A stretch of DNA of 64,000 nucleotides from NCBI RefSeq assembly GCF_005938745.2, contig NZ_VCBX02000001.1, positions 639,501 through 703,500 on the forward strand, in the 5' to 3' direction. The notes beneath the pieces are model-generated. The model saw only the letters and a list, made by a program, of their open reading frames with translations, made no database searches and was not told the DNA's origin. Positions within the stretch are counted from its first letter, which is position 1. Every line of letters begins with the position of its first letter. This DNA is from Rhodococcus sp. KBS0724 (GTDB taxonomy: Bacteria > Actinomycetota > Actinomycetes > Mycobacteriales > Mycobacteriaceae). The position numbers were made by a program, and so were the translations under genes. This document shows positions 1 through 64,000 of this stretch, piece by piece.

Positions 1-74
1 GGTGTCCGGTTGACAGCCGGCGGCGACCGGCAGACCCGCACTCCCGAAAGGACCGGCCACTTCGGCCGACCTGT

Positions 75-2696
75 ATGAACCGTAAGACTGTGTTCCGTAA
101 CGTGCTACTCGTAGCCGTCGTGCTGATGGTGATCTACGCCTTCAGTTACTTCGGTAACGACACCCGTGGCTTCAAGACCGTCGATACGTCGGTCGCGATC
201 TCCCAGATAGACGCCAAAAACGTCACGTCTGCGCAGATCGACGACCGTGAGCAGCAGGTTCGCCTGTGGCTCAAGGAAGGTAACGACGCGACTGGTGGCC
301 AGACGCAGATCTTGGCGAAGTACCCCGAGAGTGCGTCCCAGCAGATCTTCCAGGACATCGAGGGTGCCGGGCTCGAGAAGTTCAACACCACCGTCACCAC
401 TCAGAGTTGGCTGACGTCGATTCTGCTGTTCGTCCTGCCGATGATCATTCTGTTCGGCATCTTCTTCTTCGTCATGAACCGCATGCAGGGCGGCGGGGGT
501 CGTGGCGGCGTGATGGGCTTCGGTAAGTCGAAGGCCAAGCAGCTGTCCAAGGACATGCCCAAGACCACGTTCGCCGATGTCGCCGGTGCGGACGAAGCTG
601 TCGAAGAGCTGTACGAAATCAAGGACTTCCTGCAGAATCCGACGCGCTACCAGGCCCTCGGTGCCAAGATTCCGCGCGGTGTTCTGCTGTACGGGCCTCC
701 CGGTACCGGTAAGACGCTGCTCGCTCGCGCTGTTGCAGGCGAAGCCGGCGTCCCGTTCTTCACGATCTCCGGTTCGGACTTCGTCGAGATGTTTGTCGGT
801 GTCGGCGCGTCGCGTGTTCGTGACATGTTCGAGCAGGCCAAGCAGAACAGCCCCTGCATCATCTTCGTCGACGAGATCGACGCCGTCGGTCGTCAGCGCG
901 GCGCAGGTCTCGGCGGCGGACACGACGAGCGCGAGCAGACGCTCAACCAGTTGCTCGTCGAGATGGACGGCTTCGGTGATCGCACCGGCATCATCTTGAT
1001 CGCCGCAACCAACCGCCCCGACATTCTCGACCCGGCTCTGCTGCGTCCGGGCCGCTTCGACCGTCAGATTCCGGTCGGCGCCCCCGACCTTGCCGGCCGC
1101 CGCGCAATCCTGCGTGTTCATTCGCAGGGCAAGCCGATCGATCCCAACGCAGACCTCGAGGGGCTCGCCAAGCGAACCGTCGGTATGTCGGGCGCCGATC
1201 TGGCCAACGTCATCAACGAAGCTGCACTGCTCACAGCGCGCGAGAACGGCACCGTCATCACGGAAGCCGCTCTCGAAGAATCCGTCGACCGCGTTGTCGG
1301 TGGACCGCGTCGCAAGAGCCGCATCATCAGCGAGCACGAGAAGAAGATCACCGCGTACCACGAGGGTGGACACACTCTTGCCGCGTGGGCGATGCCCGAC
1401 ATCGAGCCCGTCTACAAGGTCACCATCCTCGCTCGCGGTCGCACCGGCGGCCACGCGATGACGGTGCCCGAGGACGACAAGGGTTTGATGACGCGCTCCG
1501 AGATGATCGCTCGTCTCGTGATGGCGATGGGTGGACGCGCCGCGGAGGAATTGGTCTTCCACGAGCCCACCACCGGAGCGTCGTCGGATATCGACATGGC
1601 CACCAAGATCGCTCGCGCGATGGTCACCGAATACGGCATGAGCGCCAAGCTCGGTGCAGTCCGCTACGGGCAGGAGGGCGGCGATCCGTTCCTCGGCCGC
1701 TCGATGGGCGTGCAGTCCGACTACTCGCACGAGATCGCCCGCGAGATCGACGAGGAGGTGCGCAACCTCATCGAGGCCGCGCACACCGAAGCGTGGGCAA
1801 TTCTCAGCGAGTACCGTGACGCCCTCGACCTCATTGCCAGCGAACTGCTCGAGCGTGAGACGCTGACCCGCAAGGATCTGGAAAAGATTCTGGCCGGCGT
1901 CGAAAAGCGTCCGCGCATCACGGCTTTCAATGATTTCGGTGGCCGCACGCCGTCGGATCGTCCGCCGGTCAAGACGCCGCGCGAATTGGCGATCGAGCGT
2001 GGCGAGACGTGGCCGGAGCCGGCTCCGGCACCAGTACTCGTGAAGTCCGCTGCGGCAACCAACGGTGCCTCCAACGGCTACGCGCAGCCCAATGCTCCGC
2101 AGCAGCAGCCTGCTGCGCCCCAGCAGCCCGCACCCGCGCCGGGTACTCCCGACTACGGTGCACCGGCCGGTTGGTCGGCTCCAGGTTGGCCGCCGCGCGA
2201 GAACCAGACGCAGGCCTACCCCGGCCAGCAGTCCGGCGGATACCAGGGCACTCCCAACCAGGGCACTCCCAACCAGGCACAGCCTGCGCCGGGCCAGTAC
2301 GGTCAGCCGGCACCGGGTCAGTACAGCCAGCCCGCGCCCGGTCAGTACGGTCAGCCGCAAAGCCATCCGGGTGAGCAGGCCTACGGTCAGCAGAACCCGG
2401 GCCAGCAGAACCCGGGTCAACAGAACACCGGCCAGCAGCAGAATCCCGACCAGCAGTACCAGGGCCAGCCTCAGTACCCGACCCAGCACTACACGGGTCA
2501 ACAGGGTCAACCGAGCTACCCGGTGCAGTACCCGGACGGTGGGCCGTTTGCCGATCCGAACCGCGGAAATGCCGGTGGAAACACGGGCGTCGAGGGCCAG
2601 GATCGGTGGCTGGCGCCGGAGTCTGATCCCAACGCCACGTCGAGTGACGACGGACCGAGCACCATGCGCTGGGACGGACCGGACGGATCTCGCTGA
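75..2696 (+). CDS. ftsH: ATP-dependent zinc metalloprotease FtsH
   Basis: Membrane-anchored AAA+ protease that extracts and degrades membrane and short-lived cytosolic proteins as a hexamer. Two N-terminal membrane segments (about residues 9-27 and 114-134) flank an extracytoplasmic loop. Walker A GPPGTGKT lies near residue 206, Walker B IIFVDEID near 266, and the second region of homology contains RPGRFDRQ. The zinc site HEGGH is near residue 428. The core ends near residue 640. A Gln/Pro/Gly-rich, probably disordered tail of about 220 residues follows, making the protein (873 aa) longer than the mycobacterial one (about 760). No strong Shine-Dalgarno precedes the ATG. It heads the conserved ftsH-fol block. 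Confidence 0.97.
2236..2520 (+). repeat. degenerate Q/P/G-rich repeats in the ftsH tail
   Basis: Imperfect in-frame repeats of units such as [13 protein letters not shown] and GQQNP encode the low-complexity C-terminal tail of FtsH. The DNA units (for example cagtacggtcagcc) recur with small changes, so length variation between strains is likely. Confidence 0.8.
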
Positions 2697-2754
2697 CCAA
2701 CCGCCGATAGGCTCATGCGGCGGGGTATGAAACAAACTCTCGAGGAGCGTTCGG

Positions 2755-3372
2755 TTGTCGGTGAATGAAGTGGTCAGTGAACTGGTATCGGTTGAAACAG
2801 GACGGCCGTTCGATCAGGCACGTGCAGAGGCAGCAGTTCGTGAACTGTTGATCGCGGTGGGCGAGGATCCGGATCGTCCCGGTTTGCTCGACACACCGGC
2901 ACGGGTGGCTCGGTCGTACAAGGAGATCTTTGCCGGGCTGTACTCCGAACCGGATCAGGCACTCAACACCACGTTCGACGAAGGACACCAGGAACTGGTG
3001 CTCGTGCGAGACATTCCGATGTACTCGACCTGTGAGCACCACTTGGTGTCGTTCCACGGAGTGGCACATGTCGGCTATATCCCGGGTAAATCCGGCAAGG
3101 TCACCGGCCTGTCCAAGTTGGCTCGCGTTGTCGATCTGTACGCAAAGCGGCCGCAGGTCCAAGAACGGCTGACCAGCCAGATCGCCGATGCGTTGATGCG
3201 CAAGCTCGATCCGCGCGGCGCCATCGTGGTCATCGAGGCAGAGCATCTGTGCATGGCGATGCGTGGTATCCGTAAGCCCGGCGCGAACACGACGACATCG
3301 GCTGTTCGTGGGCTCCTGCAGTCCAGCGCGGCCTCGCGTTCCGAGGCTCTGGACCTCATACTCCGTAAGTGA
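2755..3372 (+). CDS. folE: GTP cyclohydrolase I
   Basis: Converts GTP to 7,8-dihydroneopterin triphosphate, the first committed step of folate synthesis. The protein is 205 aa, the usual size. It shows the zinc and active-site segments [12 protein letters not shown] and [11 protein letters not shown], and the Q-E-R-L-T segment typical of FolE. The start is TTG at 2755, preceded by GAGGAG about 8 nt upstream; no ATG lies near. The stop overlaps the folP start by 4 bp, so the fol genes are translationally coupled. Confidence 0.96.
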
Positions 3373-4238
3373 GCGTCGTGAACTCCGCGGGCAGCGTGTC
3401 GACGGATCCGGGTCGGACGCTGGTGATGGGGGTCCTCAACGTCACCGCTGATTCATTCTCGGACGGTGGCCAGTTCCTCGATCGGGATGCGGCGCTTGCG
3501 CGCGGACTGGAACTGAAGGCTCTTGGCGTCGATATCGTCGATGTCGGTGGCGAATCGACCCGGCCGGGAGCCTCGAGGGTTGATCCGAAAGTGGAAGCGG
3601 GACGGGTAGCGCCGGTCATCGAAGAGTTGGTGGCTGCGGGTATTCGCGTCAGCGTCGACACCATGCGGGCATCGGTTGCCGCTGCCGCGATCGAAGCCGG
3701 CGTCGACATCGTCAACGACGTATCCGGCGGACGTGCAGATGCAGACATGGCGTCGGTCGTTGCCGATGCCGGGGTTCCGTGGGTTCTGATGCACTGGCGT
3801 TCTGCGAGTGACTACGTGCACCGCGGCAGCGCCGATCACTACGACGACGTTGTCGCCGATGTACGTGACGAACTCCTGACTCAGGTCGACCTCGCGTTGA
3901 AAGCGGGCGTCGATTCCACTGCCATCATCCTCGATCCAGGACTCGGGTTCGCGAAGAACGCCGACCACAACTGGGCACTGCTGCGCGCGCTGCCCGAGTT
4001 CACGGCGTTGGGTTTCCCCGTTTTGGTCGGGGCGTCGCGTAAACGTTTCCTCGGCTCGCTGCTCAGCGGCCCGGACGGAACACCGAGGCCACCCGCCGGT
4101 CGGGAAACAGCGACGGCGGTAGTCTCCGCGCTTGCCGCCCGTGAGGGCGCGTGGGGTGTTCGTGTTCACGACGCCCAAGCGTCACTCGACGCTATCGCTG
4201 TTGTGGACGCGTGGTCTCGTGGACGGGAAAGGGACTGA
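3369..4238 (+). CDS. folP: dihydropteroate synthase
   Basis: Joins 6-hydroxymethyl-dihydropterin pyrophosphate to p-aminobenzoate; this is the sulfonamide target. The TIM-barrel signatures are present: [14 protein letters not shown] near the N terminus, [11 protein letters not shown], and the pterin-site segment [11 protein letters not shown]. It is 289 aa, normal for the family. The GTG start sits in a GTGA overlap with the folE stop. folB begins 2 nt after its stop. Confidence 0.96.
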
Positions 4239-4239
4239 C

Positions 4240-4605
4240 ATGGGCGATCGGATCGAGTTGCGAGGACTGAAAGTCCGTGGCAATCATGGTGTTTTCGACC
4301 ATGAGAAGCGTGACGGTCAGGACTTCTTCATCGACATCACGGTCTGGATGGACTTGGCTCCCGCGGCCGCATCGGACAATCTCGAACACACGCTGCACTA
4401 TGGCGAGTTGGCCGAGGCCGCCGCAGCGATTGTCGGTGGACCGTCACGCGATCTCATCGAAACCGTTGCCGCCGAGATCGCCGACAACGTCATGACGGAT
4501 TCGCGGGTGCAGAGCGTCGAAGTTGTGGTCCACAAACCGTCGGCACCGATCCCACTCGTGTTCGCGGACGTTGCCGTCGTCGCTCATCGGACGAGGCAGA
4601 AATGA
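4240..4605 (+). CDS. folB: dihydroneopterin aldolase
   Basis: Cleaves 7,8-dihydroneopterin to 6-hydroxymethyl-dihydropterin and glycolaldehyde. It is 121 aa and begins [19 protein letters not shown], which matches the family start. The frame stays open further upstream into folP, but the ATG at 4240 directly after the folP stop is the sensible start. The catalytic region includes [11 protein letters not shown] and the conserved VHKPSAPI segment near the C terminus. The stop overlaps folK by 4 bp. Confidence 0.94.
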
Positions 4606-5105
4606 CTCGGGCCGTTCTGTCGATCGGTTCCAACATCGGCGATAGCCTGGCCCATTTGCAATCTGCGGTAGACGGTCTCGGAGACGCAGTAGTGGCTGTG
4701 TCACCGGTGTACTCGACCGCGCCGTGGGGTGGCGTCGAGCAGCAGGATTTTCTCAATGCAGTCCTACTCGTGGACGATTCGACGGCCGGAAGCTACGACT
4801 GGCTTCTGCGGTCGCGCAAACTCGAGGAAGACGCCGATCGGGTGCGTGATCAGCGATGGGGTCCGCGGAGCTTGGACGTCGACGTGGTGGACTGCGAAGG
4901 AATTATCAGTGCTGATCCGGAGCTGACTCTGCCGCACCCGCGGGCGCATCTGCGAGCTTTTGTACTCATTCCCTGGCTCGATGTCGAACCAGGTGCAACT
5001 TTGATGGTCGATCAGGAGGTGCGTGCTGTTGCAGAAGTGCTCGCGAACCTCGATCGCTCGGAGCGCGACGGAGTGCGCGTCACGGATTCGGTTCTGATTC
5101 GGTGA
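4602..5105 (+). CDS. folK: 2-amino-4-hydroxy-6-hydroxymethyldihydropteridine diphosphokinase
   Basis: Transfers pyrophosphate from ATP to 6-hydroxymethyl-dihydropterin, giving the FolP substrate. It is 167 aa. The N terminus [17 protein letters not shown] is the family hallmark, and the signature [12 protein letters not shown] with the metal-binding Asp pair follows near residue 85. Coupled by overlaps to folB upstream and to the DUF3180 gene downstream. Confidence 0.95.
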
Positions 5106-5590
5106 CCGAACAGGATCGGGGCATGAAACCGACAAAAATCAGCGAACTACTGGTTTTGACCGGGGTGGCCGCGGTTGCCACCTGGATTTTGATCCGTGTG
5201 TTCTACGGTTCGATGCCGCCGATCCCGGTGTACGCCGGCGCGTCGTTGTATCTGGCCGCCATTGCCGAGGTGATCCTCGCGTTTGTCATTCGGTCCCGGA
5301 TCAAGGGAAGTCAGATCGGGGACGGTTACCGGCAACTGCACCCGATTACCGCCGCCCGGGCGCTCGCACTCGCCAAAGCATCAGTACTGGTCGGTTCAGC
5401 TACCACCGGTGTCTGGATCGGGGCGCTGGTGTATCTGATCCCACAACGATCCATTTTGAAAGCTGCCGCGGAGGACGCGCCTGGTGCGTGGGTCGGGCTG
5501 GGGGCAGCAATTGCGCTGGTAGCGGCCGCGCTGTGGCTCGAACACTGCTGTAAGACGCCAGAAGATACACCTGACGAGCCGGCGCACTGA
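5102..5590 (+). CDS. DUF3180 family membrane protein
   Basis: A 162-aa membrane protein matching the DUF3180 family that follows folK in mycolic-acid actinobacteria (Rv3605c in M. tuberculosis). About four hydrophobic segments are visible, including LLVLTGVAAVATWILIRVF and SLYLAAIAEVILAFVI, and a short polar C-terminal tail. The GTG at 5102 overlaps the folK stop; an ATG at 5123 is the alternative start. Function is unknown; its constant place in the folate operon is the only clue. Confidence 0.88.
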   Translation: MTEQDRGMKPTKISELLVLTGVAAVATWILIRVFYGSMPPIPVYAGASLYLAAIAEVILAFVIRSRIKGSQIGDGYRQLHPITAARALALAKASVLVGSATTGVWIGALVYLIPQRSILKAAAEDAPGAWVGLGAAIALVAAALWLEHCCKTPEDTPDEPAH

Positions 5591-5660
5591 GCGCTGCGAT
5601 AGGCGAATCGCATGGGTAAGGTCCATGGCACCTGCGCTCTCGACAAGTACCCTGGCAACC

Positions 5661-6791
5661 ATGACGAATTCTGGTCGATCGAAGTCTGCGCGCCGTAGCA
5701 AGCGCAGCGCGAGCCAGATGATCGTTGCCGGTCTTCTTGCTCTCGCCGTCATCGCGTCACTGTTCCTGATTTTCAGCAACAGTGTTCAACTTCTTCGCGT
5801 CGGGCTGGTGGTGGCGCTCTGGGCAGCCACGCTGGGTGCGATCGCGATGACGAAGTACCGCCGCGAATCAGCGCTCGACAAAGCCAAGGTCGCGGATTTG
5901 CAGACCGTGTACGAACTGCAACTAGAGCGTGAGATTTCCGCCCGCCGCGAATACGAGTTGAGCGTCGAAGGTCGCATCCGCCGCGAAGTCAGCGCCGACT
6001 CGGCTGAGCTGTCCGCGCTCCGCGAAGAGCTGGTGGCGCTGCGACGCAATCTCGAAGCGCTCTTCGACGGTGGACTGCTCCCCGAACGCCCGGCATTGAA
6101 GGCGGACTCGACGCGCGTCGGAGAACTCGGTGGCGGTTCGTACAGTGCATATCAACCGGCAGCATCGGGCCTGTACGTACCCGGTGCCGGTCAGAATGCC
6201 ACCAATTCCCCAAGTCCTCAGGTAGGTGGCTTGGCGTCGCCGAACGACGATCCGGTCACCGCTGAAACCACCGTCGTGTTCGAGGAAGTCGCTTGGCGCG
6301 AGGCAGCCGCGAAGAATGCGTCCGCCAAAGTTGCTCCGGTGAAACGCAATTCGCAGCAAGCGCAAGGCGCTGCGCGCGGCGATAACCGTGAGCCGGCTGT
6401 TGCCCCGGCGAAGCCTGTGGTTGTCACGCCTCCGGTCGCGAAGCCTGCGGTTGTGAAGCCTGCGGTTGTGAAGCCTGCGGTTGTGAAGCCCGGAGTTGTG
6501 AAGCCTGCAGTTGTGAAGCCTGCGGTTGAAGAGTCGGTCGTCGAAGAAATCGCTGAAGTGGTCGAAGAGCCTGTGGTGAGTGCTCCTGAACCGACGGTCA
6601 CACCTGCAAGCAGTGCTCCGGAACCGGCATCCGAACCCACGGAGGAACCACGGCGTCGGCGCCGCGCTGTTCCGGACAGTACTGACAGCGGTGCGCACTC
6701 CAACGGTTTGACGGTGGCCGAGATCATGGCAAACCTCAGTTCCGCGAATCCGGCGGAAGGCTCGGGGCGCCGTCGGCGCCGTGAGGATTGA
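5661..6791 (+). CDS. repeat-rich membrane protein, DUF6779-like
   Basis: Corresponds by position to Rv3604c, an Ala/Arg/Pro-rich membrane protein. Two transmembrane segments lie near the N terminus (residues about 21-40 and 46-65), followed by a probable coiled coil (LQTVYELQLEREISARREY onward). A long low-complexity tail with Val-Val-Lys-Pro-Ala repeats and an Arg-rich C terminus follow. An in-frame ATG at 5625 with AAGG upstream is a possible start, giving 388 rather than 376 aa. The function is not known. Confidence 0.8.
   Translation: MTNSGRSKSARRSKRSASQMIVAGLLALAVIASLFLIFSNSVQLLRVGLVVALWAATLGAIAMTKYRRESALDKAKVADLQTVYELQLEREISARREYELSVEGRIRREVSADSAELSALREELVALRRNLEALFDGGLLPERPALKADSTRVGELGGGSYSAYQPAASGLYVPGAGQNATNSPSPQVGGLASPNDDPVTAETTVVFEEVAWREAAAKNASAKVAPVKRNSQQAQGAARGDNREPAVAPAKPVVVTPPVAKPAVVKPAVVKPAVVKPGVVKPAVVKPAVEESVVEEIAEVVEEPVVSAPEPTVTPASSAPEPASEPTEEPRRRRRAVPDSTDSGAHSNGLTVAEIMANLSSANPAEGSGRRRRRED
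6441..6530 (+). repeat. six tandem 15-bp repeats encoding KPAVV
   Basis: Six head-to-tail copies of a 15-bp unit (consensus aagcctgcggttgtg); the first three are identical. They keep the reading frame of the membrane protein and encode Lys-Pro-Ala-Val-Val units. Confidence 0.9.
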
Positions 6792-6910
6792 GAGAGTTTG
6801 AGTCCTAGATCACTCGCTCGTCCATAGCGTCGCGTCTTGCGTGGGGGATATCCTCGTCGAAGAACGTCTGGTACCCGCCGAGCGGGACTGGAACGAACGA
6901 GAGGAATCCG

Positions 6911-7852
6911 GTGACTTCCTTCGGGATCACTAACGGACCTGTGCCTGCGCGATTGACAGTCGGAATTGTCTCGGCAGGGCGGGTCGGAACTGCGGTAGGT
7001 GCCGCACTCGAGCGCGCTGGACACATCGTCGGGGCATGCTCTGCTGTCTCTGCGGCATCCGTTGCGCGGGCAGCCAAGCGACTGCCCGATTCCGAAATCC
7101 TGCCTGCCACTGATGTTGCAGCTCGCTCGGAACTGTTGATCCTGGCTGTTCCAGACGATCAACTGGCGGATCTGGTCAAGGGCCTGGCGGCTACACAGGC
7201 AGTCAAGCCCGGGACGCTCGTCGCCCACACGTCCGGTGCCAACGGGATTTCCATCCTTGCTCCGTTGACGGAACTGGGCGCGCTGCCTTTGGCTATCCAT
7301 CCGGCGATGACGTTCACCGGGCATGACGAGGACACCGCACGGTTGTCGTCGGCGTGCTTCGGGATCACCGCGGCAGATGACATCGGGTACGCGATCGCTC
7401 AATCCCTGGTCCTCGAGATCGGCGGCGAACCGGTTCGCGTCCGCGAGGAGAACCGAGCGCTCTACCACGCTGCATTGGCGCACGGCAGTAATCACCTCGT
7501 CACGCTGGTCGTGGATGCCGTCGAGGCGCTGCGCGCGTCGTTGCAGGGAGATGAGCTGCTCGGTCAGCAGTTGATCGACGGCGATCCCGGGGGAGTTGCC
7601 GAGCGGGTTTTGCAGCCACTTCTCTCCGCAGCCCTGGACAACGCACTGCGACGCGGCCCGTCGGCATTGACGGGTCCGGTGGCTCGCGGTGATGCCGCGG
7701 CTGTCGAGACACATTTACGAGTACTGACGGATCTCGACCCGGAGCTTGCAGCCGGATATCGAGCGATGTCCTTGCGATCGGCCCAGCGGGTGGGCGCCCC
7801 CACCGAATTGTTCGACATCTTGACTGAAACGGGAGGTGACCGTCGTGAGTGA
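6911..7852 (+). CDS. Rossmann-like / DUF2520 domain dehydrogenase-like protein
   Basis: A 313-aa protein with an N-terminal nucleotide-binding fold ([22 protein letters not shown], residues about 17-38) and a C-terminal helical DUF2520 domain, as in 6-phosphogluconate-type dehydrogenases. It is the counterpart of Rv3603c, just upstream of panC. Its substrate is unknown. Position suggests a link to pantothenate synthesis, possibly ketopantoate reduction, but that is inference. The GTG start at 6911 follows GGAATCCG. The frame ends 8 nt inside the panC start region. Confidence 0.85.
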
Positions 7853-8777
7853 TTTGCAGGGCGGATACAAGCGCGGCGAACTGACAGTGCACCACGAGCC
7901 GGACATGATTCGGCGTGTGTCGAAGGCACTGCGCGGAGTGGGTCGCCAGGTGGCGTTGGTTCCGACGATGGGTGCTCTGCACGCCGGGCACATCGAGTTG
8001 GTCCGTCAGGCCAAGATCACCGGCGCGGTTGTCGTCGTGTCCATCTTCGTGAATCCGCTGCAGTTCAGCGCTGACGAAGACCTGGACGCATACCCGCGCA
8101 CTCTCGACGCAGACCTCGATCTGCTTCGGGCCGAGGGCGTCGAATTGGTGTTCGCGCCGAGCGCGAAGACGATGTACCCGCGTGGTCAGCGCACGACCGT
8201 CATGCCGGGTCCGTTGGGCAGCGAGCTCGAAGGCGGCGCTCGCCCGACGCACTTCGCGGGCATGCTCACGGTGGTGGCGAAGCTGCTGCAGATCGTGGCT
8301 CCCAACCACGCGTATTTCGGGGAGAAGGACTACCAGCAGCTGACGCTGATCCGTCAGATGGTGTGGGATCTCAACTTCGACGTGCAGATCATCGGTGTTC
8401 CGACGGTCCGTGAGTTCGACGGACTCGCTTTGTCCTCGCGCAACCGTTACCTCGACGAGAGCCAGCGGACCGCGGCTGTGGCATTGTCTGCGGCATTGAT
8501 CGCGGGCGCTCATGCTGCCGCCGGTGGTGCCGAAGCGATTCTCGACACGGCGCGCGCTGTTCTGGCCGCTGTTCCCGAGATCGAGGTCGACTACCTCGAA
8601 GTTCGTGGTGTTGATCTCGGACCGGCCCCGGAGCGGGGCGACGGCCGGCTGTTGGTGGCCGCCAAGCTCGGTACCACCCGGTTGATCGACAACGTGGGAG
8701 TCGCGGTGGGAACCGGATTCCTCGAACGTGACACCGACCCTTCCGCCGACGCCGTTGACGACCTGCTGTCTCACTGA
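7845..8777 (+). CDS. panC: pantothenate synthetase
   Basis: ATP-dependent condensation of pantoate with beta-alanine. The protein is 310 aa. The motifs [18 protein letters not shown] (the HIGH-type ATP site), [17 protein letters not shown] and ALSSRNRYL are all present. I chose the GTG at 7845 because GGGAGG at 7831-7836 is well placed for it; the GTG at 7836 lies inside that ribosome site. It overlaps the end of the DUF2520 gene. Confidence 0.95.
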
Positions 8778-8804
8778 GACCCTCTCGAGTAAAGGACCTT
8801 GGAT

Positions 8805-9251
8805 ATGTTTCGCACAATGATGAAGTCGAAGATCCACCGCGCGACGGTGACTCACGCCGATCTGCATTACGTCGGTTCGGTCACGGTCGACGAGGATCTG
8901 ATGGATGCCGCCGATCTGCTCGAAGGTGAGCAGGTGTGCATCGTGGACATCGACAACGGTGCCCGTCTCGAGACTTACGTCATTGCGGGTGAGCGCGGCA
9001 GCGGAGTCATCGGAATCAACGGTGCGGCAGCGCATCTGGTCAAGCCTGGTGATCTCGTGATCCTCATCGCGTACGGCGTGATGAACGAGCAGGAAATCAA
9101 GGAGTACGCCCCGCGTGTCGTGTTCGTCGACGCCGACAACAATCAGGTAGAACTTGGTTCCGATCCGGCGCACGCACCCGAAGGCTCCGGTCTGATCACT
9201 CCTCGCATGCTGTCGACCTTGGACGCCGAGCGCGAATCCAGTCTGGTCTAA
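8805..9251 (+). CDS. panD: aspartate 1-decarboxylase proenzyme
   Basis: Makes beta-alanine for PanC. It is a pyruvoyl enzyme that cleaves itself between Gly24 and Ser25; with the start at 8805 the site HYVGSVTVD places Gly and Ser exactly at 24 and 25. It is 148 aa, near the usual 130-140. The ATG at 8805 is preceded by AAAGGA. The coaX GTG starts 2 nt after the stop, so panC-panD-coaX form one unit. Confidence 0.95.
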
Positions 9252-9253
9252 CC

Positions 9254-10069
9254 GTGCTGCTCACGGTCGACGTGCGGAACACCAACATCGTTCTGGGATT
9301 GTTCTCCGGGGTCGGTGAGTATTCGAAGTTGTTGCAGGACTGGCGGATGCGCACCGACTCGAGGATGACGGCTGACGAGTTGGCGTTGACGTTCCGCGGG
9401 CTGCTGGGGCAGCACGTCGACCAGATCACCGGCGTTGCGGCGTTGTCGACCGTACCGTCTGTGCTGCGTGAGATCCGCGTGATGCTCGAGCGGTACTGGG
9501 GACATGTCCCGCACGTTGTCGTCGAACCAGGCGTGCGAACCGGGGTGCCGCTCCTGGTCGACAATCCCAAAGAGGTGGGCGCCGACAGGATAGTGAACAG
9601 CCTTGCTGCGCACTATCTTTACGAGGGTCCGTGCATCGTCGTCGATTTCGGAACGTCGACGTGTATCGACGTCGTATCCGCTAAGGGCGAGTTCCTCGGC
9701 GGCTGTATCGCACCGGGGCTCGAGATCTCGACCGACGCGTTGGCGTCGCAGTCTGCCGCATTGCGGAAAGTGGAGTTGGTGCGCCCACGTTCGGTGGTCG
9801 GAAAGAACACCGTGGAGTGCATGCAGTCCGGAGCGGTGTTCGGCTTCGCCGGCCTTGTCGACGGATTGGTACGACGCGTTCGTGAAGAGTTGCCGGAGTT
9901 CGGCGGCTCGGACGTCGCGGTTATCGCCACGGGAGACAGTGCGCCGCTGATCATTCCGGAATCTGCCACTATCGAGCACCTCGAGCGGGATCTGACACTC
10001 GAGGGTTTGCGGTTGGTGTTCGAGCGCAATCAGGCGCGTCGGGGATCGGGCCGTCGGCCGATAGCGTGA
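9254..10069 (+). CDS. coaX: type III pantothenate kinase
   Basis: Phosphorylates pantothenate in the first step of coenzyme A synthesis. The 271-aa protein carries the ASKHA-fold signatures of type III kinases: [16 protein letters not shown] at the N terminus, [22 protein letters not shown] and GGCIAPGL. It completes a compact CoA precursor operon with panC and panD. The GTG start at 9254 follows panD directly. Confidence 0.96.
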
Positions 10070-10141
10070 CGTTGCATGTGTGACGCGCATGTGTGACCAA
10101 GGAAATTCACTCCACAGGTTTCGCGATCGCAGAAGTTGTGC

Positions 10142-10154
10142 CACAATGGTCAAC
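10142..10154 (+). promoter_or_regulatory. putative -10 element for a leaderless transcript
   Basis: The hexamer CACAAT at 10142-10147 lies 7 nt before the GTG at 10155. That is the spacing expected if transcription starts on the first base of the uORF. No convincing -35 is visible. Confidence 0.5.
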
Positions 10155-10196
10155 GTGAATCGCTGCATGAGTGCTCAGGAGTGTTGTCGAGGCTGA
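10155..10196 (+). CDS. leaderless Cys-rich uORF, putative cysteine-responsive attenuator
   Basis: A 13-codon ORF reading MNRCMSAQECCRG followed by TGA. It has three Cys codons, two of them adjacent (TGT TGT) just before the stop. It starts 7 nt after a -10-like hexamer and so is probably translated without a leader. It ends 40 nt before the cysteine dioxygenase start. Mycobacteria have leaderless polycysteine uORFs that slow ribosomes when cysteine is scarce and control sulfur genes; this one fits that pattern in form and in target. An in-frame ATG at 10146 would add three residues (16 aa) if the transcript starts earlier. Confidence 0.6.
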   Translation: MNRCMSAQECCRG

Positions 10197-10236
10197 CCGC
10201 TGCCTTGACCAATTCACATCTCCTTGGAGCTAGCTC

Positions 10237-10872
10237 GTGCTACCCACATATTCTGCAGATCTCTCTGTTTTGACCCCTACGCTTGCATCTGGTCGCGGTG
10301 TTTCCGCAGGTAATGGTGCTAATCGCGGTTCGTCGGGACGGCGCCAGAACCGGGCTTCACTGCCCACTCGCTTGCGTCCGGCCGACCTCCTGCGCCTCAC
10401 TGACGAGGGTGCAAACGGTGTTCTCGACGGGCGTTTCGATCACCTCATTCCCGAGGCGTTCCCAACGCTCGAGCGGTGGTCAACCCGCCTGTATGCCGAC
10501 GACGACGTCGACGTCTGGCTCATTAGTTGGGTTCCGGAACGCAACACCGAATTGCATGACCACGCAGGTTCGTTCGGTGCACTGACCGTTCTCAGTGGTT
10601 CGCTCACCGAATATCGTTGGGCCGGCGAAGAATTGGTGGAGCGCCAGCTCGACGCCGGCGATCAGGCGGCATTCCAGCTCGGGTGGGTTCACGACGTTGT
10701 CTGGACGCAGCCGCAGCCCCATTCTCCGATCGAAATCAGCTCTGATTCACCAACTTTGAGCATCCATGCCTACTCGCCGCCCTTGACGGCAATGTCCTAC
10801 TACGAAGTGACGGACAACAACACACTTCGACGCACACGTACCGAGCTGACCGACCAGCCCGAGGGAGCCTGA
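10237..10872 (+). CDS. cysteine dioxygenase family protein
   Basis: Cupin-fold non-haem iron enzyme expected to oxidise cysteine to cysteine sulfinate. It is 211 aa. The iron ligands appear as His107 and His109 in ELHDHAGSFGAL and His177 in LSIHAYSPP, with Tyr179 close by. The first 40 residues are low-complexity and probably disordered. The GTG start at 10237 has TTGGAG 8 nt upstream; this site lies in a short CTC-CUUG-GAG hairpin that could mask it. A rhodanese gene follows 3 nt after the stop. Confidence 0.85.
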   Translation: MLPTYSADLSVLTPTLASGRGVSAGNGANRGSSGRRQNRASLPTRLRPADLLRLTDEGANGVLDGRFDHLIPEAFPTLERWSTRLYADDDVDVWLISWVPERNTELHDHAGSFGALTVLSGSLTEYRWAGEELVERQLDAGDQAAFQLGWVHDVVWTQPQPHSPIEISSDSPTLSIHAYSPPLTAMSYYEVTDNNTLRRTRTELTDQPEGA

Positions 10873-10875
10873 AAA

Positions 10876-11298
10876 ATGACTATCGACCAGATGCTTGACG
10901 ACGCCCGTTCGCAGATCGATCGTATGTACGTCTTTTCACTCACCGAGGCTTTCCATCGCGGAGCTATTTTTGTCGATATCCGCCCGCAGGCCCAGCGCGC
11001 GATCGAGGGAACCCTTCCCGGCGCCCTCGCGATCGAGCGGAACGTGCTCGAGTGGCGTCTCGATCCCACCAGCAGCGCGCACCTCGCGCTCGCGACAGAC
11101 CACGACGTCGAGTGGGTCATCATTTGCTCCGAGGGCTACACCTCCAGCCTGGCCGCTGCGTCGTTGCAGCAGCTCGGCCTGCGCAACGCCACCGACCTGG
11201 TTGGCGGTTACAAGGCGATCAAGGCTGCAGGCTTGCTCGGTGCTCTCAGTGGAGTGCGTCATTGCACCCGTGAGTTGGCGGCGGTTTCCGCTCACTGA
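10876..11298 (+). CDS. rhodanese-like domain protein
   Basis: A single-domain sulfurtransferase-like protein of 140 aa. The active-site loop CSEGYTSS has the catalytic Cys at residue 84, preceded by the usual VIIC strand, with the conserved VDIRP motif near residue 33. It begins 3 nt after the cysteine dioxygenase gene, so the two are co-transcribed. The pair suggests handling of excess cysteine or sulfane sulfur; that role is inferred. Confidence 0.88.
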   Translation: MTIDQMLDDARSQIDRMYVFSLTEAFHRGAIFVDIRPQAQRAIEGTLPGALAIERNVLEWRLDPTSSAHLALATDHDVEWVIICSEGYTSSLAAASLQQLGLRNATDLVGGYKAIKAAGLLGALSGVRHCTRELAAVSAH

Positions 11299-11303
11299 CG
11301 TGC

Positions 11304-11355
11304 TCTGCTGTGCGCCTTTGTTAACCGCGGGCGGTTAACAAAGGCGCACAGCAGA
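11304..11355. repeat. long perfect inverted repeat, copy 1 (bidirectional terminator)
   Basis: Two 25-nt arms at 11304-11328 and 11331-11355 are perfectly complementary around a GG centre; the arm contains tgcgcctttgttaaccgc. It lies between convergent genes and can end transcripts from both sides. Almost the same element occurs at 51395-51444, also between convergent genes. Confidence 0.9.
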
Positions 11356-11356
11356 A

Positions 11357-12517
11357 TCAGGGAATCGAGATCGACGGGTCGGTGAACTCGTTGGTGAACA
11401 GTTGTTGCGGGGTCATCGTCGAGGGGACGGTGTTACCCGTGTCCGCGAGGATTGTCGTCAACTCTGCGACGTTGCTGCTCGTTCGCGCTTCGTCGTAGAC
11501 ACCGAATGATCCGTTGTCCTCGTTGGCGAGTAGTCCCTTCTCGCGGAGGAGGTCAGCGCTGAATGTTGCTTCACCGATGGTGTAGGGCGAATAGGTCTGA
11601 TCCTGAGAGACGACGTCCACAATGACTTTGTTGGTGGCGTCAGGCGACGTGATGTAGTCGACGCCGGCCTGCTGGATGATCGGGACGAGCTTGTCGAGGC
11701 ACGGTGAGTATTCGGTGAGTTTGTCCGCGCGGACCGACATGTTGGAGGCGTAGATGTCGTAACCGGCATCTTTGATAAGTCCGAACGACACGGGCTTGCC
11801 CCAGGCTGGTATCTCGTTTTCGTAGAGATAAGGGTCCGAGTTGGCGAAACCCTGTTGAACTATTGTCGGGTCAGCGACGAATCGGGAGGGTCCGCCGTCG
11901 AAACTGGTGTCGATCTGCGACCGATCGAGTAGTCCCTGTGCCACCATCCACTGCGGAAATATCTGATCCTTGGACACCACTACGGTGGCGTCGGACTTAC
12001 CGATGTCTTCGAGAGATTTCCAGTCCGAGTGTGTTGCTGGATCCCACATCAGAATGGCGGGGCTGTACTTCAAGGTCGGGGTGACACCAACCACTGGTTG
12101 GCTGGAGGCTGCCACGATCAACTGGTCGCCGTGCACTACGCCGAGCATCACGGTGTCGTCCACGTAGAGCTGTGAGGTCACCGACTGGAATCCGATAGCG
12201 GGGCCTCCTGATTTGAGTGTGATGTCCACTCCGGTGTCCTTGCCGCCCGCGACGAGCGGTCCTGTGACGGACTTGTCCATCTCGTCGACCCGGTAGCCAG
12301 GGCCGAGCATCGTGAACAAGGCGCCCATATCCGCCTGTGGTTGCCATTGCAGTTGAATGCCGATGTTGTCCGGACACACGTCGGAGAGATTTTGGGCTTG
12401 CGCGGCAAGTTCGATCGATTCCGATTCGGCGGGCTCTTCCGATCCGTAGGCGCACGAGGTCAGGCCTAGCGACGTAAAAGCGACGAGCATGATTCCGACA
12501 TGGCGTAGTGATTTCAC
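11357..12517 (-). CDS. orphan ABC-type substrate-binding lipoprotein (NMT1/SsuA-like)
   Basis: A 386-aa lipoprotein. The signal peptide ends in LTSC near residue 22, followed by a periplasmic-binding fold. The segment NIGIQLQWQPQADMGALFTM resembles the start of NMT1/THI5 and nitrate/sulfonate/taurine binding proteins. The GTG start is preceded by AGGAGA. No permease or ATPase gene is nearby, so it must share a transporter or act alone. It faces a 2-oxoglutarate-type oxygenase across a 378-bp AT-rich gap. The ligand is unknown; a sulfur or nitrogen compound is plausible. Confidence 0.8.
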   Translation of the reverse strand: MKSLRHVGIMLVAFTSLGLTSCAYGSEEPAESESIELAAQAQNLSDVCPDNIGIQLQWQPQADMGALFTMLGPGYRVDEMDKSVTGPLVAGGKDTGVDITLKSGGPAIGFQSVTSQLYVDDTVMLGVVHGDQLIVAASSQPVVGVTPTLKYSPAILMWDPATHSDWKSLEDIGKSDATVVVSKDQIFPQWMVAQGLLDRSQIDTSFDGGPSRFVADPTIVQQGFANSDPYLYENEIPAWGKPVSFGLIKDAGYDIYASNMSVRADKLTEYSPCLDKLVPIIQQAGVDYITSPDATNKVIVDVVSQDQTYSPYTIGEATFSADLLREKGLLANEDNGSFGVYDEARTSSNVAELTTILADTGNTVPSTMTPQQLFTNEFTDPSISIP

Positions 12518-12895
12518 TTGTCTGTTCTCCTGGTGATGAGTCGTGAAGCGCGCCCGCGACTGTTTCGAATCCGAGACGGTTGCATGTGATCGAGTTCGAC
12601 GGTTGATCTGCCTTGTAGATATGCATGTAATCAGTCATCTGTTGCCGTGGCGTTAACGTCGTATCTACGTTGTTTCAAAAGTTGAAATGTCGTTATTTAT
12701 CTGGACTGTTGATCAAAGTATCCAGATGTATTCACCTAGTTGTAACGATAGGTAATAGGAATGAGATGCATGTAAAGGCACACTGAAAGTCGAAATCTGA
12801 CGTCTATGTTGCATGCATTGCGATGTGCAAGTTTCGGCCGGCTGTGGTCGTACGCACTCGCGTTACCTGCATGGGAAACTTGAAAGGCAAGTGGC
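12518..12895. promoter_or_regulatory. AT-rich divergent regulatory region
   Basis: A 378-bp gap between divergent genes, clearly richer in A and T than its surroundings from about 12640 to 12800. It contains a 7-bp inverted repeat, ATCTGGA at 12699-12705 and TCCAGAT at 12721-12727, and several ATGCATG copies (near 12619, 12767 and 12813). No open frame in it looks like a gene. Confidence 0.5.
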
Positions 12896-12898
12896 GTG

Positions 12899-13867
12899 AT
12901 GCATGGAATGCCCATCCCGGTAATAGATCTCGAAGAGTGGCGTCACGGTTCCCTCGACGACCGGGCCTCTGTCGCGGCGGAAGTCGATCGCGCGCTGCAA
13001 GAGAGCGGATTTCTGCTGGTCAAGGGACACGGCATCGACCGGAGTTTCCGTGAGCGGATTCGTGAGAGTGCTCGCTCGTTCTTTGCTTTGGACGGCGGAC
13101 TCAAGGAACGCTATGCCACTGCCGTTGGCGGCCGGGGTTGGATACCTCCGGGCAAAGAGGCCAACACATACGTTGACGGAGAACAACTTCCGCCCGATCT
13201 CAAAGAGACCTACACGTCCGGTTGGGATCAGGCGACGGGTGCCCCCGCCGACGATGCCGAGTGGTTTTCCCCGAATGTGTGGCCCACCGAGGTCCCCGAC
13301 CTCGAACGGTTGTGTAACGAGTATTCCCAGGTGATGCGCGAGTTTGCGACTGAACTGCTCGGTCTGCTTGCTGTGGCATTCGGTCTTGAAGAGTCCTGGT
13401 TCTCCGATCGGTGCAACCAATCGACTCACGCCTTCAATATCAACCGTTACCCGGCTCTTCACTTGACCGGGCCGGTCGACGAAGGTCAGTACCGCATTGC
13501 CCCGCATACAGATTTCGGAACGATTACCATCCTCGATCGGCAGGCGGGATATGGTGGCTTGCAGGTGTATTCACGATCTGATGGGTGGATCGACGCACCT
13601 GTTGTCGAGGACACGTACACGATAAATATCGGTGACTTGATGGCTCGCTGGACAGGTGATCGGTGGGCTTCGACTCAGCATCGCGTACTACCTCCTTCGC
13701 CGGAAGCTCCTGACGAGGAGTTGATTTCACTGATCTTCTTCTGCGAGGCCAACCTTGATCATGTGGTCGAGTCGTTTCCGCCGCCATTAGGGCTGCCGAA
13801 CAGTTACTTGCCGGTCACCACGGCCGACTACCTGCGTGGGCGAATCAATGCGATCACGGTGCCCTGA
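12899..13867 (+). CDS. isopenicillin N synthase-like Fe(II)/2-oxoglutarate oxygenase
   Basis: A non-haem iron oxygenase of 322 aa. It has the N-terminal DIOX_N region (IPVIDLEEW) and the double-stranded beta-helix core. The iron triad appears as His and Asp in PHTDFGTITIL (near residue 203) and a distal His in TQHRVLPPSP (near 262); that Arg and the following Ser would bind the 2-oxoglutarate carboxylate. A GTG lies directly before the chosen ATG, and a further ATG is at 12908. The substrate is unknown; the divergent binding lipoprotein may import it. Confidence 0.87.
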   Translation: MHGMPIPVIDLEEWRHGSLDDRASVAAEVDRALQESGFLLVKGHGIDRSFRERIRESARSFFALDGGLKERYATAVGGRGWIPPGKEANTYVDGEQLPPDLKETYTSGWDQATGAPADDAEWFSPNVWPTEVPDLERLCNEYSQVMREFATELLGLLAVAFGLEESWFSDRCNQSTHAFNINRYPALHLTGPVDEGQYRIAPHTDFGTITILDRQAGYGGLQVYSRSDGWIDAPVVEDTYTINIGDLMARWTGDRWASTQHRVLPPSPEAPDEELISLIFFCEANLDHVVESFPPPLGLPNSYLPVTTADYLRGRINAITVP

Positions 13868-13895
13868 CCGGTCGTGGTTGCCGATCGCCCGTCGT

Positions 13896-14843
13896 TCAGC
13901 TCACCAGACCGGCACGAGATTGCCGGAACGCTCGTGGGCTCACTCCGTGATGGCGGGTGAACGCGGTCGTGAGGGCAAATGGGCTCGAGTAGCCCACTTC
14001 TCGCGCGATCGACGACACCGTTCGTGCCGGGTCCGCGAGTAGATCCGCGGCCACGGACAGTCGCCACTCGGTCAGGTACCCAACCGGTCCGATTCCCATG
14101 AGGTTGGTGAACCGGCGAGCAAAAGCTGCTCGCGAACTGCCGGCTTCCTGGGCCAAGCTCGCGACTGTCCACGAGTGTCCCGGCCGATTGTGCATGAGCC
14201 GCAAGGCATGTCCGACGACGGGATCTTCGTAGGCCTTGATCCACCGCGGTGATCGATCCGGGTTTTCCGCAAACCACGTACGGACCGCCGAGATCAGGAC
14301 CAGATCGAGGAGCCGGTCCAACAACACTTCCTGCCCAGGCCCGTCCGCGGCGATCTGTTGCTCCAGAAGCGTTGTCATCGGCGCTGTTTCGATGCTGTGC
14401 CGCACTACCGCGACGGGTGTCAGGCTGTCGAGGATCTGGCGGCTGACGTAGGAGTCCAAACGATAGGTGCCCGTGAGCATGACGGTCTTGCCGTTCGTAG
14501 AGTTGCCCCACGTGCGAACTCCGAGCACTGACATGTCCTCGAGTGGTGAGCCGTCGACCGCGGCGCAGTTCTGCGCCTCGTCGATGAGTACGTGGACCGG
14601 GGTGCCGGGTTGATCGGCGACTGTATAGGGATCCGGCCCCCGCAAAAGTGCCACGTCGCCGGCCCCGAGATTCTCGGTCTGTCCGGTGTCGGAGACGACG
14701 ACTGCGGTGCCGCGAACCAGAATCAGCACGGTGACGGGTGCGTGGTCCTCGATACGTAACGACCACGGCGGATCGAGCAACGAGCGCAACAGAAATGCAC
14801 CTTCCGCTCGGGATCCTGCCAGCATCATCGACAATGCATCCAT
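13896..14843 (-). CDS. AraC family transcriptional regulator
   Basis: A 315-aa regulator. The N-terminal cupin-like sensing domain (residues about 10-170) matches the AraC_binding/cupin_6 type. The C-terminal double helix-turn-helix includes WTVASLAQEAGSSRAAFARRF and VSSIAREVGYSSPFALTTAF, ending with HHGVSPRAFRQSR. It is divergent from the NmrA-like/DUF1772 pair 80 bp away. AraC genes in this arrangement usually control their neighbour. Confidence 0.93.
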   Translation of the reverse strand: MDALSMMLAGSRAEGAFLLRSLLDPPWSLRIEDHAPVTVLILVRGTAVVVSDTGQTENLGAGDVALLRGPDPYTVADQPGTPVHVLIDEAQNCAAVDGSPLEDMSVLGVRTWGNSTNGKTVMLTGTYRLDSYVSRQILDSLTPVAVVRHSIETAPMTTLLEQQIAADGPGQEVLLDRLLDLVLISAVRTWFAENPDRSPRWIKAYEDPVVGHALRLMHNRPGHSWTVASLAQEAGSSRAAFARRFTNLMGIGPVGYLTEWRLSVAADLLADPARTVSSIAREVGYSSPFALTTAFTRHHGVSPRAFRQSRAGLVS

Positions 14844-14923
14844 GATTCGACGGTAGACGCTGGCGTATGTTTTTGCGACCTTCGGCTATGGATCGTATTG
14901 CCGTCGCACGGTCGAATGAAGAC

Positions 14924-15757
14924 ATGACTACAACAGGTGAAATTCAGTCGGCGGTAGTGATCGGTGGTACCGGCAAGACCGGTGCGCGCGTTGCACAGAG
15001 GCTGACGACAGCGGGAATACCCAACCGAATCGCGTCGAGAACATCCGGGACACTTTTCGACTGGAACGATCAGACGACATGGCGGTCCGCGGTGTCCGGT
15101 GTCGAAGCGGCATACGTGACCTATGCGCCGGACCTCGCAGTGCCGGAATCGAGCACCCACATCGAGGAACTCGCGGATCTCGCGTACCGCGAAGGGGTTC
15201 GTCGCATGGTGCTCCTGTCCGGGCGCGGTGAACCGGCGGCACAGAAAGCCGAACAGGTTCTGGCCGACAGTGACCTGGAATGGGCTGTGGTGCGGGCCAG
15301 TTGGTTTGCCCAGAACTTCAGTGAGGGGTATCTGCTCGATCCGATTCGGGCCGGCCACCTGGCACTTCCGGTAGGTGAGGTGGGGGAGCCGTTCATCGAC
15401 GTCGACGATCTCGCTGACGTGGCGGTGGCCGCATTGACTCGAGCCGACCTCCTCGGCCGAGTTCTCGAGGTGACGGGTCCGCGGTTGCTCACTTTTGCGG
15501 AGGCAGTGAGTGCGATTTCGAGGGCGTCGGGCCGGCCAGTGATATTCGAAAAGATTGGACTGCAACAGTTTTCCGATGGTATGGCCGAAGTCGGCGTCCC
15601 GAGTGATGTAGTCGAGTTGCTCACGTACCTGTTCGCCGAGGTTCTCGACGGACGAAATCAAAGCGTGACCGGCGTCGTCGAAGAGGTCCTGGAACGGCCC
15701 GCCCGAGATTTCTCCACTTTTGCCACTGAGACGGCTCGAACGGGGGTTTGGTCGTGA
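14924..15757 (+). CDS. NmrA-like NAD(P)-binding protein
   Basis: An atypical short-chain dehydrogenase of the NmrA/NAD(P)H-binding group, 277 aa. The N-terminal [17 protein letters not shown] is the glycine-rich dinucleotide motif. There is no clear Tyr-x-x-x-Lys, as is common for NmrA-like proteins. I chose the ATG at 14924 because the upstream frame lies inside the divergent promoter region. The stop overlaps the next gene by 4 bp. Confidence 0.87.
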
Positions 15758-16257
15758 AGAAGTCCGAAATCATTCTGGAGCTGCTGGTCGGCGTGACTGC
15801 ACTCGGCGCGCTTGTCGCCGGGGGTGCGTTGTTCGCGTTCTCTTCCTTTGTGATGCCCGCCCTGCGATCGGTGGATGCGCAGACCGCGATCGCGTCGATG
15901 CAGGCGATCAACCTCGAAGCGCCACGGAGCGCCTTGATGCTGCCGCTCATCGGATCAGCGCTCACTGCACTCCTCGCCGGAATCTGGGCATCGATTTCCA
16001 GACCGAACGGCTGGGTGCTCGCTGTTGTCGGCTGCATCGGGGTACTCGCGGCGTTCGCGGTGACCGCGATCTACCACGTCCCCCGCAACGACGCGTTTGC
16101 CTCGGTCAGCACTACCGACGCAGGCGCATGGGCGTCGTACGAGGCGGGTTGGACTCTGTGGAATCACGTCAGGGTGGGGCTGTACCTGCTGTCGGGAATC
16201 GTGCTCGCGGTGGCTGCGGTACTACCAGCAACAAACGTGGTGGACACGGCCCAGTAG
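15754..16257 (+). CDS. DUF1772 (anthrone oxygenase-like) membrane protein
   Basis: A small membrane protein of 167 aa with four predicted helices (for example [20 protein letters not shown] and [16 protein letters not shown]). It matches DUF1772, a family that includes anthrone oxygenase-like proteins. The GTG at 15754 overlaps the preceding stop as GTGA, which supports this start over the TTG at 15748. NmrA-like plus DUF1772 under an AraC regulator is a recurring actinobacterial arrangement of unknown role. Confidence 0.85.
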
Positions 16258-16268
16258 TCTTGTACCCC

Positions 16269-17780
16269 GTGAGTGATGTAGAAGCCCAGCCAGTCGACGA
16301 CACCCCCGAGCAGCTCCGTATCCGGCGCGAGAAGCGTGAACGGATCCTCGCGCAGGGGCAGGAGGCGTACCCGGTCTCGGTCGATCGCACCCACACGCTC
16401 GCGCAGATCCGCGCAGAGTTCCCGGAACTCGAAGCTGACACCGCTACCGGCGTGATTGTCGGCGTCGTCGGTCGCGTCATCTTCATGCGCAATACCGGCA
16501 AGCTGTGCTTCGCGACTCTGCAGGAAGGCGACGGCACCCAGCTGCAGGCCATGATCAGCCTCGCCGGCGTCGGCGAAGAGGCATTGGCCGCCTGGAAGTC
16601 CGACGTCGACCTCGGCGACTTCGTCTTCATCCACGGTGAGGTCATCAGCTCCCGTCGCGGCGAGCTCAGCGTGATGGCCGACGCGTGGCAGATCGCATCC
16701 AAGGCGTTGCGCCCCCTGCCGGTCGCACACAAGGAGATGAGCGAAGAGTCCCGGGTGCGTCAGCGCTACGCGGATCTGATCGTTCGGCCTGAGGCTCGGG
16801 ACAATGCCCGTAAGCGTGTTGCTGTCGTCCGCGCACTGCGTAATGCTCTCGAGAGCCGCGGCTTCCTCGAGGTCGAGACGCCGATGCTGCAGACGCTGCA
16901 CGGCGGCGCGGCGGCCCGCCCGTTCGTCACGCACTCGAACGCTCTCGACATCGACCTGTACCTGCGTATCGCGCCGGAACTGTTCCTCAAGCGTTGCGTC
17001 GTCGGCGGTATCGAGAAGGTCTTCGAGATCAACCGCAACTTCCGCAACGAGGGCGTCGACTCCACCCACTCGCCCGAGTTCGCAATGCTCGAGACATACG
17101 AGGCCTACGGCACGTACGACGATTCCGCGAAGATGATTCGTGAGCTCGTCCAGGAAGTTGCGCAGGAAGCATTCGGCACGCAGGTCCTCACCCTCGCCGA
17201 CGGTTCCGAGTACGACGTCAGTGGCGAGTGGCAGGTCCTCGAGATGTACCCGTCGTTGTCGGCGGCCATCGGCACCGAGGTCACCCCCGATACGACGGTC
17301 GACGAGCTTCTCGCTTTGGCGGAGAAGGTCGGCCTCGAGGTTCCCAAGGATAAGGGTTACGGCCACGGCAAGCTTGTCGAGGAGCTGTGGGAGCACCAGT
17401 GCGGCGATCAGCTGTACGTCCCGACGTTTGTCCGTGACTTCCCGGTCGAGACGTCGCCCCTGACCCGTGATCACCGCAGTAAGAAGGGTGTCACCGAGAA
17501 GTGGGACCTCTACATCCGCGGGTTCGAATTGGCGACCGGCTACTCCGAACTGGTCGACCCGGTCATCCAGCGTGAGCGTTTTGTCGACCAGGCGCGCTTG
17601 GCTTCGGCCGGCGACGACGAAGCGATGGTGCTGGACGAGGAGTTCCTCGCGGCAATGGAGCAGGGCATGCCGCCGACAACGGGAACCGGCATGGGAATCG
17701 ACCGCCTGCTGATGGCGCTCACCGGCCTCGGTATTCGCGAGACGATCCTCTTCCCGATCGTTCGGCCGTCCGCTCGCTAA
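16269..17780 (+). CDS. lysS: lysyl-tRNA synthetase, class II
   Basis: Charges tRNA-Lys. It is 503 aa, the normal class II length. The N-terminal OB-fold covers about residues 60-160. The class II motifs are seen in [21 protein letters not shown], the motif 2 loop [14 protein letters not shown], and motif 3 [13 protein letters not shown] near the C terminus. The GTG at 16269 gives the expected N terminus; the frame is open for another 549 nt upstream, but that part overlaps two other genes and is noise. Confidence 0.96.
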
Positions 17781-17787
17781 ATTTACT

Positions 17788-17829
17788 GAAAAGGGTTCGG
17801 CTGCACAGTGTTGCGGCCGAACCCTTTTC
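17788..17829 (+). terminator. rho-independent terminator after lysS
   Basis: Stem arms gaaaagggttcgg (17788-17800) and ccgaacccttttc (17817-17829), followed by a T-rich tract within the arm. It lies 8 nt after the lysS stop. Confidence 0.85.
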
Positions 17830-18023
17830 TGTCCCCGGAGGAATTGTTCGGCGGCTCAGCCAAGCCAGCCCACCGCGCTGTCCGCGGTCCCCTCCGTCGA
17901 GGCCGTAGCCACGCGAAAAAAGTGCTCGCGACGATCGATCCGCGTTCCATGACCGGCCGCCACGCACTGTTCGCGGACACGGCGCTGCCATCTGCGGGTG
18001 TTGTACAGGTGCATACTCCAGCC

Positions 18024-18623
18024 ATGGATGTTGATTTCGACTTTTCCTGGTCACAGTTCCTCTGGAGCGTATTCATCTTCGTGGGTGTGCCCACCATGAT
18101 CGGCGCCGGCATCATCCGGTCTGCCTTGCGATCAGAGCAGGCCGGGCTGCACCACACCCCGGGCCGTGATAGTTCGGCCGAGACATATACGGGCAGTGGC
18201 AGGTTGGGGCTGTGGGCAACCAGTCTGATCGCGTTTCCCCTGGGATTCCTGTCCTGTATGGGTTGGCTGAGTTGGTCCGCCGACTACAACGGAGAGTTCC
18301 GCGGCCCCGGCCTACCGGCACCGAACCAGTTCCCCACCTGGCAAGTGATCGCCTGTGGAATAACGACGGTGCTGGTGTGTCTCGCCGCGGCTCACCTCTC
18401 TCGCTGGGCGACGGCCGGCGGACTCGCAGCCGCCGCGGGCACGGCGGCAGGGTTCACGACTGCATTCAGCGTGAACGCCAGCGCCGATGTCACCGGCCAG
18501 GCAGGAGTGGGCGTGGTGCTCTCGGAGATCGGGTGGGGGCTCGCTCTGGGCGTGCTGATGCTCGCTCGGGGTGCTTGGCTGGCCAATAGACGCAGCCGGC
18601 TGGCTGCACGTTCCCAGCAGTAG
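18024..18623 (+). CDS. hypothetical membrane protein
   Basis: A 199-aa protein of unknown family with about five hydrophobic helices: an N-terminal one (WSVFIFVGVPTMIGAGII), LIAFPLGFLSCMGWL, and three towards the C terminus. The tail is basic. The hexamer CATACT at 18012-18017 sits 7 nt before the ATG, so this gene may be leaderless. The frame is open back to 17808, but that part crosses the lysS terminator. Not present at this position in M. tuberculosis. Confidence 0.65.
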   Translation: MDVDFDFSWSQFLWSVFIFVGVPTMIGAGIIRSALRSEQAGLHHTPGRDSSAETYTGSGRLGLWATSLIAFPLGFLSCMGWLSWSADYNGEFRGPGLPAPNQFPTWQVIACGITTVLVCLAAAHLSRWATAGGLAAAAGTAAGFTTAFSVNASADVTGQAGVGVVLSEIGWGLALGVLMLARGAWLANRRSRLAARSQQ

Positions 18624-19032
18624 CGGTTGTCCCAAGGCCAGGACGGTATTCGGGTCTGCGAACCAGACACAAGAAGCCTCGTCGGAGCACAGGCCTCGGC
18701 TAACATGCCATTTTCAACTACCAGGACTGTGCCATTTACCGCTGAAATTCACAGCCTCCACCCATATGGGGCGGAGGCAACTTTATTCGGGGACTGTCTC
18801 ACCGATCAATGCCTCGGAAACGGACGGGAGTGAGACGCAGAAACGTGCGCATAAATATGCGCTCCAAATCAGGCCATCGAGAAATTCGGGCACGAGATCG
18901 CGGCACATCTTCGAGGGTAGTGTTCGGCAGCATGAACGCTCGCACTCCATTGGGACTGTCGCAGATCCACAGTGCGGAGTCCCTTCTTCCAATGGCCCGG
19001 ACTCTCCCACGGAGCCAACGCCGATTCGCTGT
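18624..19032. other. intergenic stretch without a convincing gene
   Basis: Several short frames exist on both strands but none shows a recognisable domain or ribosome site. A strong hairpin is visible at 18754-18778 (arms gcctcc and ggaggc with an inner ccca/tggg). The stretch adjoins a broken coupling-protein-like gene and may be debris from the same event. Confidence 0.5.
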
Positions 19033-19360
19033 TCAACGGGCACTCTTCGAGCAGAATTCGTCGAAGGTCGACTGATTCGCCCGAACCCGCTTGGCGAGGT
19101 CGGTAGCATCCCAGACCGACGGCAGGCGCACGTTCATCGGCTTGGCATTGCGGAACATCATCAGCGCTTGATCTTCGGGGCATCTCGCGAATCTCGTTGA
19201 GCGCCATCACCCGAACCGATCTCGGTGCCGAGCACGGGTCGCGGCTGGTGTACTCGTCCCGGGTGCCCATCAACAGCGCGGCCAACTCACTTTCGTCACT
19301 GAGACTGGACCGTACCTGCCCGAAACGTCGACGGGTGATCTCGATCAGGGGTGGGTGGAA
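19033..19360 (-). pseudogene. frameshifted C-terminal remnant resembling a TraG/TraD-type coupling protein
   Basis: On the minus strand the first frame ends in VRVMALNEIREMP. Skipping one base then continues as EDQALMMFRNAKPMNVRL and a further 34 residues to a stop at 19033. The join needs removal of one base from a C run (GGGG on the plus strand at 19177-19180). The composite resembles the C-terminal end of conjugative DNA-transfer ATPases, where an (E/D)-(I/L)-R-x-(L/M)-P segment precedes a strand like ALMMFRNAKP. An in-frame stop at 19361-19363 cuts off the rest. The family call is from memory of the motif and is tentative. Confidence 0.45.
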
Positions 19361-19458
19361 TCAACACATTGTGGGCACGTTTTCCGGAAACTGATTGATA
19401 ACGCGTTCTAGTTTGTTAGCGTCTGCACGGTTCGTATCTGCCGTCAGAGGAGTCGATC

Positions 19459-20400
19459 GTGCGCAGAATCAGGGTGTTCGGGGGAGCGGTTCTTGCCGCG
19501 ATGATGCTCATCGGAATCGGGTCCACTGCGTCGGCGCAGGTGCCGTTGCCCGTGCCCACTGCGTTTCTGGCCGGCGTTCCTCAGGAGTTGGGCAATCCTG
19601 GCGGTTCAGCTCCCGGATCCAACGACTTCTCTTGCAAGCCAACGGAACAGCATCCCAATCCCGTTGTGCTCGTGCACGGTACGGGTGGAAACAGGCAGAC
19701 CAACTGGGCCACTTATTCGCCGCTTCTCGCCAACGAGGGCTATTGCGTTTTCGCGCTGACCTACGGCAACTTTCCGGATCAGCCGTGGCCGCTGTCGGCG
19801 ATCGGTGGGATGCAGGAAATTCCCTCCAGTGCAGCGCAATTGGCTAGCTTCGTCGATCAGGTTCTGGGTGCTACGGGCGCATCGTCGGTGGATCTGATCG
19901 GACATTCGCAGGGCACGATCATCAACGGGTACTACGCGAAGTTCCTCGGTGGGGCCGACAAGGTGGACAACATCGTGTCTGTGGCGCCGCTGTGGAAGGG
20001 AACACTCGGAAATGAGCAGGTCAGTATCGGCCGCGCCATGCGTGATCTCGGGGTGTCCGAGGCGGCGCAGGCCGGATTCCCGATCTGTAAGGCCTGCTTG
20101 AACATGGGCGCGGGATCGGAGTTCATCGAGAATCTTCGTGCCGGTGGCGTTTACGCGCCGGGTGTTCGGTACACGAATATCACGACGCGATACGACGAGC
20201 TGGTTCTTCCGTACACAAATGGTCTCGAGGCTGGGCCGAACGCCACCAATATCGTCGTCCAGGACGGTTGTGAGCAAGACATCTCCGATCACCTCGCCAT
20301 TGCGGCATCGCTGCGCGCTGCGACATTTGCTCTCAATGCGCTCGATCCGCTGCACCCGCGACCGGTACCGTGTAATCCGGTGTGGCCCATCGTGGGTTGA
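19459..20400 (+). CDS. secreted lipase/esterase, alpha/beta-hydrolase (copy 1)
   Basis: An exported lipase-like hydrolase of 313 aa. The signal peptide (about residues 1-28) ends near ASAQ. The oxyanion-hole motif is VVLVHGTGGNRQTNW and the nucleophile elbow is LIGHSQGT. The catalytic Asp is probably near YDELV and the His in ISDHLAI. It resembles actinobacterial triacylglycerol lipases of the lipase class 2 type. Several Cys residues (DFSCKP, GYCVF, PICKACL, DGCEQD) suggest disulfides. The GTG start follows AGAGGA. A paralogue lies directly downstream. Confidence 0.88.
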   Translation: MRRIRVFGGAVLAAMMLIGIGSTASAQVPLPVPTAFLAGVPQELGNPGGSAPGSNDFSCKPTEQHPNPVVLVHGTGGNRQTNWATYSPLLANEGYCVFALTYGNFPDQPWPLSAIGGMQEIPSSAAQLASFVDQVLGATGASSVDLIGHSQGTIINGYYAKFLGGADKVDNIVSVAPLWKGTLGNEQVSIGRAMRDLGVSEAAQAGFPICKACLNMGAGSEFIENLRAGGVYAPGVRYTNITTRYDELVLPYTNGLEAGPNATNIVVQDGCEQDISDHLAIAASLRAATFALNALDPLHPRPVPCNPVWPIVG

Positions 20401-20420
20401 GCAGAGCATGGAGGCGTGCG

Positions 20421-21329
20421 ATGGGCATACGGGCGGTAGCCTGCGCGGCGGTTGCGGCAGCAGTACTGGGGGCTGCTGCGGCGCCGGAAACAGCGTCGGC
20501 GACTACACCGTCGGCGACTACACCACCGCCGAGCGCAGCGCTGCCCGTCCCGTTCGGCTTCGCCAGCGGTATTGCGCTGGAAGCGCTCAACCCCGGTGGC
20601 TCGGCGCCGGGAACCAACAACTTCTCGTGCGTACCTTCGGCGGCTCATCCCGATCCGGTGGTCCTCGTTCACGGAACAGCGGCAAACCGTCAGACCAACT
20701 GGGCGGTACTTGCACCGGTTCTCGCGAACGAGGGCTATTGCGTTTTTGCACTCACGTTCGGGAATCGGGCCGACCTGCCCTGGCCGTTGTCGGCGGCAGG
20801 TGGCCTCGCGCCGCTTCCGGAGAGTGCACAGCAGTTGTCGGACTTCGTCGACGACGTATTGGAGGCAACGGGTGCCTCGACAGTCGATCTCGTCGGGCAT
20901 TCGCAGGGGACGACGGTCAGTGGCTACTACGCCAGGTTCCTCGGCGGTGATGACAAGGTCTCGAAGATCGTGTCGATCGCCCCGCTGTGGAACGGCTCCG
21001 AAGTCGGTCCACCGAAAGGCGTCGGCGGTCCGGATTTCGACAATGCGAGCTTTGTGTCCGAGCTGCGTGATGCCGGCGTTTATGCGGACAGTGTCGAGTA
21101 CGCCAACATCGTGACGCGCTACGACCAAGTTGTGGTTCCGTACACCAGCGGAATACTCGCGGCGTCGAATGCGTCCAACATCGTGGTGCAGGACGGTTGC
21201 GAGCAAGACCGGTCGGACCACATTGCCGTGGTGGCGTCGCAGAGAACGGCGGCGTTGACGCTCGAGGCTCTCGATCCGTCGACGACCCGGGAAATCCCGT
21301 GTGATCGAGTGCTCCCGATAATCGGCTGA
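20421..21329 (+). CDS. secreted lipase/esterase, alpha/beta-hydrolase (copy 2)
   Basis: Tandem paralogue of the preceding gene, 302 aa, with its own signal peptide (ACAAVAAAVLGAAAAPETASA). Shared landmarks are VVLVHGTAANRQTNW, the nucleophile elbow LVGHSQGT, GYCVFALTFGN, and the C-terminal VVQDGCEQDRSDHI. It lacks about 20-25 residues that copy 1 has after the WKGTL/WNGSE position, in the likely cap or lid region. The ATG at 20421 has GGAGGCG upstream. It starts 20 nt after copy 1 and is probably co-transcribed. Confidence 0.88.
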   Translation: MGIRAVACAAVAAAVLGAAAAPETASATTPSATTPPPSAALPVPFGFASGIALEALNPGGSAPGTNNFSCVPSAAHPDPVVLVHGTAANRQTNWAVLAPVLANEGYCVFALTFGNRADLPWPLSAAGGLAPLPESAQQLSDFVDDVLEATGASTVDLVGHSQGTTVSGYYARFLGGDDKVSKIVSIAPLWNGSEVGPPKGVGGPDFDNASFVSELRDAGVYADSVEYANIVTRYDQVVVPYTSGILAASNASNIVVQDGCEQDRSDHIAVVASQRTAALTLEALDPSTTREIPCDRVLPIIG

Positions 21330-21637
21330 TTTCGGCGCTGAACTCGATCTACGTACCTGTTCGCTTCAGGCGTACAGGAACCGGGAAACGATTGCCGGAG
21401 CTGCGACGTTGTGAGATGTAGGTAAGCCGGTATCCCCTGCCAATCGGGTGGAGGAGCAGCAGGTGGACTTCGAGCCCTCTAGAGTAATAAGTGGGGTCGT
21501 GCAACCTCAGTCGATTCGTAGGCGTGATGTCTGCTGACCGGCGAGGCGATCAGTCTGTAGTGCCGGAGCGAAACGCGGCGACCAGGGACGAGACATCCGG
21601 TCTCGAACCTGCCCGCCGGAGAGTGTGAGGGAGAGCG
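21330..21637 (+). promoter_or_regulatory. clpC upstream region with ClgR-box-like and extracytoplasmic-sigma-like sites
   Basis: This 308-bp gap precedes clpC. At 21358-21375 the sequence tgttcgcttcaggcgtac fits the ClgR consensus (WNNWCGCYNANRGCGWWS) with one mismatch. At 21384 a GGAAA is followed after 19 nt by GTT at 21408, similar to the sigma-R/SigH pattern. Both systems are known to control clp genes in actinobacteria. I see no terminator for the lipase pair. Confidence 0.5.
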
Positions 21638-24181
21638 ATGTTCGAGAGGTTCACCGATCGCGCGCGGCGCGTTGTTGTCCTGGCTCAAGAAGAAGCCAGG
21701 ATGCTCAACCACAACTACATCGGTACGGAGCACATCCTCCTCGGCCTCATTCACGAGGGCGAAGGTGTTGCCGCCAAGTCGTTGGAGTCGTTGGGTATCT
21801 CCCTCGAGGGAGTCCGCAGCCAGGTCGAGGAGATCATCGGCCAGGGCCAGCAGGCTCCGTCCGGTCACATCCCCTTCACGCCGCGTGCCAAGAAGGTCCT
21901 GGAGCTGAGTCTGCGCGAGGCGCTGCAGCTCGGACACAACTACATCGGCACAGAGCACATCCTGCTCGGCCTCATCCGCGAGGGTGAGGGCGTTGCAGCC
22001 CAGGTTCTGGTCAAGCTCGGTGCCGATCTCAACCGCGTCCGCCAGCAGGTTATCCAGCTGCTGTCGGGCTACCAAGGCAAAGAGCCCACCGAAACCGGTG
22101 GCACCCGCGGAGAGGCCGGCACGCCGTCCACCTCGCTCGTGCTCGACCAGTTCGGTCGCAACCTGACGCAAGCTGCCCTCGAAGGCAAGCTGGACCCGGT
22201 CATCGGCCGCTCGAAGGAAATCGAGCGTGTCATGCAGGTTCTCTCGCGTCGTACCAAGAACAACCCGGTCCTCATCGGTGAACCCGGTGTCGGTAAGACC
22301 GCTGTGGTCGAGGGCCTGGCTCAGGCAATCGTCAACGGCGAGGTCCCCGAGACCCTCAAGGACAAGCAGCTGTACACGCTCGACCTCGGGTCGCTCGTGG
22401 CCGGTAGCCGCTACCGCGGTGACTTCGAAGAGCGCCTGAAGAAGGTTCTCAAGGAGATCAACACTCGCGGCGACATCATCCTGTTCATCGACGAGCTGCA
22501 CACTCTCGTGGGTGCGGGCGCGGCCGAGGGCGCTATCGACGCGGCCTCCATCCTCAAGCCCAAGCTTGCCCGCGGTGAGCTGCAGACCATCGGTGCCACC
22601 ACTCTCGACGAGTACCGCAAGTACATCGAGAAGGATGCCGCTCTCGAGCGTCGTTTCCAGCCCGTTCAGGTGGGCGAGCCCACCGTCGAGCACACCATCG
22701 AGATCCTCAAGGGTCTTCGTGATCGCTACGAAGCTCACCACCGTGTATCCATCACGGACGGCGCTCTCGTGGCAGCTGCGACGCTGGCCGACCGGTACAT
22801 CAACGACCGCTTCTTGCCGGACAAGGCGATCGACCTCATCGACGAGGCGGGCGCGCGAATGCGCATCCGTCGGATGACTGCACCGCCGGACCTGCGCGAA
22901 TTCGACGATCGCATCGCCGACGCGCGTCGCGAGAAGGAGTCCGCGATCGACGCGCAGGACTTCGAGAAGGCCGCGAACCTGCGTGACAAGGAGAAGACCC
23001 TCGTCGCTCAGCGCGCTGAGCGTGAGAAGCAGTGGCGTGCGGGCGACCTCGATGTCATCGCCGAGGTCGACGACGAGCAGATCGCCGAGGTTCTGGGCAA
23101 CTGGACCGGCATCCCCGTCTTCAAGCTCACCGAGGAGGAGACCACTCGTCTGCTCCGCATGGAAGAGGAACTGCACAAGCGGATCATCGGCCAGGAAGAG
23201 GCAGTCAAGTCCGTCTCCAAGGCGATCCGTCGTACGCGTGCAGGTCTGAAGGATCCCAAGCGTCCCTCGGGCTCGTTCATCTTCGCCGGTCCGTCCGGTG
23301 TCGGTAAGACGGAGCTCGCGAAGTCGCTCGCCAACTTCCTGTTCGGTGACGACGACGCTCTGATCCAGATCGACATGGGCGAGTTCCACGACCGCTTCAC
23401 CGCTTCGCGTCTGTTCGGTGCCCCTCCCGGGTACGTCGGATACGAAGAGGGCGGCCAGCTCACCGAGAAGGTGCGCCGCAAGCCGTTCAGCGTGGTGCTG
23501 TTCGACGAGATCGAGAAGGCACACCAGGAGATCTACAACACCCTCCTGCAGGTGCTCGAGGACGGCCGTCTCACCGACGGTCAGGGCCGTACCGTCGACT
23601 TCAAGAACACGGTGCTGATCTTCACGTCCAACCTCGGTACGTCGGATATCTCCAAGGCTGTCGGCCTGGGCTTCAGCTCGGGAACGGGCACCGGCTCGAA
23701 CTACGAGCGGATGAAGCTCAAGGTGCACGACGAGCTGAAGAAGCATTTCCGCCCCGAGTTCTTGAACCGTATCGACGACATCGTCGTGTTCCATCAGCTC
23801 ACGAACGAGCAGATCGTTCAGATGGTGGACCTGATGCTTGCTCGCGTCGAGAAGGCACTCAAGAACAAGGACATGGCCATGGAGGTCACCGACAAGGCCA
23901 AGTCGCTTCTGGCCAAGCGCGGATTCGATCCGGTACTGGGTGCACGACCGCTGCGTCGCACCATCCAGCGCGAGATCGAGGACCAGATGTCCGAGAAGAT
24001 CCTCTTCGGAGAGATCGGACCCGGCCACATCGTGCTCGTCGACGTCGAGAACTGGGACGGCGAAGGCTCGGGTGAGGACGCGAAGTTCACGTTCACGCCC
24101 ACCAAGAAGCCGATCGACGTGCCGGACGCACCGCCGATCGAGCTGACCAAGGCAGGCGAAAGCGAAAGCGCCGCAGAGTAA
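21638..24181 (+). CDS. clpC: ATP-dependent Clp protease ATP-binding subunit ClpC
   Basis: Hsp100 unfoldase that feeds proteins to ClpP1P2. The 847-aa protein has two N-terminal Clp_N repeats (residues 1-145) and a first AAA+ module with Walker A GEPGVGKT (near 214) and Walker [10 protein letters not shown] UvrB/C-type middle region follows, and then a second module with Walker A GPSGVGKT (near 551) and [11 protein letters not shown]. Start at the ATG 21638, with GAGGGAGAG upstream. It is the counterpart of Rv3596c; here lipases stand upstream instead of lsr2. Confidence 0.97.
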
Positions 24182-24203
24182 GTAGTACAGAGCAGTAAAC
24201 GAG

Positions 24204-24236
24204 AACGGGCGGCACCATTACCGGTGCCGCCCGTTT
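24204..24236 (+). terminator. terminator after clpC
   Basis: Stem arms acgggcggcacc and ggtgccgcccgt around a short loop, then TTTTG. It lies 22 nt past the clpC stop. Its left arm is nearly identical to that of the hairpin at 24759-24786. Confidence 0.88.
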
Positions 24237-24261
24237 TGTGTATCACGGGGAAGGCATACAC

Positions 24262-24741
24262 ATGAACGAAATCGAGATGGGCCACCTGCGTCGCTGCGTC
24301 GAATTGGCCACGGAGGCATTGGCTGAGGGTGACGAACCGTTCGGATCGGTACTCGCTGCCGCTGACGGGACTTTTCTCGCGGAGGACCGAAATCGAATTG
24401 CGGGAGGCGACAGCACCCGGCACCCGGAATTCGAGTTGGCGCGGTGGGCCGCGCAGTATCTGACTCCGGAAGAGCGCTCGACGGCAACGGTATTCACCTC
24501 CGGTGAGCATTGCCCGATGTGTTCCGCCGCGCACGCGTGGGTGGGACTGGGCCGGATCGTGTACATCTGCTCCTCAGCCCAGTTGGGCGAATGGCTCACC
24601 GAGTGGGGAGTGCCTCCGGCGCCGGTGAAGTCGCTGTCGATCAACGAGGTAGCGCCGAACATTCCTGTCGAAGGTCCGGTTTCGGAGTTGGTCCCGCAGG
24701 TGCAAGAGCTACATCGGAAGTTGCATTTGCGGAGCGTGTGA
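24262..24741 (+). CDS. nucleoside/CMP-dCMP-type deaminase
   Basis: A zinc-dependent deaminase-fold protein of 159 aa. The zinc and catalytic residues appear as His54-Pro-Glu56 (HPEFELA, in place of the usual HAE) and Cys84/Cys87 in EHCPMCSAA. This pattern fits the guanine/cytosine-type nucleoside deaminase family; the substrate cannot be told from sequence. The ATG at 24262 has GGGAAGG upstream. The gene lies alone between two similar terminator hairpins. Confidence 0.88.
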   Translation: MNEIEMGHLRRCVELATEALAEGDEPFGSVLAAADGTFLAEDRNRIAGGDSTRHPEFELARWAAQYLTPEERSTATVFTSGEHCPMCSAAHAWVGLGRIVYICSSAQLGEWLTEWGVPPAPVKSLSINEVAPNIPVEGPVSELVPQVQELHRKLHLRSV

Positions 24742-24758
24742 ACGCGGACAGGAGAAAC

Positions 24759-24786
24759 GGGCGGCACCTCGCTGGAGGTGCCGCCC
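24759..24786. terminator. bidirectional terminator between deaminase and FadD genes
   Basis: A 12-bp perfect stem, gggcggcacctc (24759-24770) and gaggtgccgccc (24775-24786), with a GCTG loop. It serves the two convergent genes. Confidence 0.88.
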
Positions 24787-24799
24787 TATTCATGTCAAG

Positions 24800-26389
24800 T
24801 CAGGAAACTGTGTCGACTGCTCGAACCTTCTCTCGTAGTTCGCCCTTGACGACCTTGCCGCTGGCATTGCGCGGCAGTGCTTCCACGACGACGATGTCCT
24901 TGGGGTGCTTGTACCTGGCGAGTCGATCACTGAGGAAGGTGCTCAGTTCCTCGATGGTCAGGTCAACAGCTGAACCTGGCGCCATCGCGATGATCGCGAC
25001 CGGCACCTCGCCCCACTTGGCGTCGGGGCGTCCGACGACTGCGGCTTCGACGATCAATTCGTGCTCGTACAAAACGTTTTCGACCTCGGCGCAGTAAATG
25101 TTCTCGCCGCCGGAGATGATCATGTCCTTCTTACGGTCGACGACGTACACAAATCCTTCGTCGTCTACACGAACGAGATCGCCGGAGTGAAACCATCCAC
25201 CGTGGAAGGCATCTGCGGTGGCCTGGGGGTTGTTCCAGTACTCGCTCATCATCGTTGGCCCGCGGTAGACAATTTCCCCGATGTCTCCTGCTGCGACGTC
25301 GTCCATGTTCTCGTCGACGACCCTGGCCGAGATGGTCGGGATGACCCGGCCGACTGATCCGAGCTTACGGATGGCGTCCTCACCGTCGAGTACGCAAGTG
25401 ATGGGGGACATTTCGGTTTGCCCGAAGACCGCGACGTTGAACGCGTCGGGGAAGGTCTCGGCCATTGCCCGCAAGATCGTGTCCGACGACGGTGCGGCAC
25501 CCCACGAGATGTTCTTGAGCGAGAGGGTGCGAGGTTGCGCCTTCTGCGCAGCGCACACTGCCTGCCACTGGACCGGGACGAGGAAGAGGCTCGTGACTTT
25601 CTCGGCTTCGAGGATGTCGAGAAGCTGACCGGGGTCGAATGCGCCCACCGGGTGGATCACCGTCGTAGTGCCGAGTTGCAGGCTGGGTGCGATGGAACCG
25701 AGAGCGGCGATGTGGAACATCGGCGAGGCACAGAAGCCGATGGAATCCGCGTTGAACAGGTGGAAGGCACGAATGCAGGTCAATGCTTGCGACGCGAGGT
25801 TGGAATGGGAGAGCACGGAACCTTTGGGGCGTCCGGTCGTTCCAGAGGTGTACATGATGAGCGCCGGCGTGTCGTCCGGGATGTCGACAAACGCGTGCTG
25901 CTCGCCCGCTTCGGTGATCAAGTCCTCGTAGTTCAGGCTGTCACCCTCGGCGGATGCGCCCACGGTGATGGAGATGTCGATGCCCTCGGACGCAGCGCGG
26001 GCCGCGCCGGCCAACGGAGCCAACGGGCCTTCCGCAACAATGACTTTGGAGCCCGAGTCGTTGACAAGGTAGGCGACCTCGGGCGGGGTCAGGCGGAAGT
26101 TCACCGGAACAGCGATCGCACCCAATGCGTTGGTGGCAAGAACGACTTCGAGGTATTCGGGGCGGTTGAGCATCAGGATCAGAACGCGGTCGCCGAAACT
26201 GACGCCGCGCCGGGAGAGCGCGTCTGCGAGTTTCTCGACGCGTGTGTCGAGGGTGCTCCAGGAGATGGAATTGCCCAGGAATCGCAGTGCGGTGCGATCG
26301 GGAATCATCTGCGCGTGCCTGGCGACCTGATTGTTCCAGTTGGTGCGGCGTGAACGCTGCGCCTCGGAGACTGCATCGGTGGAGGGCAT
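24800..26389 (-). CDS. fatty-acid/acyl-CoA synthetase (FadD-type)
   Basis: AMP-forming ligase that would activate a carboxylic acid to its CoA thioester. It is 529 aa. The ATP motif is IMYTSGTTGRPKGSVLSH; the A5 motif is FGQTEMSP; the hinge region shows SGDLVRVDDEGFVYVVDRKK; the catalytic Lys lies in NASGKVVKGEL near the C terminus. It follows the enoyl-CoA hydratase gene by 20 nt on the same strand, forming a small beta-oxidation-like operon. The substrate is unknown. Confidence 0.93.
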   Translation of the reverse strand: MPSTDAVSEAQRSRRTNWNNQVARHAQMIPDRTALRFLGNSISWSTLDTRVEKLADALSRRGVSFGDRVLILMLNRPEYLEVVLATNALGAIAVPVNFRLTPPEVAYLVNDSGSKVIVAEGPLAPLAGAARAASEGIDISITVGASAEGDSLNYEDLITEAGEQHAFVDIPDDTPALIMYTSGTTGRPKGSVLSHSNLASQALTCIRAFHLFNADSIGFCASPMFHIAALGSIAPSLQLGTTTVIHPVGAFDPGQLLDILEAEKVTSLFLVPVQWQAVCAAQKAQPRTLSLKNISWGAAPSSDTILRAMAETFPDAFNVAVFGQTEMSPITCVLDGEDAIRKLGSVGRVIPTISARVVDENMDDVAAGDIGEIVYRGPTMMSEYWNNPQATADAFHGGWFHSGDLVRVDDEGFVYVVDRKKDMIISGGENIYCAEVENVLYEHELIVEAAVVGRPDAKWGEVPVAIIAMAPGSAVDLTIEELSTFLSDRLARYKHPKDIVVVEALPRNASGKVVKGELREKVRAVDTVS

Positions 26390-26409
26390 CTACTGTTTCC
26401 TCTCGTGAA

Positions 26410-27186
26410 TCACTTGAAGTGGGGTGCGCGTTTCTGAAGCATTGCTGTTGCGCCTTCGGCGAAGTCGGCTCCGACAAGAAGCTCTGCTTGACCAGCCTTT
26501 TCGAGTTCCAGGGCTGAGTCGATGCGATCGAGTGTTGCGGCGTTGAGCGCGGCCTTGGTGAGTTGAAGAGCGCGGCGGGGCGCTGCGCTGGTGCGCTTCG
26601 CGACGGACTCGATGTGTGCCGCGAACTGATCGTCGGGAAGGGTTTTGGCGACGAGTCCGAAGTGCGCTGCATCCGTTGCGGACAGGCGCTCACCCAGCAG
26701 GAGCATCTCGGCGGCTCGCGCTCGGCCGATCGCTGCCGGAATCAATGCACTGGCGCCGCCGTCGGACATCAGCCCGATGTTGACGAAAGACATGAGGAAA
26801 TAGGCACTTTCGGCAGCGTAGGTCAGGTCTGCGGCGAGGGCGATGGAGACGCCGACACCCGCGGCAGGTCCGTTGACTGCGGCTATCACTGGTACGGAGG
26901 TGCTGGTGATCGCGCGGATCACGGTATTTGCTGTGTCCATGACGATCTGGGGATCTGTCGGCGTGGTGGTGACAGCGGCGAGGTCGGCTCCCGTGCAGAA
27001 GGCGCGGCCCGCACCGGTGATGACGATGGTGCGTACATCCGGGTTGTCGTCGGCGTCGGTGACCGCGGTGATGAGACTCTTCATGGTCTCGAAGTCGGCT
27101 GCGTTCATGCGTTCGGGACGGTTGAAGGTCAAACGCAGGATGCCGTTGTCGAGTTCTGTCCGGAGACCGGCTGTGGACGACGTCAT
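26410..27186 (-). CDS. enoyl-CoA hydratase/isomerase family protein
   Basis: A crotonase-fold protein of 258 aa. The oxyanion-hole segments are seen in GAGRAFCTGADLAAV and NGPAAGVGVSIALAADLTYA. The frame is open to 27309, but the ATG at 27186 (MTSSTAGLRTELDNG) gives the usual family start. It precedes the acyl-CoA synthetase in the same operon and is divergent from a double-domain TetR regulator, its likely controller. Confidence 0.92.
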   Translation of the reverse strand: MTSSTAGLRTELDNGILRLTFNRPERMNAADFETMKSLITAVTDADDNPDVRTIVITGAGRAFCTGADLAAVTTTPTDPQIVMDTANTVIRAITSTSVPVIAAVNGPAAGVGVSIALAADLTYAAESAYFLMSFVNIGLMSDGGASALIPAAIGRARAAEMLLLGERLSATDAAHFGLVAKTLPDDQFAAHIESVAKRTSAAPRRALQLTKAALNAATLDRIDSALELEKAGQAELLVGADFAEGATAMLQKRAPHFK

Positions 27187-27427
27187 GACGAGCTCGGGAA
27201 AGCGGTACAACACATGCGAATCATCAGCACACAACTTCCTTCTCGCGGTCGATCGGGTGAAATGTGTTCCTTTGTTGTAGAACGTAACTCGTGTTGCAGG
27301 AGGGTTCATTCCGTGATGAACTTTTCTCCAAGATTGTGCGAATATCGGTTAACATAACACCTCGAGTGGCCGTGTCAAGGGTGTTCGAAGAATCCGATAC
27401 GGTATCTGTGAAACGAATGGAGGGTTC

Positions 27428-28639
27428 ATGCCGGGACGCACACGCGTCGTCGCACGCGGCGATGAATCCACTTCGCGTACGCGGCCGAAGAATCGCAAGG
27501 CGCAGATCGCTGCGGTTGCGGCCGAAGCGTTCAGTGAGCGCGGTTACCACGCGGTGGGTATCGACGACATAGCGTCCGCGGTCGGGGTGTCGGGGCCGGC
27601 GCTGTACCGTCATTTCCCGACCAAGTACGCCTTGTTCGTTCACGCGGTCGAAAACCTGTCGCGGGCACTGCTCGATGCGGCTGATTCGGCGCACTGCAAG
27701 AGTGACGATCCACGACAACAGTTGCAATCCGTCATGGTTGCAGTCATCGGTGTCACCCTCGAGAATCGGCGTAGAGGTGCCCTCTATCGTTGGGAAGGCC
27801 GCTACCTCGAGAAGGAGGATCGCGAGAACCTGCGCCGCGAGGTGCATGCGTTGCGCCGACGGGTATCCGAGCCGTTGTCCGCGGTCCGTCCGGAGTTCGA
27901 TCGCGCCGATCTCGACCTCGTCACGTCGGCGATCCTGAGTGCGATCGGTAGTATCACGGCGCATCGATCGGCATTGCCGCCCAAGCAGATCGAGTCGTTG
28001 ATGCTATCCATCTGCTGGTCGGTGATCGATATGGAACTCCCACCGAGAGTTCCGTCGGTAGTGCCGTCGTCGGGTGGCAGGTCAATTTCGGGACTCGTTC
28101 GTACATCGAAACATGAAGTGCTGCTTCACGAAGCGGTTCTGCTTTTCTACCAACGGGGGTATCACGAGGTCAGTATCGAGGAAATCGGAGCCGCCGCCGG
28201 AATCACCGCGTCGAGTGTGTACCGGTATTTTCCGAGCAAGGCGGACCTACTCGCCGCAGCCTTTCACCGGGCCTCCGAACGATTGTCCGAGACGTTGGGC
28301 TCGGCCCTGGCGGAATCCGAGACTCCGTTGCAGGCGGTGCACACACTCGCGGAGCTGTACGTTGCCGTCTTCTTCGCTCAGAGTGAACTGCTTGTCGTCT
28401 ATTTCGCGGAAGTCGGAAATCTTCCCGCTGACGCCGGCAAGGAGCTCCGGAAGATCCAGCGCCGCAATGTCGAGGAGTGGGCGCACCTGTGTGCCGACGC
28501 CCGGCCCGAACTTACTGTCGCGGCGGCTCGATTTCGTGTTCACGCGGCACTGGGATTGGTTCTCGATGTCGGCCGCGTCGTCCGATTCTCGGAAGCCGAA
28601 CGCGTCGCGGCACTTCTGTCGGTGACACTTCTCGGATAG
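27428..28639 (+). CDS. double TetR-domain transcriptional regulator
   Basis: A 403-aa protein with two complete TetR-type DNA-binding domains. The first (residues about 20-70) includes GYHAVGIDDIASAVGVSG and ALYRHFPTKYALF. The second (about 225-275) includes GYHEVSIEEIGAAAGITA and SVYRYFPSKADLL. Each is followed by a helical ligand domain, so the protein looks like two fused regulators and could act as a pseudo-dimer of dimers. It is divergent from the enoyl-CoA hydratase/FadD operon across a 241-bp region. Confidence 0.9.
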   Translation: MPGRTRVVARGDESTSRTRPKNRKAQIAAVAAEAFSERGYHAVGIDDIASAVGVSGPALYRHFPTKYALFVHAVENLSRALLDAADSAHCKSDDPRQQLQSVMVAVIGVTLENRRRGALYRWEGRYLEKEDRENLRREVHALRRRVSEPLSAVRPEFDRADLDLVTSAILSAIGSITAHRSALPPKQIESLMLSICWSVIDMELPPRVPSVVPSSGGRSISGLVRTSKHEVLLHEAVLLFYQRGYHEVSIEEIGAAAGITASSVYRYFPSKADLLAAAFHRASERLSETLGSALAESETPLQAVHTLAELYVAVFFAQSELLVVYFAEVGNLPADAGKELRKIQRRNVEEWAHLCADARPELTVAAARFRVHAALGLVLDVGRVVRFSEAERVAALLSVTLLG

Positions 28640-28703
28640 TCGCGGGTAGATTTCGAGTGGCAAGGCGTTTCAAAAAATCCGTACACGGAAGTAGGGACAC
28701 CCA

Positions 28704-29138
28704 ATGCCAACTCGTACCGCACGCACCGCCTGGAACGGCACCCTGGAAGCCGGATCGGGGCAGGTGGAACTCACCAGTTCCGGTGTCGCGACGTTCGACG
28801 TGTCGTTCCCCAAACGAGCAGCTGACGACGCCGGCGGGACCACCAGCCCGGAGGAACTGATCGCGGCAGCACATTCTTCGTGCTACGCGATGCAGTTGTC
28901 AGCGCTCATCGCCGAGGCCGGCGGAACTCCGCAGAGCCTCGATATCACCGCTGACGTGTCGTTGGGCCCCGACACCGTCGGTTTCAAGCTCACCGGAATC
29001 AAGCTCACCGTTCGCGCCGAGGTCGACGGCCTCGACGCAGACGGCTTTGCCAAGGTCGCGCAGGCAGCCAAGGAAACCTGCCCGGTCAGTAAGGCTTTGA
29101 CAGGCGTCGACATCACCTTGGATGCAGCGCTGGACTGA
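28704..29138 (+). CDS. OsmC family peroxiredoxin
   Basis: A thiol-dependent hydroperoxide reductase-like protein of 144 aa. It begins with TRTARTAWNGTLEAGSGQ. The two conserved Cys lie in AAHSSCYAMQLSALI (near residue 59) and KETCPVSKALTG (near 127), the classical OsmC arrangement. The C terminus overlaps the convergent membrane protein gene by 26 bp. Most OsmC proteins of this subgroup detoxify organic hydroperoxides. Confidence 0.93.
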   Translation: MPTRTARTAWNGTLEAGSGQVELTSSGVATFDVSFPKRAADDAGGTTSPEELIAAAHSSCYAMQLSALIAEAGGTPQSLDITADVSLGPDTVGFKLTGIKLTVRAEVDGLDADGFAKVAQAAKETCPVSKALTGVDITLDAALD

Positions 29139-29595
29139 TTTTCTCGTGCTCGGGCGCCCCCTCCGGCGCCCGAGTGCGGTTGTGTGTGATGACCAGGTAG
29201 CTCGCGAACAGTATCGGGAGCACCCACAGATCCGAGGGATCGCGAAAGACCAGAATCGGCAGGATGTCTCCGCGAAATCCTCCCGCAGCCCACCGGAGAA
29301 ACCCGATCACCCACTCGTACGCGTCGCCGACCGGCGCAACCATCTTCACTGCGGCAAAGCCGATTCCCGTGACTGCGATGGACCAGGCGATCGCTGCTCG
29401 ACCCACCAGGCTGCGTCTGAGCACCTCGAGAACCGAGAGAAGAAGCAGTGGAAACAGAAACACTCCGGCGATGTCGGACAGCTTGCCGGTCAACGTGTTC
29501 CCGAAGGCGTCCTTGAGCACGTGGTCGTTGATCAGAATGATCGCCACCGAAACCAGCGCCCACGGACTCAGCAGCAGATCGCCCGGACGGTTCAC
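29113..29595 (-). CDS. hypothetical membrane protein
   Basis: A 160-aa protein of unknown family with about four hydrophobic segments, such as SPWALVSVAIILINDHVL, VFLFPLLLLSVLEVL and LPILFASYLVI. The start was chosen as the GTG at 29595 because it makes a 4-bp GTGA overlap with the upstream DUF4352 gene; the longer frame runs back into that gene out of phase. Translationally coupled to the DUF4352 protein. Confidence 0.7.
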   Translation of the reverse strand: MNRPGDLLLSPWALVSVAIILINDHVLKDAFGNTLTGKLSDIAGVFLFPLLLLSVLEVLRRSLVGRAAIAWSIAVTGIGFAAVKMVAPVGDAYEWVIGFLRWAAGGFRGDILPILVFRDPSDLWVLPILFASYLVITHNRTRAPEGAPEHEKISPALHPR

Positions 29596-30107
29596 GACAG
29601 GTTGATGGTTGCCGAGCCGGACGAGAACAGATCGCACTTGAACTGAAGACGCAGACCGGTGGCGGCTTCGGGGACCTCGTACGCCAGCTCGCCCCGCTTG
29701 GCTGCGCCCGGCGCGAGTTCTCCGTCGACACTCGACGTGCTGCTGTCGGTGAACGTGATGTTGTACGACTTGTTGGTCGAGTCCTGCAGTTCGAAGCACA
29801 TCACCGATGACACAGTCGACGGCTTGTCGCTGTTGTTGGTGACTTCGGTGTCGACCACGACGTAGCGGTTTCCGGGATCAGCGGTGATGAACTGATTGGT
29901 CGAGACGTACGGATCGACGACGCCGTGTACCTGGACGCGCCAGTCACCGAGTTCGACGACGTCCCCGATACCGAAAGCGGCAGCAGGTGCGGCGGCCGAA
30001 CCGCTGTCGTCGACCTTCTTCGCTTCGTCGGTCTCGCCTGAGGCGATGGTTGCGAACAGGGCTGCGCCGACGGCGAGGACGGCGAGGGGAGTGCGGAGTG
30101 ATCGCAT
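29592..30107 (-). CDS. DUF4352 domain exported protein
   Basis: A 171-aa exported protein. A signal-like N terminus (RTPLAVLAVGAALFATIA) is followed by a short Ala/Ser linker and an immunoglobulin-like DUF4352 domain (YVVVDTEVTNNSDKPSTVSS, residues about 85-165). There is no lipobox Cys. The ATG has GAAAGG upstream. It is coupled to a membrane protein downstream and divergent from a sensor kinase gene. DUF4352 proteins are of unknown function and are often surface-exposed. Confidence 0.85.
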   Translation of the reverse strand: MRSLRTPLAVLAVGAALFATIASGETDEAKKVDDSGSAAAPAAAFGIGDVVELGDWRVQVHGVVDPYVSTNQFITADPGNRYVVVDTEVTNNSDKPSTVSSVMCFELQDSTNKSYNITFTDSSTSSVDGELAPGAAKRGELAYEVPEAATGLRLQFKCDLFSSGSATINLS

Positions 30108-30272
30108 GATGTGTGCCTTTCGAGAGCGGGTATGGCACTAGTCAACGATGTCGGGGATGTCCTTCGCGTCAGCCGAAAGATCGGGTTGTCTCCTCCTTTC
30201 GGTCGGTGTTCGTGCGCGTGGTGGATCTATCGGCTGATTCGAGTAGTCGGTGGTGGTCGATACGCTTGCTCG

Positions 30273-31487
30273 GTGATCACTACCCGAGGAACTGCTGTGC
30301 GGCGACGCGTATGGACAACCGCCGCTGTCGCGTTCAGCATTTTCTGTTCGATCATGACGGCGAGCATCGCCGGCTCGTCGGGCAATGTGCCACCGGTGCT
30401 GGTCGGCATCGGGTTTGTTCTGGGCGCGGCCGGTGGGATATCGCTGGTGTGGCGCCATCAACGTCCCTGGGCGGTTCTGGCGATCACGCTGGTCGGTCCT
30501 CTGCTCTTTCCGACAGACGCGACGGCGGCGCTCATCGCGTTGTTTGCCGTTGCTCGAATCGCTCGCGGAAGTCGATTGGCGGCCGCGTCCGCCGCCGTGT
30601 ACGTGGCATGCGGAATCTCCTTGACCTACGACGCTTTCCGGGATCGCGAGTTTTCGGTGCTCACAATCGGAACCGCTGTGCCGAAGGACGGCACCGAACT
30701 CGAGCAGTATGACCTGGCACTGTGGATTCCATGGCTGATCGCAGCCGTCATGGTCGCCGTCGTGCTGGCACTCTCGCTGCTTGTTCGTACCAGAACCGAA
30801 CTCGTCGAGGCCGTGCACGTGCGGGATCTGGCGACGGAGCAGACCGATGCGATGCGCGACGAGATGATTCGCACCGAGGAACGCACTCGGATCGCCCGCG
30901 ACATGCACGACACGATCGCGGCCAGTTTGAGTCGAATCTCGTTGTTTGCGGGCGGGTTACAGGTCAGCGCGTCCGATAATCCGGAGAAGGTCGTCAACAC
31001 CGCGGCCATGATCCGAACCACGGCACACGAGGCTTTGGACGAATTGAAGGGCATCGTCGGAGTGCTCCGGGGAAGTGGTGATCGTCGTGAGCACGGTGGG
31101 CACCAGGGGATCGATGCGATCGGTGATCTGGTCAACGGTGCTCGCGCGGCCGGCATTCACTGCCGTCTGGAATCCGAACTGCTTCCGGGCGACGTGGGAA
31201 TGTTGGCCGGTCACGTGTGTTATCGCGTCGTGCAGGAAGCACTCACCAATGTTCAGAAGTACGCGAGCGATCAAATGCTCGTCATCACCGTGAACGGCTC
31301 ACCGCACGACGGAATTCGGATACTGGCACGCAACAAGCTCAGCGACCTGCCTCCGATGACGTCGATCGGTTCGCGTTCGGGTCTGCGCGGATTGGCCGAG
31401 CAGGCCCGCGAAATCGGCGGCAAGGTCGAGGCCGGCGCATTGGGGGAGGACTTTCTCGTCAGTTGCTGGGTGCCCTGGTTCGCTTAA
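30273..31487 (+). CDS. sensor histidine kinase (NarL-partner type)
   Basis: A membrane sensor kinase of 404 aa. Several transmembrane helices occupy roughly residues 10-170. The HisKA_3 dimerisation region has the phospho-acceptor His in RTRIARDMHDTIAASLSRI, and the C-terminal ATPase domain includes RVVQEALTNVQKYA (N box) and GSRSGLRGLAEQA. The GTG at 30273 lies 7 nt after TACGCT (30261-30266), which suggests a leaderless transcript; the open frame continues to 30111. It pairs with the LuxR-type regulator downstream. Confidence 0.9.
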   Translation: MITTRGTAVRRRVWTTAAVAFSIFCSIMTASIAGSSGNVPPVLVGIGFVLGAAGGISLVWRHQRPWAVLAITLVGPLLFPTDATAALIALFAVARIARGSRLAAASAAVYVACGISLTYDAFRDREFSVLTIGTAVPKDGTELEQYDLALWIPWLIAAVMVAVVLALSLLVRTRTELVEAVHVRDLATEQTDAMRDEMIRTEERTRIARDMHDTIAASLSRISLFAGGLQVSASDNPEKVVNTAAMIRTTAHEALDELKGIVGVLRGSGDRREHGGHQGIDAIGDLVNGARAAGIHCRLESELLPGDVGMLAGHVCYRVVQEALTNVQKYASDQMLVITVNGSPHDGIRILARNKLSDLPPMTSIGSRSGLRGLAEQAREIGGKVEAGALGEDFLVSCWVPWFA

Positions 31488-31523
31488 ATTCTGTCGGTGG
31501 CGCTCGGTAGCCTCTAACTCACC

Positions 31524-32177
31524 ATGAACACAGACTCTCGGGTTACGACGCTGATCGTCGACAACGACGCCTGGGTGAGGCGCGGGATGAAAGACATCCT
31601 CGAAGCCACACCCGACATCGTGGTGGTTGCGGAGGCCGAGGACGGCGATCAAGTGCTCGCCAAGGTCACTCGATTTCGCCCGCACGTGGTCCTGATGGAT
31701 CTCAAAATGGTCCGTGTTGGGGGCTTGGAAGCAACTCGCCAGTTGATGTTGATGCCCAATCCGCCCAAGGTCATCGCGATGACGGCATTCGACGTCGATG
31801 GCCTGGTCATCGCTGCAGTCGAGGCCGGCGCACACAGCTTCATGCGGAAAGACGCTGCACCCGAAGACTTTCAGCAGGCTGTGCGCGTCGTTGCAACCGA
31901 CCATGCATTGTTCAGCCGGGATTCCCTACGGGCTATCGCCGAGTCCACTCCCCGTGAACCTGTTCGGGATCAGAGTGCGTTGGCGGTGCTCACCGACCGT
32001 GAACGCGAAGTTCTGGCGCAGTTGGCCACAGGTCTGGGAAACGGCGAAATCGCGGAGCGTATGTATCTCGGTGAAACAACGATCAAATCGCACGTCTCCT
32101 CGTTGTTCTCGAAACTCGGAGTCAACAATCGGGTGCGTGCGTCGCTGGTCGCGTACCGGTGTGGTCTTGTCTCGTAG
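31524..32177 (+). CDS. LuxR/NarL family response regulator
   Basis: A 217-aa response regulator. The receiver domain shows the acidic pair near DNDA and the phospho-acceptor Asp in VVLMDLKMVRVGGLEA (near residue 55), with Thr in AMTAF and Lys in MRKDAAPE. The C-terminal HTH contains LTDREREVLAQLATGLGNGE and TTIKSHVSSLFSKLGV. It begins 36 nt after the kinase gene, so the two form a two-component system. Confidence 0.95.
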   Translation: MNTDSRVTTLIVDNDAWVRRGMKDILEATPDIVVVAEAEDGDQVLAKVTRFRPHVVLMDLKMVRVGGLEATRQLMLMPNPPKVIAMTAFDVDGLVIAAVEAGAHSFMRKDAAPEDFQQAVRVVATDHALFSRDSLRAIAESTPREPVRDQSALAVLTDREREVLAQLATGLGNGEIAERMYLGETTIKSHVSSLFSKLGVNNRVRASLVAYRCGLVS

Positions 32178-32242
32178 CGTGATCTTTGTTGCAGTCGTGT
32201 GATGTGAGGACTAATCCCGCACGTGGTGTTGTTGCATCTTCG

Positions 32243-32902
32243 GTGACTGATCAAATTGTGATTGACCAAGACGTGACCATCGAAGTGTGGTCGGACATCG
32301 CTTGTCCGTGGTGCTACATCGGAAAGACCAGGTTCCTTTCGGCTCTGGATCGTTTCGAGAACAAGGACCGCGTCAACGTCATCTGGCGCTCGTACCAGCT
32401 GGCTCCGGAGACTCCGGTGGGCGAGGGACGCACCGAACTCGACGCTTTGGTCGAGATGAAGGGAATGGCGCCTGATCAGGTACGCCAGATGTTCGCCCAC
32501 GTGAGTGCGACGGCCGCAGAGGTCGGATTGACTTTGGACTTCGAGACCGTGATCGCCGCCAACACTTTTGATGCGCACCGGCTGCTGCATCTTGCCGGTG
32601 AGCGACAGAACGAACTCCTCGAAGCGCTGTTCAAGGCTCATTTCAGTGACGGAAAGGTGATCGACGATCGCGAGGTGCTGGTAGATCTGGCTGTCAGCGT
32701 CGGTCTCGACGCCGATACTGTTCGTGAACAACTCGACTCCGATGCGGCCGCCGAGGCTGTGCGCGAGGATCTGTCCATGGCCCGCCAGCTCCAGGTCAGC
32801 GGCGTTCCGTTTTTCGTCGCCAATCGTGCGGTCGCAGTGTCCGGCGCCCAGCCGGAAGAGGTGTTCCTGCAGTTGCTCACGCAGGCTTCCGAGCCGGCCT
32901 GA
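32243..32902 (+). CDS. DsbA family oxidoreductase (FrnE-like)
   Basis: A thioredoxin-fold protein of 219 aa with the active-site CPWC (SDIACPWCYIGKTRF, Cys21 and Cys24), the helical insertion, and the cis-Pro region VSGVPFFVANRAVAVSGAQ. It matches the cytosolic DsbA/FrnE group, which includes 2-hydroxychromene-carboxylate isomerase relatives. No signal peptide is seen. The start is uncertain; GTG codons at 32243, 32258 and 32273 are all possible. Confidence 0.87.
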   Translation: MTDQIVIDQDVTIEVWSDIACPWCYIGKTRFLSALDRFENKDRVNVIWRSYQLAPETPVGEGRTELDALVEMKGMAPDQVRQMFAHVSATAAEVGLTLDFETVIAANTFDAHRLLHLAGERQNELLEALFKAHFSDGKVIDDREVLVDLAVSVGLDADTVREQLDSDAAAEAVREDLSMARQLQVSGVPFFVANRAVAVSGAQPEEVFLQLLTQASEPA

Positions 32903-32936
32903 CGGTCACCGAGATCGTGTGCGATCTCGGCGACCG
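32903..32936. terminator. bidirectional terminator between DsbA-like and SBP genes
   Basis: Arms cggtcaccgagatcg (32903-32917) and cgatctcggcgaccg (32922-32936) pair with one mismatch around a TGTG loop, directly after the DsbA-like stop codon. Confidence 0.8.
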
Positions 32937-32949
32937 GAGTTCCGAGGCT

Positions 32950-34635
32950 CTAGTTCTTCCAGGCTTCGTCGAAGAGCATGATGCCGTCCATGCTCTGCTG
33001 CACTCCGTGCACGTTCTTGTTCCACACATCGAGCATCGGGGCATTACCCCAGACCTGCCACGGCACGGTTTCGTTAGCGCGTTCCTGGATTTTGGCGAGG
33101 ACGGCTTTCTTGCCCTCATCTGTCGTAGCGACGCCTAACTCGTCCAGCAGGCTATCCATTTCCGCGTCGGAGTAGCCCGTAATGTTGTTCTTGGCACCAG
33201 TTTTGTTGTTGGTGTACAGACGCTCGAACGGATCTGCTTCCGTGAGGCTCAGTGCGCCGGTACTCATGTCGAAATCGCGGTCTGCGTAGAGACGCTTGAC
33301 CAGATCGCCTGAACTCGTGACGTATTCGATCTGCGCGTCGAAGCCGACTGCATTGAGCATTGCCTGAACCCCGAGAGCTGTTGCCTGCGCGGACGGCTCC
33401 TGGATCGAGAGGAACGTAATCTTGCCGTCGTAACCGTCAGCCATGGCTTGGCCGAGCAGTTCTTTCGCCTTGGCCGGGTCGACACCGATGGGTGCGACAT
33501 CGTTGTGCCAGCGCGAGGTGTCCTGGAAGATCACCTGGCCGGGCAGACCCTTGCCGTTGTTGACACGGGTGTTCAGCGTTTCCGGGTCGATGGCAAAAGC
33601 TATCGCCTGACGGACGCGCACGTCCGATCCGGGGCGACCCGGAGCCATGTTCACGTTCGAGATGTAGCCGAGCGAAGGAATGTCGATGAAGCCCGGGTTA
33701 CCGTTCTCGATCAGGTCCAGGATCGGGGCGAGCGTACGCATGTATGCCACGTCGATGCCGCCGGTCTCGAGCGCCTCGGCCGTGGGCTGAGCGCCGACGA
33801 TACTGATCAGCTTGAGCTTGTCGATCCTGGGTGCGCCGCCGTAGTAGTCGGAACGAGCCGCCAGGACAAGTTCCTCATTGGGAGCGAATTTTTCGAGCGT
33901 GAACGCACCGGCACCGATCGGGGTGAACTGATCACCCTGCTGCGCGCTCGGGGCAACGATCAGACCTGGTCCGGTAGCGAGCATCGACTGAATGCCTGTC
34001 CATGGATCGACGAGGTTGAAGACAACCGTCGACGCGTCCGGGGTGTCCATCGAGGCGACCTTGGCGGCCCAGAGATTTGACTGCGCCCCCTTGTTGGTGA
34101 CGTAGCGGGTGATGCTGTCGGTTACGGCTTTGGAGTCGAAAGGTGTTCCGTCGCTGAATGTCACGCCGTCACGCAGTTTCAACGTCCAGGTCTTGCTGTC
34201 GACGCTCGGCTCGAGCGACTGTGCCAACTGCGGCACGAACTTCTGCTCGATGGGGTCATAGCGAACCAGCACGTCGTAGATCGCACTGAGCTCAGTGCCG
34301 CCCGTGGCACCGGCAACTTGAGCCTTGGCCGGATCCAACGTGGTCACAGCGGAGTAGCCGCTGAATGTCAAAGTGCCGCCCTTGGTTGGTGTGCCGGGAT
34401 CGGCTTGCTCGTTGACCATGCCGATCTCCAAGGAAGAACTCGACTCCGCGGACTCGCCGCCACCACTGGTCGAGTTGTCGGCGCACGACGCCAGGAACAT
34501 GCTAACGGTGATCGCCAAACCGAGCGCAGGCAATAGGCGGCCGCCTCGCGACTTGTGATTCGTTCGGGTCGCTCCCGAAAGCCGCCCAATCCGCACCGTG
34601 CGCGACTGCACTGCCTGTCGTTTCACTTTTCCCAC
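32950..34635 (-). CDS. ABC transporter substrate-binding lipoprotein, family 5
   Basis: A 561-aa oligopeptide/nickel-type binding protein. A long basic N-terminal extension precedes a lipoprotein signal whose lipobox is FLASC. Hallmarks of SBP family 5 follow: LDPAKAQVAGATGGTELSAI, LAQSLEPSVDSKTWTLKLRD and VTFSDGTPFDSKAV. No cognate permease or ATPase genes flank it. The start (GTG 34635) is uncertain. It lies 38 nt after the OYE gene and may be the last gene of the sulfonation operon, but its own promoter cannot be excluded. Confidence 0.9.
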   Translation of the reverse strand: MGKVKRQAVQSRTVRIGRLSGATRTNHKSRGGRLLPALGLAITVSMFLASCADNSTSGGGESAESSSSLEIGMVNEQADPGTPTKGGTLTFSGYSAVTTLDPAKAQVAGATGGTELSAIYDVLVRYDPIEQKFVPQLAQSLEPSVDSKTWTLKLRDGVTFSDGTPFDSKAVTDSITRYVTNKGAQSNLWAAKVASMDTPDASTVVFNLVDPWTGIQSMLATGPGLIVAPSAQQGDQFTPIGAGAFTLEKFAPNEELVLAARSDYYGGAPRIDKLKLISIVGAQPTAEALETGGIDVAYMRTLAPILDLIENGNPGFIDIPSLGYISNVNMAPGRPGSDVRVRQAIAFAIDPETLNTRVNNGKGLPGQVIFQDTSRWHNDVAPIGVDPAKAKELLGQAMADGYDGKITFLSIQEPSAQATALGVQAMLNAVGFDAQIEYVTSSGDLVKRLYADRDFDMSTGALSLTEADPFERLYTNNKTGAKNNITGYSDAEMDSLLDELGVATTDEGKKAVLAKIQERANETVPWQVWGNAPMLDVWNKNVHGVQQSMDGIMLFDEAWKN

Positions 34636-34673
34636 AGGAATTCATACCTTTCAAAGGTGTCGAAACGGGTCGA

Positions 34674-35840
34674 TCAGGGGCGCAACACGCAGCGAGTTCC
34701 CCCGTAGATCGTGGTCATACATTTGTTGCAGTGGATGCACAGTGTCTGCCCGTGGCCTTCTTCCTCGATCGTCTTGATCAAGTCGGGTTCGCTGAGCAGG
34801 GCGCGACCCATTTCCACGAACTCGAACCCCTCACGCATGGCGAGGTCGATCGATTCCTTGCCCGTGATGCCGCCGAGCAATACCAGCGGCAGATCTACTG
34901 CCGCGCGGATCTGGCGCGCATGGTCGAGAAGGTAGGCGTCGGTGTACGGGTAGGTGCGCAGGAAGTGCTTTCCCACCAGTTTGATTCCGAGCTTCTGCGG
35001 TTGCGGCATGAGTGCCCCGAACTCTCGCAGCGGTGCGTCGCCGCGGAACGTGTAGAGGGGGTTCTCGAGTGAGCTACCGGCAGTGAGCACCACCCCGTCC
35101 AGGGTGCAGTCTTCTTCGAGCCAGCGCACCAGTGTGATTGCTTCGTCGAGCCAGAATCCGCCGGGGACGCCGTCGTCCATGCTGATCTTTGCGAGGATGG
35201 CAATCTTTCCGCCCACAGCGTCGCGGACGGCCCGTGCGGTTCGACGCGCAAAGCGTGCCCGATTCTCCAAGCTTCCGCCATAGGAGTCGTTGCGGTGGTT
35301 AAGTTTCGGGCTCAGAAATGAGCTGATGAGGTAGCCGTGCCCGAAGTGCATCTCGATGGCGTCGAATCCTGCCTCGACCGCCTGTCTGGCCGCGTGGGCA
35401 TGAGCGTCGACGATCCGATCGATGTCGGCCTCGGTGGCAGCTTCTGCGAAACTGATGGTCGTCAGATGGAAATGCCGACTCGGTGCAAGTGCCTTGCTGC
35501 CGATCGCTTTTGGTGGTGCGACGGCACCCGCATGTCCGATCTGCGCAGATACTGCCGCGCCTTCGGCGTGAATCGAATCGGTCAGCCGACGCAGACCCGG
35601 CGCGGTTTCCTCGGTCCACTGAATCTGCCCTGCGGATGTGCGACCTTCAGGCGCAACAGCGCAGTAGGCAACTGTTGTCATGCCGACACCGCCGGCGGCG
35701 AACTTGCGATGGAAGTCGATCAGTTCGTCGGTGACCACGCCTTTCGGCGTCATGCCCTCGAACGTGGCCGACTTTATGATTCGGTTCCGGAGCGTCGCCG
35801 GCCCCAACTGAGCCGGCGCGAAGGCGTCGAGTGTGGTCAT
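34674..35840 (-). CDS. NADH:flavin oxidoreductase, Old Yellow Enzyme family
   Basis: An FMN-dependent ene-reductase-like protein of 388 aa. It begins LGPATLRNRIIKSATFEGMTP, the family N terminus. The TIM-barrel landmarks AGVDAIEMHFGHGYLIS-type segment, FLSPKLNHRNDSYGGSLENRARF and the C-terminal GRALLSEPDL are present. It ends with a Cys cluster (CIHCNKCMTTIYGGTRC), as in members with an iron-sulfur site. The start overlaps the stop of the MBL-fold gene by 4 bp. It probably reduces an activated C=C bond of the pathway substrate. Confidence 0.92.
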   Translation of the reverse strand: MTTLDAFAPAQLGPATLRNRIIKSATFEGMTPKGVVTDELIDFHRKFAAGGVGMTTVAYCAVAPEGRTSAGQIQWTEETAPGLRRLTDSIHAEGAAVSAQIGHAGAVAPPKAIGSKALAPSRHFHLTTISFAEAATEADIDRIVDAHAHAARQAVEAGFDAIEMHFGHGYLISSFLSPKLNHRNDSYGGSLENRARFARRTARAVRDAVGGKIAILAKISMDDGVPGGFWLDEAITLVRWLEEDCTLDGVVLTAGSSLENPLYTFRGDAPLREFGALMPQPQKLGIKLVGKHFLRTYPYTDAYLLDHARQIRAAVDLPLVLLGGITGKESIDLAMREGFEFVEMGRALLSEPDLIKTIEEEGHGQTLCIHCNKCMTTIYGGTRCVLRP

Positions 35841-37135
35841 CCGTTCGTATCCGATTCGGCGACAGTTGCTTCGAGCTTCTTGATCTGGTGTGCCAACCAG
35901 CCGGATTCCCAGAAGTTCGCCTCGGTGGACGGCTGCGTCAGCAGTTCCCGGTGGCAGGCCAGAAGGACGCGGGTAGCGGGCACGTTGTCGGGGGCGAATG
36001 CGAGAACAGCTTCGGACAGTGCGGTGGCTTCGACCACCGCGCCTTCGGCAAGTCTCGTTTCGGCGAGTTCGATCGCACGCTCCACCCCGGCCAGTTCGAC
36101 GAGATCAGCCAAAGTCTTCGCCCGTGGCAGATCGTAGAGCGCGGTGGTGGAGTCGTGATGGAACCAACCCAGGTAGGTTTCCCAAATGGTTTTGACGCCC
36201 CATTTGACTTGACCGTAGCCCTGCCCGACGTAAAGAGCTGGCGGCAAGGTGATTTCGCGCATCAATGTTTCGACGGACTTGCCTGCGTTGATTCCGTCGA
36301 GCGTGGTTCGGTGCACGTAGTCGACGGCGTCGTACATCCGCTTCAGGACTGCGTCGATCAACTCTTCTCCCTCGATGGGCTCGCCGCGGCCGGTGATCAG
36401 GGTTTTCGGACGCAGATCCCGCAGTTTCCGAATCGTCTGGAGATACGGTTCGGCAAAGCGGTATCGCTGCCCGCGAACGGTATTGAGGTTGGGGAAGTGA
36501 CCGAAGAGAGGGCCGAGCAGGTTGCTGATCATCGCGATGCGATGCTGAGGGAGCCACACCATTGCGCCGTCGACCGTTTCGCCTACGCCGGAATACAATT
36601 CGATATCCAGTCCGCCGACCGTGAAGCCGAGACGATCTTTGAAAGTGAGATCCGGAACCGGCTCGTCCTGAGCATTCGACACCGACGGGAATTCTGTGGC
36701 AAAGCGTGCGACGGTGTCGGCGTCCCGGCCGAACCATACGGGTGCCCACTGGCGCATCCGCTTGATGACGCGCGCATCGTCGAGCTGAACGGACTGGTTC
36801 AGTTCGTTGGCCACGTAGACGGCGCCCGGCTCGCGAAAGGCGTGTACTCCTCCGACGTGATCGGTATGGCCCTGAGTGGTGATGATGTACCTGGTCGGCC
36901 CGGAGTAGATGTCGTCGAACAGCTTTCGATGATGCGGTCCCTCGAATCCGCAGCCGGTGTTGACGATAATTCGGCCCGCCGGTGTGACGATCATGTATGC
37001 CGAGCTGGTGCCGCCACTGCCGTAGATGAAATCGTTGATCTTGATCGCTTCATCGGTGTACTCAGGTTCGAGCAGGGTCTTTCCCGGTCGTTGTGCAATC
37101 AGATTGTCGACTTGATCGGCGATGTGCTGGTTCAC
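35837..37135 (-). CDS. MBL-fold hydrolase with alkyl-sulfatase-type dimerisation region
   Basis: A 432-aa metallo-beta-lactamase-fold protein. The metal motif reads TTQGHTDHVGGVHAF, so the first His of HxHxDH is Gln88, while His90, Asp92 and His93 are kept; GOB-type B3 enzymes show a similar Gln. Later segments (KWGVKTIWETYLGWFHHDST) match the alkyl sulfatase dimerisation domain of SdsA1/BDS1. It lacks the C-terminal SCP2-like domain of the roughly 650-aa alkyl sulfatases. It may hydrolyse a sulfate ester or another ester. Overlaps both neighbours by 4 bp. Confidence 0.85.
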   Translation of the reverse strand: MNQHIADQVDNLIAQRPGKTLLEPEYTDEAIKINDFIYGSGGTSSAYMIVTPAGRIIVNTGCGFEGPHHRKLFDDIYSGPTRYIITTQGHTDHVGGVHAFREPGAVYVANELNQSVQLDDARVIKRMRQWAPVWFGRDADTVARFATEFPSVSNAQDEPVPDLTFKDRLGFTVGGLDIELYSGVGETVDGAMVWLPQHRIAMISNLLGPLFGHFPNLNTVRGQRYRFAEPYLQTIRKLRDLRPKTLITGRGEPIEGEELIDAVLKRMYDAVDYVHRTTLDGINAGKSVETLMREITLPPALYVGQGYGQVKWGVKTIWETYLGWFHHDSTTALYDLPRAKTLADLVELAGVERAIELAETRLAEGAVVEATALSEAVLAFAPDNVPATRVLLACHRELLTQPSTEANFWESGWLAHQIKKLEATVAESDTNG

Positions 37136-38430
37136 AGAACCTCTACTTTCACTGGGAAGGCATCAAAATAGTTGGCAAATCGAGTGCGTAAATCGGCCGG
37201 TTCACGGCCGAAGTCTGCGCGCAGGTCGTAAACAACCTGACCGTTGGAGCCGCGCCTGTGGCGGGACATGTACTCGCGGATCTCTCTTCGAGCCTGCTCG
37301 GTCATTTCCAGGCCGGCGCGATTGTAGATTTTCTCGACTGTTCCCACGTCGTCCGCCATGAATTCGTCGAAATACACATCCACCCGCCGCTCTGCGGGAA
37401 TCAGTGCAAGATCACGAGTTCCCGCGTCGAGCAGTCGGCTGACGCGGTCGATCCAGTAGTCGCACACTGCATCCAGATCGAGCGTGTGAAAGTTCATCCG
37501 AGCGCCGTAGCCGACCATCGTTGCGGCAGACTGAACTACCGACACTGGATCGCGGTGTGTCATCACGACCGTGGCGTCGGGGAAGGTGTCCATGAGTGGG
37601 CCGAGTTGTTCGAGGTGCTGCGGGCACTTGAGTATCCAGCGATTCGGACCTCGCTGCCACTGAAGGAGTTTGAGCATCGTCTTGATGAACTCGTAGTGTG
37701 GGCGCTGATCGTGGGAAAGATAGTAATCGCGCCAGCGAGGGGCCATGGACGACATCCACTCGAAGTTGTAACTCGAGAAATCGAGGCTTTCGAGTTCGAG
37801 TTCCTCGTGAATATGTTCCGGGTTCATCGGGTGCATTGCTGCCACCAGTGGGCTCTTGGCCTGCATCTGATCCCAACGTGCTTGGCTCCGAGTCAATCTC
37901 GGGTCGACGCCGTTTGCGTCGAGCTCGTCGCCGGCAAAGGGGACAGGTTCCTGGCTCTCCCAGAGCGGCAGCGACCGGAAGCGGGAATCGGCTGACATGA
38001 GGTTCAGGAGATGAGTGGTACCGGATCGCGGCAGTCCCACCACGATGATGGGAGCCACTACCTCCTCGTCGTGAATCTCGGGGTGGCGACGCAGTACGTC
38101 CAGCACTCGTAGTCGGTTGGCCGCGTAGCGGGTGCACGCCGAGTGAGTAACCATGCGCGAAACGGGTGACCGATTGGGATCGGCGTCGATCTCGTCCAGC
38201 CACAACGCAAGTCGTTCGCGGAAGTCGTCCGGACCGAAATCGTCCAGGCCTGTTTGTTCGCGGGCTGCGGCGAGAACGCTGTCCACGGACAGAGTGATCG
38301 GGTTCGCTTCGGCATATGCCCAGGTCTGCTGCTGGGACTCGGTGAGTACGGGGTCACGGAGGTCGGTGATGCGGAGGCGTTTCGGTGTGGTTTCCGCAGG
38401 CTGCGCAGTTGTCGACGGCACGGTCGTCAT
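37132..38430 (-). CDS. PAPS-dependent sulfotransferase
   Basis: Transfers sulfonate from PAPS to an alcohol or amine acceptor. It is 432 aa. The 5'-phosphosulfate motif GLPRSGTTH is at residues 132-140, and the 3'-phosphate motif is in VVMTHRDPVSVVQSAATMV (near 255-273). It matches the Sulfotransfer_3-type bacterial family. The ATG at 38430 overlaps the SDR stop, and the stop overlaps the MBL gene start. With cysD, cysNC and cysQ on the divergent arm, its cofactor supply is encoded next door. The acceptor is unknown. Confidence 0.9.
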   Translation of the reverse strand: MTTVPSTTAQPAETTPKRLRITDLRDPVLTESQQQTWAYAEANPITLSVDSVLAAAREQTGLDDFGPDDFRERLALWLDEIDADPNRSPVSRMVTHSACTRYAANRLRVLDVLRRHPEIHDEEVVAPIIVVGLPRSGTTHLLNLMSADSRFRSLPLWESQEPVPFAGDELDANGVDPRLTRSQARWDQMQAKSPLVAAMHPMNPEHIHEELELESLDFSSYNFEWMSSMAPRWRDYYLSHDQRPHYEFIKTMLKLLQWQRGPNRWILKCPQHLEQLGPLMDTFPDATVVMTHRDPVSVVQSAATMVGYGARMNFHTLDLDAVCDYWIDRVSRLLDAGTRDLALIPAERRVDVYFDEFMADDVGTVEKIYNRAGLEMTEQARREIREYMSRHRRGSNGQVVYDLRADFGREPADLRTRFANYFDAFPVKVEVL

Positions 38431-39218
38431 CCTTTGATCGAGTATCCGCCGTCGACGGGCAAGGTCTGCCCGGTGACGAACTGTGCGGCCGGGCTGGCGA
38501 GAAACAGTACGACGGGAGCGACGTCCGTCGACGGGTCTGCCCACCGGGCCATCGGTGTGCGATCGAGTGACGGTTTGCTGTGCTCAGGGCGCTGCTGGAG
38601 TCCCGCTGTCATCTTGGTTGCAGTCAATCCCGGGGCAATCGCGTTGACCCGAATCCCGTGCTCGGCCCAACTGGACCCCATTGTTTTGGTCATCTGGACG
38701 ACGGCGCCCTTCGACGCGCCGTATCCGGGCACGACATCGACGGCGAAGTACGACGCCATCGATGCGACGTTGACGATGGAAGCGCCGCCGCTTTGCGTGC
38801 TTTCCTTGAGCAGTGGCAGGACCGCGGACGACATCCGGAACCCGCTTACGACGTTCACCGCGAGCGATTCTTCGAATACCTCTGGGTTCCATTCGCCCTT
38901 CTGGGTAAGCGTTTGACCTGCGTTGTTGACCAGTATGTCCAGCGTCGACAGTCCTGCGGCGACGTCAGCGATCTGTTCGCGATCGGTCATGACGCACTGT
39001 CGATACGTGAATGCGGAGAGGTCGTGCTCGTAGTCGTCGGCTGATGCCTTCGTTCCGGTGATCGTCACGTGTGCCCCGGCGTCGGCGAAGCGATGTGCAA
39101 TAGCAAGTCCGAGGCCGTTGGAGCCTCCGGTCACGAGAACTCGGGAGGAAGAAAAGTCGAATGCCACAACACTTTTCGCAATGGAATCAGTTGCGCTGTC
39201 TTCGGTGCTCGATGTCAT
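38427..39218 (-). CDS. short-chain dehydrogenase/reductase
   Basis: An NAD(P)-dependent oxidoreductase of 263 aa. The cofactor motif is VLVTGGSNGLGLAIAHRF, NNAG is present, and the catalytic Ser and Tyr-x-x-x-Lys lie in VNVASMASYF and GYGASKGAV. Start chosen at the ATG 39218; the frame runs to 39248 but that part approaches the operator. It is the first gene of the four-gene operon SDR-sulfotransferase-MBL-OYE, driven from the shared region at 39219-39296. Confidence 0.92.
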   Translation of the reverse strand: MTSSTEDSATDSIAKSVVAFDFSSSRVLVTGGSNGLGLAIAHRFADAGAHVTITGTKASADDYEHDLSAFTYRQCVMTDREQIADVAAGLSTLDILVNNAGQTLTQKGEWNPEVFEESLAVNVVSGFRMSSAVLPLLKESTQSGGASIVNVASMASYFAVDVVPGYGASKGAVVQMTKTMGSSWAEHGIRVNAIAPGLTATKMTAGLQQRPEHSKPSLDRTPMARWADPSTDVAPVVLFLASPAAQFVTGQTLPVDGGYSIKG

Positions 39219-39243
39219 GAGGTGTGACAGTAGCCAGTTTGTG

Positions 39244-39273
39244 AACAATGTTCAATAGCTGTTGAACATTGTT
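39244..39273. promoter_or_regulatory. perfect inverted repeat, probable TetR operator
   Basis: Arms AACAATGTTCAA (39244-39255) and TTGAACATTGTT (39262-39273) are perfectly complementary, with 6 nt between. The site lies midway between the divergent SDR operon and the TetR gene, just upstream of a TAGTGT -10-like element at 39285-39290. Confidence 0.85.
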
Positions 39274-39296
39274 TAACGAGCAGCTAGTGTGTGTGG

Positions 39297-39908
39297 ATGA
39301 ACGCAACGAACACCACGTCTGTCCGCGGAGATACGGAAGCACGGCGCCGAGGGATCCTCGATGCTGCAGCAGCCATCCTGGATGTGGGTGGCTACGCCGC
39401 ACTGACGATTCGGAGCGTCGCCAAAGAAGCCGGTATGAGTCCCGGACTCATCTACCAGTACTTTGTCGACAAACGCGACATCTTTGCAGCTCTCCTCTTC
39501 GAGAGTCAGCAGGAGTTGACCGCGTTCATTGCCGAATTGCCACGCGATCAAGGCATATCGGCCTTGATCGCAGCTATCGTGCCTGAAACCACCAAGCAAT
39601 GGGCCCGAGTTGGGCACGTGGCATCTGTGTGGCGAACGACCGAAGACGCTTCGAACTCCGACGGGCAAGCGGTCCAAGACTTACGACATTCCACCGAAGC
39701 ACAATTCGCAGAGCTGCGGACAGCTCTCGAAGACGCAGCGGGTGCACAGGGACTTTCACTCCGTGAGGGACCTTCCCTGATCCCCTTCGTCTGGGCCGGC
39801 CTCATGGGGCTGGCCGACACCATCGTCAACAACTGGGCCCAAGACCTCGATCCGACGGAGTACATCACGTACTCGGCAGACGGGCTAGCGAGGGCAATTA
39901 CACACTGA
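39297..39908 (+). CDS. TetR/AcrR family regulator of the sulfonation module
   Basis: A 203-aa regulator. The N-terminal HTH includes ALTIRSVAKEAGMSPGLIYQ and YFVDKRDIFAALLFESQ. The ATG at 39297 lies 7 nt after TAGTGT, which suggests a leaderless transcript; a GTG at 39291 is the alternative start. It sits at the head of the cysQ-cysD-cysNC arm and beside a perfect palindrome, so it probably represses both arms and responds to the pathway substrate. Confidence 0.92.
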   Translation: MNATNTTSVRGDTEARRRGILDAAAAILDVGGYAALTIRSVAKEAGMSPGLIYQYFVDKRDIFAALLFESQQELTAFIAELPRDQGISALIAAIVPETTKQWARVGHVASVWRTTEDASNSDGQAVQDLRHSTEAQFAELRTALEDAAGAQGLSLREGPSLIPFVWAGLMGLADTIVNNWAQDLDPTEYITYSADGLARAITH

Positions 39909-39919
39909 CTGGAGCATCG

Positions 39920-40702
39920 ATGACGCGAACTACCACGCATCATGACGACCCACCCGAAACGACGTGCGATACAACCGCTGCCATCGATATCAGCACTGCG
40001 GCAGGAGAACTGCTCCTCCGGTATCGCGAAGCGTTGACTTCCGACGACGTCGATCCCGTCGCATTCCGAAAGGGTGCAGACCGAGTCAGTCAGGAATTCA
40101 TCGCTGGGGAACTGGCTCGCCGATTCAGCAGCGACGCAGTGCTCTCGGAAGAATCCCCTGACAATGCCGTGCGGCTCGGTGCGTCACGCGTCTGGATCGT
40201 CGACCCACTCGACGGAACCCGCGAGTTCGGTGAGATCGGCCGCAGTGACTGGGCTGTGCACGTTGCATTGTTCGAGAACGGCTCTCTTACAGCAGGAGCC
40301 GTGGCGCTCCCAGGTCTGGGAACAACGCACTCGAGTAAAGACCCGATACCGCAGTTCGGCATCGTGCCGTCCAGCCCTCGGGTTGTCGTGAGTCGCACCC
40401 GCAGGCCCGAGCCGGTGATGGCACTGGCGTGTGCGTTGGATGCCGAGTTGATCGAGATGGGTTCGGCCGGAGCCAAAGCCATGGCGGTGGTGCGCGGCGA
40501 CGCGGATATCTACGCTCACTCCGGTGGACAGTACGAGTGGGATTCCGCCGCTCCTGTTGCCGTGGCTCAGGCTGCAGGCCTGCATGTTTCACGAATCGAC
40601 GGCTCTGCTCTGCACTACAACCAATCAAATCCCTGGTTGCCGGACTTGTTGATCTGCCGCCCCGAGCTCGCGGCTACCGCATTGGAGGTGCTGGGCCGAT
40701 GA
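39920..40702 (+). CDS. cysQ: 3'(2'),5'-bisphosphate nucleotidase
   Basis: Hydrolyses PAP, the inhibitory by-product of sulfotransferases, and can also act on PAPS. It is 260 aa, of the inositol-monophosphatase superfamily. The metal-binding residues are in LSEESPDN and in [27 protein letters not shown]; the second acidic site is in [20 protein letters not shown]. It starts 11 nt after the TetR gene and overlaps cysD by 4 bp. Confidence 0.93.
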
Positions 40703-41604
40703 CTACCGCGCTGACGCATCTCGAACGGCTCGAAGCCGAGAGTATCCATATCATGAGAGAAGCCGTCGCCGAGAGCGAAAACCCGGTGATGCTGTACTCG
40801 GTGGGCAAGGACAGTGCTGTCATGTTGCACTTGGCCCGCAAGGCTTTCTATCCGTCAAAGCTGCCCTTCCCGCTACTGCACGTCGACACGACGTGGAAGT
40901 TCCGCGAGATGTACAAACTCCGCGACGAGACTGCAGCCGCAACTGATCTCGACTTGCTCGTGTACAAGAATCCCGAATGCGTGGAGAAGGCAATCAATCC
41001 GTTCACTCACGGATCCGCGGTGCACACCGACATGTGGAAGACCGAGGGCCTCAAACAAGCCCTCGATCACTACAAGTTTGACGCAGCGTTCGGCGGCGCC
41101 CGCCGTGACGAGGAGAAATCCCGCGCCAAGGAACGGATCTTCTCGATCCGATCAGCAGCGCACCGCTGGGATCCGAAACAGCAGCGGCCGGAGTTGTGGC
41201 GGATGTACAACGTCCGCAAATCGCCGGGAGAGAGCCTGCGGGTCTTCCCGCTCTCGAACTGGACCGAGCTGGATGTGTGGGAATACATACGCCAGGAAGA
41301 GATTCCGATCGTTCCGCTGTACTTTGCCGACAAGCGTCCCGTCGTCGAACGCGACGGCGCACTGATCATGGTCGACGACGATCGGATGCCGTTGCTGCCG
41401 GGAGAAACTCCGGAACTCAAGAGTGTTCGGTTCCGCACCCTCGGCTGCTATCCGCTGACCGGCGCTGTCGAGTCGACCGCCACCAGCTTGACCGAGATCA
41501 TCTCGGAGATGTTGTTGACCACCACTTCCGAACGCCAGGGGAGAGTCATCGATCACGACTCGAGCGCGTCGATGGAGAAGAAGAAGCAAGAAGGGTACTT
41601 CTGA
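40699..41604 (+). CDS. cysD: sulfate adenylyltransferase subunit 2
   Basis: Catalytic subunit of ATP sulfurylase, forming APS from sulfate and ATP. It is 301 aa. The PP-loop is in [20 protein letters not shown]; further family landmarks are [16 protein letters not shown] and [12 protein letters not shown], with the C-terminal [20 protein letters not shown]. The ATG at 40699 sits in the cysQ stop overlap. A longer open frame upstream belongs to no gene. Its stop overlaps the cysNC start by one base. Confidence 0.96.
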
Positions 41605-43505
41605 TGACTCATCCATCCGAACTCATTGTCAACGACATCGAGCAGTATCTCGAGTTGCATGCCAACAAGACGATGCTGCGCTTCATTACGTGCGGTAGCG
41701 TCGACGACGGCAAGAGTACGCTCATCGGTCGGTTGCTCTACGAGTCGAAACTGGTGTTCGAAGACCAACTTTCGGCTCTGGAGAACGACTCGCGCAAGGT
41801 CGGCACCCAGGGCGAAGGACTCGATTTTGCCCTCCTCGTCGACGGTCTGGCGGCCGAACGTGAGCAGGGCATCACGATCGATGTCGCCTACCGTTACTTC
41901 GCGACCGAGCGTCGTAAGTTTGTTGTCGCCGATACTCCCGGCCATGAGCAGTACACCCGCAATATGGTCACCGGTGCGTCCACAGCCGATCTCGCGGTCA
42001 TCCTCATCGACGCCCGCAAAGGTGTGCTGACTCAAACCCGCCGCCATTCGTACCTGGTCTCACTGCTCGGTATTCGACATGTAGTCATCGCCGTCAACAA
42101 ACTCGATCTTGTCGACTACTCGCAGGAGGTATTCGACAACATTGTCGCCGAATACCGTGCTTTTGCAGACGAAATCGGTTTGAAGAGCGTCGTTCCGATT
42201 CCCATGTCGGCATATATGGGGGACAACCTGACCGAGCGCAGCGCGAATACCCCGTGGTACGACGGTCCGACACTTATCGATCACCTCGAAACTGTCGAGA
42301 TAGACGATGATCTGCAGCAACGCGCGTTCCGTCTGCCGGTGCAATGGGTCAATCGACCAGACCTCGATTTCCGCGGCTTCTCCGGTCAGATCACCTCCGG
42401 CATCATCCGCCCGGGTGATCGAATTCGAGCACTTCCCAGCGGAAAAGAATCGACCGTCGCACGCATCGTCACGATGGACGGTGATCTCATCGAGGCCATC
42501 GCCGGCCAATCCGTGACCATCACACTGACCGACGAGATCGATATCAGTCGCGGCGACATGCTCGCTTCATCGGATGCGCTGCCCCCGGTGGCCGATCAGT
42601 TCGAAGCCCACGTGGTGTGGATGGGTGAAGCGGAGATGCTGCCGGAGCGTCCGTACCTCTGCCAGATCGGCACTATGACGGTCCAGGCTCGAATCACCAA
42701 GCCCAAGCACAAGATCAACGTCAACACTATGGAGAAGACGGCGACCGACACGCTTGCACTGAACGAAATCGGGGTCTGCAACCTGAGTTTCGACCGTCCG
42801 GTGCCATTCGACCCGTACACGGAGAATCGTGATACCGGTGGATTCATCCTCATCGACAGGTTGACCAACACGACCGTCGGCGCCGGACTCATCCAGCATT
42901 CCCTGCGGCGTTCGGACAACATCCACTGGCAGGCCGTCGATATCGACGAAAAGGCGCGTGAGACTCTCAACAGCCACAAGCCTTGCGTCGTGTGGTTCAC
43001 CGGGTTGTCCGGCTCGGGTAAGTCGGCGATTGCCAACGAGTTGGAGCGGGGGCTCCACGCTCGCGGCTGCCACACCTATCTGCTCGACGGCGACAACGTT
43101 CGGCACGGACTCAACCGTGATCTAGGATTCACCGAAGCGGATCGCGTCGAAAACATCCGCCGCGTAACAGAAGTCGCTAAACTGATGGCCGATGCCGGAC
43201 TGATCGTCCTCGCTTCGTTCATCTCGCCGTTTCAGATCGAACGTCAATCCGCCAAGGAAACCATCGGCGCCGATCAGTTCTTCGAGGTGTTCGTCGACAC
43301 CCCGCTGGCTGTCGCCGAACAGCGAGATCCCAAGGGGTTGTACAAGAAGGCGCGCAGTGGTGCGTTGAAGAACTTTACCGGGATCGACTCGCCGTACGAA
43401 ACTCCGGTCTCGCCGGATATTCGTATCGATACGACGTCATCGTCGACTCTCGATGCTGCTGATCGGATAATCCGGCATCTGCTCGAACGCGGAATCATTC
43501 ACTGA
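41604..43505 (+). CDS. cysN/cysC: bifunctional sulfate adenylyltransferase subunit 1 / adenylylsulfate kinase
   Basis: Fusion of the GTPase subunit of ATP sulfurylase (residues 1-440) with APS kinase (about 455-633), together making PAPS with CysD. GTPase motifs are [15 protein letters not shown] (31-45), [12 protein letters not shown] and NKLDLVDY. The kinase P-loop is GLSGSGKSA near 468, followed by [15 protein letters not shown]. The ATG at 41604 overlaps the cysD stop in TGATG. No cysH or sulfite reductase is adjacent, so the PAPS may serve sulfonation rather than cysteine synthesis. Confidence 0.96.
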
Positions 43506-43550
43506 TTTCTCTATCTGCCGATAACTCAACCCTCAATTAAGGAGTCCTAC

Positions 43551-43913
43551 ATGCCTTCTCGCGACGATATCTGCGCCGTTGTCGACAGCTATGTCAAGCT
43601 GCTCGGATCGCACCAGATCGATGCGTTGATGGAATTGTTCCATCAGGGCGCTGTGCAGCACGAACCCGTTGGTGTACGTACCAATCGGGGTTTCGACGAG
43701 ATTCGTGCATTTTTCGCCGAGAGCGAGGACACACCGTTCACGGTGAGTCTGCTTACCCCCGTCACCGTGGTGGGCAAGTTCGCTGCGATGCAAATGCGTG
43801 TCCAGCGTGAAGGTTTGGAGGACTTTGCATCCACAGACCTCTTCGAGTTCGACGACGACTGCAAGATCCTTTCGATCACTGCCGTACCCGATATCAAGGC
43901 CCTCATTCCCTGA
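43551..43913 (+). CDS. NTF2/SnoaL-like protein, possible ketosteroid isomerase relative
   Basis: A 120-aa single-domain cone-shaped fold protein. The segments VDSYVKLLGSHQIDALMELF, HEPVGVRTNRGFDEIRAFF and FDDDCKI follow the layout of Delta5-3-ketosteroid isomerase-like and limonene-epoxide-type proteins. The Asp in the usual EDPVG motif is Glu here. It begins 45 nt after cysNC and may be co-transcribed with it. Its catalytic role is uncertain. Confidence 0.8.
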   Translation: MPSRDDICAVVDSYVKLLGSHQIDALMELFHQGAVQHEPVGVRTNRGFDEIRAFFAESEDTPFTVSLLTPVTVVGKFAAMQMRVQREGLEDFASTDLFEFDDDCKILSITAVPDIKALIP

Positions 43914-45192
43914 TTCGGGCAGCTCGAACAGCTGGAGCGCTCGAGAATGGAAGTAGATGCGCACCGATATCGGGGCACGAGAGCGTGACCTGCGCTGCAT
44001 CGACAAACCGGTACGGCTGGGCTGCAACAACTCCAGCAAGATTCTTGCGTAGGCGGGACATCTCGGCCCGTACGGTTACCGTGCGGGCCGGGTCGTCGAA
44101 CAGGTCCTGAGCTAATTGTGACGCCGTGCGCCCGCGTCGCTCCGATCCCAGGAGAAACAGAATTTCCGCATGGCGCTGGGTGGGGGAGTACGTCCATTCT
44201 CCCAACTCCGAAGACACGGTTACCGACATGTTCTCGGAATCGCGCAGATCGACGTGCACCGTGGGAGCCGCGACGGTGCTGCCGGTGGAGGTCGGCCTGA
44301 TCAACCAGCCTCCGGGGAGCGGATCCAATTCGCACAATCCGAGGGCCGGGAACCATGTCCGGCCCGGAGTCAGCGCCGCGGGCAGCAGGATTCGTGTGCG
44401 ATGCGGCAGCGAATCGACCGCCGCGACCCAGCCATGCGCATCGGTGACCAGTGCGGGTGATCCGCCACGTGCGAGCATCGGCGCTGCAACAGAACGCAAT
44501 TGGTCGAGATTGTCACGGTGCTTGTCGCGCAGGTGGGATTGGGCGAGGCGTGCGACGGCGTCGACCAGTGCGAGGGTGGTGGGGTGAATGGTCTTGGCCG
44601 GCCCGCTGATGTCGACCACCCCGATCACCCGATCGTCGCGTGGATCTCGGATTGGCGCACCCGCGCAGGTCCACGGATGGTGGCTGCGCGCATAGTGTTC
44701 CGCCGAAAAGATCTGAACAGCCTGATGCGATACCAGTGCGGTGCCGATGGCATTGGTGCCAACGGAGTCCTCGGCCCAGTTTGCGCCCTCGATAAATCCG
44801 AGCCGCCCGGCCTGATCGAGTACTCGATTGGAACCGCTGCGCCACAGCACCGTTCCACGTATGTCGGCGACAACCATGATGTTCTCGCCGCTCGCAGTCA
44901 CCGATTCGAGTCCGCGAGTCACGTCGTCGAGTACGTCGTACAGGCCGGATTCACGTCGACGCAGATCGAGTTCTGCAACATCCATCGACGGTTCGACTCG
45001 GCTCTGTTCTGGATCGACTCCCAGTTCGCGCAGTCGCTGCCAGGACTTGCGGATCACGTCGCGGGGACGGGCGGGGGATCGATCACCGGCCATCGTTGCG
45101 TCGTACACCGCGGCGAGGGTCCTCGCATAGTTGCGAGGATCCTCACCGGGTGGCATCGCGGGCTCGGGTAACCGCGTTGTGGGCGTTGCCAT
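43903..45192 (-). CDS. GAF-domain transcriptional regulator (AcoR-like without AAA module)
   Basis: A 429-aa regulator. The N-terminal region (SWQRLRELGVDP and NWAEDSVGTNAIGTALVSHQ) matches the GAF sensor of AcoR-type regulators, but no sigma-54 AAA module follows. The C-terminal part (YSPTQRHAEILFLLGSERRG) looks like a winged-helix DNA-binding domain. It overlaps the NTF2-like gene by 11 bp at the convergent ends and follows the SDR gene closely on its strand. Confidence 0.85.
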   Translation of the reverse strand: MATPTTRLPEPAMPPGEDPRNYARTLAAVYDATMAGDRSPARPRDVIRKSWQRLRELGVDPEQSRVEPSMDVAELDLRRRESGLYDVLDDVTRGLESVTASGENIMVVADIRGTVLWRSGSNRVLDQAGRLGFIEGANWAEDSVGTNAIGTALVSHQAVQIFSAEHYARSHHPWTCAGAPIRDPRDDRVIGVVDISGPAKTIHPTTLALVDAVARLAQSHLRDKHRDNLDQLRSVAAPMLARGGSPALVTDAHGWVAAVDSLPHRTRILLPAALTPGRTWFPALGLCELDPLPGGWLIRPTSTGSTVAAPTVHVDLRDSENMSVTVSSELGEWTYSPTQRHAEILFLLGSERRGRTASQLAQDLFDDPARTVTVRAEMSRLRKNLAGVVAAQPYRFVDAAQVTLSCPDIGAHLLPFSSAPAVRAARIRE

Positions 45193-45193
45193 G

Positions 45194-45973
45194 TCAGCGA
45201 TATACCAACCCTCCGTCGATGAGGCCGGCTTGGCCGGTCATGTAATCCGAGTCCGGTCCGGCCAGATAGGAGACGAACCCAGCGACGTCGTCGGGGGTCT
45301 CCGCTCGTCCCAAGGCAATGCCGCCGACAAACTTGTCGTATGTCTCCCCTTCCGGCGCACCGGTGAGTTCGGAGAATCGCTTGTCGATGGTGACCCACAT
45401 ATCGGTTCCCACAACTCCGGGACAGTACGCGTTGACGGTAATGCCATCCGACGCGTATTCCTTGGCTGCAGCTTGAGTGAGTGCCCTGACCGCAAATTTT
45501 GTTGCGCTGTACACGCCCAGCATGGCAAAACCGTCGTGGCCTGCGATGGACGATGCATTGATGATTTTCCCTCGCCGACCGAGTTCCTTGAACTTTGCGG
45601 CGCCGGCTTGAATGCCCCACAGCACGCCGTCGACGTTGACGCTCCAAATCTTGGCGACGTCTGAGGGAGTGACGTCGGACAGGGGGCCTACCAGGGCGAT
45701 TCCCGCGTTGTTGACGATGATGTCGAAGCCGCCCAGTGTTGAATATGCGTGTTCAACACTGGCGTGCACCTGATCGCGGTCACTGACATCGGCGATGAAC
45801 GTGGTTGTCCGACGGCCGATTTCGCGGATTTCGTCGGCGACGGCATCCAGCTTGGTCTGGTCGAGATCGACTAACGCGATATCCGCGCCGTCCTGTGCGA
45901 GTCGGAGTGCGATGCCACGTCCGATCCCTTGGCCTGCTCCGGTGACCAGTACAACTTTGCCGGTGATGCTCAT
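45194..45973 (-). CDS. SDR family oxidoreductase, acetoin/diacetyl reductase-like
   Basis: A 259-aa short-chain dehydrogenase. The cofactor motif is [18 protein letters not shown], followed by NNAG. The catalytic Ser is in [11 protein letters not shown] and Tyr-x-x-x-Lys in [10 protein letters not shown]. The closest remembered relatives are (S)-acetoin-forming diacetyl reductases (AVGYCPGV-like segment [13 protein letters not shown]). GAGGAG precedes the ATG. It lies just upstream of the GAF regulator gene with a 1-bp gap. Confidence 0.9.
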
Positions 45974-46033
45974 ATGCAGTGTCTCCTCGTTGGCGGGTTA
46001 GCCGATGAGTGAGTTATATGTGATGACGACCAC

Positions 46034-46090
46034 ACTATAGAAGGGTTGCATCGCGTTGCAAACCCGATCAATCGGACACCGATTGCAACC
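46034..46090. promoter_or_regulatory. promoter and TTGCAA-type repeats between SDR and membrane protein genes
   Basis: On the minus strand a -35 TTGCAA (46056-46061) and a -10 TATAGT (46034-46039) are 16 nt apart and face the SDR gene. GTTGCA at 46045-46050 and at 46055-46060 are direct repeats 10 bp apart, and ATTGCAACC occurs at 46082-46090. The repeats overlap the promoter, which suggests repression. Confidence 0.6.
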
Positions 46091-46182
46091 GTCGGCAACT
46101 CTCCCGGTGTCCGGTTCGACGCCTTCATAGTTGCGCGACCACTTCGCGAATTGCTTTGTGGCACAAACCGGGAGAAGAAGAA

Positions 46183-47328
46183 ATGACTGCAACAGTCGAT
46201 GCTGCGACAGGTTCGGGTACTCCGAGCCGTCTGCCCTCGCGCCGCTGGATTCCGTTCGGTGCTGCCAATCTTGTGATCGTTCTTGTTCTGGCTCTGGCGA
46301 GTTGGTATCTTCTGGCCGATCCGGTGACCAGTCCCTGGAATTTTTATCCGCTGCCGTTCAACGCGGCGCTGTTCTGGGCCATACTTTTTGTGGTGTTCAT
46401 CGGCTTCAACTGCGAGTTTGCCGGATTCGACCGGCTACAGCAGCCGGCCAGGGGCATCGCAATCATGGCAGCGACAGCCGTGTTCTCGGTTGCGGTGACG
46501 TGGTTGCTCGCCAATGGAATCGGGAGTCTCTACCCGGACTTCGCGACCGATCGCGAAGGCGGTCTCGGTTACTTCGCCGGCGCCTTGTTTGTGCTGTTCG
46601 GGTTCGGGACCTGGGTGATGGTGGTACTGAACTGGCAGCACTGGCCGTGGACCGCCATGGAGATGAAGCAGCCGTTGGTGGGTATGTGCGAGATCGCGTT
46701 TGTGGCTGTGCCGACGCTCGCACTGTACTTCGTCTTCGGCTTGCCATCCGTGTCGCTGTCCGCAACCGATCCTCTGATGACCGTCGACACCGTGCTCGGG
46801 TGGTTCTACTGCGTTGTGGTGGTCGTGATCTTGACCGGTCAGACCCTCGACAATTGGCCGTGGCGACTGTTCGGTGGCGGCGGGAAAACAGCTCTCGCGG
46901 CCACAGTCGGCAATTTTGTACTGGGAACCGGGCTGTACTTCGTGGCATTGCCCGTCGTGAAGGTTCTGCTGGGAAGCGCTGCAGTTACCGAGTTGGGTGG
47001 CGTCGTGCATCAGTTTCCCGCGCAGCTCGGCGTGTGCTGGGCGTTCTGGATGATCTTCTGGGCCAATGCATTCGGAAACAAGCCCACGGGCTTCAGTGAC
47101 GGGGTCAATCTTCTGGTCCGCGGTGTGCTCACGTTTGCCCTGGCGGTCGCGACGTTTCTGTTCTACTACCGATTTGGGGCGGAGCACATTCTTCACGAAC
47201 CTGCAGTGGCCGACGGGTTGCACGGTAACGCACTGGGTTTCGTGGACTGGGCGGTGCTGTGGACACTGTTCTACGTCGTCGGTTTTCAGTCGCTGGGGCT
47301 TGGCCGCTTGAAGCCTGAATCCGTGTGA
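46183..47328 (+). CDS. polytopic membrane protein of unknown family
   Basis: A 381-aa protein with about ten hydrophobic helices and few charged residues, for example ANLVIVLVLALASWYLL, ALFWAILFVVFIGFN and FAGALFVLFGFGTWVMVVL. It has several Trp-rich loops (NWQHWPWTAMEMKQ, LDNWPWRLF) and histidines near helix ends. I do not recognise the family. The layout allows a transporter or a membrane-bound metal or haem enzyme. The ATG at 46183 has GGGAGAAGAAG upstream. It is divergent from the acetoin-type SDR and convergent with an MFS exporter. Confidence 0.75.
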   Translation: MTATVDAATGSGTPSRLPSRRWIPFGAANLVIVLVLALASWYLLADPVTSPWNFYPLPFNAALFWAILFVVFIGFNCEFAGFDRLQQPARGIAIMAATAVFSVAVTWLLANGIGSLYPDFATDREGGLGYFAGALFVLFGFGTWVMVVLNWQHWPWTAMEMKQPLVGMCEIAFVAVPTLALYFVFGLPSVSLSATDPLMTVDTVLGWFYCVVVVVILTGQTLDNWPWRLFGGGGKTALAATVGNFVLGTGLYFVALPVVKVLLGSAAVTELGGVVHQFPAQLGVCWAFWMIFWANAFGNKPTGFSDGVNLLVRGVLTFALAVATFLFYYRFGAEHILHEPAVADGLHGNALGFVDWAVLWTLFYVVGFQSLGLGRLKPESV

Positions 47329-47330
47329 AC

Positions 47331-47360
47331 CGGTTGCCCGCATCTGCATGCGGGCAACCG
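47331..47360. terminator. bidirectional terminator
   Basis: A perfect 12-bp stem, cggttgcccgca (47331-47342) and tgcgggcaaccg (47349-47360), with a 6-nt loop between the convergent membrane protein and MFS genes. Confidence 0.85.
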
Positions 47361-47371
47361 TCCTGCGTAGG

Positions 47372-48817
47372 TCAGACCTTCGTGAGAGGTGCTGACTCGG
47401 CGGTTTTTTCCTTCTGTGCCGCAGTCTTTCGTGCGGGAATCAGGAGCGTGAGAGCGCCGGCGATCAACGCGGCACCGCAGGCGATGAGTAGCCCGGTCCG
47501 GAAGCCGGCTTCCGTCGGCAGGGTGTGACCGGCGAAGTCCATACTCATCTGAGCCAGGACAACACCCACGACGGCGGCGGAGATCGAGGTGCCGACGGAG
47601 CGCATCAAGGTGTTGAAGCTGTTGGCCGACGCCGTTGCGGACGGCGGGACCGCACCCATGATGAGGGCGGGCATCGAGCCGTACGCAAGGCCGATTCCCG
47701 CATTGCAGATGCAGCTCACGATCAGCAATCCCCAGGTGGATCCCATGAGGAGCATCGACGATCCGTACCCCAGCGCGATGACCAGGGTTCCGAGCAGCAA
47801 TGTCACCTTGGGGCCGCGGGCGGCGGAAAGCTTTGCGCCCGCGATGGAGACGGCCATCATGACAAAACCGCCTGGCGCCATCCACAGGCCCATGGCAAGC
47901 ATCGACTGACCCATGCCGTAGCCGGTGGCGGCGGGCAATTGAAGAAGCTGGGGCAGAATCAGTGCCTGGGCGTACATCGCAAAGCCGACGGCAACCGAGG
48001 CTGCGTTCGTGAACAGCACCTGCGGCCTCGCGGTAATCCGCAGGTCCACCAGCGGGTCGTCGGTGCGAAGTTCCCACCAGCCCCAGGCAGCCAGGACGAT
48101 AACGGTGGTTGCGAACAATCCGACGGTCGTTCCACTGCCCCAGCCCCAGTCTGCGCCCTTCGAGACGGCCAACAGGAGCGATATCAGGCCGACACCCAAT
48201 CCGAGTGCGCCGATGAAATCGAATCGACCGCCTGAGTTGTGCACCGGAGTAGCGGGAACGAAGAACCAGATCAGCACGGCGATGATCACGCTGAGAACGG
48301 CGGAACCCCAGAAGAGGACGCGCCAGTTGGTGTGCTCGGCGACGGCAGCTGCCATGGGCAACCCGAGTGCGCCGCCGATGCCCATCGAGGAACTCATCAG
48401 CGCAATGGCGGAATGCAGTTTCTCCGGGGGGAGCAGGTCACGCAACGCGCTGATTCCCAAGGGGATCATGCCGACGCCGATACCCTGAAGTCCGCGGCCG
48501 ATCACCATCGGTAACAGCGACGACGCCATGGCTGCGACAACCGACCCGGCGATCAGCGGGATCGAGCAGATCAGGATCATCTTGCGCTTGCCGTACAAGT
48601 CGCCGAGGCGACCGGATATGGGAGTTGCGACGGCACCGGCAAGCAGTGTTGCGGTGATGACCCACGATGCGTTGGACGCCGTGGTGTTCAACAGTTTGGG
48701 GAGGTCCGCGATCAGCGGTACGACGATCGTCTGCATAAGCGCGGCGACAATGCCCGCAAATGCGAGGACTCCGACAAGTCCGCCTGCGCGAACGTCGGGT
48801 TGGGTGGAATTCTCCAC
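47372..48817 (-). CDS. MFS transporter, DHA2 (EmrB/QacA-like) type
   Basis: A drug:proton antiporter-type protein of 481 aa with about 14 helices. Landmarks are ATPISGRLGDLYGKRKMI after helix 2, GRGLQGIGVGMIPLGISALR, and the antiporter motif region AAVAEHTNWRVLFWGS. The C terminus is polar (KTAAQKEKTAESAPLTKV). It is divergent from a MarR gene across 164 bp carrying two inverted repeats, so it is probably MarR-controlled efflux. Confidence 0.93.
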   Translation of the reverse strand: MENSTQPDVRAGGLVGVLAFAGIVAALMQTIVVPLIADLPKLLNTTASNASWVITATLLAGAVATPISGRLGDLYGKRKMILICSIPLIAGSVVAAMASSLLPMVIGRGLQGIGVGMIPLGISALRDLLPPEKLHSAIALMSSSMGIGGALGLPMAAAVAEHTNWRVLFWGSAVLSVIIAVLIWFFVPATPVHNSGGRFDFIGALGLGVGLISLLLAVSKGADWGWGSGTTVGLFATTVIVLAAWGWWELRTDDPLVDLRITARPQVLFTNAASVAVGFAMYAQALILPQLLQLPAATGYGMGQSMLAMGLWMAPGGFVMMAVSIAGAKLSAARGPKVTLLLGTLVIALGYGSSMLLMGSTWGLLIVSCICNAGIGLAYGSMPALIMGAVPPSATASANSFNTLMRSVGTSISAAVVGVVLAQMSMDFAGHTLPTEAGFRTGLLIACGAALIAGALTLLIPARKTAAQKEKTAESAPLTKV

Positions 48818-48836
48818 GCCCTTCTCCTTTTATTAA

Positions 48837-48871
48837 AGTAAAGAATCATTTACTATGCAAACGAGTTGCAT
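48837..48871. promoter_or_regulatory. two adjacent inverted repeats, probable MarR operator
   Basis: AGTAAA (48837-48842) and TTTACT (48849-48854) form one inverted repeat. ATGCAA (48855-48860) and TTGCAT (48866-48871) form a second directly after it. They lie 20-54 bp before the MFS start. The second shares the TTGCA core with the sites at 46045-46090 and 49462-49477. Confidence 0.65.
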
Positions 48872-48981
48872 CATGCAAGAGATGTGCAGCATGCATATTT
48901 GTTGTTCGCTGCATCGAGTTGTGCGTACCGTCTGGTCGAGATTCGGTGCTCGGATCGAGAATGGATCGGTAGAAGGACGGC

Positions 48982-49437
48982 ATGGACAAGCCCACGCATT
49001 TGATCGAGTTCGAAACCATGTTGCTCGGGCGATACGTCAGCCTTCAGCCACCGCAGTACACGTATGGCCGCAATCAACTCGATCGCAGTGCCTACACCTT
49101 GCTCAGTCGCATCGACATGCAGGGCCCGATGTCGATCGGTGAACTCGGTGAGGCCTTCGGACTGGATACGTCGACGCTCAGCCGACAGACTTCGTCGATG
49201 GTGAATTCCGGACTGGTGCAACGTATTTCCGATCCAGATGGAGGAATGGCGCGAAAGTTTCGCATCACGGACGAGGGGATGAGCAGACTCCGTGCGGACC
49301 GGGCGAGAAACGTGGACGGACTGGATCAGGTTCTGGCTGATTGGGAACCCGAGGACGTGGCGACTTTTGCGATGTGGCTCCGGAAATTCAATTCCGATGT
49401 CGAGAGGTTTTCCGGGCGTCCCTGGCCGCGAACGTAG
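48982..49437 (+). CDS. MarR family transcriptional regulator
   Basis: A 151-aa winged-helix regulator. The recognition region is MSIGELGEAFGLDTSTLSRQ and the wing contains DPDGGMARKFRITDEG. The ATG at 48982 is preceded by AAGGACGG. It is divergent from the MFS exporter and upstream of the flavin monooxygenase, with inverted repeats in both control regions. Confidence 0.93.
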   Translation: MDKPTHLIEFETMLLGRYVSLQPPQYTYGRNQLDRSAYTLLSRIDMQGPMSIGELGEAFGLDTSTLSRQTSSMVNSGLVQRISDPDGGMARKFRITDEGMSRLRADRARNVDGLDQVLADWEPEDVATFAMWLRKFNSDVERFSGRPWPRT

Positions 49438-49461
49438 CGCGACTTTCACCGCGCACTTCGA

Positions 49462-49477
49462 TTGCAACTGGTTGCAA
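49462..49477. promoter_or_regulatory. TTGCAAC inverted repeat upstream of the monooxygenase
   Basis: TTGCAAC (49462-49468) and GTTGCAA (49471-49477) are perfect inverted arms with 2 nt between, 64 bp before the monooxygenase start. Probably a regulator site, with MarR the nearest candidate. Confidence 0.6.
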
Positions 49478-49540
49478 CGCTTGTGACCAGGACCACTGAT
49501 GCGATGTGCTGTGTATCACATTCCGAAAGAAGGAGAAGTG

Positions 49541-51388
49541 ATGACGCAAACCATCGATTCCGCAGTTGCAGCCCCGGAAAGCGCGACGGCTGTAACACCC
49601 CAGGAGCGCGTCGACGCCTGGCTGGCGGATTTCGAGTCGGCACTCGCGGCTCGTGACATCGAGCGTGTTGCAGGCAAATTCGCCCTCGACAGTTTCTGGC
49701 GAGACCTGGTGTCGTTCACCTGGAACATCAAGACCGTCGAAGGCCGCGAGCAGATTGCCGACATGCTTTCCGAGCGTCTCGACGACACCGATCCTTCAGG
49801 ATTCCGGACGACCGAGACACCGGACGAAGCTGACGGCGTCACTTCGGCCTGGATCGAATTCGAGACGGCAACCGGTCGCGCGCACGGGCACCTTCGTCTC
49901 AAGGACGAGCTCGGCCAGCCTGTCGCCTGGACCCTGCTGACGTCGCTGCAGGAATTGAAGGGGCACGAGGAAGGTAAGGGCACTCGCCGGCCGCGCGGAG
50001 CAAAGCACGGGGCAGATCCGAACCGCGTCACGTGGGCCGAGCAGAAGGAGATCGAGGACCGCGAACTCGGTTACACCACGCAGCCTTACGTCGTGATCGT
50101 CGGCGGCGGCCAGGGCGGAATCGCGCTCGGTGCCCGGATGCGGCAGCTCGGTGTTCCGGCCATCGTGATCGACAGCCACGAGCGGCCGGGCGACCAGTGG
50201 CGCGGACGCTACAAGTCCCTGTGCCTGCACGATCCGGTCTGGTACGACCACCTGCCCTACATGCCGTTCCCCGACAACTGGCCGGTGTTTGCGCCGAAGG
50301 ACAAGATCGGCGACTGGCTCGAGATGTACACCAAGGTCATGGAAGTTCCGTACTGGAGTTCTACGACCTGCACCTCCGCGTCATTCGACGAGAAGACCCA
50401 GGAATGGACCGTCGAGGTCAACCGCAACGGCGAGAAGCTGACCTTGCGTCCTAAGCAGTTGGTTATGGCGACCGGTATGTCCGGCAAGGCAAACGTTCCG
50501 ACGTTCCCTGGCCAGGACAAGTTCCTCGGCGATCAGCACCACTCCAGCAAGCATCCGGGGCCGGATCAGTACATCGGTAAGAAGGTTGTGGTCATCGGGG
50601 CCAACAATTCCTCGCACGATATCTGCGGTGCTCTGTGGGAGAACGGCATCGACGTCACGATGGTGCAGCGCAGCTCGACGCACATCGTGAAGTCGGATTC
50701 GTTGATGGATCTGGGCTTGGGCGATCTGTATTCGGAACGCGCCCTCGCAGCCGGCATGACGACGCACAAGGCGGACCTCACGTTCGGTTCGCTGCCGTAC
50801 CGGATCATGCACGAGTTCCAGATCCCGGTGTACGACGCAATCCGCGAGCGTGACAAGGACTTCTACGATCGCCTCGAGAAGGCCGGCTTCGAGCACGACT
50901 GGGGCGACGACGGTTCGGGCCTGTTCATGAAGTACCTACGACGTGGCTCGGGTTACTACATCGACGTCGGCGCTGCAGAACTGGTTGCCAACGGAGACAT
51001 CAAGCTCGCGCACGGCAATATTCGTGAGCTGACCGAGAACAGTGTCATTCTCGAAGACGGAACCGAACTGCCGGCCGACGTGGTGGTTTACGCAACCGGC
51101 TACGGCTCGATGAACGGTTGGGTGGCCGATCTGATCGGTCAGGACACTGCCGACAAGGTCGGAAAGGTGTGGGGCCTCGGCTCGAACACGACCAAGGATC
51201 CGGGACCGTGGGAGGGCGAGCAGCGCAACATGTGGAAGCCGACGCAGCAGGAAGCGCTCTGGTTCCACGGCGGCAATCTGCATCAGTCGCGCCACTACTC
51301 GCTGTATCTCGCGCTGCAGTTGAAGGCTCGCTACGAGGGTATTCCGACGCCGGTGTACGGGCTGCAGGAAGTGCATCATCTGAGCTGA
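49541..51388 (+). CDS. flavin-containing monooxygenase with N-terminal NTF2-like domain
   Basis: A 615-aa FAD/NADPH-dependent monooxygenase. Residues about 20-140 form an NTF2/SnoaL-like domain (WLADFESALAARDIERVAGK, FTWNIKTVEGREQIADML). The FAD motif VIVGGGQGGIALGARMRQLG is near 186, the NADPH motif VVVIGANNSSHDICG near 350, and LGDQHHSSKHPG resembles the FMO/BVMO fingerprint without the classical Baeyer-Villiger pattern. YATGYGSM lies near the C terminus. AAGGAG precedes the ATG. The substrate is unknown. Confidence 0.9.
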   Translation: MTQTIDSAVAAPESATAVTPQERVDAWLADFESALAARDIERVAGKFALDSFWRDLVSFTWNIKTVEGREQIADMLSERLDDTDPSGFRTTETPDEADGVTSAWIEFETATGRAHGHLRLKDELGQPVAWTLLTSLQELKGHEEGKGTRRPRGAKHGADPNRVTWAEQKEIEDRELGYTTQPYVVIVGGGQGGIALGARMRQLGVPAIVIDSHERPGDQWRGRYKSLCLHDPVWYDHLPYMPFPDNWPVFAPKDKIGDWLEMYTKVMEVPYWSSTTCTSASFDEKTQEWTVEVNRNGEKLTLRPKQLVMATGMSGKANVPTFPGQDKFLGDQHHSSKHPGPDQYIGKKVVVIGANNSSHDICGALWENGIDVTMVQRSSTHIVKSDSLMDLGLGDLYSERALAAGMTTHKADLTFGSLPYRIMHEFQIPVYDAIRERDKDFYDRLEKAGFEHDWGDDGSGLFMKYLRRGSGYYIDVGAAELVANGDIKLAHGNIRELTENSVILEDGTELPADVVVYATGYGSMNGWVADLIGQDTADKVGKVWGLGSNTTKDPGPWEGEQRNMWKPTQQEALWFHGGNLHQSRHYSLYLALQLKARYEGIPTPVYGLQEVHHLS

Positions 51389-51394
51389 AAACGA

Positions 51395-51444
51395 CTGCTA
51401 TGCGCCTTTGTTAACCGCCCGCGGTTAACAAAGGCGCACAGCAG
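51395..51444. repeat. long inverted repeat, copy 2
   Basis: Arms at 51395-51418 and 51421-51444 pair with one mismatch around a CC centre. Apart from that mismatch and the outer base pairs, the sequence equals copy 1 (11304-11355); the centre is CC instead of GG, as expected for the opposite orientation. It also lies between convergent genes and can act as a terminator. Confidence 0.9.
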
Positions 51445-51446
51445 GT

Positions 51447-52229
51447 TCAGCGAAGGGCGAACTTTTTCGCGACTTCGGCATCCTTGGTCGCGCGCTCGGT
51501 GAGGAAGGCAAACGCCAATCCGAGTACAAGCCACAAGGTTGCCTGTGTAGCGAGGGACGAGAGACGGAATTCCCACAACAGAGTCGCTGGGAAATCGTCG
51601 CCGACTTCGTTGATCGTGGGCAGCGAGACATAGCCGATCACGACGATCACGAGGAACGCGGCGACCGGAGCGGCGACGCGCACACTGAGGTAGACGCGCA
51701 CACTGAGGTACTCGTGGGCAGATACAGCTTTTGCCGCGGCAGCGGCGGCGGTGACGGCCAGCAGTCCGAGGATCACGGTCGCGAGCCACAGCAAGGTTCG
51801 CTGGTTGATCGTGTCGGGATCGCCGACGGCCGGTGGATTGGCCGGGTACTTGAAGAACGGCACCGCCTCGATGGCGAGCCAGCCTCCCAGTGCAATGGCC
51901 ATCGCCAACAGCGGCCCGGACATCGCGGTGATCCGCCTCGCGTAGTTGGCGACCACAGCGAAGATGGCGCCGAGGGCCAAGCCCGCGAGCGACGTCGCGA
52001 GGAAGAGTCCAGCGCGTTGACCGTCACGACTGACGAGTGGGGCTTCTTCGTCACCGTGGGAGTGTCCGGCAGTTTCGCCGGCGGCACTGTTGGCTTCTTC
52101 GATCGCGATGGCAGCGTTGACGTGCGGTTCACCCAACACAAATGCCACTCCGCCGGCAAGGATGCCCGCGATCAAACCAGCCAACAAGCCACGAATCAGA
52201 AGCTTCGTGAAATTGTCGACTAGTGGCAC
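51447..52229 (-). CDS. cbtA: CbtA family cobalt transporter subunit
   Basis: A putative cobalt transporter of 260 aa with about six helices. The first is LIRGLLAGLIAGILAGGVAFV, and the His/Glu-rich loop AGETAGHSHGDEEAP resembles the metal-binding segment of CbtA. An exact 18-bp tandem duplication (51675-51710) repeats Tyr-Leu-Ser-Val-Arg-Val. It overlaps cbtB by 10 bp, and both lie behind a cobalamin riboswitch, which supports cobalt as cargo. Confidence 0.92.
   Translation of the reverse strand: MPLVDNFTKLLIRGLLAGLIAGILAGGVAFVLGEPHVNAAIAIEEANSAAGETAGHSHGDEEAPLVSRDGQRAGLFLATSLAGLALGAIFAVVANYARRITAMSGPLLAMAIALGGWLAIEAVPFFKYPANPPAVGDPDTINQRTLLWLATVILGLLAVTAAAAAAKAVSAHEYLSVRVYLSVRVAAPVAAFLVIVVIGYVSLPTINEVGDDFPATLLWEFRLSSLATQATLWLVLGLAFAFLTERATKDAEVAKKFALR
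51675..51710. repeat. exact 18-bp tandem duplication inside cbtA
   Basis: Two identical copies of gacgcgcacactgaggta stand head to tail (51675-51692, 51693-51710). They keep the frame and duplicate six residues next to a membrane helix. Confidence 0.95.
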
Positions 52230-52414
52230 GGGAGGCCCATCAAGTGGCGTCCGTCGTGCATCAGCTCATGCATGTACATGCCAGTGCGTGAGATTGCGCC
52301 CTGGTCGAATCCGACCAGGTAGAGAGCCAGCATCGCGAACAGCACAACAGCTGCGGCGAAGAAGGCGAGACGAGTCGAATCGATCGACGAGTCGGGAGAG
52401 TAGGCCAGTGCCAT
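52220..52414 (-). CDS. cbtB: CbtB domain protein, cobalt transporter subunit
   Basis: A 64-aa protein with one membrane helix (FFAAAVVLFAMLALYLVGFD) and a His-rich C-terminal tail (MYMHELMHDGRHLMGLPCH), the CbtB hallmark. GGAGGC precedes the ATG. It is translated with cbtA through a 10-bp overlap. Its expression should fall when cobalamin binds the upstream riboswitch. Confidence 0.92.
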   Translation of the reverse strand: MALAYSPDSSIDSTRLAFFAAAVVLFAMLALYLVGFDQGAISRTGMYMHELMHDGRHLMGLPCH

Positions 52415-52452
52415 CGAAGCCTCCTGGGATTTTCGCGTCCCCTAGGTCAAAT

Positions 52453-52548
52453 GCGATGGCCGAAGTGTCTGGCTGTCGAGGTGGGTTCACCTCGAATTAC
52501 AGTGGCGCGACCGCTCCGGGCTTTCACCGGATTCCTGTCGACCATCGC
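52453..52548 (-). ncRNA. cobalamin riboswitch
   Basis: Read on the minus strand, P1 arms GCGATGG (52548-52542) and CCATCGC (52459-52453) enclose the conserved core. It contains CCGGTGAAAGCCCGGAG, the CGCGCCACTGTAA segment, and the B12-box-like AGCCAGACAC. The order and spacing match cobalamin (AdoCbl-type) riboswitches. It ends about 39 nt before the cbtB start, close enough to control its ribosome site. Confidence 0.88.
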
Positions 52549-52584
52549 GTGTACAGAGCGCACTTTAGCAGTGAACACACGAAA

Positions 52585-52629
52585 ATCGTGAAGGATTTTG
52601 TTCGCGCACCGAACAGAATCCTTCACGAT
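52585..52629 (-). terminator. terminator after mhuD
   Basis: On the minus strand, arms atcgtgaaggatt and the complementary aaatccttcacgat enclose an inner pairing of tgttcg and cgaaca, followed by TTTTCG. It lies 6 nt after the mhuD stop and separates it from the riboswitch. Confidence 0.88.
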
Positions 52630-52635
52630 CGCGGG

Positions 52636-52944
52636 TCAACTCTTGGCGGGAACGTCCAGAACTACCTCGAACTCGAGCAGCGACGCACCCGAGGCGACGG
52701 GCTTGGCGCGCTCACCCGAGTGCGCTGCGCGGGCCGGGCCGTCACGCCAGTCGGCGAACGCCTCCTCGGTTTCCCACTGCGTGACCACGAAGTAGCGGTT
52801 CTCGCCGGCTGTGGGGCGCAGGAGCTGGAATCCGAGGAATCCGGGAGAGTTCTCCACGGCATGAGCGCGTGCTGCGAAGCGCTTTTCCAGTTCGGGGCCG
52901 GCGCCCTCGGGGATTTCGATTGCATTGATCTTCACGACTGCCAT
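52636..52944 (-). CDS. mhuD: heme-degrading monooxygenase MhuD
   Basis: Degrades haem to release iron, forming mycobilin in M. tuberculosis. It is 102 aa with a ferredoxin-like ABM fold. It begins AVVKINAIEIPEGAGPELEK, nearly as in Rv3592, and keeps the key residues Asn7, Trp66 and haem-ligand His75. The start at 52944 gives this numbering exactly. Divergent from the alpha/beta hydrolase gene 35 bp away, as in mycobacteria. Confidence 0.92.
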   Translation of the reverse strand: MAVVKINAIEIPEGAGPELEKRFAARAHAVENSPGFLGFQLLRPTAGENRYFVVTQWETEEAFADWRDGPARAAHSGERAKPVASGASLLEFEVVLDVPAKS

Positions 52945-52979
52945 GTAACCGACATTACCGCGCCGCTCCACCGCGTACG

Positions 52980-53726
52980 GTGACATTCGTGTTGCATGAC
53001 GAAGGTGGTAGCGGCCAGCCGATTCTGCTGTTGCACGGCCTCATGGGTAGTGCCAGGACGTGGCGTCGGCATGTGCCCTGGCTTCGGGAGTTCGGCCATG
53101 TCTACACGTTCGACGCGGCCGGTCACGGACGTCCGGCGCCCGCAGAATTGACGACCGAGGCATTTGTCGAGGACCTTGCGTCGGCTGTGGCAGGGATCGA
53201 CGCGCCGATGATTGTGATCGGTCACTCGATGGGTGCCCTGCACGCGTGGTGTTTTGCCGCCGCACATCCGGACCGAGTGCGCGCGTTGGTTCTCGAGGAC
53301 ATGGCACCGGATTTTCGCGGGCGCACTGCGGAGAACTGGGCTCAGATGGTGTCGTCGTGGCCGCAACCGTTCGCCACCGAGGACGCCGTGAAGGAGTTTT
53401 TCGGTCCGGTTGCGGGACAATACTTTCTGGATTCCTTCGACCGCCGCGACGACGGGTGGTACCTGCACGGCGACGTGTCGACCTTCCGCGATATCTCGGA
53501 AGAATGGGGCACACGGCATTTCTGGGATCAGTGGGGAGCAATCAAGGTGCCCGCCCTGCTCATCGAGGGTGAGTTCACAATTACCCCGCAAGGCCAGATG
53601 TGCGACATGGCAGAGCGTCCGGGGACCCGGTATGTGCGTATTGCCGACGCCGGACACCTTGTTCACGACGATCAGCCAGAGCGGTACCGCGACGAAGTGA
53701 CTGCGTTCCTCGTTGATCAGAGTTGA
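52980..53726 (+). CDS. alpha/beta hydrolase
   Basis: A 248-aa hydrolase. Oxyanion-region LLLHGLMGSARTWR, nucleophile elbow VIGHSMGALHAW, a late Asp near LLIEGEF and the catalytic His in DAGHLVHDDQ are visible. It is the positional counterpart of Rv3591c. The GTG start at 52980 gives the proper family N terminus. The substrate is unknown. Its end overlaps the convergent HIT gene by 10 bp. Confidence 0.9.
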   Translation: MTFVLHDEGGSGQPILLLHGLMGSARTWRRHVPWLREFGHVYTFDAAGHGRPAPAELTTEAFVEDLASAVAGIDAPMIVIGHSMGALHAWCFAAAHPDRVRALVLEDMAPDFRGRTAENWAQMVSSWPQPFATEDAVKEFFGPVAGQYFLDSFDRRDDGWYLHGDVSTFRDISEEWGTRHFWDQWGAIKVPALLIEGEFTITPQGQMCDMAERPGTRYVRIADAGHLVHDDQPERYRDEVTAFLVDQS

Positions 53727-54133
53727 CTTCGGATCGACGCCCCCACTTCCTCGAGTTCGACGGCCCGCCTCGCCAGGAGTCCGGCCGCGAACTTGGCTTT
53801 GTCCCCGCTGTGCCGCGGCACGACGTGCAGATGTGAGTGAAAGACGGTCTGCCCGGCGGCGCGGCCGTCGTTGACCAGAATGTTGACGCCGTCTGCGGCG
53901 ATGTCGCACCGCCGCAGCGCGCCGGCGATGAGTGTGCCAACCCGGAACATCTCTGCGCCCTCGTGGTTTTCGAGTCCCCCTAAGTCGGTGGCGTGGCGTT
54001 TCGGCACGACCAGGGTGTGTCCGCGGCTGACCGGGCGCGCGTCGAGAAAGGCGAGCACGGTTTCGGTTTCGAAGACACGAATTGCGGGCTCGTCAGCCGA
54101 GATGATGTTGCAGAAGACGCAGGTATGGCTCAT
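53717..54133 (-). CDS. HIT family nucleotide hydrolase
   Basis: A 138-aa histidine-triad protein. It begins MSHTCVFCNIISADEPAIRV, with the zinc-type CxxC, and has the triad HSHLHVVPRH near residue 97. Such proteins hydrolyse AMP-lysine or dinucleoside polyphosphates. The start was set at 54133; the longer frame overlaps the LAL regulator's end. The hexamer TACATT lies 14 nt before the ATG. Confidence 0.92.
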   Translation of the reverse strand: MSHTCVFCNIISADEPAIRVFETETVLAFLDARPVSRGHTLVVPKRHATDLGGLENHEGAEMFRVGTLIAGALRRCDIAADGVNILVNDGRAAGQTVFHSHLHVVPRHSGDKAKFAAGLLARRAVELEEVGASIRSQL

Positions 54134-54188
54134 GACTACAGAATGTATCGCCTCGCTGGATCGAAGCGGACGGATCCAAGCAGGCGGA

Positions 54189-56795
54189 TCAGAGTAGACG
54201 TAGCTCCCGTGCACGCGCGAGTGCTTCGCGTCGATTGTGGACCTCGAGTTTTCTGTACAGCGTGCGTACCTGCGTTTTGACCGTGTTGACGGAGATGAAG
54301 AGTGCGTGTGCCATCTCGGTCACACTGGCGTTGGATGCGATCAGATCAAGAACCTGTCTTTCTCGCTCGGTCAGGGTGACCAGGTTCAATTCGTTCGGAA
54401 ACGTCTCGCCTGGAGCAAGTTTCAGGAATCGCGCGAGCGCGCTCGATCCGGTGCCCGCGAGGGATTCGAGATGTTCGACATCGCGCAGCGAGATGGTCGA
54501 GAACGATCGCAGATTTCCGGTCTGGTCGGCGATGCTGCACGCATTGGACCAGGCTTCGGCGGCGCGGCGCGGCTCGTCCCCCCGAGAATGCGCGACGGCT
54601 TGAATCAGGAGGGCTTCCATCTGTGGACGTGGGTACGACTGTGCCGCCCAATCGAATTGGTGGCACAGTGCGATAGCGGATTCGTTCTGACCAGCCCGCT
54701 GATACAGGCGAGCGACGGAAACCAGTGTCCAGGGGTTGGCGGCTGGTTCGGTGATATCCGAGGACAGCGCCATTGCCAAGTTTCCGTCCCCGAGTGCGAG
54801 GGCGAGATCGATTTTTGTGGAGCGCAACAACGGTAGCGCAAACGAACCAGGTTTCAACTTTGTGGGGTTGTCGGAAATTGCCGTGCGCAGCAATGCGATA
54901 GCCGTTGCTTCTTCCCGGCAGGCGAGTGCGTACTGGCAGTGCGTGTAGAGAACAAACGCCCACAGTTCCTCGGTGGCGTTGGGTTCTCCGAGGGCTGCGA
55001 CGGCCTCATGTGCGTCGTCGAGGTCGAGGGTGCAGAGTGCAGTCAACGCGCGGGCGATCAGGCCTGGCGTTCGCACCATCGAGTGGAGCCACCCAAATGT
55101 ATTCGGGTGCTTGCGCTCGAGCCGGGACCATCCCTCGGACAGAGTAGGTTCCCCGACGATCGCCCAGTTCATTGCCACACCTCCCGCTGCGTTGCGGGCG
55201 ATGAAGTCGATGCCCTGTGATTCACCGCCCCAGTACGCCATGCGCATCTCGGTGGTGGATTCTGCGAACTGTCCGCTCAGTTGAAACGTGATTCCCCATT
55301 GCACACGCATCACCGGAAGTTGCGGGCTGACGTCGTCGGGGTTGATCTCGAGAGCGCGTCGGCTGATCTGGGCCAGGCGACGGGTCGTCTCGGCTGCCGG
55401 GCCGTAGTTTCCGGCGACGCGCAACATGATCGAGTGAACGCAGCCGACATTGAGCACGTCTCGTGCGTCCCGGCTTGCTCCGATCACTCGAAGTTCTTCG
55501 GCAGAGCGGGGCAGTGAGGTGATGGGCTTGGGGTTCTCGCCCGGATGCATTGTGAACAGATCACGCCCGGCCAATGCGACCGAACTCTTCTTCGCCGCTG
55601 CGGCCGGGATCTGTTGCAATGAGCGTCGTACGGTGTCGAAACTTTCGGAAAGCATTGCAATCCAATGATTTTCGATAATGCTGATGGCAAGGTCCCAATC
55701 GCAACCCTCGGTAGCGTACTTCAACGCCGACGCGTGGTGGCCGGAATCGAGCCGAAAGTGCGCCAGTGATGACAATTGCCGTGTCGAATCAAGTCCGAGC
55801 TGTGGCTGAGTTGCCATCAGTGACAAGCGAACTGCCGATGGGAGTTCCCAGGTTCCGTCGGTTCCGGTCTCGGTGCGCGAGAGTATCCCGGCCGACTCCA
55901 ATGCCAGTAGGCGTTCACGAATTCGATCGTGGGGTTCGCGCGGTGTGAAAAGGTGCGCTGCCGTGCTCACATCAATGGTTCGTGCAGTCGAGCAGGAGAC
56001 GAGGAAGTCGCGGTGGTCGGCGATGTCCGTGTTGTCGAGGATCGCGCGCCGGGTGTAGTCGTCGATCGCGATTTGCAGGTTCCGTTCGAGGAGTTGCTCT
56101 CGATCATTCTGTGCGGGAAGCGCTTTGACGACCTTGATTGCGGAGCGTACGAGAGCGGGTAGGCCCCCGGTCATAGTGGTGATCTTGTGGGCGTCGCCGG
56201 GAAAAGGGTTCGCCGCGGAGAGCGTCAGAAGGTTGGCGGTGTCGACCGAACTGAAGAGTAGGTCCTCGGCGCGGATCAATTCGTGATCTATTTCGAGGAA
56301 GTAGGGTTCGGCGAACAGGGAGAGTCCCGACAACGTCACGACAATGTCCAACTGGTGGCAGCGGGTCACCAGTTCGACAAGTTGTTCTTCGAGGTTGGGG
56401 TTCGAAATGAGATCCGGCCGAATCAATACCAGGAGAACTGGATTGGTGGCGGCGGAGAATGCCTCGACAAGGTCGGCGAACGGATCGCCGGACACGCCTG
56501 GGGCAACAATGCCGGACTTCGTGCACTGATGGAGGATGGTGTTGAGGTATTCCGCGGCGCTCGAACTGCGCTGGGGCGGGGGTACCCACACGAGGTCGTG
56601 GTCCGAGGTGTCGGAAGCGTCGCGCCAGGATGTCAGGAGATCGGATTTACCGTATCCGCGCGGGGCGCGCACGATTGTCAGTGGGGTTCGGCGATCCAAC
56701 TTCGCAAAGAGTGCTTGGCGGGGGAGCGATGTGGTGATGGCAGAGTGATCGCCGCCGTCGACAATGACAATTGAGTCCCCCTCCCGCCCCAACAT
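54189..56795 (-). CDS. large LuxR-family (LAL/MalT-like) regulator
   Basis: An 868-aa signal-transduction ATPase regulator. The P-loop is APRGYGKSDLL near residue 44. A long helical region with TPR-like repeats follows. The C-terminal LuxR HTH has LVTLTERERQVLDLIASNAS and SVNTVKTQVRTLYRKLEV. The P-loop is a variant of GxxxxGKS/T. The GTG/ATG start near 56795 is uncertain. Its targets are unknown; it stands alone between HIT and mutY. Confidence 0.9.
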   Translation of the reverse strand: MLGREGDSIVIVDGGDHSAITTSLPRQALFAKLDRRTPLTIVRAPRGYGKSDLLTSWRDASDTSDHDLVWVPPPQRSSSAAEYLNTILHQCTKSGIVAPGVSGDPFADLVEAFSAATNPVLLVLIRPDLISNPNLEEQLVELVTRCHQLDIVVTLSGLSLFAEPYFLEIDHELIRAEDLLFSSVDTANLLTLSAANPFPGDAHKITTMTGGLPALVRSAIKVVKALPAQNDREQLLERNLQIAIDDYTRRAILDNTDIADHRDFLVSCSTARTIDVSTAAHLFTPREPHDRIRERLLALESAGILSRTETGTDGTWELPSAVRLSLMATQPQLGLDSTRQLSSLAHFRLDSGHHASALKYATEGCDWDLAISIIENHWIAMLSESFDTVRRSLQQIPAAAAKKSSVALAGRDLFTMHPGENPKPITSLPRSAEELRVIGASRDARDVLNVGCVHSIMLRVAGNYGPAAETTRRLAQISRRALEINPDDVSPQLPVMRVQWGITFQLSGQFAESTTEMRMAYWGGESQGIDFIARNAAGGVAMNWAIVGEPTLSEGWSRLERKHPNTFGWLHSMVRTPGLIARALTALCTLDLDDAHEAVAALGEPNATEELWAFVLYTHCQYALACREEATAIALLRTAISDNPTKLKPGSFALPLLRSTKIDLALALGDGNLAMALSSDITEPAANPWTLVSVARLYQRAGQNESAIALCHQFDWAAQSYPRPQMEALLIQAVAHSRGDEPRRAAEAWSNACSIADQTGNLRSFSTISLRDVEHLESLAGTGSSALARFLKLAPGETFPNELNLVTLTERERQVLDLIASNASVTEMAHALFISVNTVKTQVRTLYRKLEVHNRREALARARELRLL

Positions 56796-56919
56796 CCGTG
56801 TGTCTCAATCCCCGCTGTGTTCGTACTTGCAATCTTCGGACCGACAGGCACGGGAAGATTGGGCAGAATGTCCAATTCTCCGCGCGCTTCCGAAATAGTA
56901 ACTGGTGCGGAGCATTGAT

Positions 56920-56938
56920 GCCCGAATTAGGGCAATTC
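56920..56938. promoter_or_regulatory. inverted repeat upstream of the LAL regulator
   Basis: CCGAATT (56920-56926) and AATTCGG (56932-56938) are perfect arms with 5 nt between, 125 bp before the LAL gene start. It could be an operator; a weak terminator for mutY is the alternative. Confidence 0.45.
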
Positions 56939-57080
56939 GGACAGAACTACCGTTGGAGGATGCGAACAGCACACCGATAATTCGGCCTCGACATGGGATT
57001 TTGTGCGAGAGTGGGAGGACGTAGGACCATAGCTCGAGATTCGCCGGCACTGTCGCTGCGAGTGAGCGTCCAGCCTGCCG

Positions 57081-58049
57081 TCAGCGGTTGCCCTCGCCGG
57101 CCAGCGCAAAGAGGCCGTCGTCGGTTTGTTCCACCAACCCGTCGACCAGCAGTGAATGCAGTGCGCGGTCGCGTTGACCTGGGTCGGTGAGCCAGACGAT
57201 ATCGAGCCGCGCACGTTCGACGGGGTGGTGACTGTCTCGGAGTACGGCCATCAACTTGCCGCGGACCTGGCGATCAGTGCCGGCGAATTTCTGCACCTTC
57301 TTCGGCGGACCGGTATGCGCAGGCTTTCCGGAGGTGACCCAAGCACAGTTGGGCAACGGGCAGCTGTCGCAGTTGGGCGTACGCGCTGTGCAGATCACAG
57401 CGCCGAGTTCCATGAGCGCAGCACTGTAGGTTGCCGCACGGGCGCGCGTTCGGGGCAACAGTGCGGCGACGTCCGCAAGATCGCGCGTGTTGGACGGATT
57501 GCCCGGCTCTGCGTTTCCGTGCACGGCGCGAGCAACAACGCGGCGAACGTTGGTGTCGACGACGGGAACTCGCTGACCGTAGGCAAAGCAGGCCACAGCG
57601 CGCGCAGTGTAGGAGCCGATACCCGGCAGCGACAGCAAAGTATCGACGTCGTTCGGGACTACATCGCCGTGTTCGGTAGCAAGGACGCCGGCGCACTCGT
57701 GCAGGCGCAGCGCGCGTCGTGGGTAACCGAGCTTGCCCCACGCCCGCAGCACCTCGGCTTGGCTCGACGCCGCCATTGCCGACGGAACCGGCCAGCGCCT
57801 GACCCACTCCTCCCAGATCGGGGCAACGCGAACCACTGGCGTCTGCTGGAGCATGATTTCGCTCATCAGGATCTGCCAGGCACTGACCCCGTCGCGTCGC
57901 CACGGAAGATCACGGGCCGTATCGGCGTACCACTTCAGCAGCACCGAAGATTCCACTGCCACTTTGACCGACACACTCCTCGAACCTGGATTATCTGGTC
58001 GGGACTGTGCGCCGACACTCGACACGACCTTATCGTTACGCTCCGACAT
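57081..58049 (-). CDS. mutY: A/G-specific adenine glycosylase
   Basis: Removes adenine mispaired with 8-oxoguanine. The 322-aa protein has the helix-hairpin-helix glycosylase core with the catalytic Glu in LMSEIMLQQTPVVRV and Asp in LPGIGSYTARAVACFAYGQR followed by VPVVDTNVRR. The four iron-sulfur Cys lie in CTARTPNCDSCPLPNCAW. The C-terminal MutT-like domain is short, as in mycobacterial MutY. The first about 28 residues are not family-like, so the true start may lie downstream. Confidence 0.94.
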   Translation of the reverse strand: MSERNDKVVSSVGAQSRPDNPGSRSVSVKVAVESSVLLKWYADTARDLPWRRDGVSAWQILMSEIMLQQTPVVRVAPIWEEWVRRWPVPSAMAASSQAEVLRAWGKLGYPRRALRLHECAGVLATEHGDVVPNDVDTLLSLPGIGSYTARAVACFAYGQRVPVVDTNVRRVVARAVHGNAEPGNPSNTRDLADVAALLPRTRARAATYSAALMELGAVICTARTPNCDSCPLPNCAWVTSGKPAHTGPPKKVQKFAGTDRQVRGKLMAVLRDSHHPVERARLDIVWLTDPGQRDRALHSLLVDGLVEQTDDGLFALAGEGNR

Positions 58050-58076
58050 CCACGACGCGCACCGGTCACAGAGACA

Positions 58077-58114
58077 AAGTGGGTGAGCGGTATCAAGAAC
58101 CGCTCACCCACCTT
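58077..58114 (-). terminator. terminator after the MHS transporter gene
   Basis: Arms gtgggtgagcgg (58079-58090) and ccgctcacccac (58100-58111) form a perfect 12-bp stem with a 9-nt loop, extended by AAG/CTT. On the minus strand it is followed by CTTTGT. Confidence 0.8.
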
Positions 58115-58151
58115 CAAGCGCGCGAGCGCGAGGCACGCAAGCTGCTGTCGA

Positions 58152-59513
58152 TCAGGACGCGTACTGCGCATCCGTTCGCGTTGCGGTCGACGCGGGCGTT
58201 GATGTTCCCGAGTATCGACGAACGATGACGTAGAGGCAGATCAGTCCGATCGCTCCGGCAGCGGCAAGGAATGAACCGACCTTCCAGGCATTGTCCGGAT
58301 TGCCGTTGATGAGCATCACCATGATCATCGGAGCAAAACCGCCGAGGATGGCGGAGATCTGATAGCCGAGCGACGCTCCCGAGAATCGGATCTCCGGCGG
58401 GAACAGTTCTGCGAAGAGTGTTCCCTGAGTGCCGGTTTGGAGCGACATCGCGACGACGCCGATAATCACGGCTACCGCGAACGGCCAGATCGTGTCCGGA
58501 CTGGAACCGGCGATCATCAGCCACATCGGGATGCCCCACAGCATCATCGCAGCGGTACCGAGACCGAAGACGAGCTTGCGGCCGTACAGATCGGAGAGGT
58601 AACCGGCCAGCGGAACCAGAGGAATCTGTATGGCGCAGGCAATCAGGATGTACGTCAGTACCGTTGATCGGGGAATATCCAGATACGTCGTCGCGAACTG
58701 TACCGAGCCGGTGATCATCGTGTAGAAGAAGATCACACCGATGGCATTGGCGCCTGCCGCGGCGAGAACCGTGCCCGGGTTCTTCTTGAGGACCTCGAGA
58801 ATGGGGGACTTGCGGACAACCGGTGATTCTGCGAGCTTCTCGGCAATGGCCTTGAATTCAGGTGTCTCCTCGAGATAGCGGTGAATGAGGAAGGCGACCG
58901 GGAGCATCACCAAACTGATCCAGAACGGGATGCGCCAGCCCCAGGCGAGGAACGAATCCGCGGCGAGAGTAGCTGTGAGAATGAGGAATACGATATTTCC
59001 GAGTACAACGCCGATCGGAACACCCAGTTGCGCAAAGCTTCCGAACAGTCCGCGGCGGTCGGCCGGGGCGTTCTCGGTTGCCAGCAGCACCGCACCGCCC
59101 CACTGCGCGCCAACGGCCAAGCCCTGGCAGATTCGCAGAGTGACCAGAATGGCCGGGGCCAGCCAGATCACATTGGTGTTGGGGACGAAGCCGACCAGTG
59201 ACGTGGCGATAGCCATCAGGACAACCGCGGCCACCAATACCGGCTTGCGGCCGTAGCGGTCACCGAAATGTCCGGCGAGGACGCCGCCGATGGGACGGGC
59301 GATGAAGCCGACTGCGACGGTGGCAAACGAACTCATTGCCGCAACCACCTCGCTGTCGGTGGCGAAGAACGTCGAGTTGAACACGAGTGCCGCAGCAGTC
59401 GCGTAGATGAAGAAGTCGTACCACTCCAGCGACGTGGAGATAGCGGCTGCGAAGGACGCGCGCCGAGACCTACCCTTGCGCTGCACCACGGATTCGGTGT
59501 TGTTGGTCATCAC
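58152..59513 (-). CDS. MFS transporter, metabolite:H+ symporter (MHS) type
   Basis: A 453-aa importer with 12 helices. It begins with SLEWYDFFIYATAAALVF, typical of the MHS (KgtP/ProP/shikimate) group. Loop motifs GVLAGHFGDRYGRKPVLVAA and LSDLYGRKLVFGL are clear. Such symporters take up carboxylic acids or betaines. It follows the acyl-CoA dehydrogenase by 22 bp, so it probably imports the pathway's acid substrate. Confidence 0.93.
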   Translation of the reverse strand: MMTNNTESVVQRKGRSRRASFAAAISTSLEWYDFFIYATAAALVFNSTFFATDSEVVAAMSSFATVAVGFIARPIGGVLAGHFGDRYGRKPVLVAAVVLMAIATSLVGFVPNTNVIWLAPAILVTLRICQGLAVGAQWGGAVLLATENAPADRRGLFGSFAQLGVPIGVVLGNIVFLILTATLAADSFLAWGWRIPFWISLVMLPVAFLIHRYLEETPEFKAIAEKLAESPVVRKSPILEVLKKNPGTVLAAAGANAIGVIFFYTMITGSVQFATTYLDIPRSTVLTYILIACAIQIPLVPLAGYLSDLYGRKLVFGLGTAAMMLWGIPMWLMIAGSSPDTIWPFAVAVIIGVVAMSLQTGTQGTLFAELFPPEIRFSGASLGYQISAILGGFAPMIMVMLINGNPDNAWKVGSFLAAAGAIGLICLYVIVRRYSGTSTPASTATRTDAQYAS

Positions 59514-59535
59514 GATTCACTCTCTGTGGGATCGT

Positions 59536-60762
59536 TCATTTGGGTTCGTTGAGGACTGGAGTTGCGGCGAATTCGGCGCGAGCGAGTGAGCGACGGTGAA
59601 CCTCGTCGGGGCCGTCCGCGATCTGCAGGAAGCGTGCCTGCGCGTACAGGACGGGAAGGATGGTGTCCTGCGACAGGCCGGCGCCGCCGAACACCTGAAT
59701 GGCGTTGTCGATGATGTCCTTGACTGTCAGCGGAACCAGAACCTTGGCTGCTGCAATGTCATGGCGCGCAGCCTTGTTCCCTTCGACGTCCATCCGCCAC
59801 GCGGCACGCAGAACGAGCAGTCGGGCGGCGTCCAGCTTGATCCTGGAATCCGCAAGGTTGGCCTGCACAACTCCGAGATCGGCGAGTGGGGACCCGAAAG
59901 CGACTCTGGTCCTTGCTCGTTCGGTCAGCAATGCGATTGCGCGCTCTGCCATGCCGATCAAACGCATGCAGTGATGAATGCGTCCTGGACCCAAGCGCGC
60001 CTGAGCGACTGCAAAACCCCGGCCGCGGGGGCCGAGGAGGTTTTCCTTGGGCATTCGAACACCGTCGAACACAATTTCGCCGTGTCCGCCCTCGTGTCGA
60101 TCGTCGAAGCCGAGAACCGTTGTGGAACGGACGATGTCAAGGCCTGGGGTGTCCATGGGAACCAATACGATGCTGTGGCGGCTACCGATCGGAGCATCGG
60201 GGTCGGTGACGCCCATGACCATGGCAACCTTGCAATCTCCGCGCAGAGCGGCGGTGGACCACCATTTGCGTCCCGTCAGGACCCACTCGTCGCCGTCCTC
60301 TGCGATGTCGAGACACACGTTGTTCGCGTCGGAACTTGCGACCTCGGGTTCGGTCATCGAGAAGCACGATCGGAAATCGCCGTTGAGAAGTGGAGTCAGC
60401 CACTCGGCTTTCTGTTGCTCGGTGCCGTAGAGATGGAGCAGTTCCATGTTCCCGGTGTCCGGGGGATTGCAGTTGACGGCTTCGGGACCGATCAACGGAC
60501 TCCACCCCGTCAATTCCGCCAATGGCGCGTATTCGAGGTTACTCAAACCGGCGCCCTCGCGGGCCGGAAGGAAGAGATTCCACAGGCCTGACTCCTTGGC
60601 CGTGGCCTTGAGTTCGGCCATGACCGGTGGCGCGCCCCAGTGGCTGGGGTCGGCCGCCAGTTGCCGTGCTGCAACAGCTTCGGCGGGCAGGACGTGCTCT
60701 TGCATGAAAGCTGTCAACTTTTGCTGCAGCTCTTTGACTTTCGGGCTGTATTCGAAATCCAC
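59536..60762 (-). CDS. acyl-CoA dehydrogenase (ACAD10/11-like)
   Basis: An FAD-dependent acyl-CoA dehydrogenase of 408 aa. It begins MDFEYSPKVKELQQKLTAFM, as in the ACAD10/11 group. It has CFSMTEPEVASSDANNV and the FAD region VFGGAGLSQDTILP. The C terminus IADGPDEVHRRSLAR is typical. It sits between the kinase-like and MHS transporter genes. In the ACAD10/11 and levulinate pathways, such enzymes act with an APH-type kinase on 4-hydroxyacyl-CoAs. Confidence 0.93.
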   Translation of the reverse strand: MDFEYSPKVKELQQKLTAFMQEHVLPAEAVAARQLAADPSHWGAPPVMAELKATAKESGLWNLFLPAREGAGLSNLEYAPLAELTGWSPLIGPEAVNCNPPDTGNMELLHLYGTEQQKAEWLTPLLNGDFRSCFSMTEPEVASSDANNVCLDIAEDGDEWVLTGRKWWSTAALRGDCKVAMVMGVTDPDAPIGSRHSIVLVPMDTPGLDIVRSTTVLGFDDRHEGGHGEIVFDGVRMPKENLLGPRGRGFAVAQARLGPGRIHHCMRLIGMAERAIALLTERARTRVAFGSPLADLGVVQANLADSRIKLDAARLLVLRAAWRMDVEGNKAARHDIAAAKVLVPLTVKDIIDNAIQVFGGAGLSQDTILPVLYAQARFLQIADGPDEVHRRSLARAEFAATPVLNEPK

Positions 60763-60801
60763 GTCGGTGGTTCCAATCTGGGGACGCGTCGCGCAAGAAG
60801 G

Positions 60802-61878
60802 TCAGCGACGCAGTTCGTGAACAGAGGAGGTGCAGGTCAGGTCGAGTGCACGCTGTAGAAGCGGGCCGACCATGTCGGCGACGTCGTCGAATCCTTCGCC
60901 GACAGTGTCACCCTGCGCGTGCCTGGCGTTGATGCCTTCGAGGATGACGGCAATCTTGAAGTCGGCGAACACCGTGTACCAGTCGATATCCGGGAGATCG
61001 GTGCCTCGACGTTCGGCATATCGTTCGAGTAGCGCAGCGCGGCTGGGGAATCCGTCCAACCGAGCGAGTCCGCGAGTGATCGGGTTGTCGACGGTTCCGG
61101 GCTGGTCCCAGAAGCTGAGCATGATGCCGACGTCGGCGAGTGTGTCTCCGAGCGTTGCCATCTCCCAGTCGAGGACGGCAACGATCTTGCCGGGGTCGGA
61201 ACGGGAGTAGAGAACGTTGTCGAGTTTGACGTCGCCGTGAACGATCCCCGGCAGGCACGTGGTGGGAACGGCCCGGCGAAGCTTGTCGAGGAGTACCGCG
61301 ACTTCGGGGCGGTCGGTGGTCCGAGAAGCGTCCCATTGCCTCGACCATCTACCCAGTTGTCGCTCGAGGTATCCGTCGGTTCTTCCGAAATCGTTGAGGC
61401 CCACTGAATTCGGATCCACCGAGTGGAGGTCTGCGAGGGTATCGGCAAAGGCGAGGCCGGCGCGTTCTCGATCGGCGGGAAGCAATGCGGCGGCAGATTC
61501 CGGGGTGCCGATGGAATTGCCGTCGATCAGTTCCATGAGGTAGAACGGCGCGCCGAGTACGTTTTCGTCCTGGCAGAGGAGAACTGCCTCCGGTACCGGA
61601 ACTGACGTGGACGCGAGAGCATCGATGACGGTGAATTCCCGGACCATGTCGTGAGCGCTCGGTAGAACGTGCCCGAATGGGGGACGGCGTAGTACCCAGG
61701 TGTTCGAGCCGTCGTCGACGCGGTAGGTGGGGTTGGATCGCCCACCGCTGATGAGCGAAGCCGCGAGCTGGCCGTCGATCCCATCTTCGAGATGCGTCGA
61801 CAGGTACGTGGAGAGTGCGTCGAGGTCGAGTCCGGAGACGAGGCGGCCTGCGTCGGAGGTCGATGAGGCAGCGGACAT
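60802..61878 (-). CDS. APH-type phosphotransferase (ACAD10/11 kinase-domain-like)
   Basis: A small-molecule kinase-fold protein of 358 aa. The catalytic loop is GIVHGDVKLDNVLY and the metal-binding motif is VAVLDWEMATLGDTLADVG, both matching the APH half of ACAD10/11 and LvaA-like kinases. The N-terminal SGGRSNPTYRVDDGSNTWVL is the nucleotide-binding region. The ATG at 61878 has AAGGAG 10 nt upstream. It heads the kinase-dehydrogenase-transporter operon. Resistance activity is unlikely from this context. Confidence 0.9.
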   Translation of the reverse strand: MSAASSTSDAGRLVSGLDLDALSTYLSTHLEDGIDGQLAASLISGGRSNPTYRVDDGSNTWVLRRPPFGHVLPSAHDMVREFTVIDALASTSVPVPEAVLLCQDENVLGAPFYLMELIDGNSIGTPESAAALLPADRERAGLAFADTLADLHSVDPNSVGLNDFGRTDGYLERQLGRWSRQWDASRTTDRPEVAVLLDKLRRAVPTTCLPGIVHGDVKLDNVLYSRSDPGKIVAVLDWEMATLGDTLADVGIMLSFWDQPGTVDNPITRGLARLDGFPSRAALLERYAERRGTDLPDIDWYTVFADFKIAVILEGINARHAQGDTVGEGFDDVADMVGPLLQRALDLTCTSSVHELRR

Positions 61879-61905
61879 TCGATGCACGCTCCTTCCAGTT
61901 GAAAC

Positions 61906-61929
61906 GCAGCCGAACGATCGTTCGGCTGC
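61906..61929. promoter_or_regulatory. perfect 24-bp palindrome, TetR operator
   Basis: Arms GCAGCCGAACGA (61906-61917) and TCGTTCGGCTGC (61918-61929) meet without spacer, 28 bp before the kinase-like gene. The core CGAACGATCGTTCG is the best copy of a motif that recurs at 62027-62044 and in part near 62780. Confidence 0.85.
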
Positions 61930-62026
61930 GGATTATCATCAACTGAACGATTGCCAATTGTCAACCATGGATAAACGCTGCACTTACTGCGAACATGCAC
62001 ACGGGGTGAGGGTGAGGAAACCACTT

Positions 62027-62044
62027 GCCAAACGATTGTTCGCC
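62027..62044. promoter_or_regulatory. second, imperfect copy of the TetR operator
   Basis: The 18 bases GCCAAACGATTGTTCGCC differ from the core of the palindrome at 61906-61929 at three positions. It lies in the same 259-bp region between the TetR stop and the kinase-like gene. Confidence 0.65.
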
Positions 62045-62137
62045 TGACAAGATGAGCCTTTCGTGACGCAGGTCTCACAGGTGGCGGAGGTGTGGATTCC
62101 GGTGAAACGCGCGCAGAGGCAGGATTGTTCGCGCTGG

Positions 62138-62725
62138 TCAGGCCGGTTCGACCATCGCGGTGGCCAAAGTGCAGTAGCGATCCGCAAGGTCCTGCGCGCT
62201 CAGCGGGCCGTCGGCACGCCACCACACACAGACCTGTTGCCCCATGTTGATAATGGCGCGAACGGCGTCTCGTGGATATTCGGTGCGGAAGGCGCCTTCT
62301 TCCACCCCGCGCTCGATGACGTCCCGGAAGATGTTTTCCTGCTCGTCGCGCAGTGCGACAACCAAGCGGTGCCCAGACTCGTCGAGGCTACGCAGTTCGG
62401 TTGCTCCGACAAGTGCGTCTTCGCGCCGCGTCGTGTGAAACATGACCCACGCGCGAACCAGTGCTTGCAGTTGGTCTTTCGGCTCTCCACCCGAACGCAG
62501 CAGTGCGCCACGCGTCATGCCGTGCGCATCGCGCAGTGCCTGGAGCATTATTTCCTGCAGGATTTCCTGCTTGGATTTGAAGTGGTGGTAGATGGATGCG
62601 ACTGTCAGATCGGCGCCGGCGGCGATGTCGCGCATGGATGTGCCGTGATAGCCGCGTTCGTTCATGTTTCGGACGGCAGAATCGAGAATGAGCTGCCGGA
62701 CTGCGGCAGTTTTTGCCACGCTCAT
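62138..62725 (-). CDS. TetR family transcriptional regulator
   Basis: A 195-aa regulator. The HTH includes GYHGTSMRDIAAGADLTVAS and IYHHFKSKQEILQEIML; the C-terminal domain shows the usual ligand-binding helices. The start at 62725 gives the normal N terminus; the frame runs to 62770. It stands between an enoyl-CoA hydratase gene and the kinase/dehydrogenase operon, with matching palindromes in front of the operon and a half-site before its own gene, so it probably controls all of them. Confidence 0.93.
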   Translation of the reverse strand: MSVAKTAAVRQLILDSAVRNMNERGYHGTSMRDIAAGADLTVASIYHHFKSKQEILQEIMLQALRDAHGMTRGALLRSGGEPKDQLQALVRAWVMFHTTRREDALVGATELRSLDESGHRLVVALRDEQENIFRDVIERGVEEGAFRTEYPRDAVRAIINMGQQVCVWWRADGPLSAQDLADRYCTLATAMVEPA

Positions 62726-62777
62726 TTTTCGATGCCCTCTCGTTCTGCGCGTCTTTCGGTATCCGGACACAGCGTAG

Positions 62778-62795
62778 TAGCCGAACGATCACGAG
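62778..62795. promoter_or_regulatory. half-site of the TetR motif in the divergent TetR/crotonase region
   Basis: AGCCGAACGATC near 62778 repeats the left arm of the 61906-61929 palindrome, followed by a degenerate right arm (GAGGTTCG). CTTATCGTTCGTTAATAAG at 62850-62868 carries another CGTTCG core inside a CTTAT/ATAAG repeat. Confidence 0.5.
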
Positions 62796-62881
62796 GTTCG
62801 ACGGGCAGCAAATCTGAGCCGTGAACAGTGAAAATTCAAATTTCGTGAGCTTATCGTTCGTTAATAAGAGGAGAATTGCTT

Positions 62882-63748
62882 GTGCAGCACATATCGCTGA
62901 CCGTGGACGACGGCATCGCTGTCATCACTCTTGATCGACCGGACAAGCTCAACGCTTTCACCACGATCATGGAAAACGAGCTGATCGAGGCGTTCGACAT
63001 CACCGACGCGGACGACTCTGTGCGTGCCGTGATTCTGACCGGAGCAGGACGAGCGTTCTGTGCGGGCGCGGATCTGTCCTCCGGGCCGGACACCTTTACC
63101 GACTGGAGCGCGGAGCAGAACGGCGTCGAGCAGAACGGCGGCGGCGAACGGCGAGACGGCGGTGGTCGTGTTGTTCTGCGGATGTTCGATTCGCTCAAGC
63201 CGATTATCGCGGCGATCAACGGGCCTGCGGTCGGAGTCGGCATCACCATGACTCTCGCTGCGGATTTCCGACTGGCGGCTGACGACGCCCGGATGGGGTT
63301 TGTCTTCAATCGACGTGGTCTTGTTCCGGAATCGTGTTCCTCGTGGTTGCTGCCGAAATTGGTCCCGCTGCAGCGGGCTCTCGACTGGATTTACTCCGGA
63401 CGGATCTTCCCGGCCACCGAGGCGCACGCCGCAGGATTGGTCTATCAGCTCTATCCCGCCGAGGATCTACATGCTGAGGCAATTAGTCTCGCGCGCAGCC
63501 TTACTCGACACAGTGCTCCGGTTTCCGTTGCGCTCTCGCGTCAGATCGTCTGGCGGCTGCTTGGCGCCCCACATCCCATGGTCGCCCATCGGATCGAGAG
63601 TCTCGGAATCAATTCCAGAGGGGCGCAGGAGGACGTTCGGGAGGGCATCAGCGCCTTTCTCGAAAAGCGCGACGCGAATTTTCCGGATCGGTGCAGCGAC
63701 GCGATGCCGGACTTGTTCTCGGAGCATCTCCCGCGACCGCAGTGGTGA
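62882..63748 (+). CDS. enoyl-CoA hydratase/isomerase family protein
   Basis: A crotonase-fold protein of 288 aa. The CoA and oxyanion segments are GAGRAFCAGADLSSG and NGPAVGVGITMTLAADFRLA. A polar insert rich in Gly, Asn and Arg (NGVEQNGGGERRDGGGR) sits between them, and NRRGLVPESCSSWLLPKLV follows. The GTG at 62882 is 8 nt after GAGGAG; a TTG at 62876 is too close to it. Divergent from TetR and probably in its regulon. Confidence 0.92.
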   Translation: MQHISLTVDDGIAVITLDRPDKLNAFTTIMENELIEAFDITDADDSVRAVILTGAGRAFCAGADLSSGPDTFTDWSAEQNGVEQNGGGERRDGGGRVVLRMFDSLKPIIAAINGPAVGVGITMTLAADFRLAADDARMGFVFNRRGLVPESCSSWLLPKLVPLQRALDWIYSGRIFPATEAHAAGLVYQLYPAEDLHAEAISLARSLTRHSAPVSVALSRQIVWRLLGAPHPMVAHRIESLGINSRGAQEDVREGISAFLEKRDANFPDRCSDAMPDLFSEHLPRPQW

Positions 63749-63763
63749 CGGAAATCCTTACCC

Positions 63764-63790
63764 GCCACCGGAACCGAGGGTTCCGGTGGC
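63764..63790. terminator. bidirectional terminator between two crotonase genes
   Basis: A perfect 12-bp stem, gccaccggaacc (63764-63775) and ggttccggtggc (63779-63790), with a GAG loop. Outer TCCTT and AAGGA extend it. Confidence 0.88.
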
Positions 63791-63804
63791 GCAAAGGATC
63801 CGGC

Positions 63805-64000
63805 TCAGCGGCCGGTCCACACCGCCGGTCGCTTCTGGGCAAAGGCCAAGGGCCCTTCCTGGGCGTCGGCGCTGGTGAAGACCACCTTCATAGCGTCGGC
63901 GTTGGCTGCCCACACATCAGGCTCCCAATCCGATGCCGTTGCGGTGCGATGAATCATCGACTTCGACTCCCGCACCGACAGCGGCGCGTTTGCCGAAATC
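63805..64000 (-). CDS. enoyl-CoA hydratase/isomerase family protein, C-terminal part
   Basis: The last 64 codons of a crotonase-type gene that runs off the right edge. The visible part (ISANAPLSVRESKSMI, DVWAANADAMKVVFTSADAQ, EGPLAFAQKRPAVWTGR) matches the C-terminal region of enoyl-CoA hydratases, where a substrate-specific helix is followed by F-x-E/Q-K-R-x-P-x-W. It is convergent with the crotonase gene to its left. Confidence 0.85.
   Translation of the reverse strand, partial: ISANAPLSVRESKSMIHRTATASDWEPDVWAANADAMKVVFTSADAQEGPLAFAQKRPAVWTGR

Follow-up and report, generated by a model that had tools for sequence, protein, structure and literature searches.

What does a very short open reading frame with adjacent cysteine codons do in front of a gene for a thiol dioxygenase, and would it turn this gene on when cysteine is plentiful or when it is scarce? 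The question is raised by a locus in the 64,000-nucleotide stretch of Rhodococcus sp. KBS0724 DNA analyzed here (contig NZ_VCBX02000001.1, positions 639,501 to 703,500 of the forward strand; hereafter, the window), in which an upstream open reading frame (uORF) lies between coaX, encoding type III pantothenate kinase, and the dioxygenase gene.

Architecture of the locus

The initial annotation of this DNA had described a 13-codon ORF with adjacent Cys codons just before its stop, a -10-like hexamer 7 nt upstream and a 40-nt gap to the next gene, and on direct reading all of this is correct. The hexamer is separated from the uORF start by the 7-nt spacer GGTCAAC (10148-10154), and the 40 nt between the uORF stop and the dioxygenase start occupy positions 10197-10236. 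The next genes after the uORF belong to sulfur metabolism (PF05995, then PF00581). The features of the locus are as follows.

10142-10147, + strand: -10-like hexamer CACAAT with TGC before it (extended -10); sequence reading and comparison of 111 uORFs
10155-10196, + strand: leaderless-type uORF of 13 codons, GTG start (10155-10157), MNRCMSAQECCRG, stop TGA (10194-10196); direct reading and upstream-region comparison
10164-10166, + strand: further Cys codon TGC (codon 4); Cys at residue 4 in 47/79 of the 13-aa ECCRG peptides
10165-10171, + strand: helix III 5' arm GCATGAG, within the uORF; its partner is 10234-10240, around the dioxygenase start codon
10175-10180, + strand: helix II 5' arm TCAGGA (uORF codons 7-9); its partner is 10222-10227, CCTTGG, with 5/6 positions pairing in the window
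10182-10187, + strand: adjacent Cys codons TGT TGT (codons 10-11); TGT TGT in 104/111 uORFs
10186-10193, + strand: helix I 5' arm GTCGAGGC, from the second paired Cys codon to the Gly codon; its partner is 10202-10209
10202-10209, + strand: helix I 3' arm GCCTTGAC, immediately beyond the uORF stop; folding and covariation comparison
10222-10229, + strand: helix II 3' arm (10222-10227) and Shine-Dalgarno GGAG (10226-10229); helix II count
10234-10240, + strand: helix III 3' arm CTCGTGC, including the start codon GTG (10237-10239); A1 alignment
10237-10872, + strand: cysteine-dioxygenase-family thiol dioxygenase (PF05995), 211 aa, without Cys; domain match, GTG start at 10237
10876-11298, + strand: single-domain rhodanese (PF00581), 140 aa, second gene of the presumed operon; domain match

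Conservation of the uORF

The dioxygenase query was matched in 160 of 251 genomes of the family (E 1e-20) and, with paralogues counted, in 42 of 61 relatives (E 0.001), the enzyme of the closest relative (G008) being 97% identical to that of the window. Upstream regions were compared in 142 cases, which came from 135 of the 160 dioxygenase-bearing family genomes, four further relatives and three from outside the family; a uORF was counted when it had Cys-Cys within its last 8 residues and a hexamer xAxxxT 5-8 nt before its ATG or GTG. Such a uORF preceded the dioxygenase in 111 of the 142 regions, as against 1/142 when the reverse strand of these stretches was scanned as a control, which supports the earlier proposal that a leaderless-type uORF with Cys codons likely regulates the operon. 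The window's genus (g1) scored 23/23, and the alignment that the initial annotation had suggested as a check revealed that the frame and the Cys pair are kept in all 23 regions; the loss of both in close relatives retaining the operon, which it had named as the refuting outcome, was therefore not found. The score was likewise complete in g6 (20/20), g44 (Nocardia, 15/15) and g10 (11/11) and in the smaller genera g32 (7/7), g43 (6/6), g37 (4/4) and g41 (2/2), while g50 gave 13/14, g9 4/13 and the 11 genera represented by a single genome 6/11. By the strict criteria no Cys-Cys uORF was found in g40 or g51 (0/8 each). Under looser rules a uORF with a single Cys close to its end is present in 8/8 regions of g40 (e.g., MIHHPTSRRCRS), and g51 still gave no Cys uORF (0/8).

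The distance from hexamer to start codon, which bears on the position of the transcript 5' end, was 7 nt in 103 and 6 nt in 8 of the 111 uORFs (a distance of 6-7 nt being preferred in the choice of the start), and TG preceded the hexamer, with one base between, in 93/111. The prevailing spelling of the Cys pair is opposite to the preference in the 45 long ORFs of the window, where TGC and TGT occur in the ratio 161:53. In front of this gene, uORFs that differ by genus or family (endings MCCC, RCCR, RRCRS and FDExC) also retain Cys codons close to the stop.

Outside the family, in other families of the order, a different, longer uORF was seen before the dioxygenase at 9 of 27 loci (L030, L371-L374, L379, L381, L387 and L395) in the looser scan, a count made without a control strand; its endings are FDExC/FDQxC-like or RRADxFDExC-like, and no uORF of this kind was found at the 10 loci of f15. 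A second genomic copy of the window's uORF was also sought: 30 of the 90 matches to TGYTGYCGNNNNTRA were examined, and only the one described here looked leaderless. No NCBIfam match was found for the upstream-extended uORF peptide, and no Rfam match over 9800-10600.

Structure of the leader RNA

When the leader is folded freely, codons of the uORF pair with the start site of the dioxygenase gene. Helix I joins the end of the uORF to bases directly 3' of its stop, helix II joins TCAGGA or CCAGGA to a stretch ending in the GG of the Shine-Dalgarno (SD) sequence, and helix III joins GCATGAG to CTCGTGC around the dioxygenase start codon. This three-part structure, with compensatory changes, is conserved in the leaders. 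In alignment A1 (49 distinct leaders; identical ones were removed, L025 and L171 were left out as too long, and L099 was added), 95.8% of the cells are paired compared to 32-43% in slid controls, sequences being counted despite kinship, and 24 cells are changed on both sides, which was equalled in 0/500 shuffles with kinship ignored. Two other measures are unexceptional in A1, namely 4 pairs with both-side change (reached by 47/500 shuffles) and 13 pair types (reached by 498/500). In alignment A2 (20 leaders of Nocardia and g43), the paired share is 94.4%, or 34-44% when slid (kinship ignored), and a fourth hairpin is present. Helix II was counted by script because the SD-to-start spacing varies; in the 88 of 106 leaders with GAGTGTTGT, 471 of 528 cells were paired, and 167-349 when slid (kinship ignored). 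The uORF base facing position 1 of the start codon is C in 8/23 sequences starting with GTG versus 0/26 of those starting with ATG (Fisher 0.001, kinship ignored).

The extra conserved hairpin of A2 occupies columns 62-91, after helix I; its arms resemble those of helix I, so that alternative pairings are possible.

The initial annotation had proposed a smaller element, a CUC-CUUG-GAG hairpin, as the mask of the dioxygenase ribosome-binding site. This hairpin can form in the window, but with three pairs and partial conservation it is not the main mask: among the 49 leaders of A1 it is Watson-Crick paired in 11, formed with G-U pairs in 23 more and absent from 15. The site of this hairpin is also sequestered by the long fold.

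Modelled effect of a stalled ribosome

Stalling was modelled in 106 of the 111 uORFs, those with an assignable downstream start (L030, L147, L165, L170 and L193 are missing). In the window leader, the cost of opening the start site, from SD to start codon, was 15.1 kcal/mol for the free RNA, 7.3 and 7.2 with the first and second codon of the Cys pair in the A site and 12.0 with the stop codon there; the respective means for the 106 leaders were 12.3 (free), 7.3 (first Cys codon), 7.2 (second) and 8.8 (stop). Upon stalling, the cost was lower by at least 3 kcal/mol in 75 leaders and by at least 1 in 88, and higher by at least 1 in 4; in g9, g50, g8 and g38 the mean drops by no more than 0.6. 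In the window, placing the ribosome anywhere from codon 3 to codon 12 opens the site to much the same extent, and the specificity would consequently rest on stalling at Cys.

The mean unpaired probability of the five SD bases falls on stalling, from 0.31 to 0.23 (by more than 0.05 in 48 of the 106 leaders, with a rise in 26), and the unpaired probability of the stretch from the SD to just past the start codon rises from 0.35 to 0.45. In our judgement, the opening cost is the better guide of the model to the behavior of the site, since the freed SD can form weak local pairs, the small CUC-CUUG-GAG hairpin included. As the structure masks the start site and a stall lowers the opening cost, the predicted sense of the switch is the ordinary one, i.e., ON at cysteine shortage; the reversed sense expected in the initial annotation is not supported by these calculations, the SD unpaired probability being the one measure that disagrees.

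Masking was also computed for uORFs recoded synonymously with the real Cys codons kept (43 leaders, 40 trials per leader). Recoded uORFs matched the real masking in at most 2/40 trials for 26 of the 43 leaders and in 4/40 for the window leader; in 11/43 they masked as well in at least 10/40 trials, these being all four leaders of g9, two of the four of g50, L127, L157, L171, L187 and L116.

The target operon

The dioxygenase matches PF05995 with E 1.4e-13 and 51.2 bits (cut-off 23), and the rhodanese is over the cut-off of PF00581. The His/Tyr signature of the dioxygenase is retained, with H107 in 169/169, H109 in 167/168 and H177 together with Y179 in 163/163 sequences. In rat cysteine dioxygenase, Arg60 binds the carboxylate of cysteine. 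The alignment of the window enzyme with 3eqe starts at 3eqe residue 62, opposite Arg84; when it is extended without gaps, residue 60 faces Ser82, near which lie Arg80 and Arg84. Most sequences have Ala or Ser at position 82, and Arg80 and Arg84 are present in 168/169. The closest solved structures by sequence, 8qfl-8qfr (E about 2e-12), were deposited as 'Cysteine dioxygenase' and presumably represent ergothioneine dioxygenase. The substrate of this putative cysteine oxidase may be other than cysteine.

Of 162 distinct dioxygenase sequences, which are related to one another and were aligned over at least 70% of the query, 147 contain no Cys in the aligned part. The share of Cys among the residues is 0.07% in the dioxygenase, 1.13% in CoaX and 1.04% in the rhodanese, and that of Met is 0.82% in the dioxygenase versus 2.11% in CoaX; in g51, which lacks the uORF, the dioxygenase has one Cys in 5/8 cases. 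In R. qingshengii, a low sulfur content is a mark of enzymes expressed in starvation (PMC8557817). The near-absence of Cys would suit expression of the dioxygenase in starvation, although a thiol oxidase may also avoid Cys for other reasons.

The leader is found without the dioxygenase as well. A leader model (R1), built from A1 and searched at E 0.1 with strict filters (the building sequences match by construction), gave one match each in 28 of 61 genomes. Three R1-positive genomes (G007, G011 and G027) have no dioxygenase match at E 0.001 in the genome, and in them a short stretch resembling the dioxygenase N-terminus runs directly into the rhodanese. Among the 80 named leader loci used, out of 119 stretches found, the dioxygenase is listed downstream in 71 and the rhodanese in 73; the seven loci without rhodanese all have less than 650 bases of downstream sequence, and two without dioxygenase are also cut short. 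At seven of the 80 loci the rhodanese follows with no dioxygenase between it and the leader, an absence at the locus (R. gordoniae, R. aetherivorans, R. zopfii, R. yananensis, two further Rhodococcus and one MAG, the latter apparently G027). Altogether, nine genomes have the leader directly before the rhodanese, and in the model these leaders retain both masking and unmasking (9.9-16.6 falling to 4.5-7.7). Cysteine breakdown is therefore not the sole target. The active-site loop of the rhodanese is devoid of Cys in 7/9 of these genomes.

Rhodanese-like proteins with a Cys-less active-site loop directly after the leader were noted in rhodococci at L250, L257, L258, L259, L262, L268 and L283. 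After the rhodanese of the window and before a minus-strand ORF lies a perfect 25-nt inverted repeat with a 2-nt gap (11304-11355), probably a two-way terminator.

Known systems and published expression data

Cys-rich leaderless uORFs before cysA2, Rv0485 and nirA of mycobacteria are described by Shell 2015 (PMC4633059), and polycysteine attenuation is credited to Canestrari 2020 in later papers (PMC9031893, PMC9094748, PMC13236596). In common with the mycobacterial attenuators, the window locus has a short ORF of leaderless type that stands first in a sulfur operon and carries contiguous Cys codons towards its end. The structure described by Canestrari reportedly conceals the next start until a stalled ribosome opens it, and six loci are said to be of this type. 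The features of polycysteine attenuators that could be checked by computation are found here, namely the Cys codons TGT TGT, sulfur genes next to them, computed masking and opening by a stall (the latter two not in g9, g50, g8 and g38), and on this basis of sequence and modelling we file the locus as one of the mycobacterial polycysteine-attenuator kind. It differs from them in having 13 codons with one adjacent Cys pair and a thiol dioxygenase as the first gene, and in that the masking is by the uORF's own codons, with compensatory changes. In a literature search that covered few subscription papers, no description of a cysteine uORF preceding a cysteine dioxygenase gene was found.

As regards expression, 12 sulfur genes of Gordonia NB4-1Y, a cysteine dioxygenase and four sulfurtransferases among them, had higher levels on three organosulfur sources than they had on sulfate (PMC7661421). 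In R. qingshengii, the PspE rhodanese peg751 was more than 4-fold down on dibenzothiophene (PMC8557817). Mapping by gene order leaves the identity of peg751 with the operon's rhodanese ambiguous; if it is the same rhodanese, this record counts against the predicted sense.

Proposed mechanism and alternative explanations

We consider it likely that the locus is a cysteine-responsive translational attenuator, which turns on the dioxygenase and the rhodanese when Cys-tRNA is short. What computation shows directly is that the uORF is conserved, that the structure has compensatory changes and that the model predicts unmasking; to these we join, by inference, the transcript start, the stalling, the response to cysteine and the sense in the cell. 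Transcription would start at GTG10155, and ribosomes would load on the leaderless 13-codon uORF. At plentiful Cys-tRNA they would clear it fast, letting the leader fold into the three-part hairpin that pairs the SD and the start codon of the dioxygenase with uORF codons, and the operon would be translated poorly. At short Cys-tRNA a ribosome would halt on the Cys codons, cover the 5' arms and free the start site, and the dioxygenase and the rhodanese would be made. Making a putative cysteine oxidase at cysteine shortage is physiologically odd, which speaks against this model. We suggest tentatively, and with rather more doubt than belief, that the two genes form a sulfur-salvage operon switched on via the stalling leader at cysteine exhaustion, and not a cysteine overflow valve, the Cys-free dioxygenase oxidizing another or stored thiol and freeing sulfite for reassimilation.

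The opposite switch, in which plentiful cysteine would turn the operon on and the dioxygenase would burn the surplus, appears unlikely. A stall could bring it about if the 3' arm of helix I, once freed, masked the start, or a terminating ribosome could hand over to the next start. It matches the textbook role of cysteine dioxygenase, and the fall in SD unpaired probability in 48 of the 106 leaders (with a rise in 26) agrees with it, as would the higher level of peg751 on sulfate, if that is the same rhodanese (PMC8557817). It is opposed by the drop of at least 3 in the opening cost of the whole site in 75/106 leaders, the near-absence of Cys from the dioxygenase, the retention of the leader where the dioxygenase is missing and the rise of the Gordonia dioxygenase on poor sulfur sources (PMC7661421).

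Two further explanations keep the leader and change what it does. Transcription attenuation, in which stalling would decide whether a terminator or an antiterminator forms in the leader, would find some support in the second hairpin with similar arms after helix I in Nocardia and g43; we regard it as quite improbable, given that no intrinsic-terminator-like site is present in the leader, the sole one in 10050-11450 being at 11299, after the rhodanese, and that the masked element is the start codon itself. Least probable in our estimation is that the masking structure alone fixes the peptide, the Cys codons sensing nothing and the uORF merely bringing ribosomes to the next gene. The TGT TGT and CAG GAG codons do fall within or next to paired stretches and could thus be kept by RNA pairing alone, and Cys at position 4 is unconserved (47/79), but unlike uORFs (MCCC, RCCR, RRCRS, FDExC) still have Cys codons near the stop.

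If the attenuator model is right, much of a bacterial family controls a thiol dioxygenase by a switch that is triggered when cysteine runs short, which contradicts the usual view of this enzyme as a means of cysteine disposal and offers a direct way of searching for its real substrate. It would be a known kind of switch with an unexpected target. Since the bases that code for the sensor peptide also mask the next start codon, the leader would moreover be a natural system in which attenuation can be tested cleanly, with compensatory changes that occur naturally across genera.

Another polycysteine uORF in the genome

The same genome contains another leaderless-type polycysteine uORF, MQTRHELMLTRRRAVDLCRLGGCCCSCC (L066/L068; position 249 of the L066 reverse complement). 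Like the window's uORF, it has a hexamer (TAAACT) 7 nt before a GTG and a Cys-rich end, and a two-domain rhodanese is encoded about 0.8 kb downstream. It differs in having 28 codons and six Cys, with another ORF before the rhodanese, and in being unmasked only slightly when modelled in the same way (7.1 free, 5.8-6.1 stalled).
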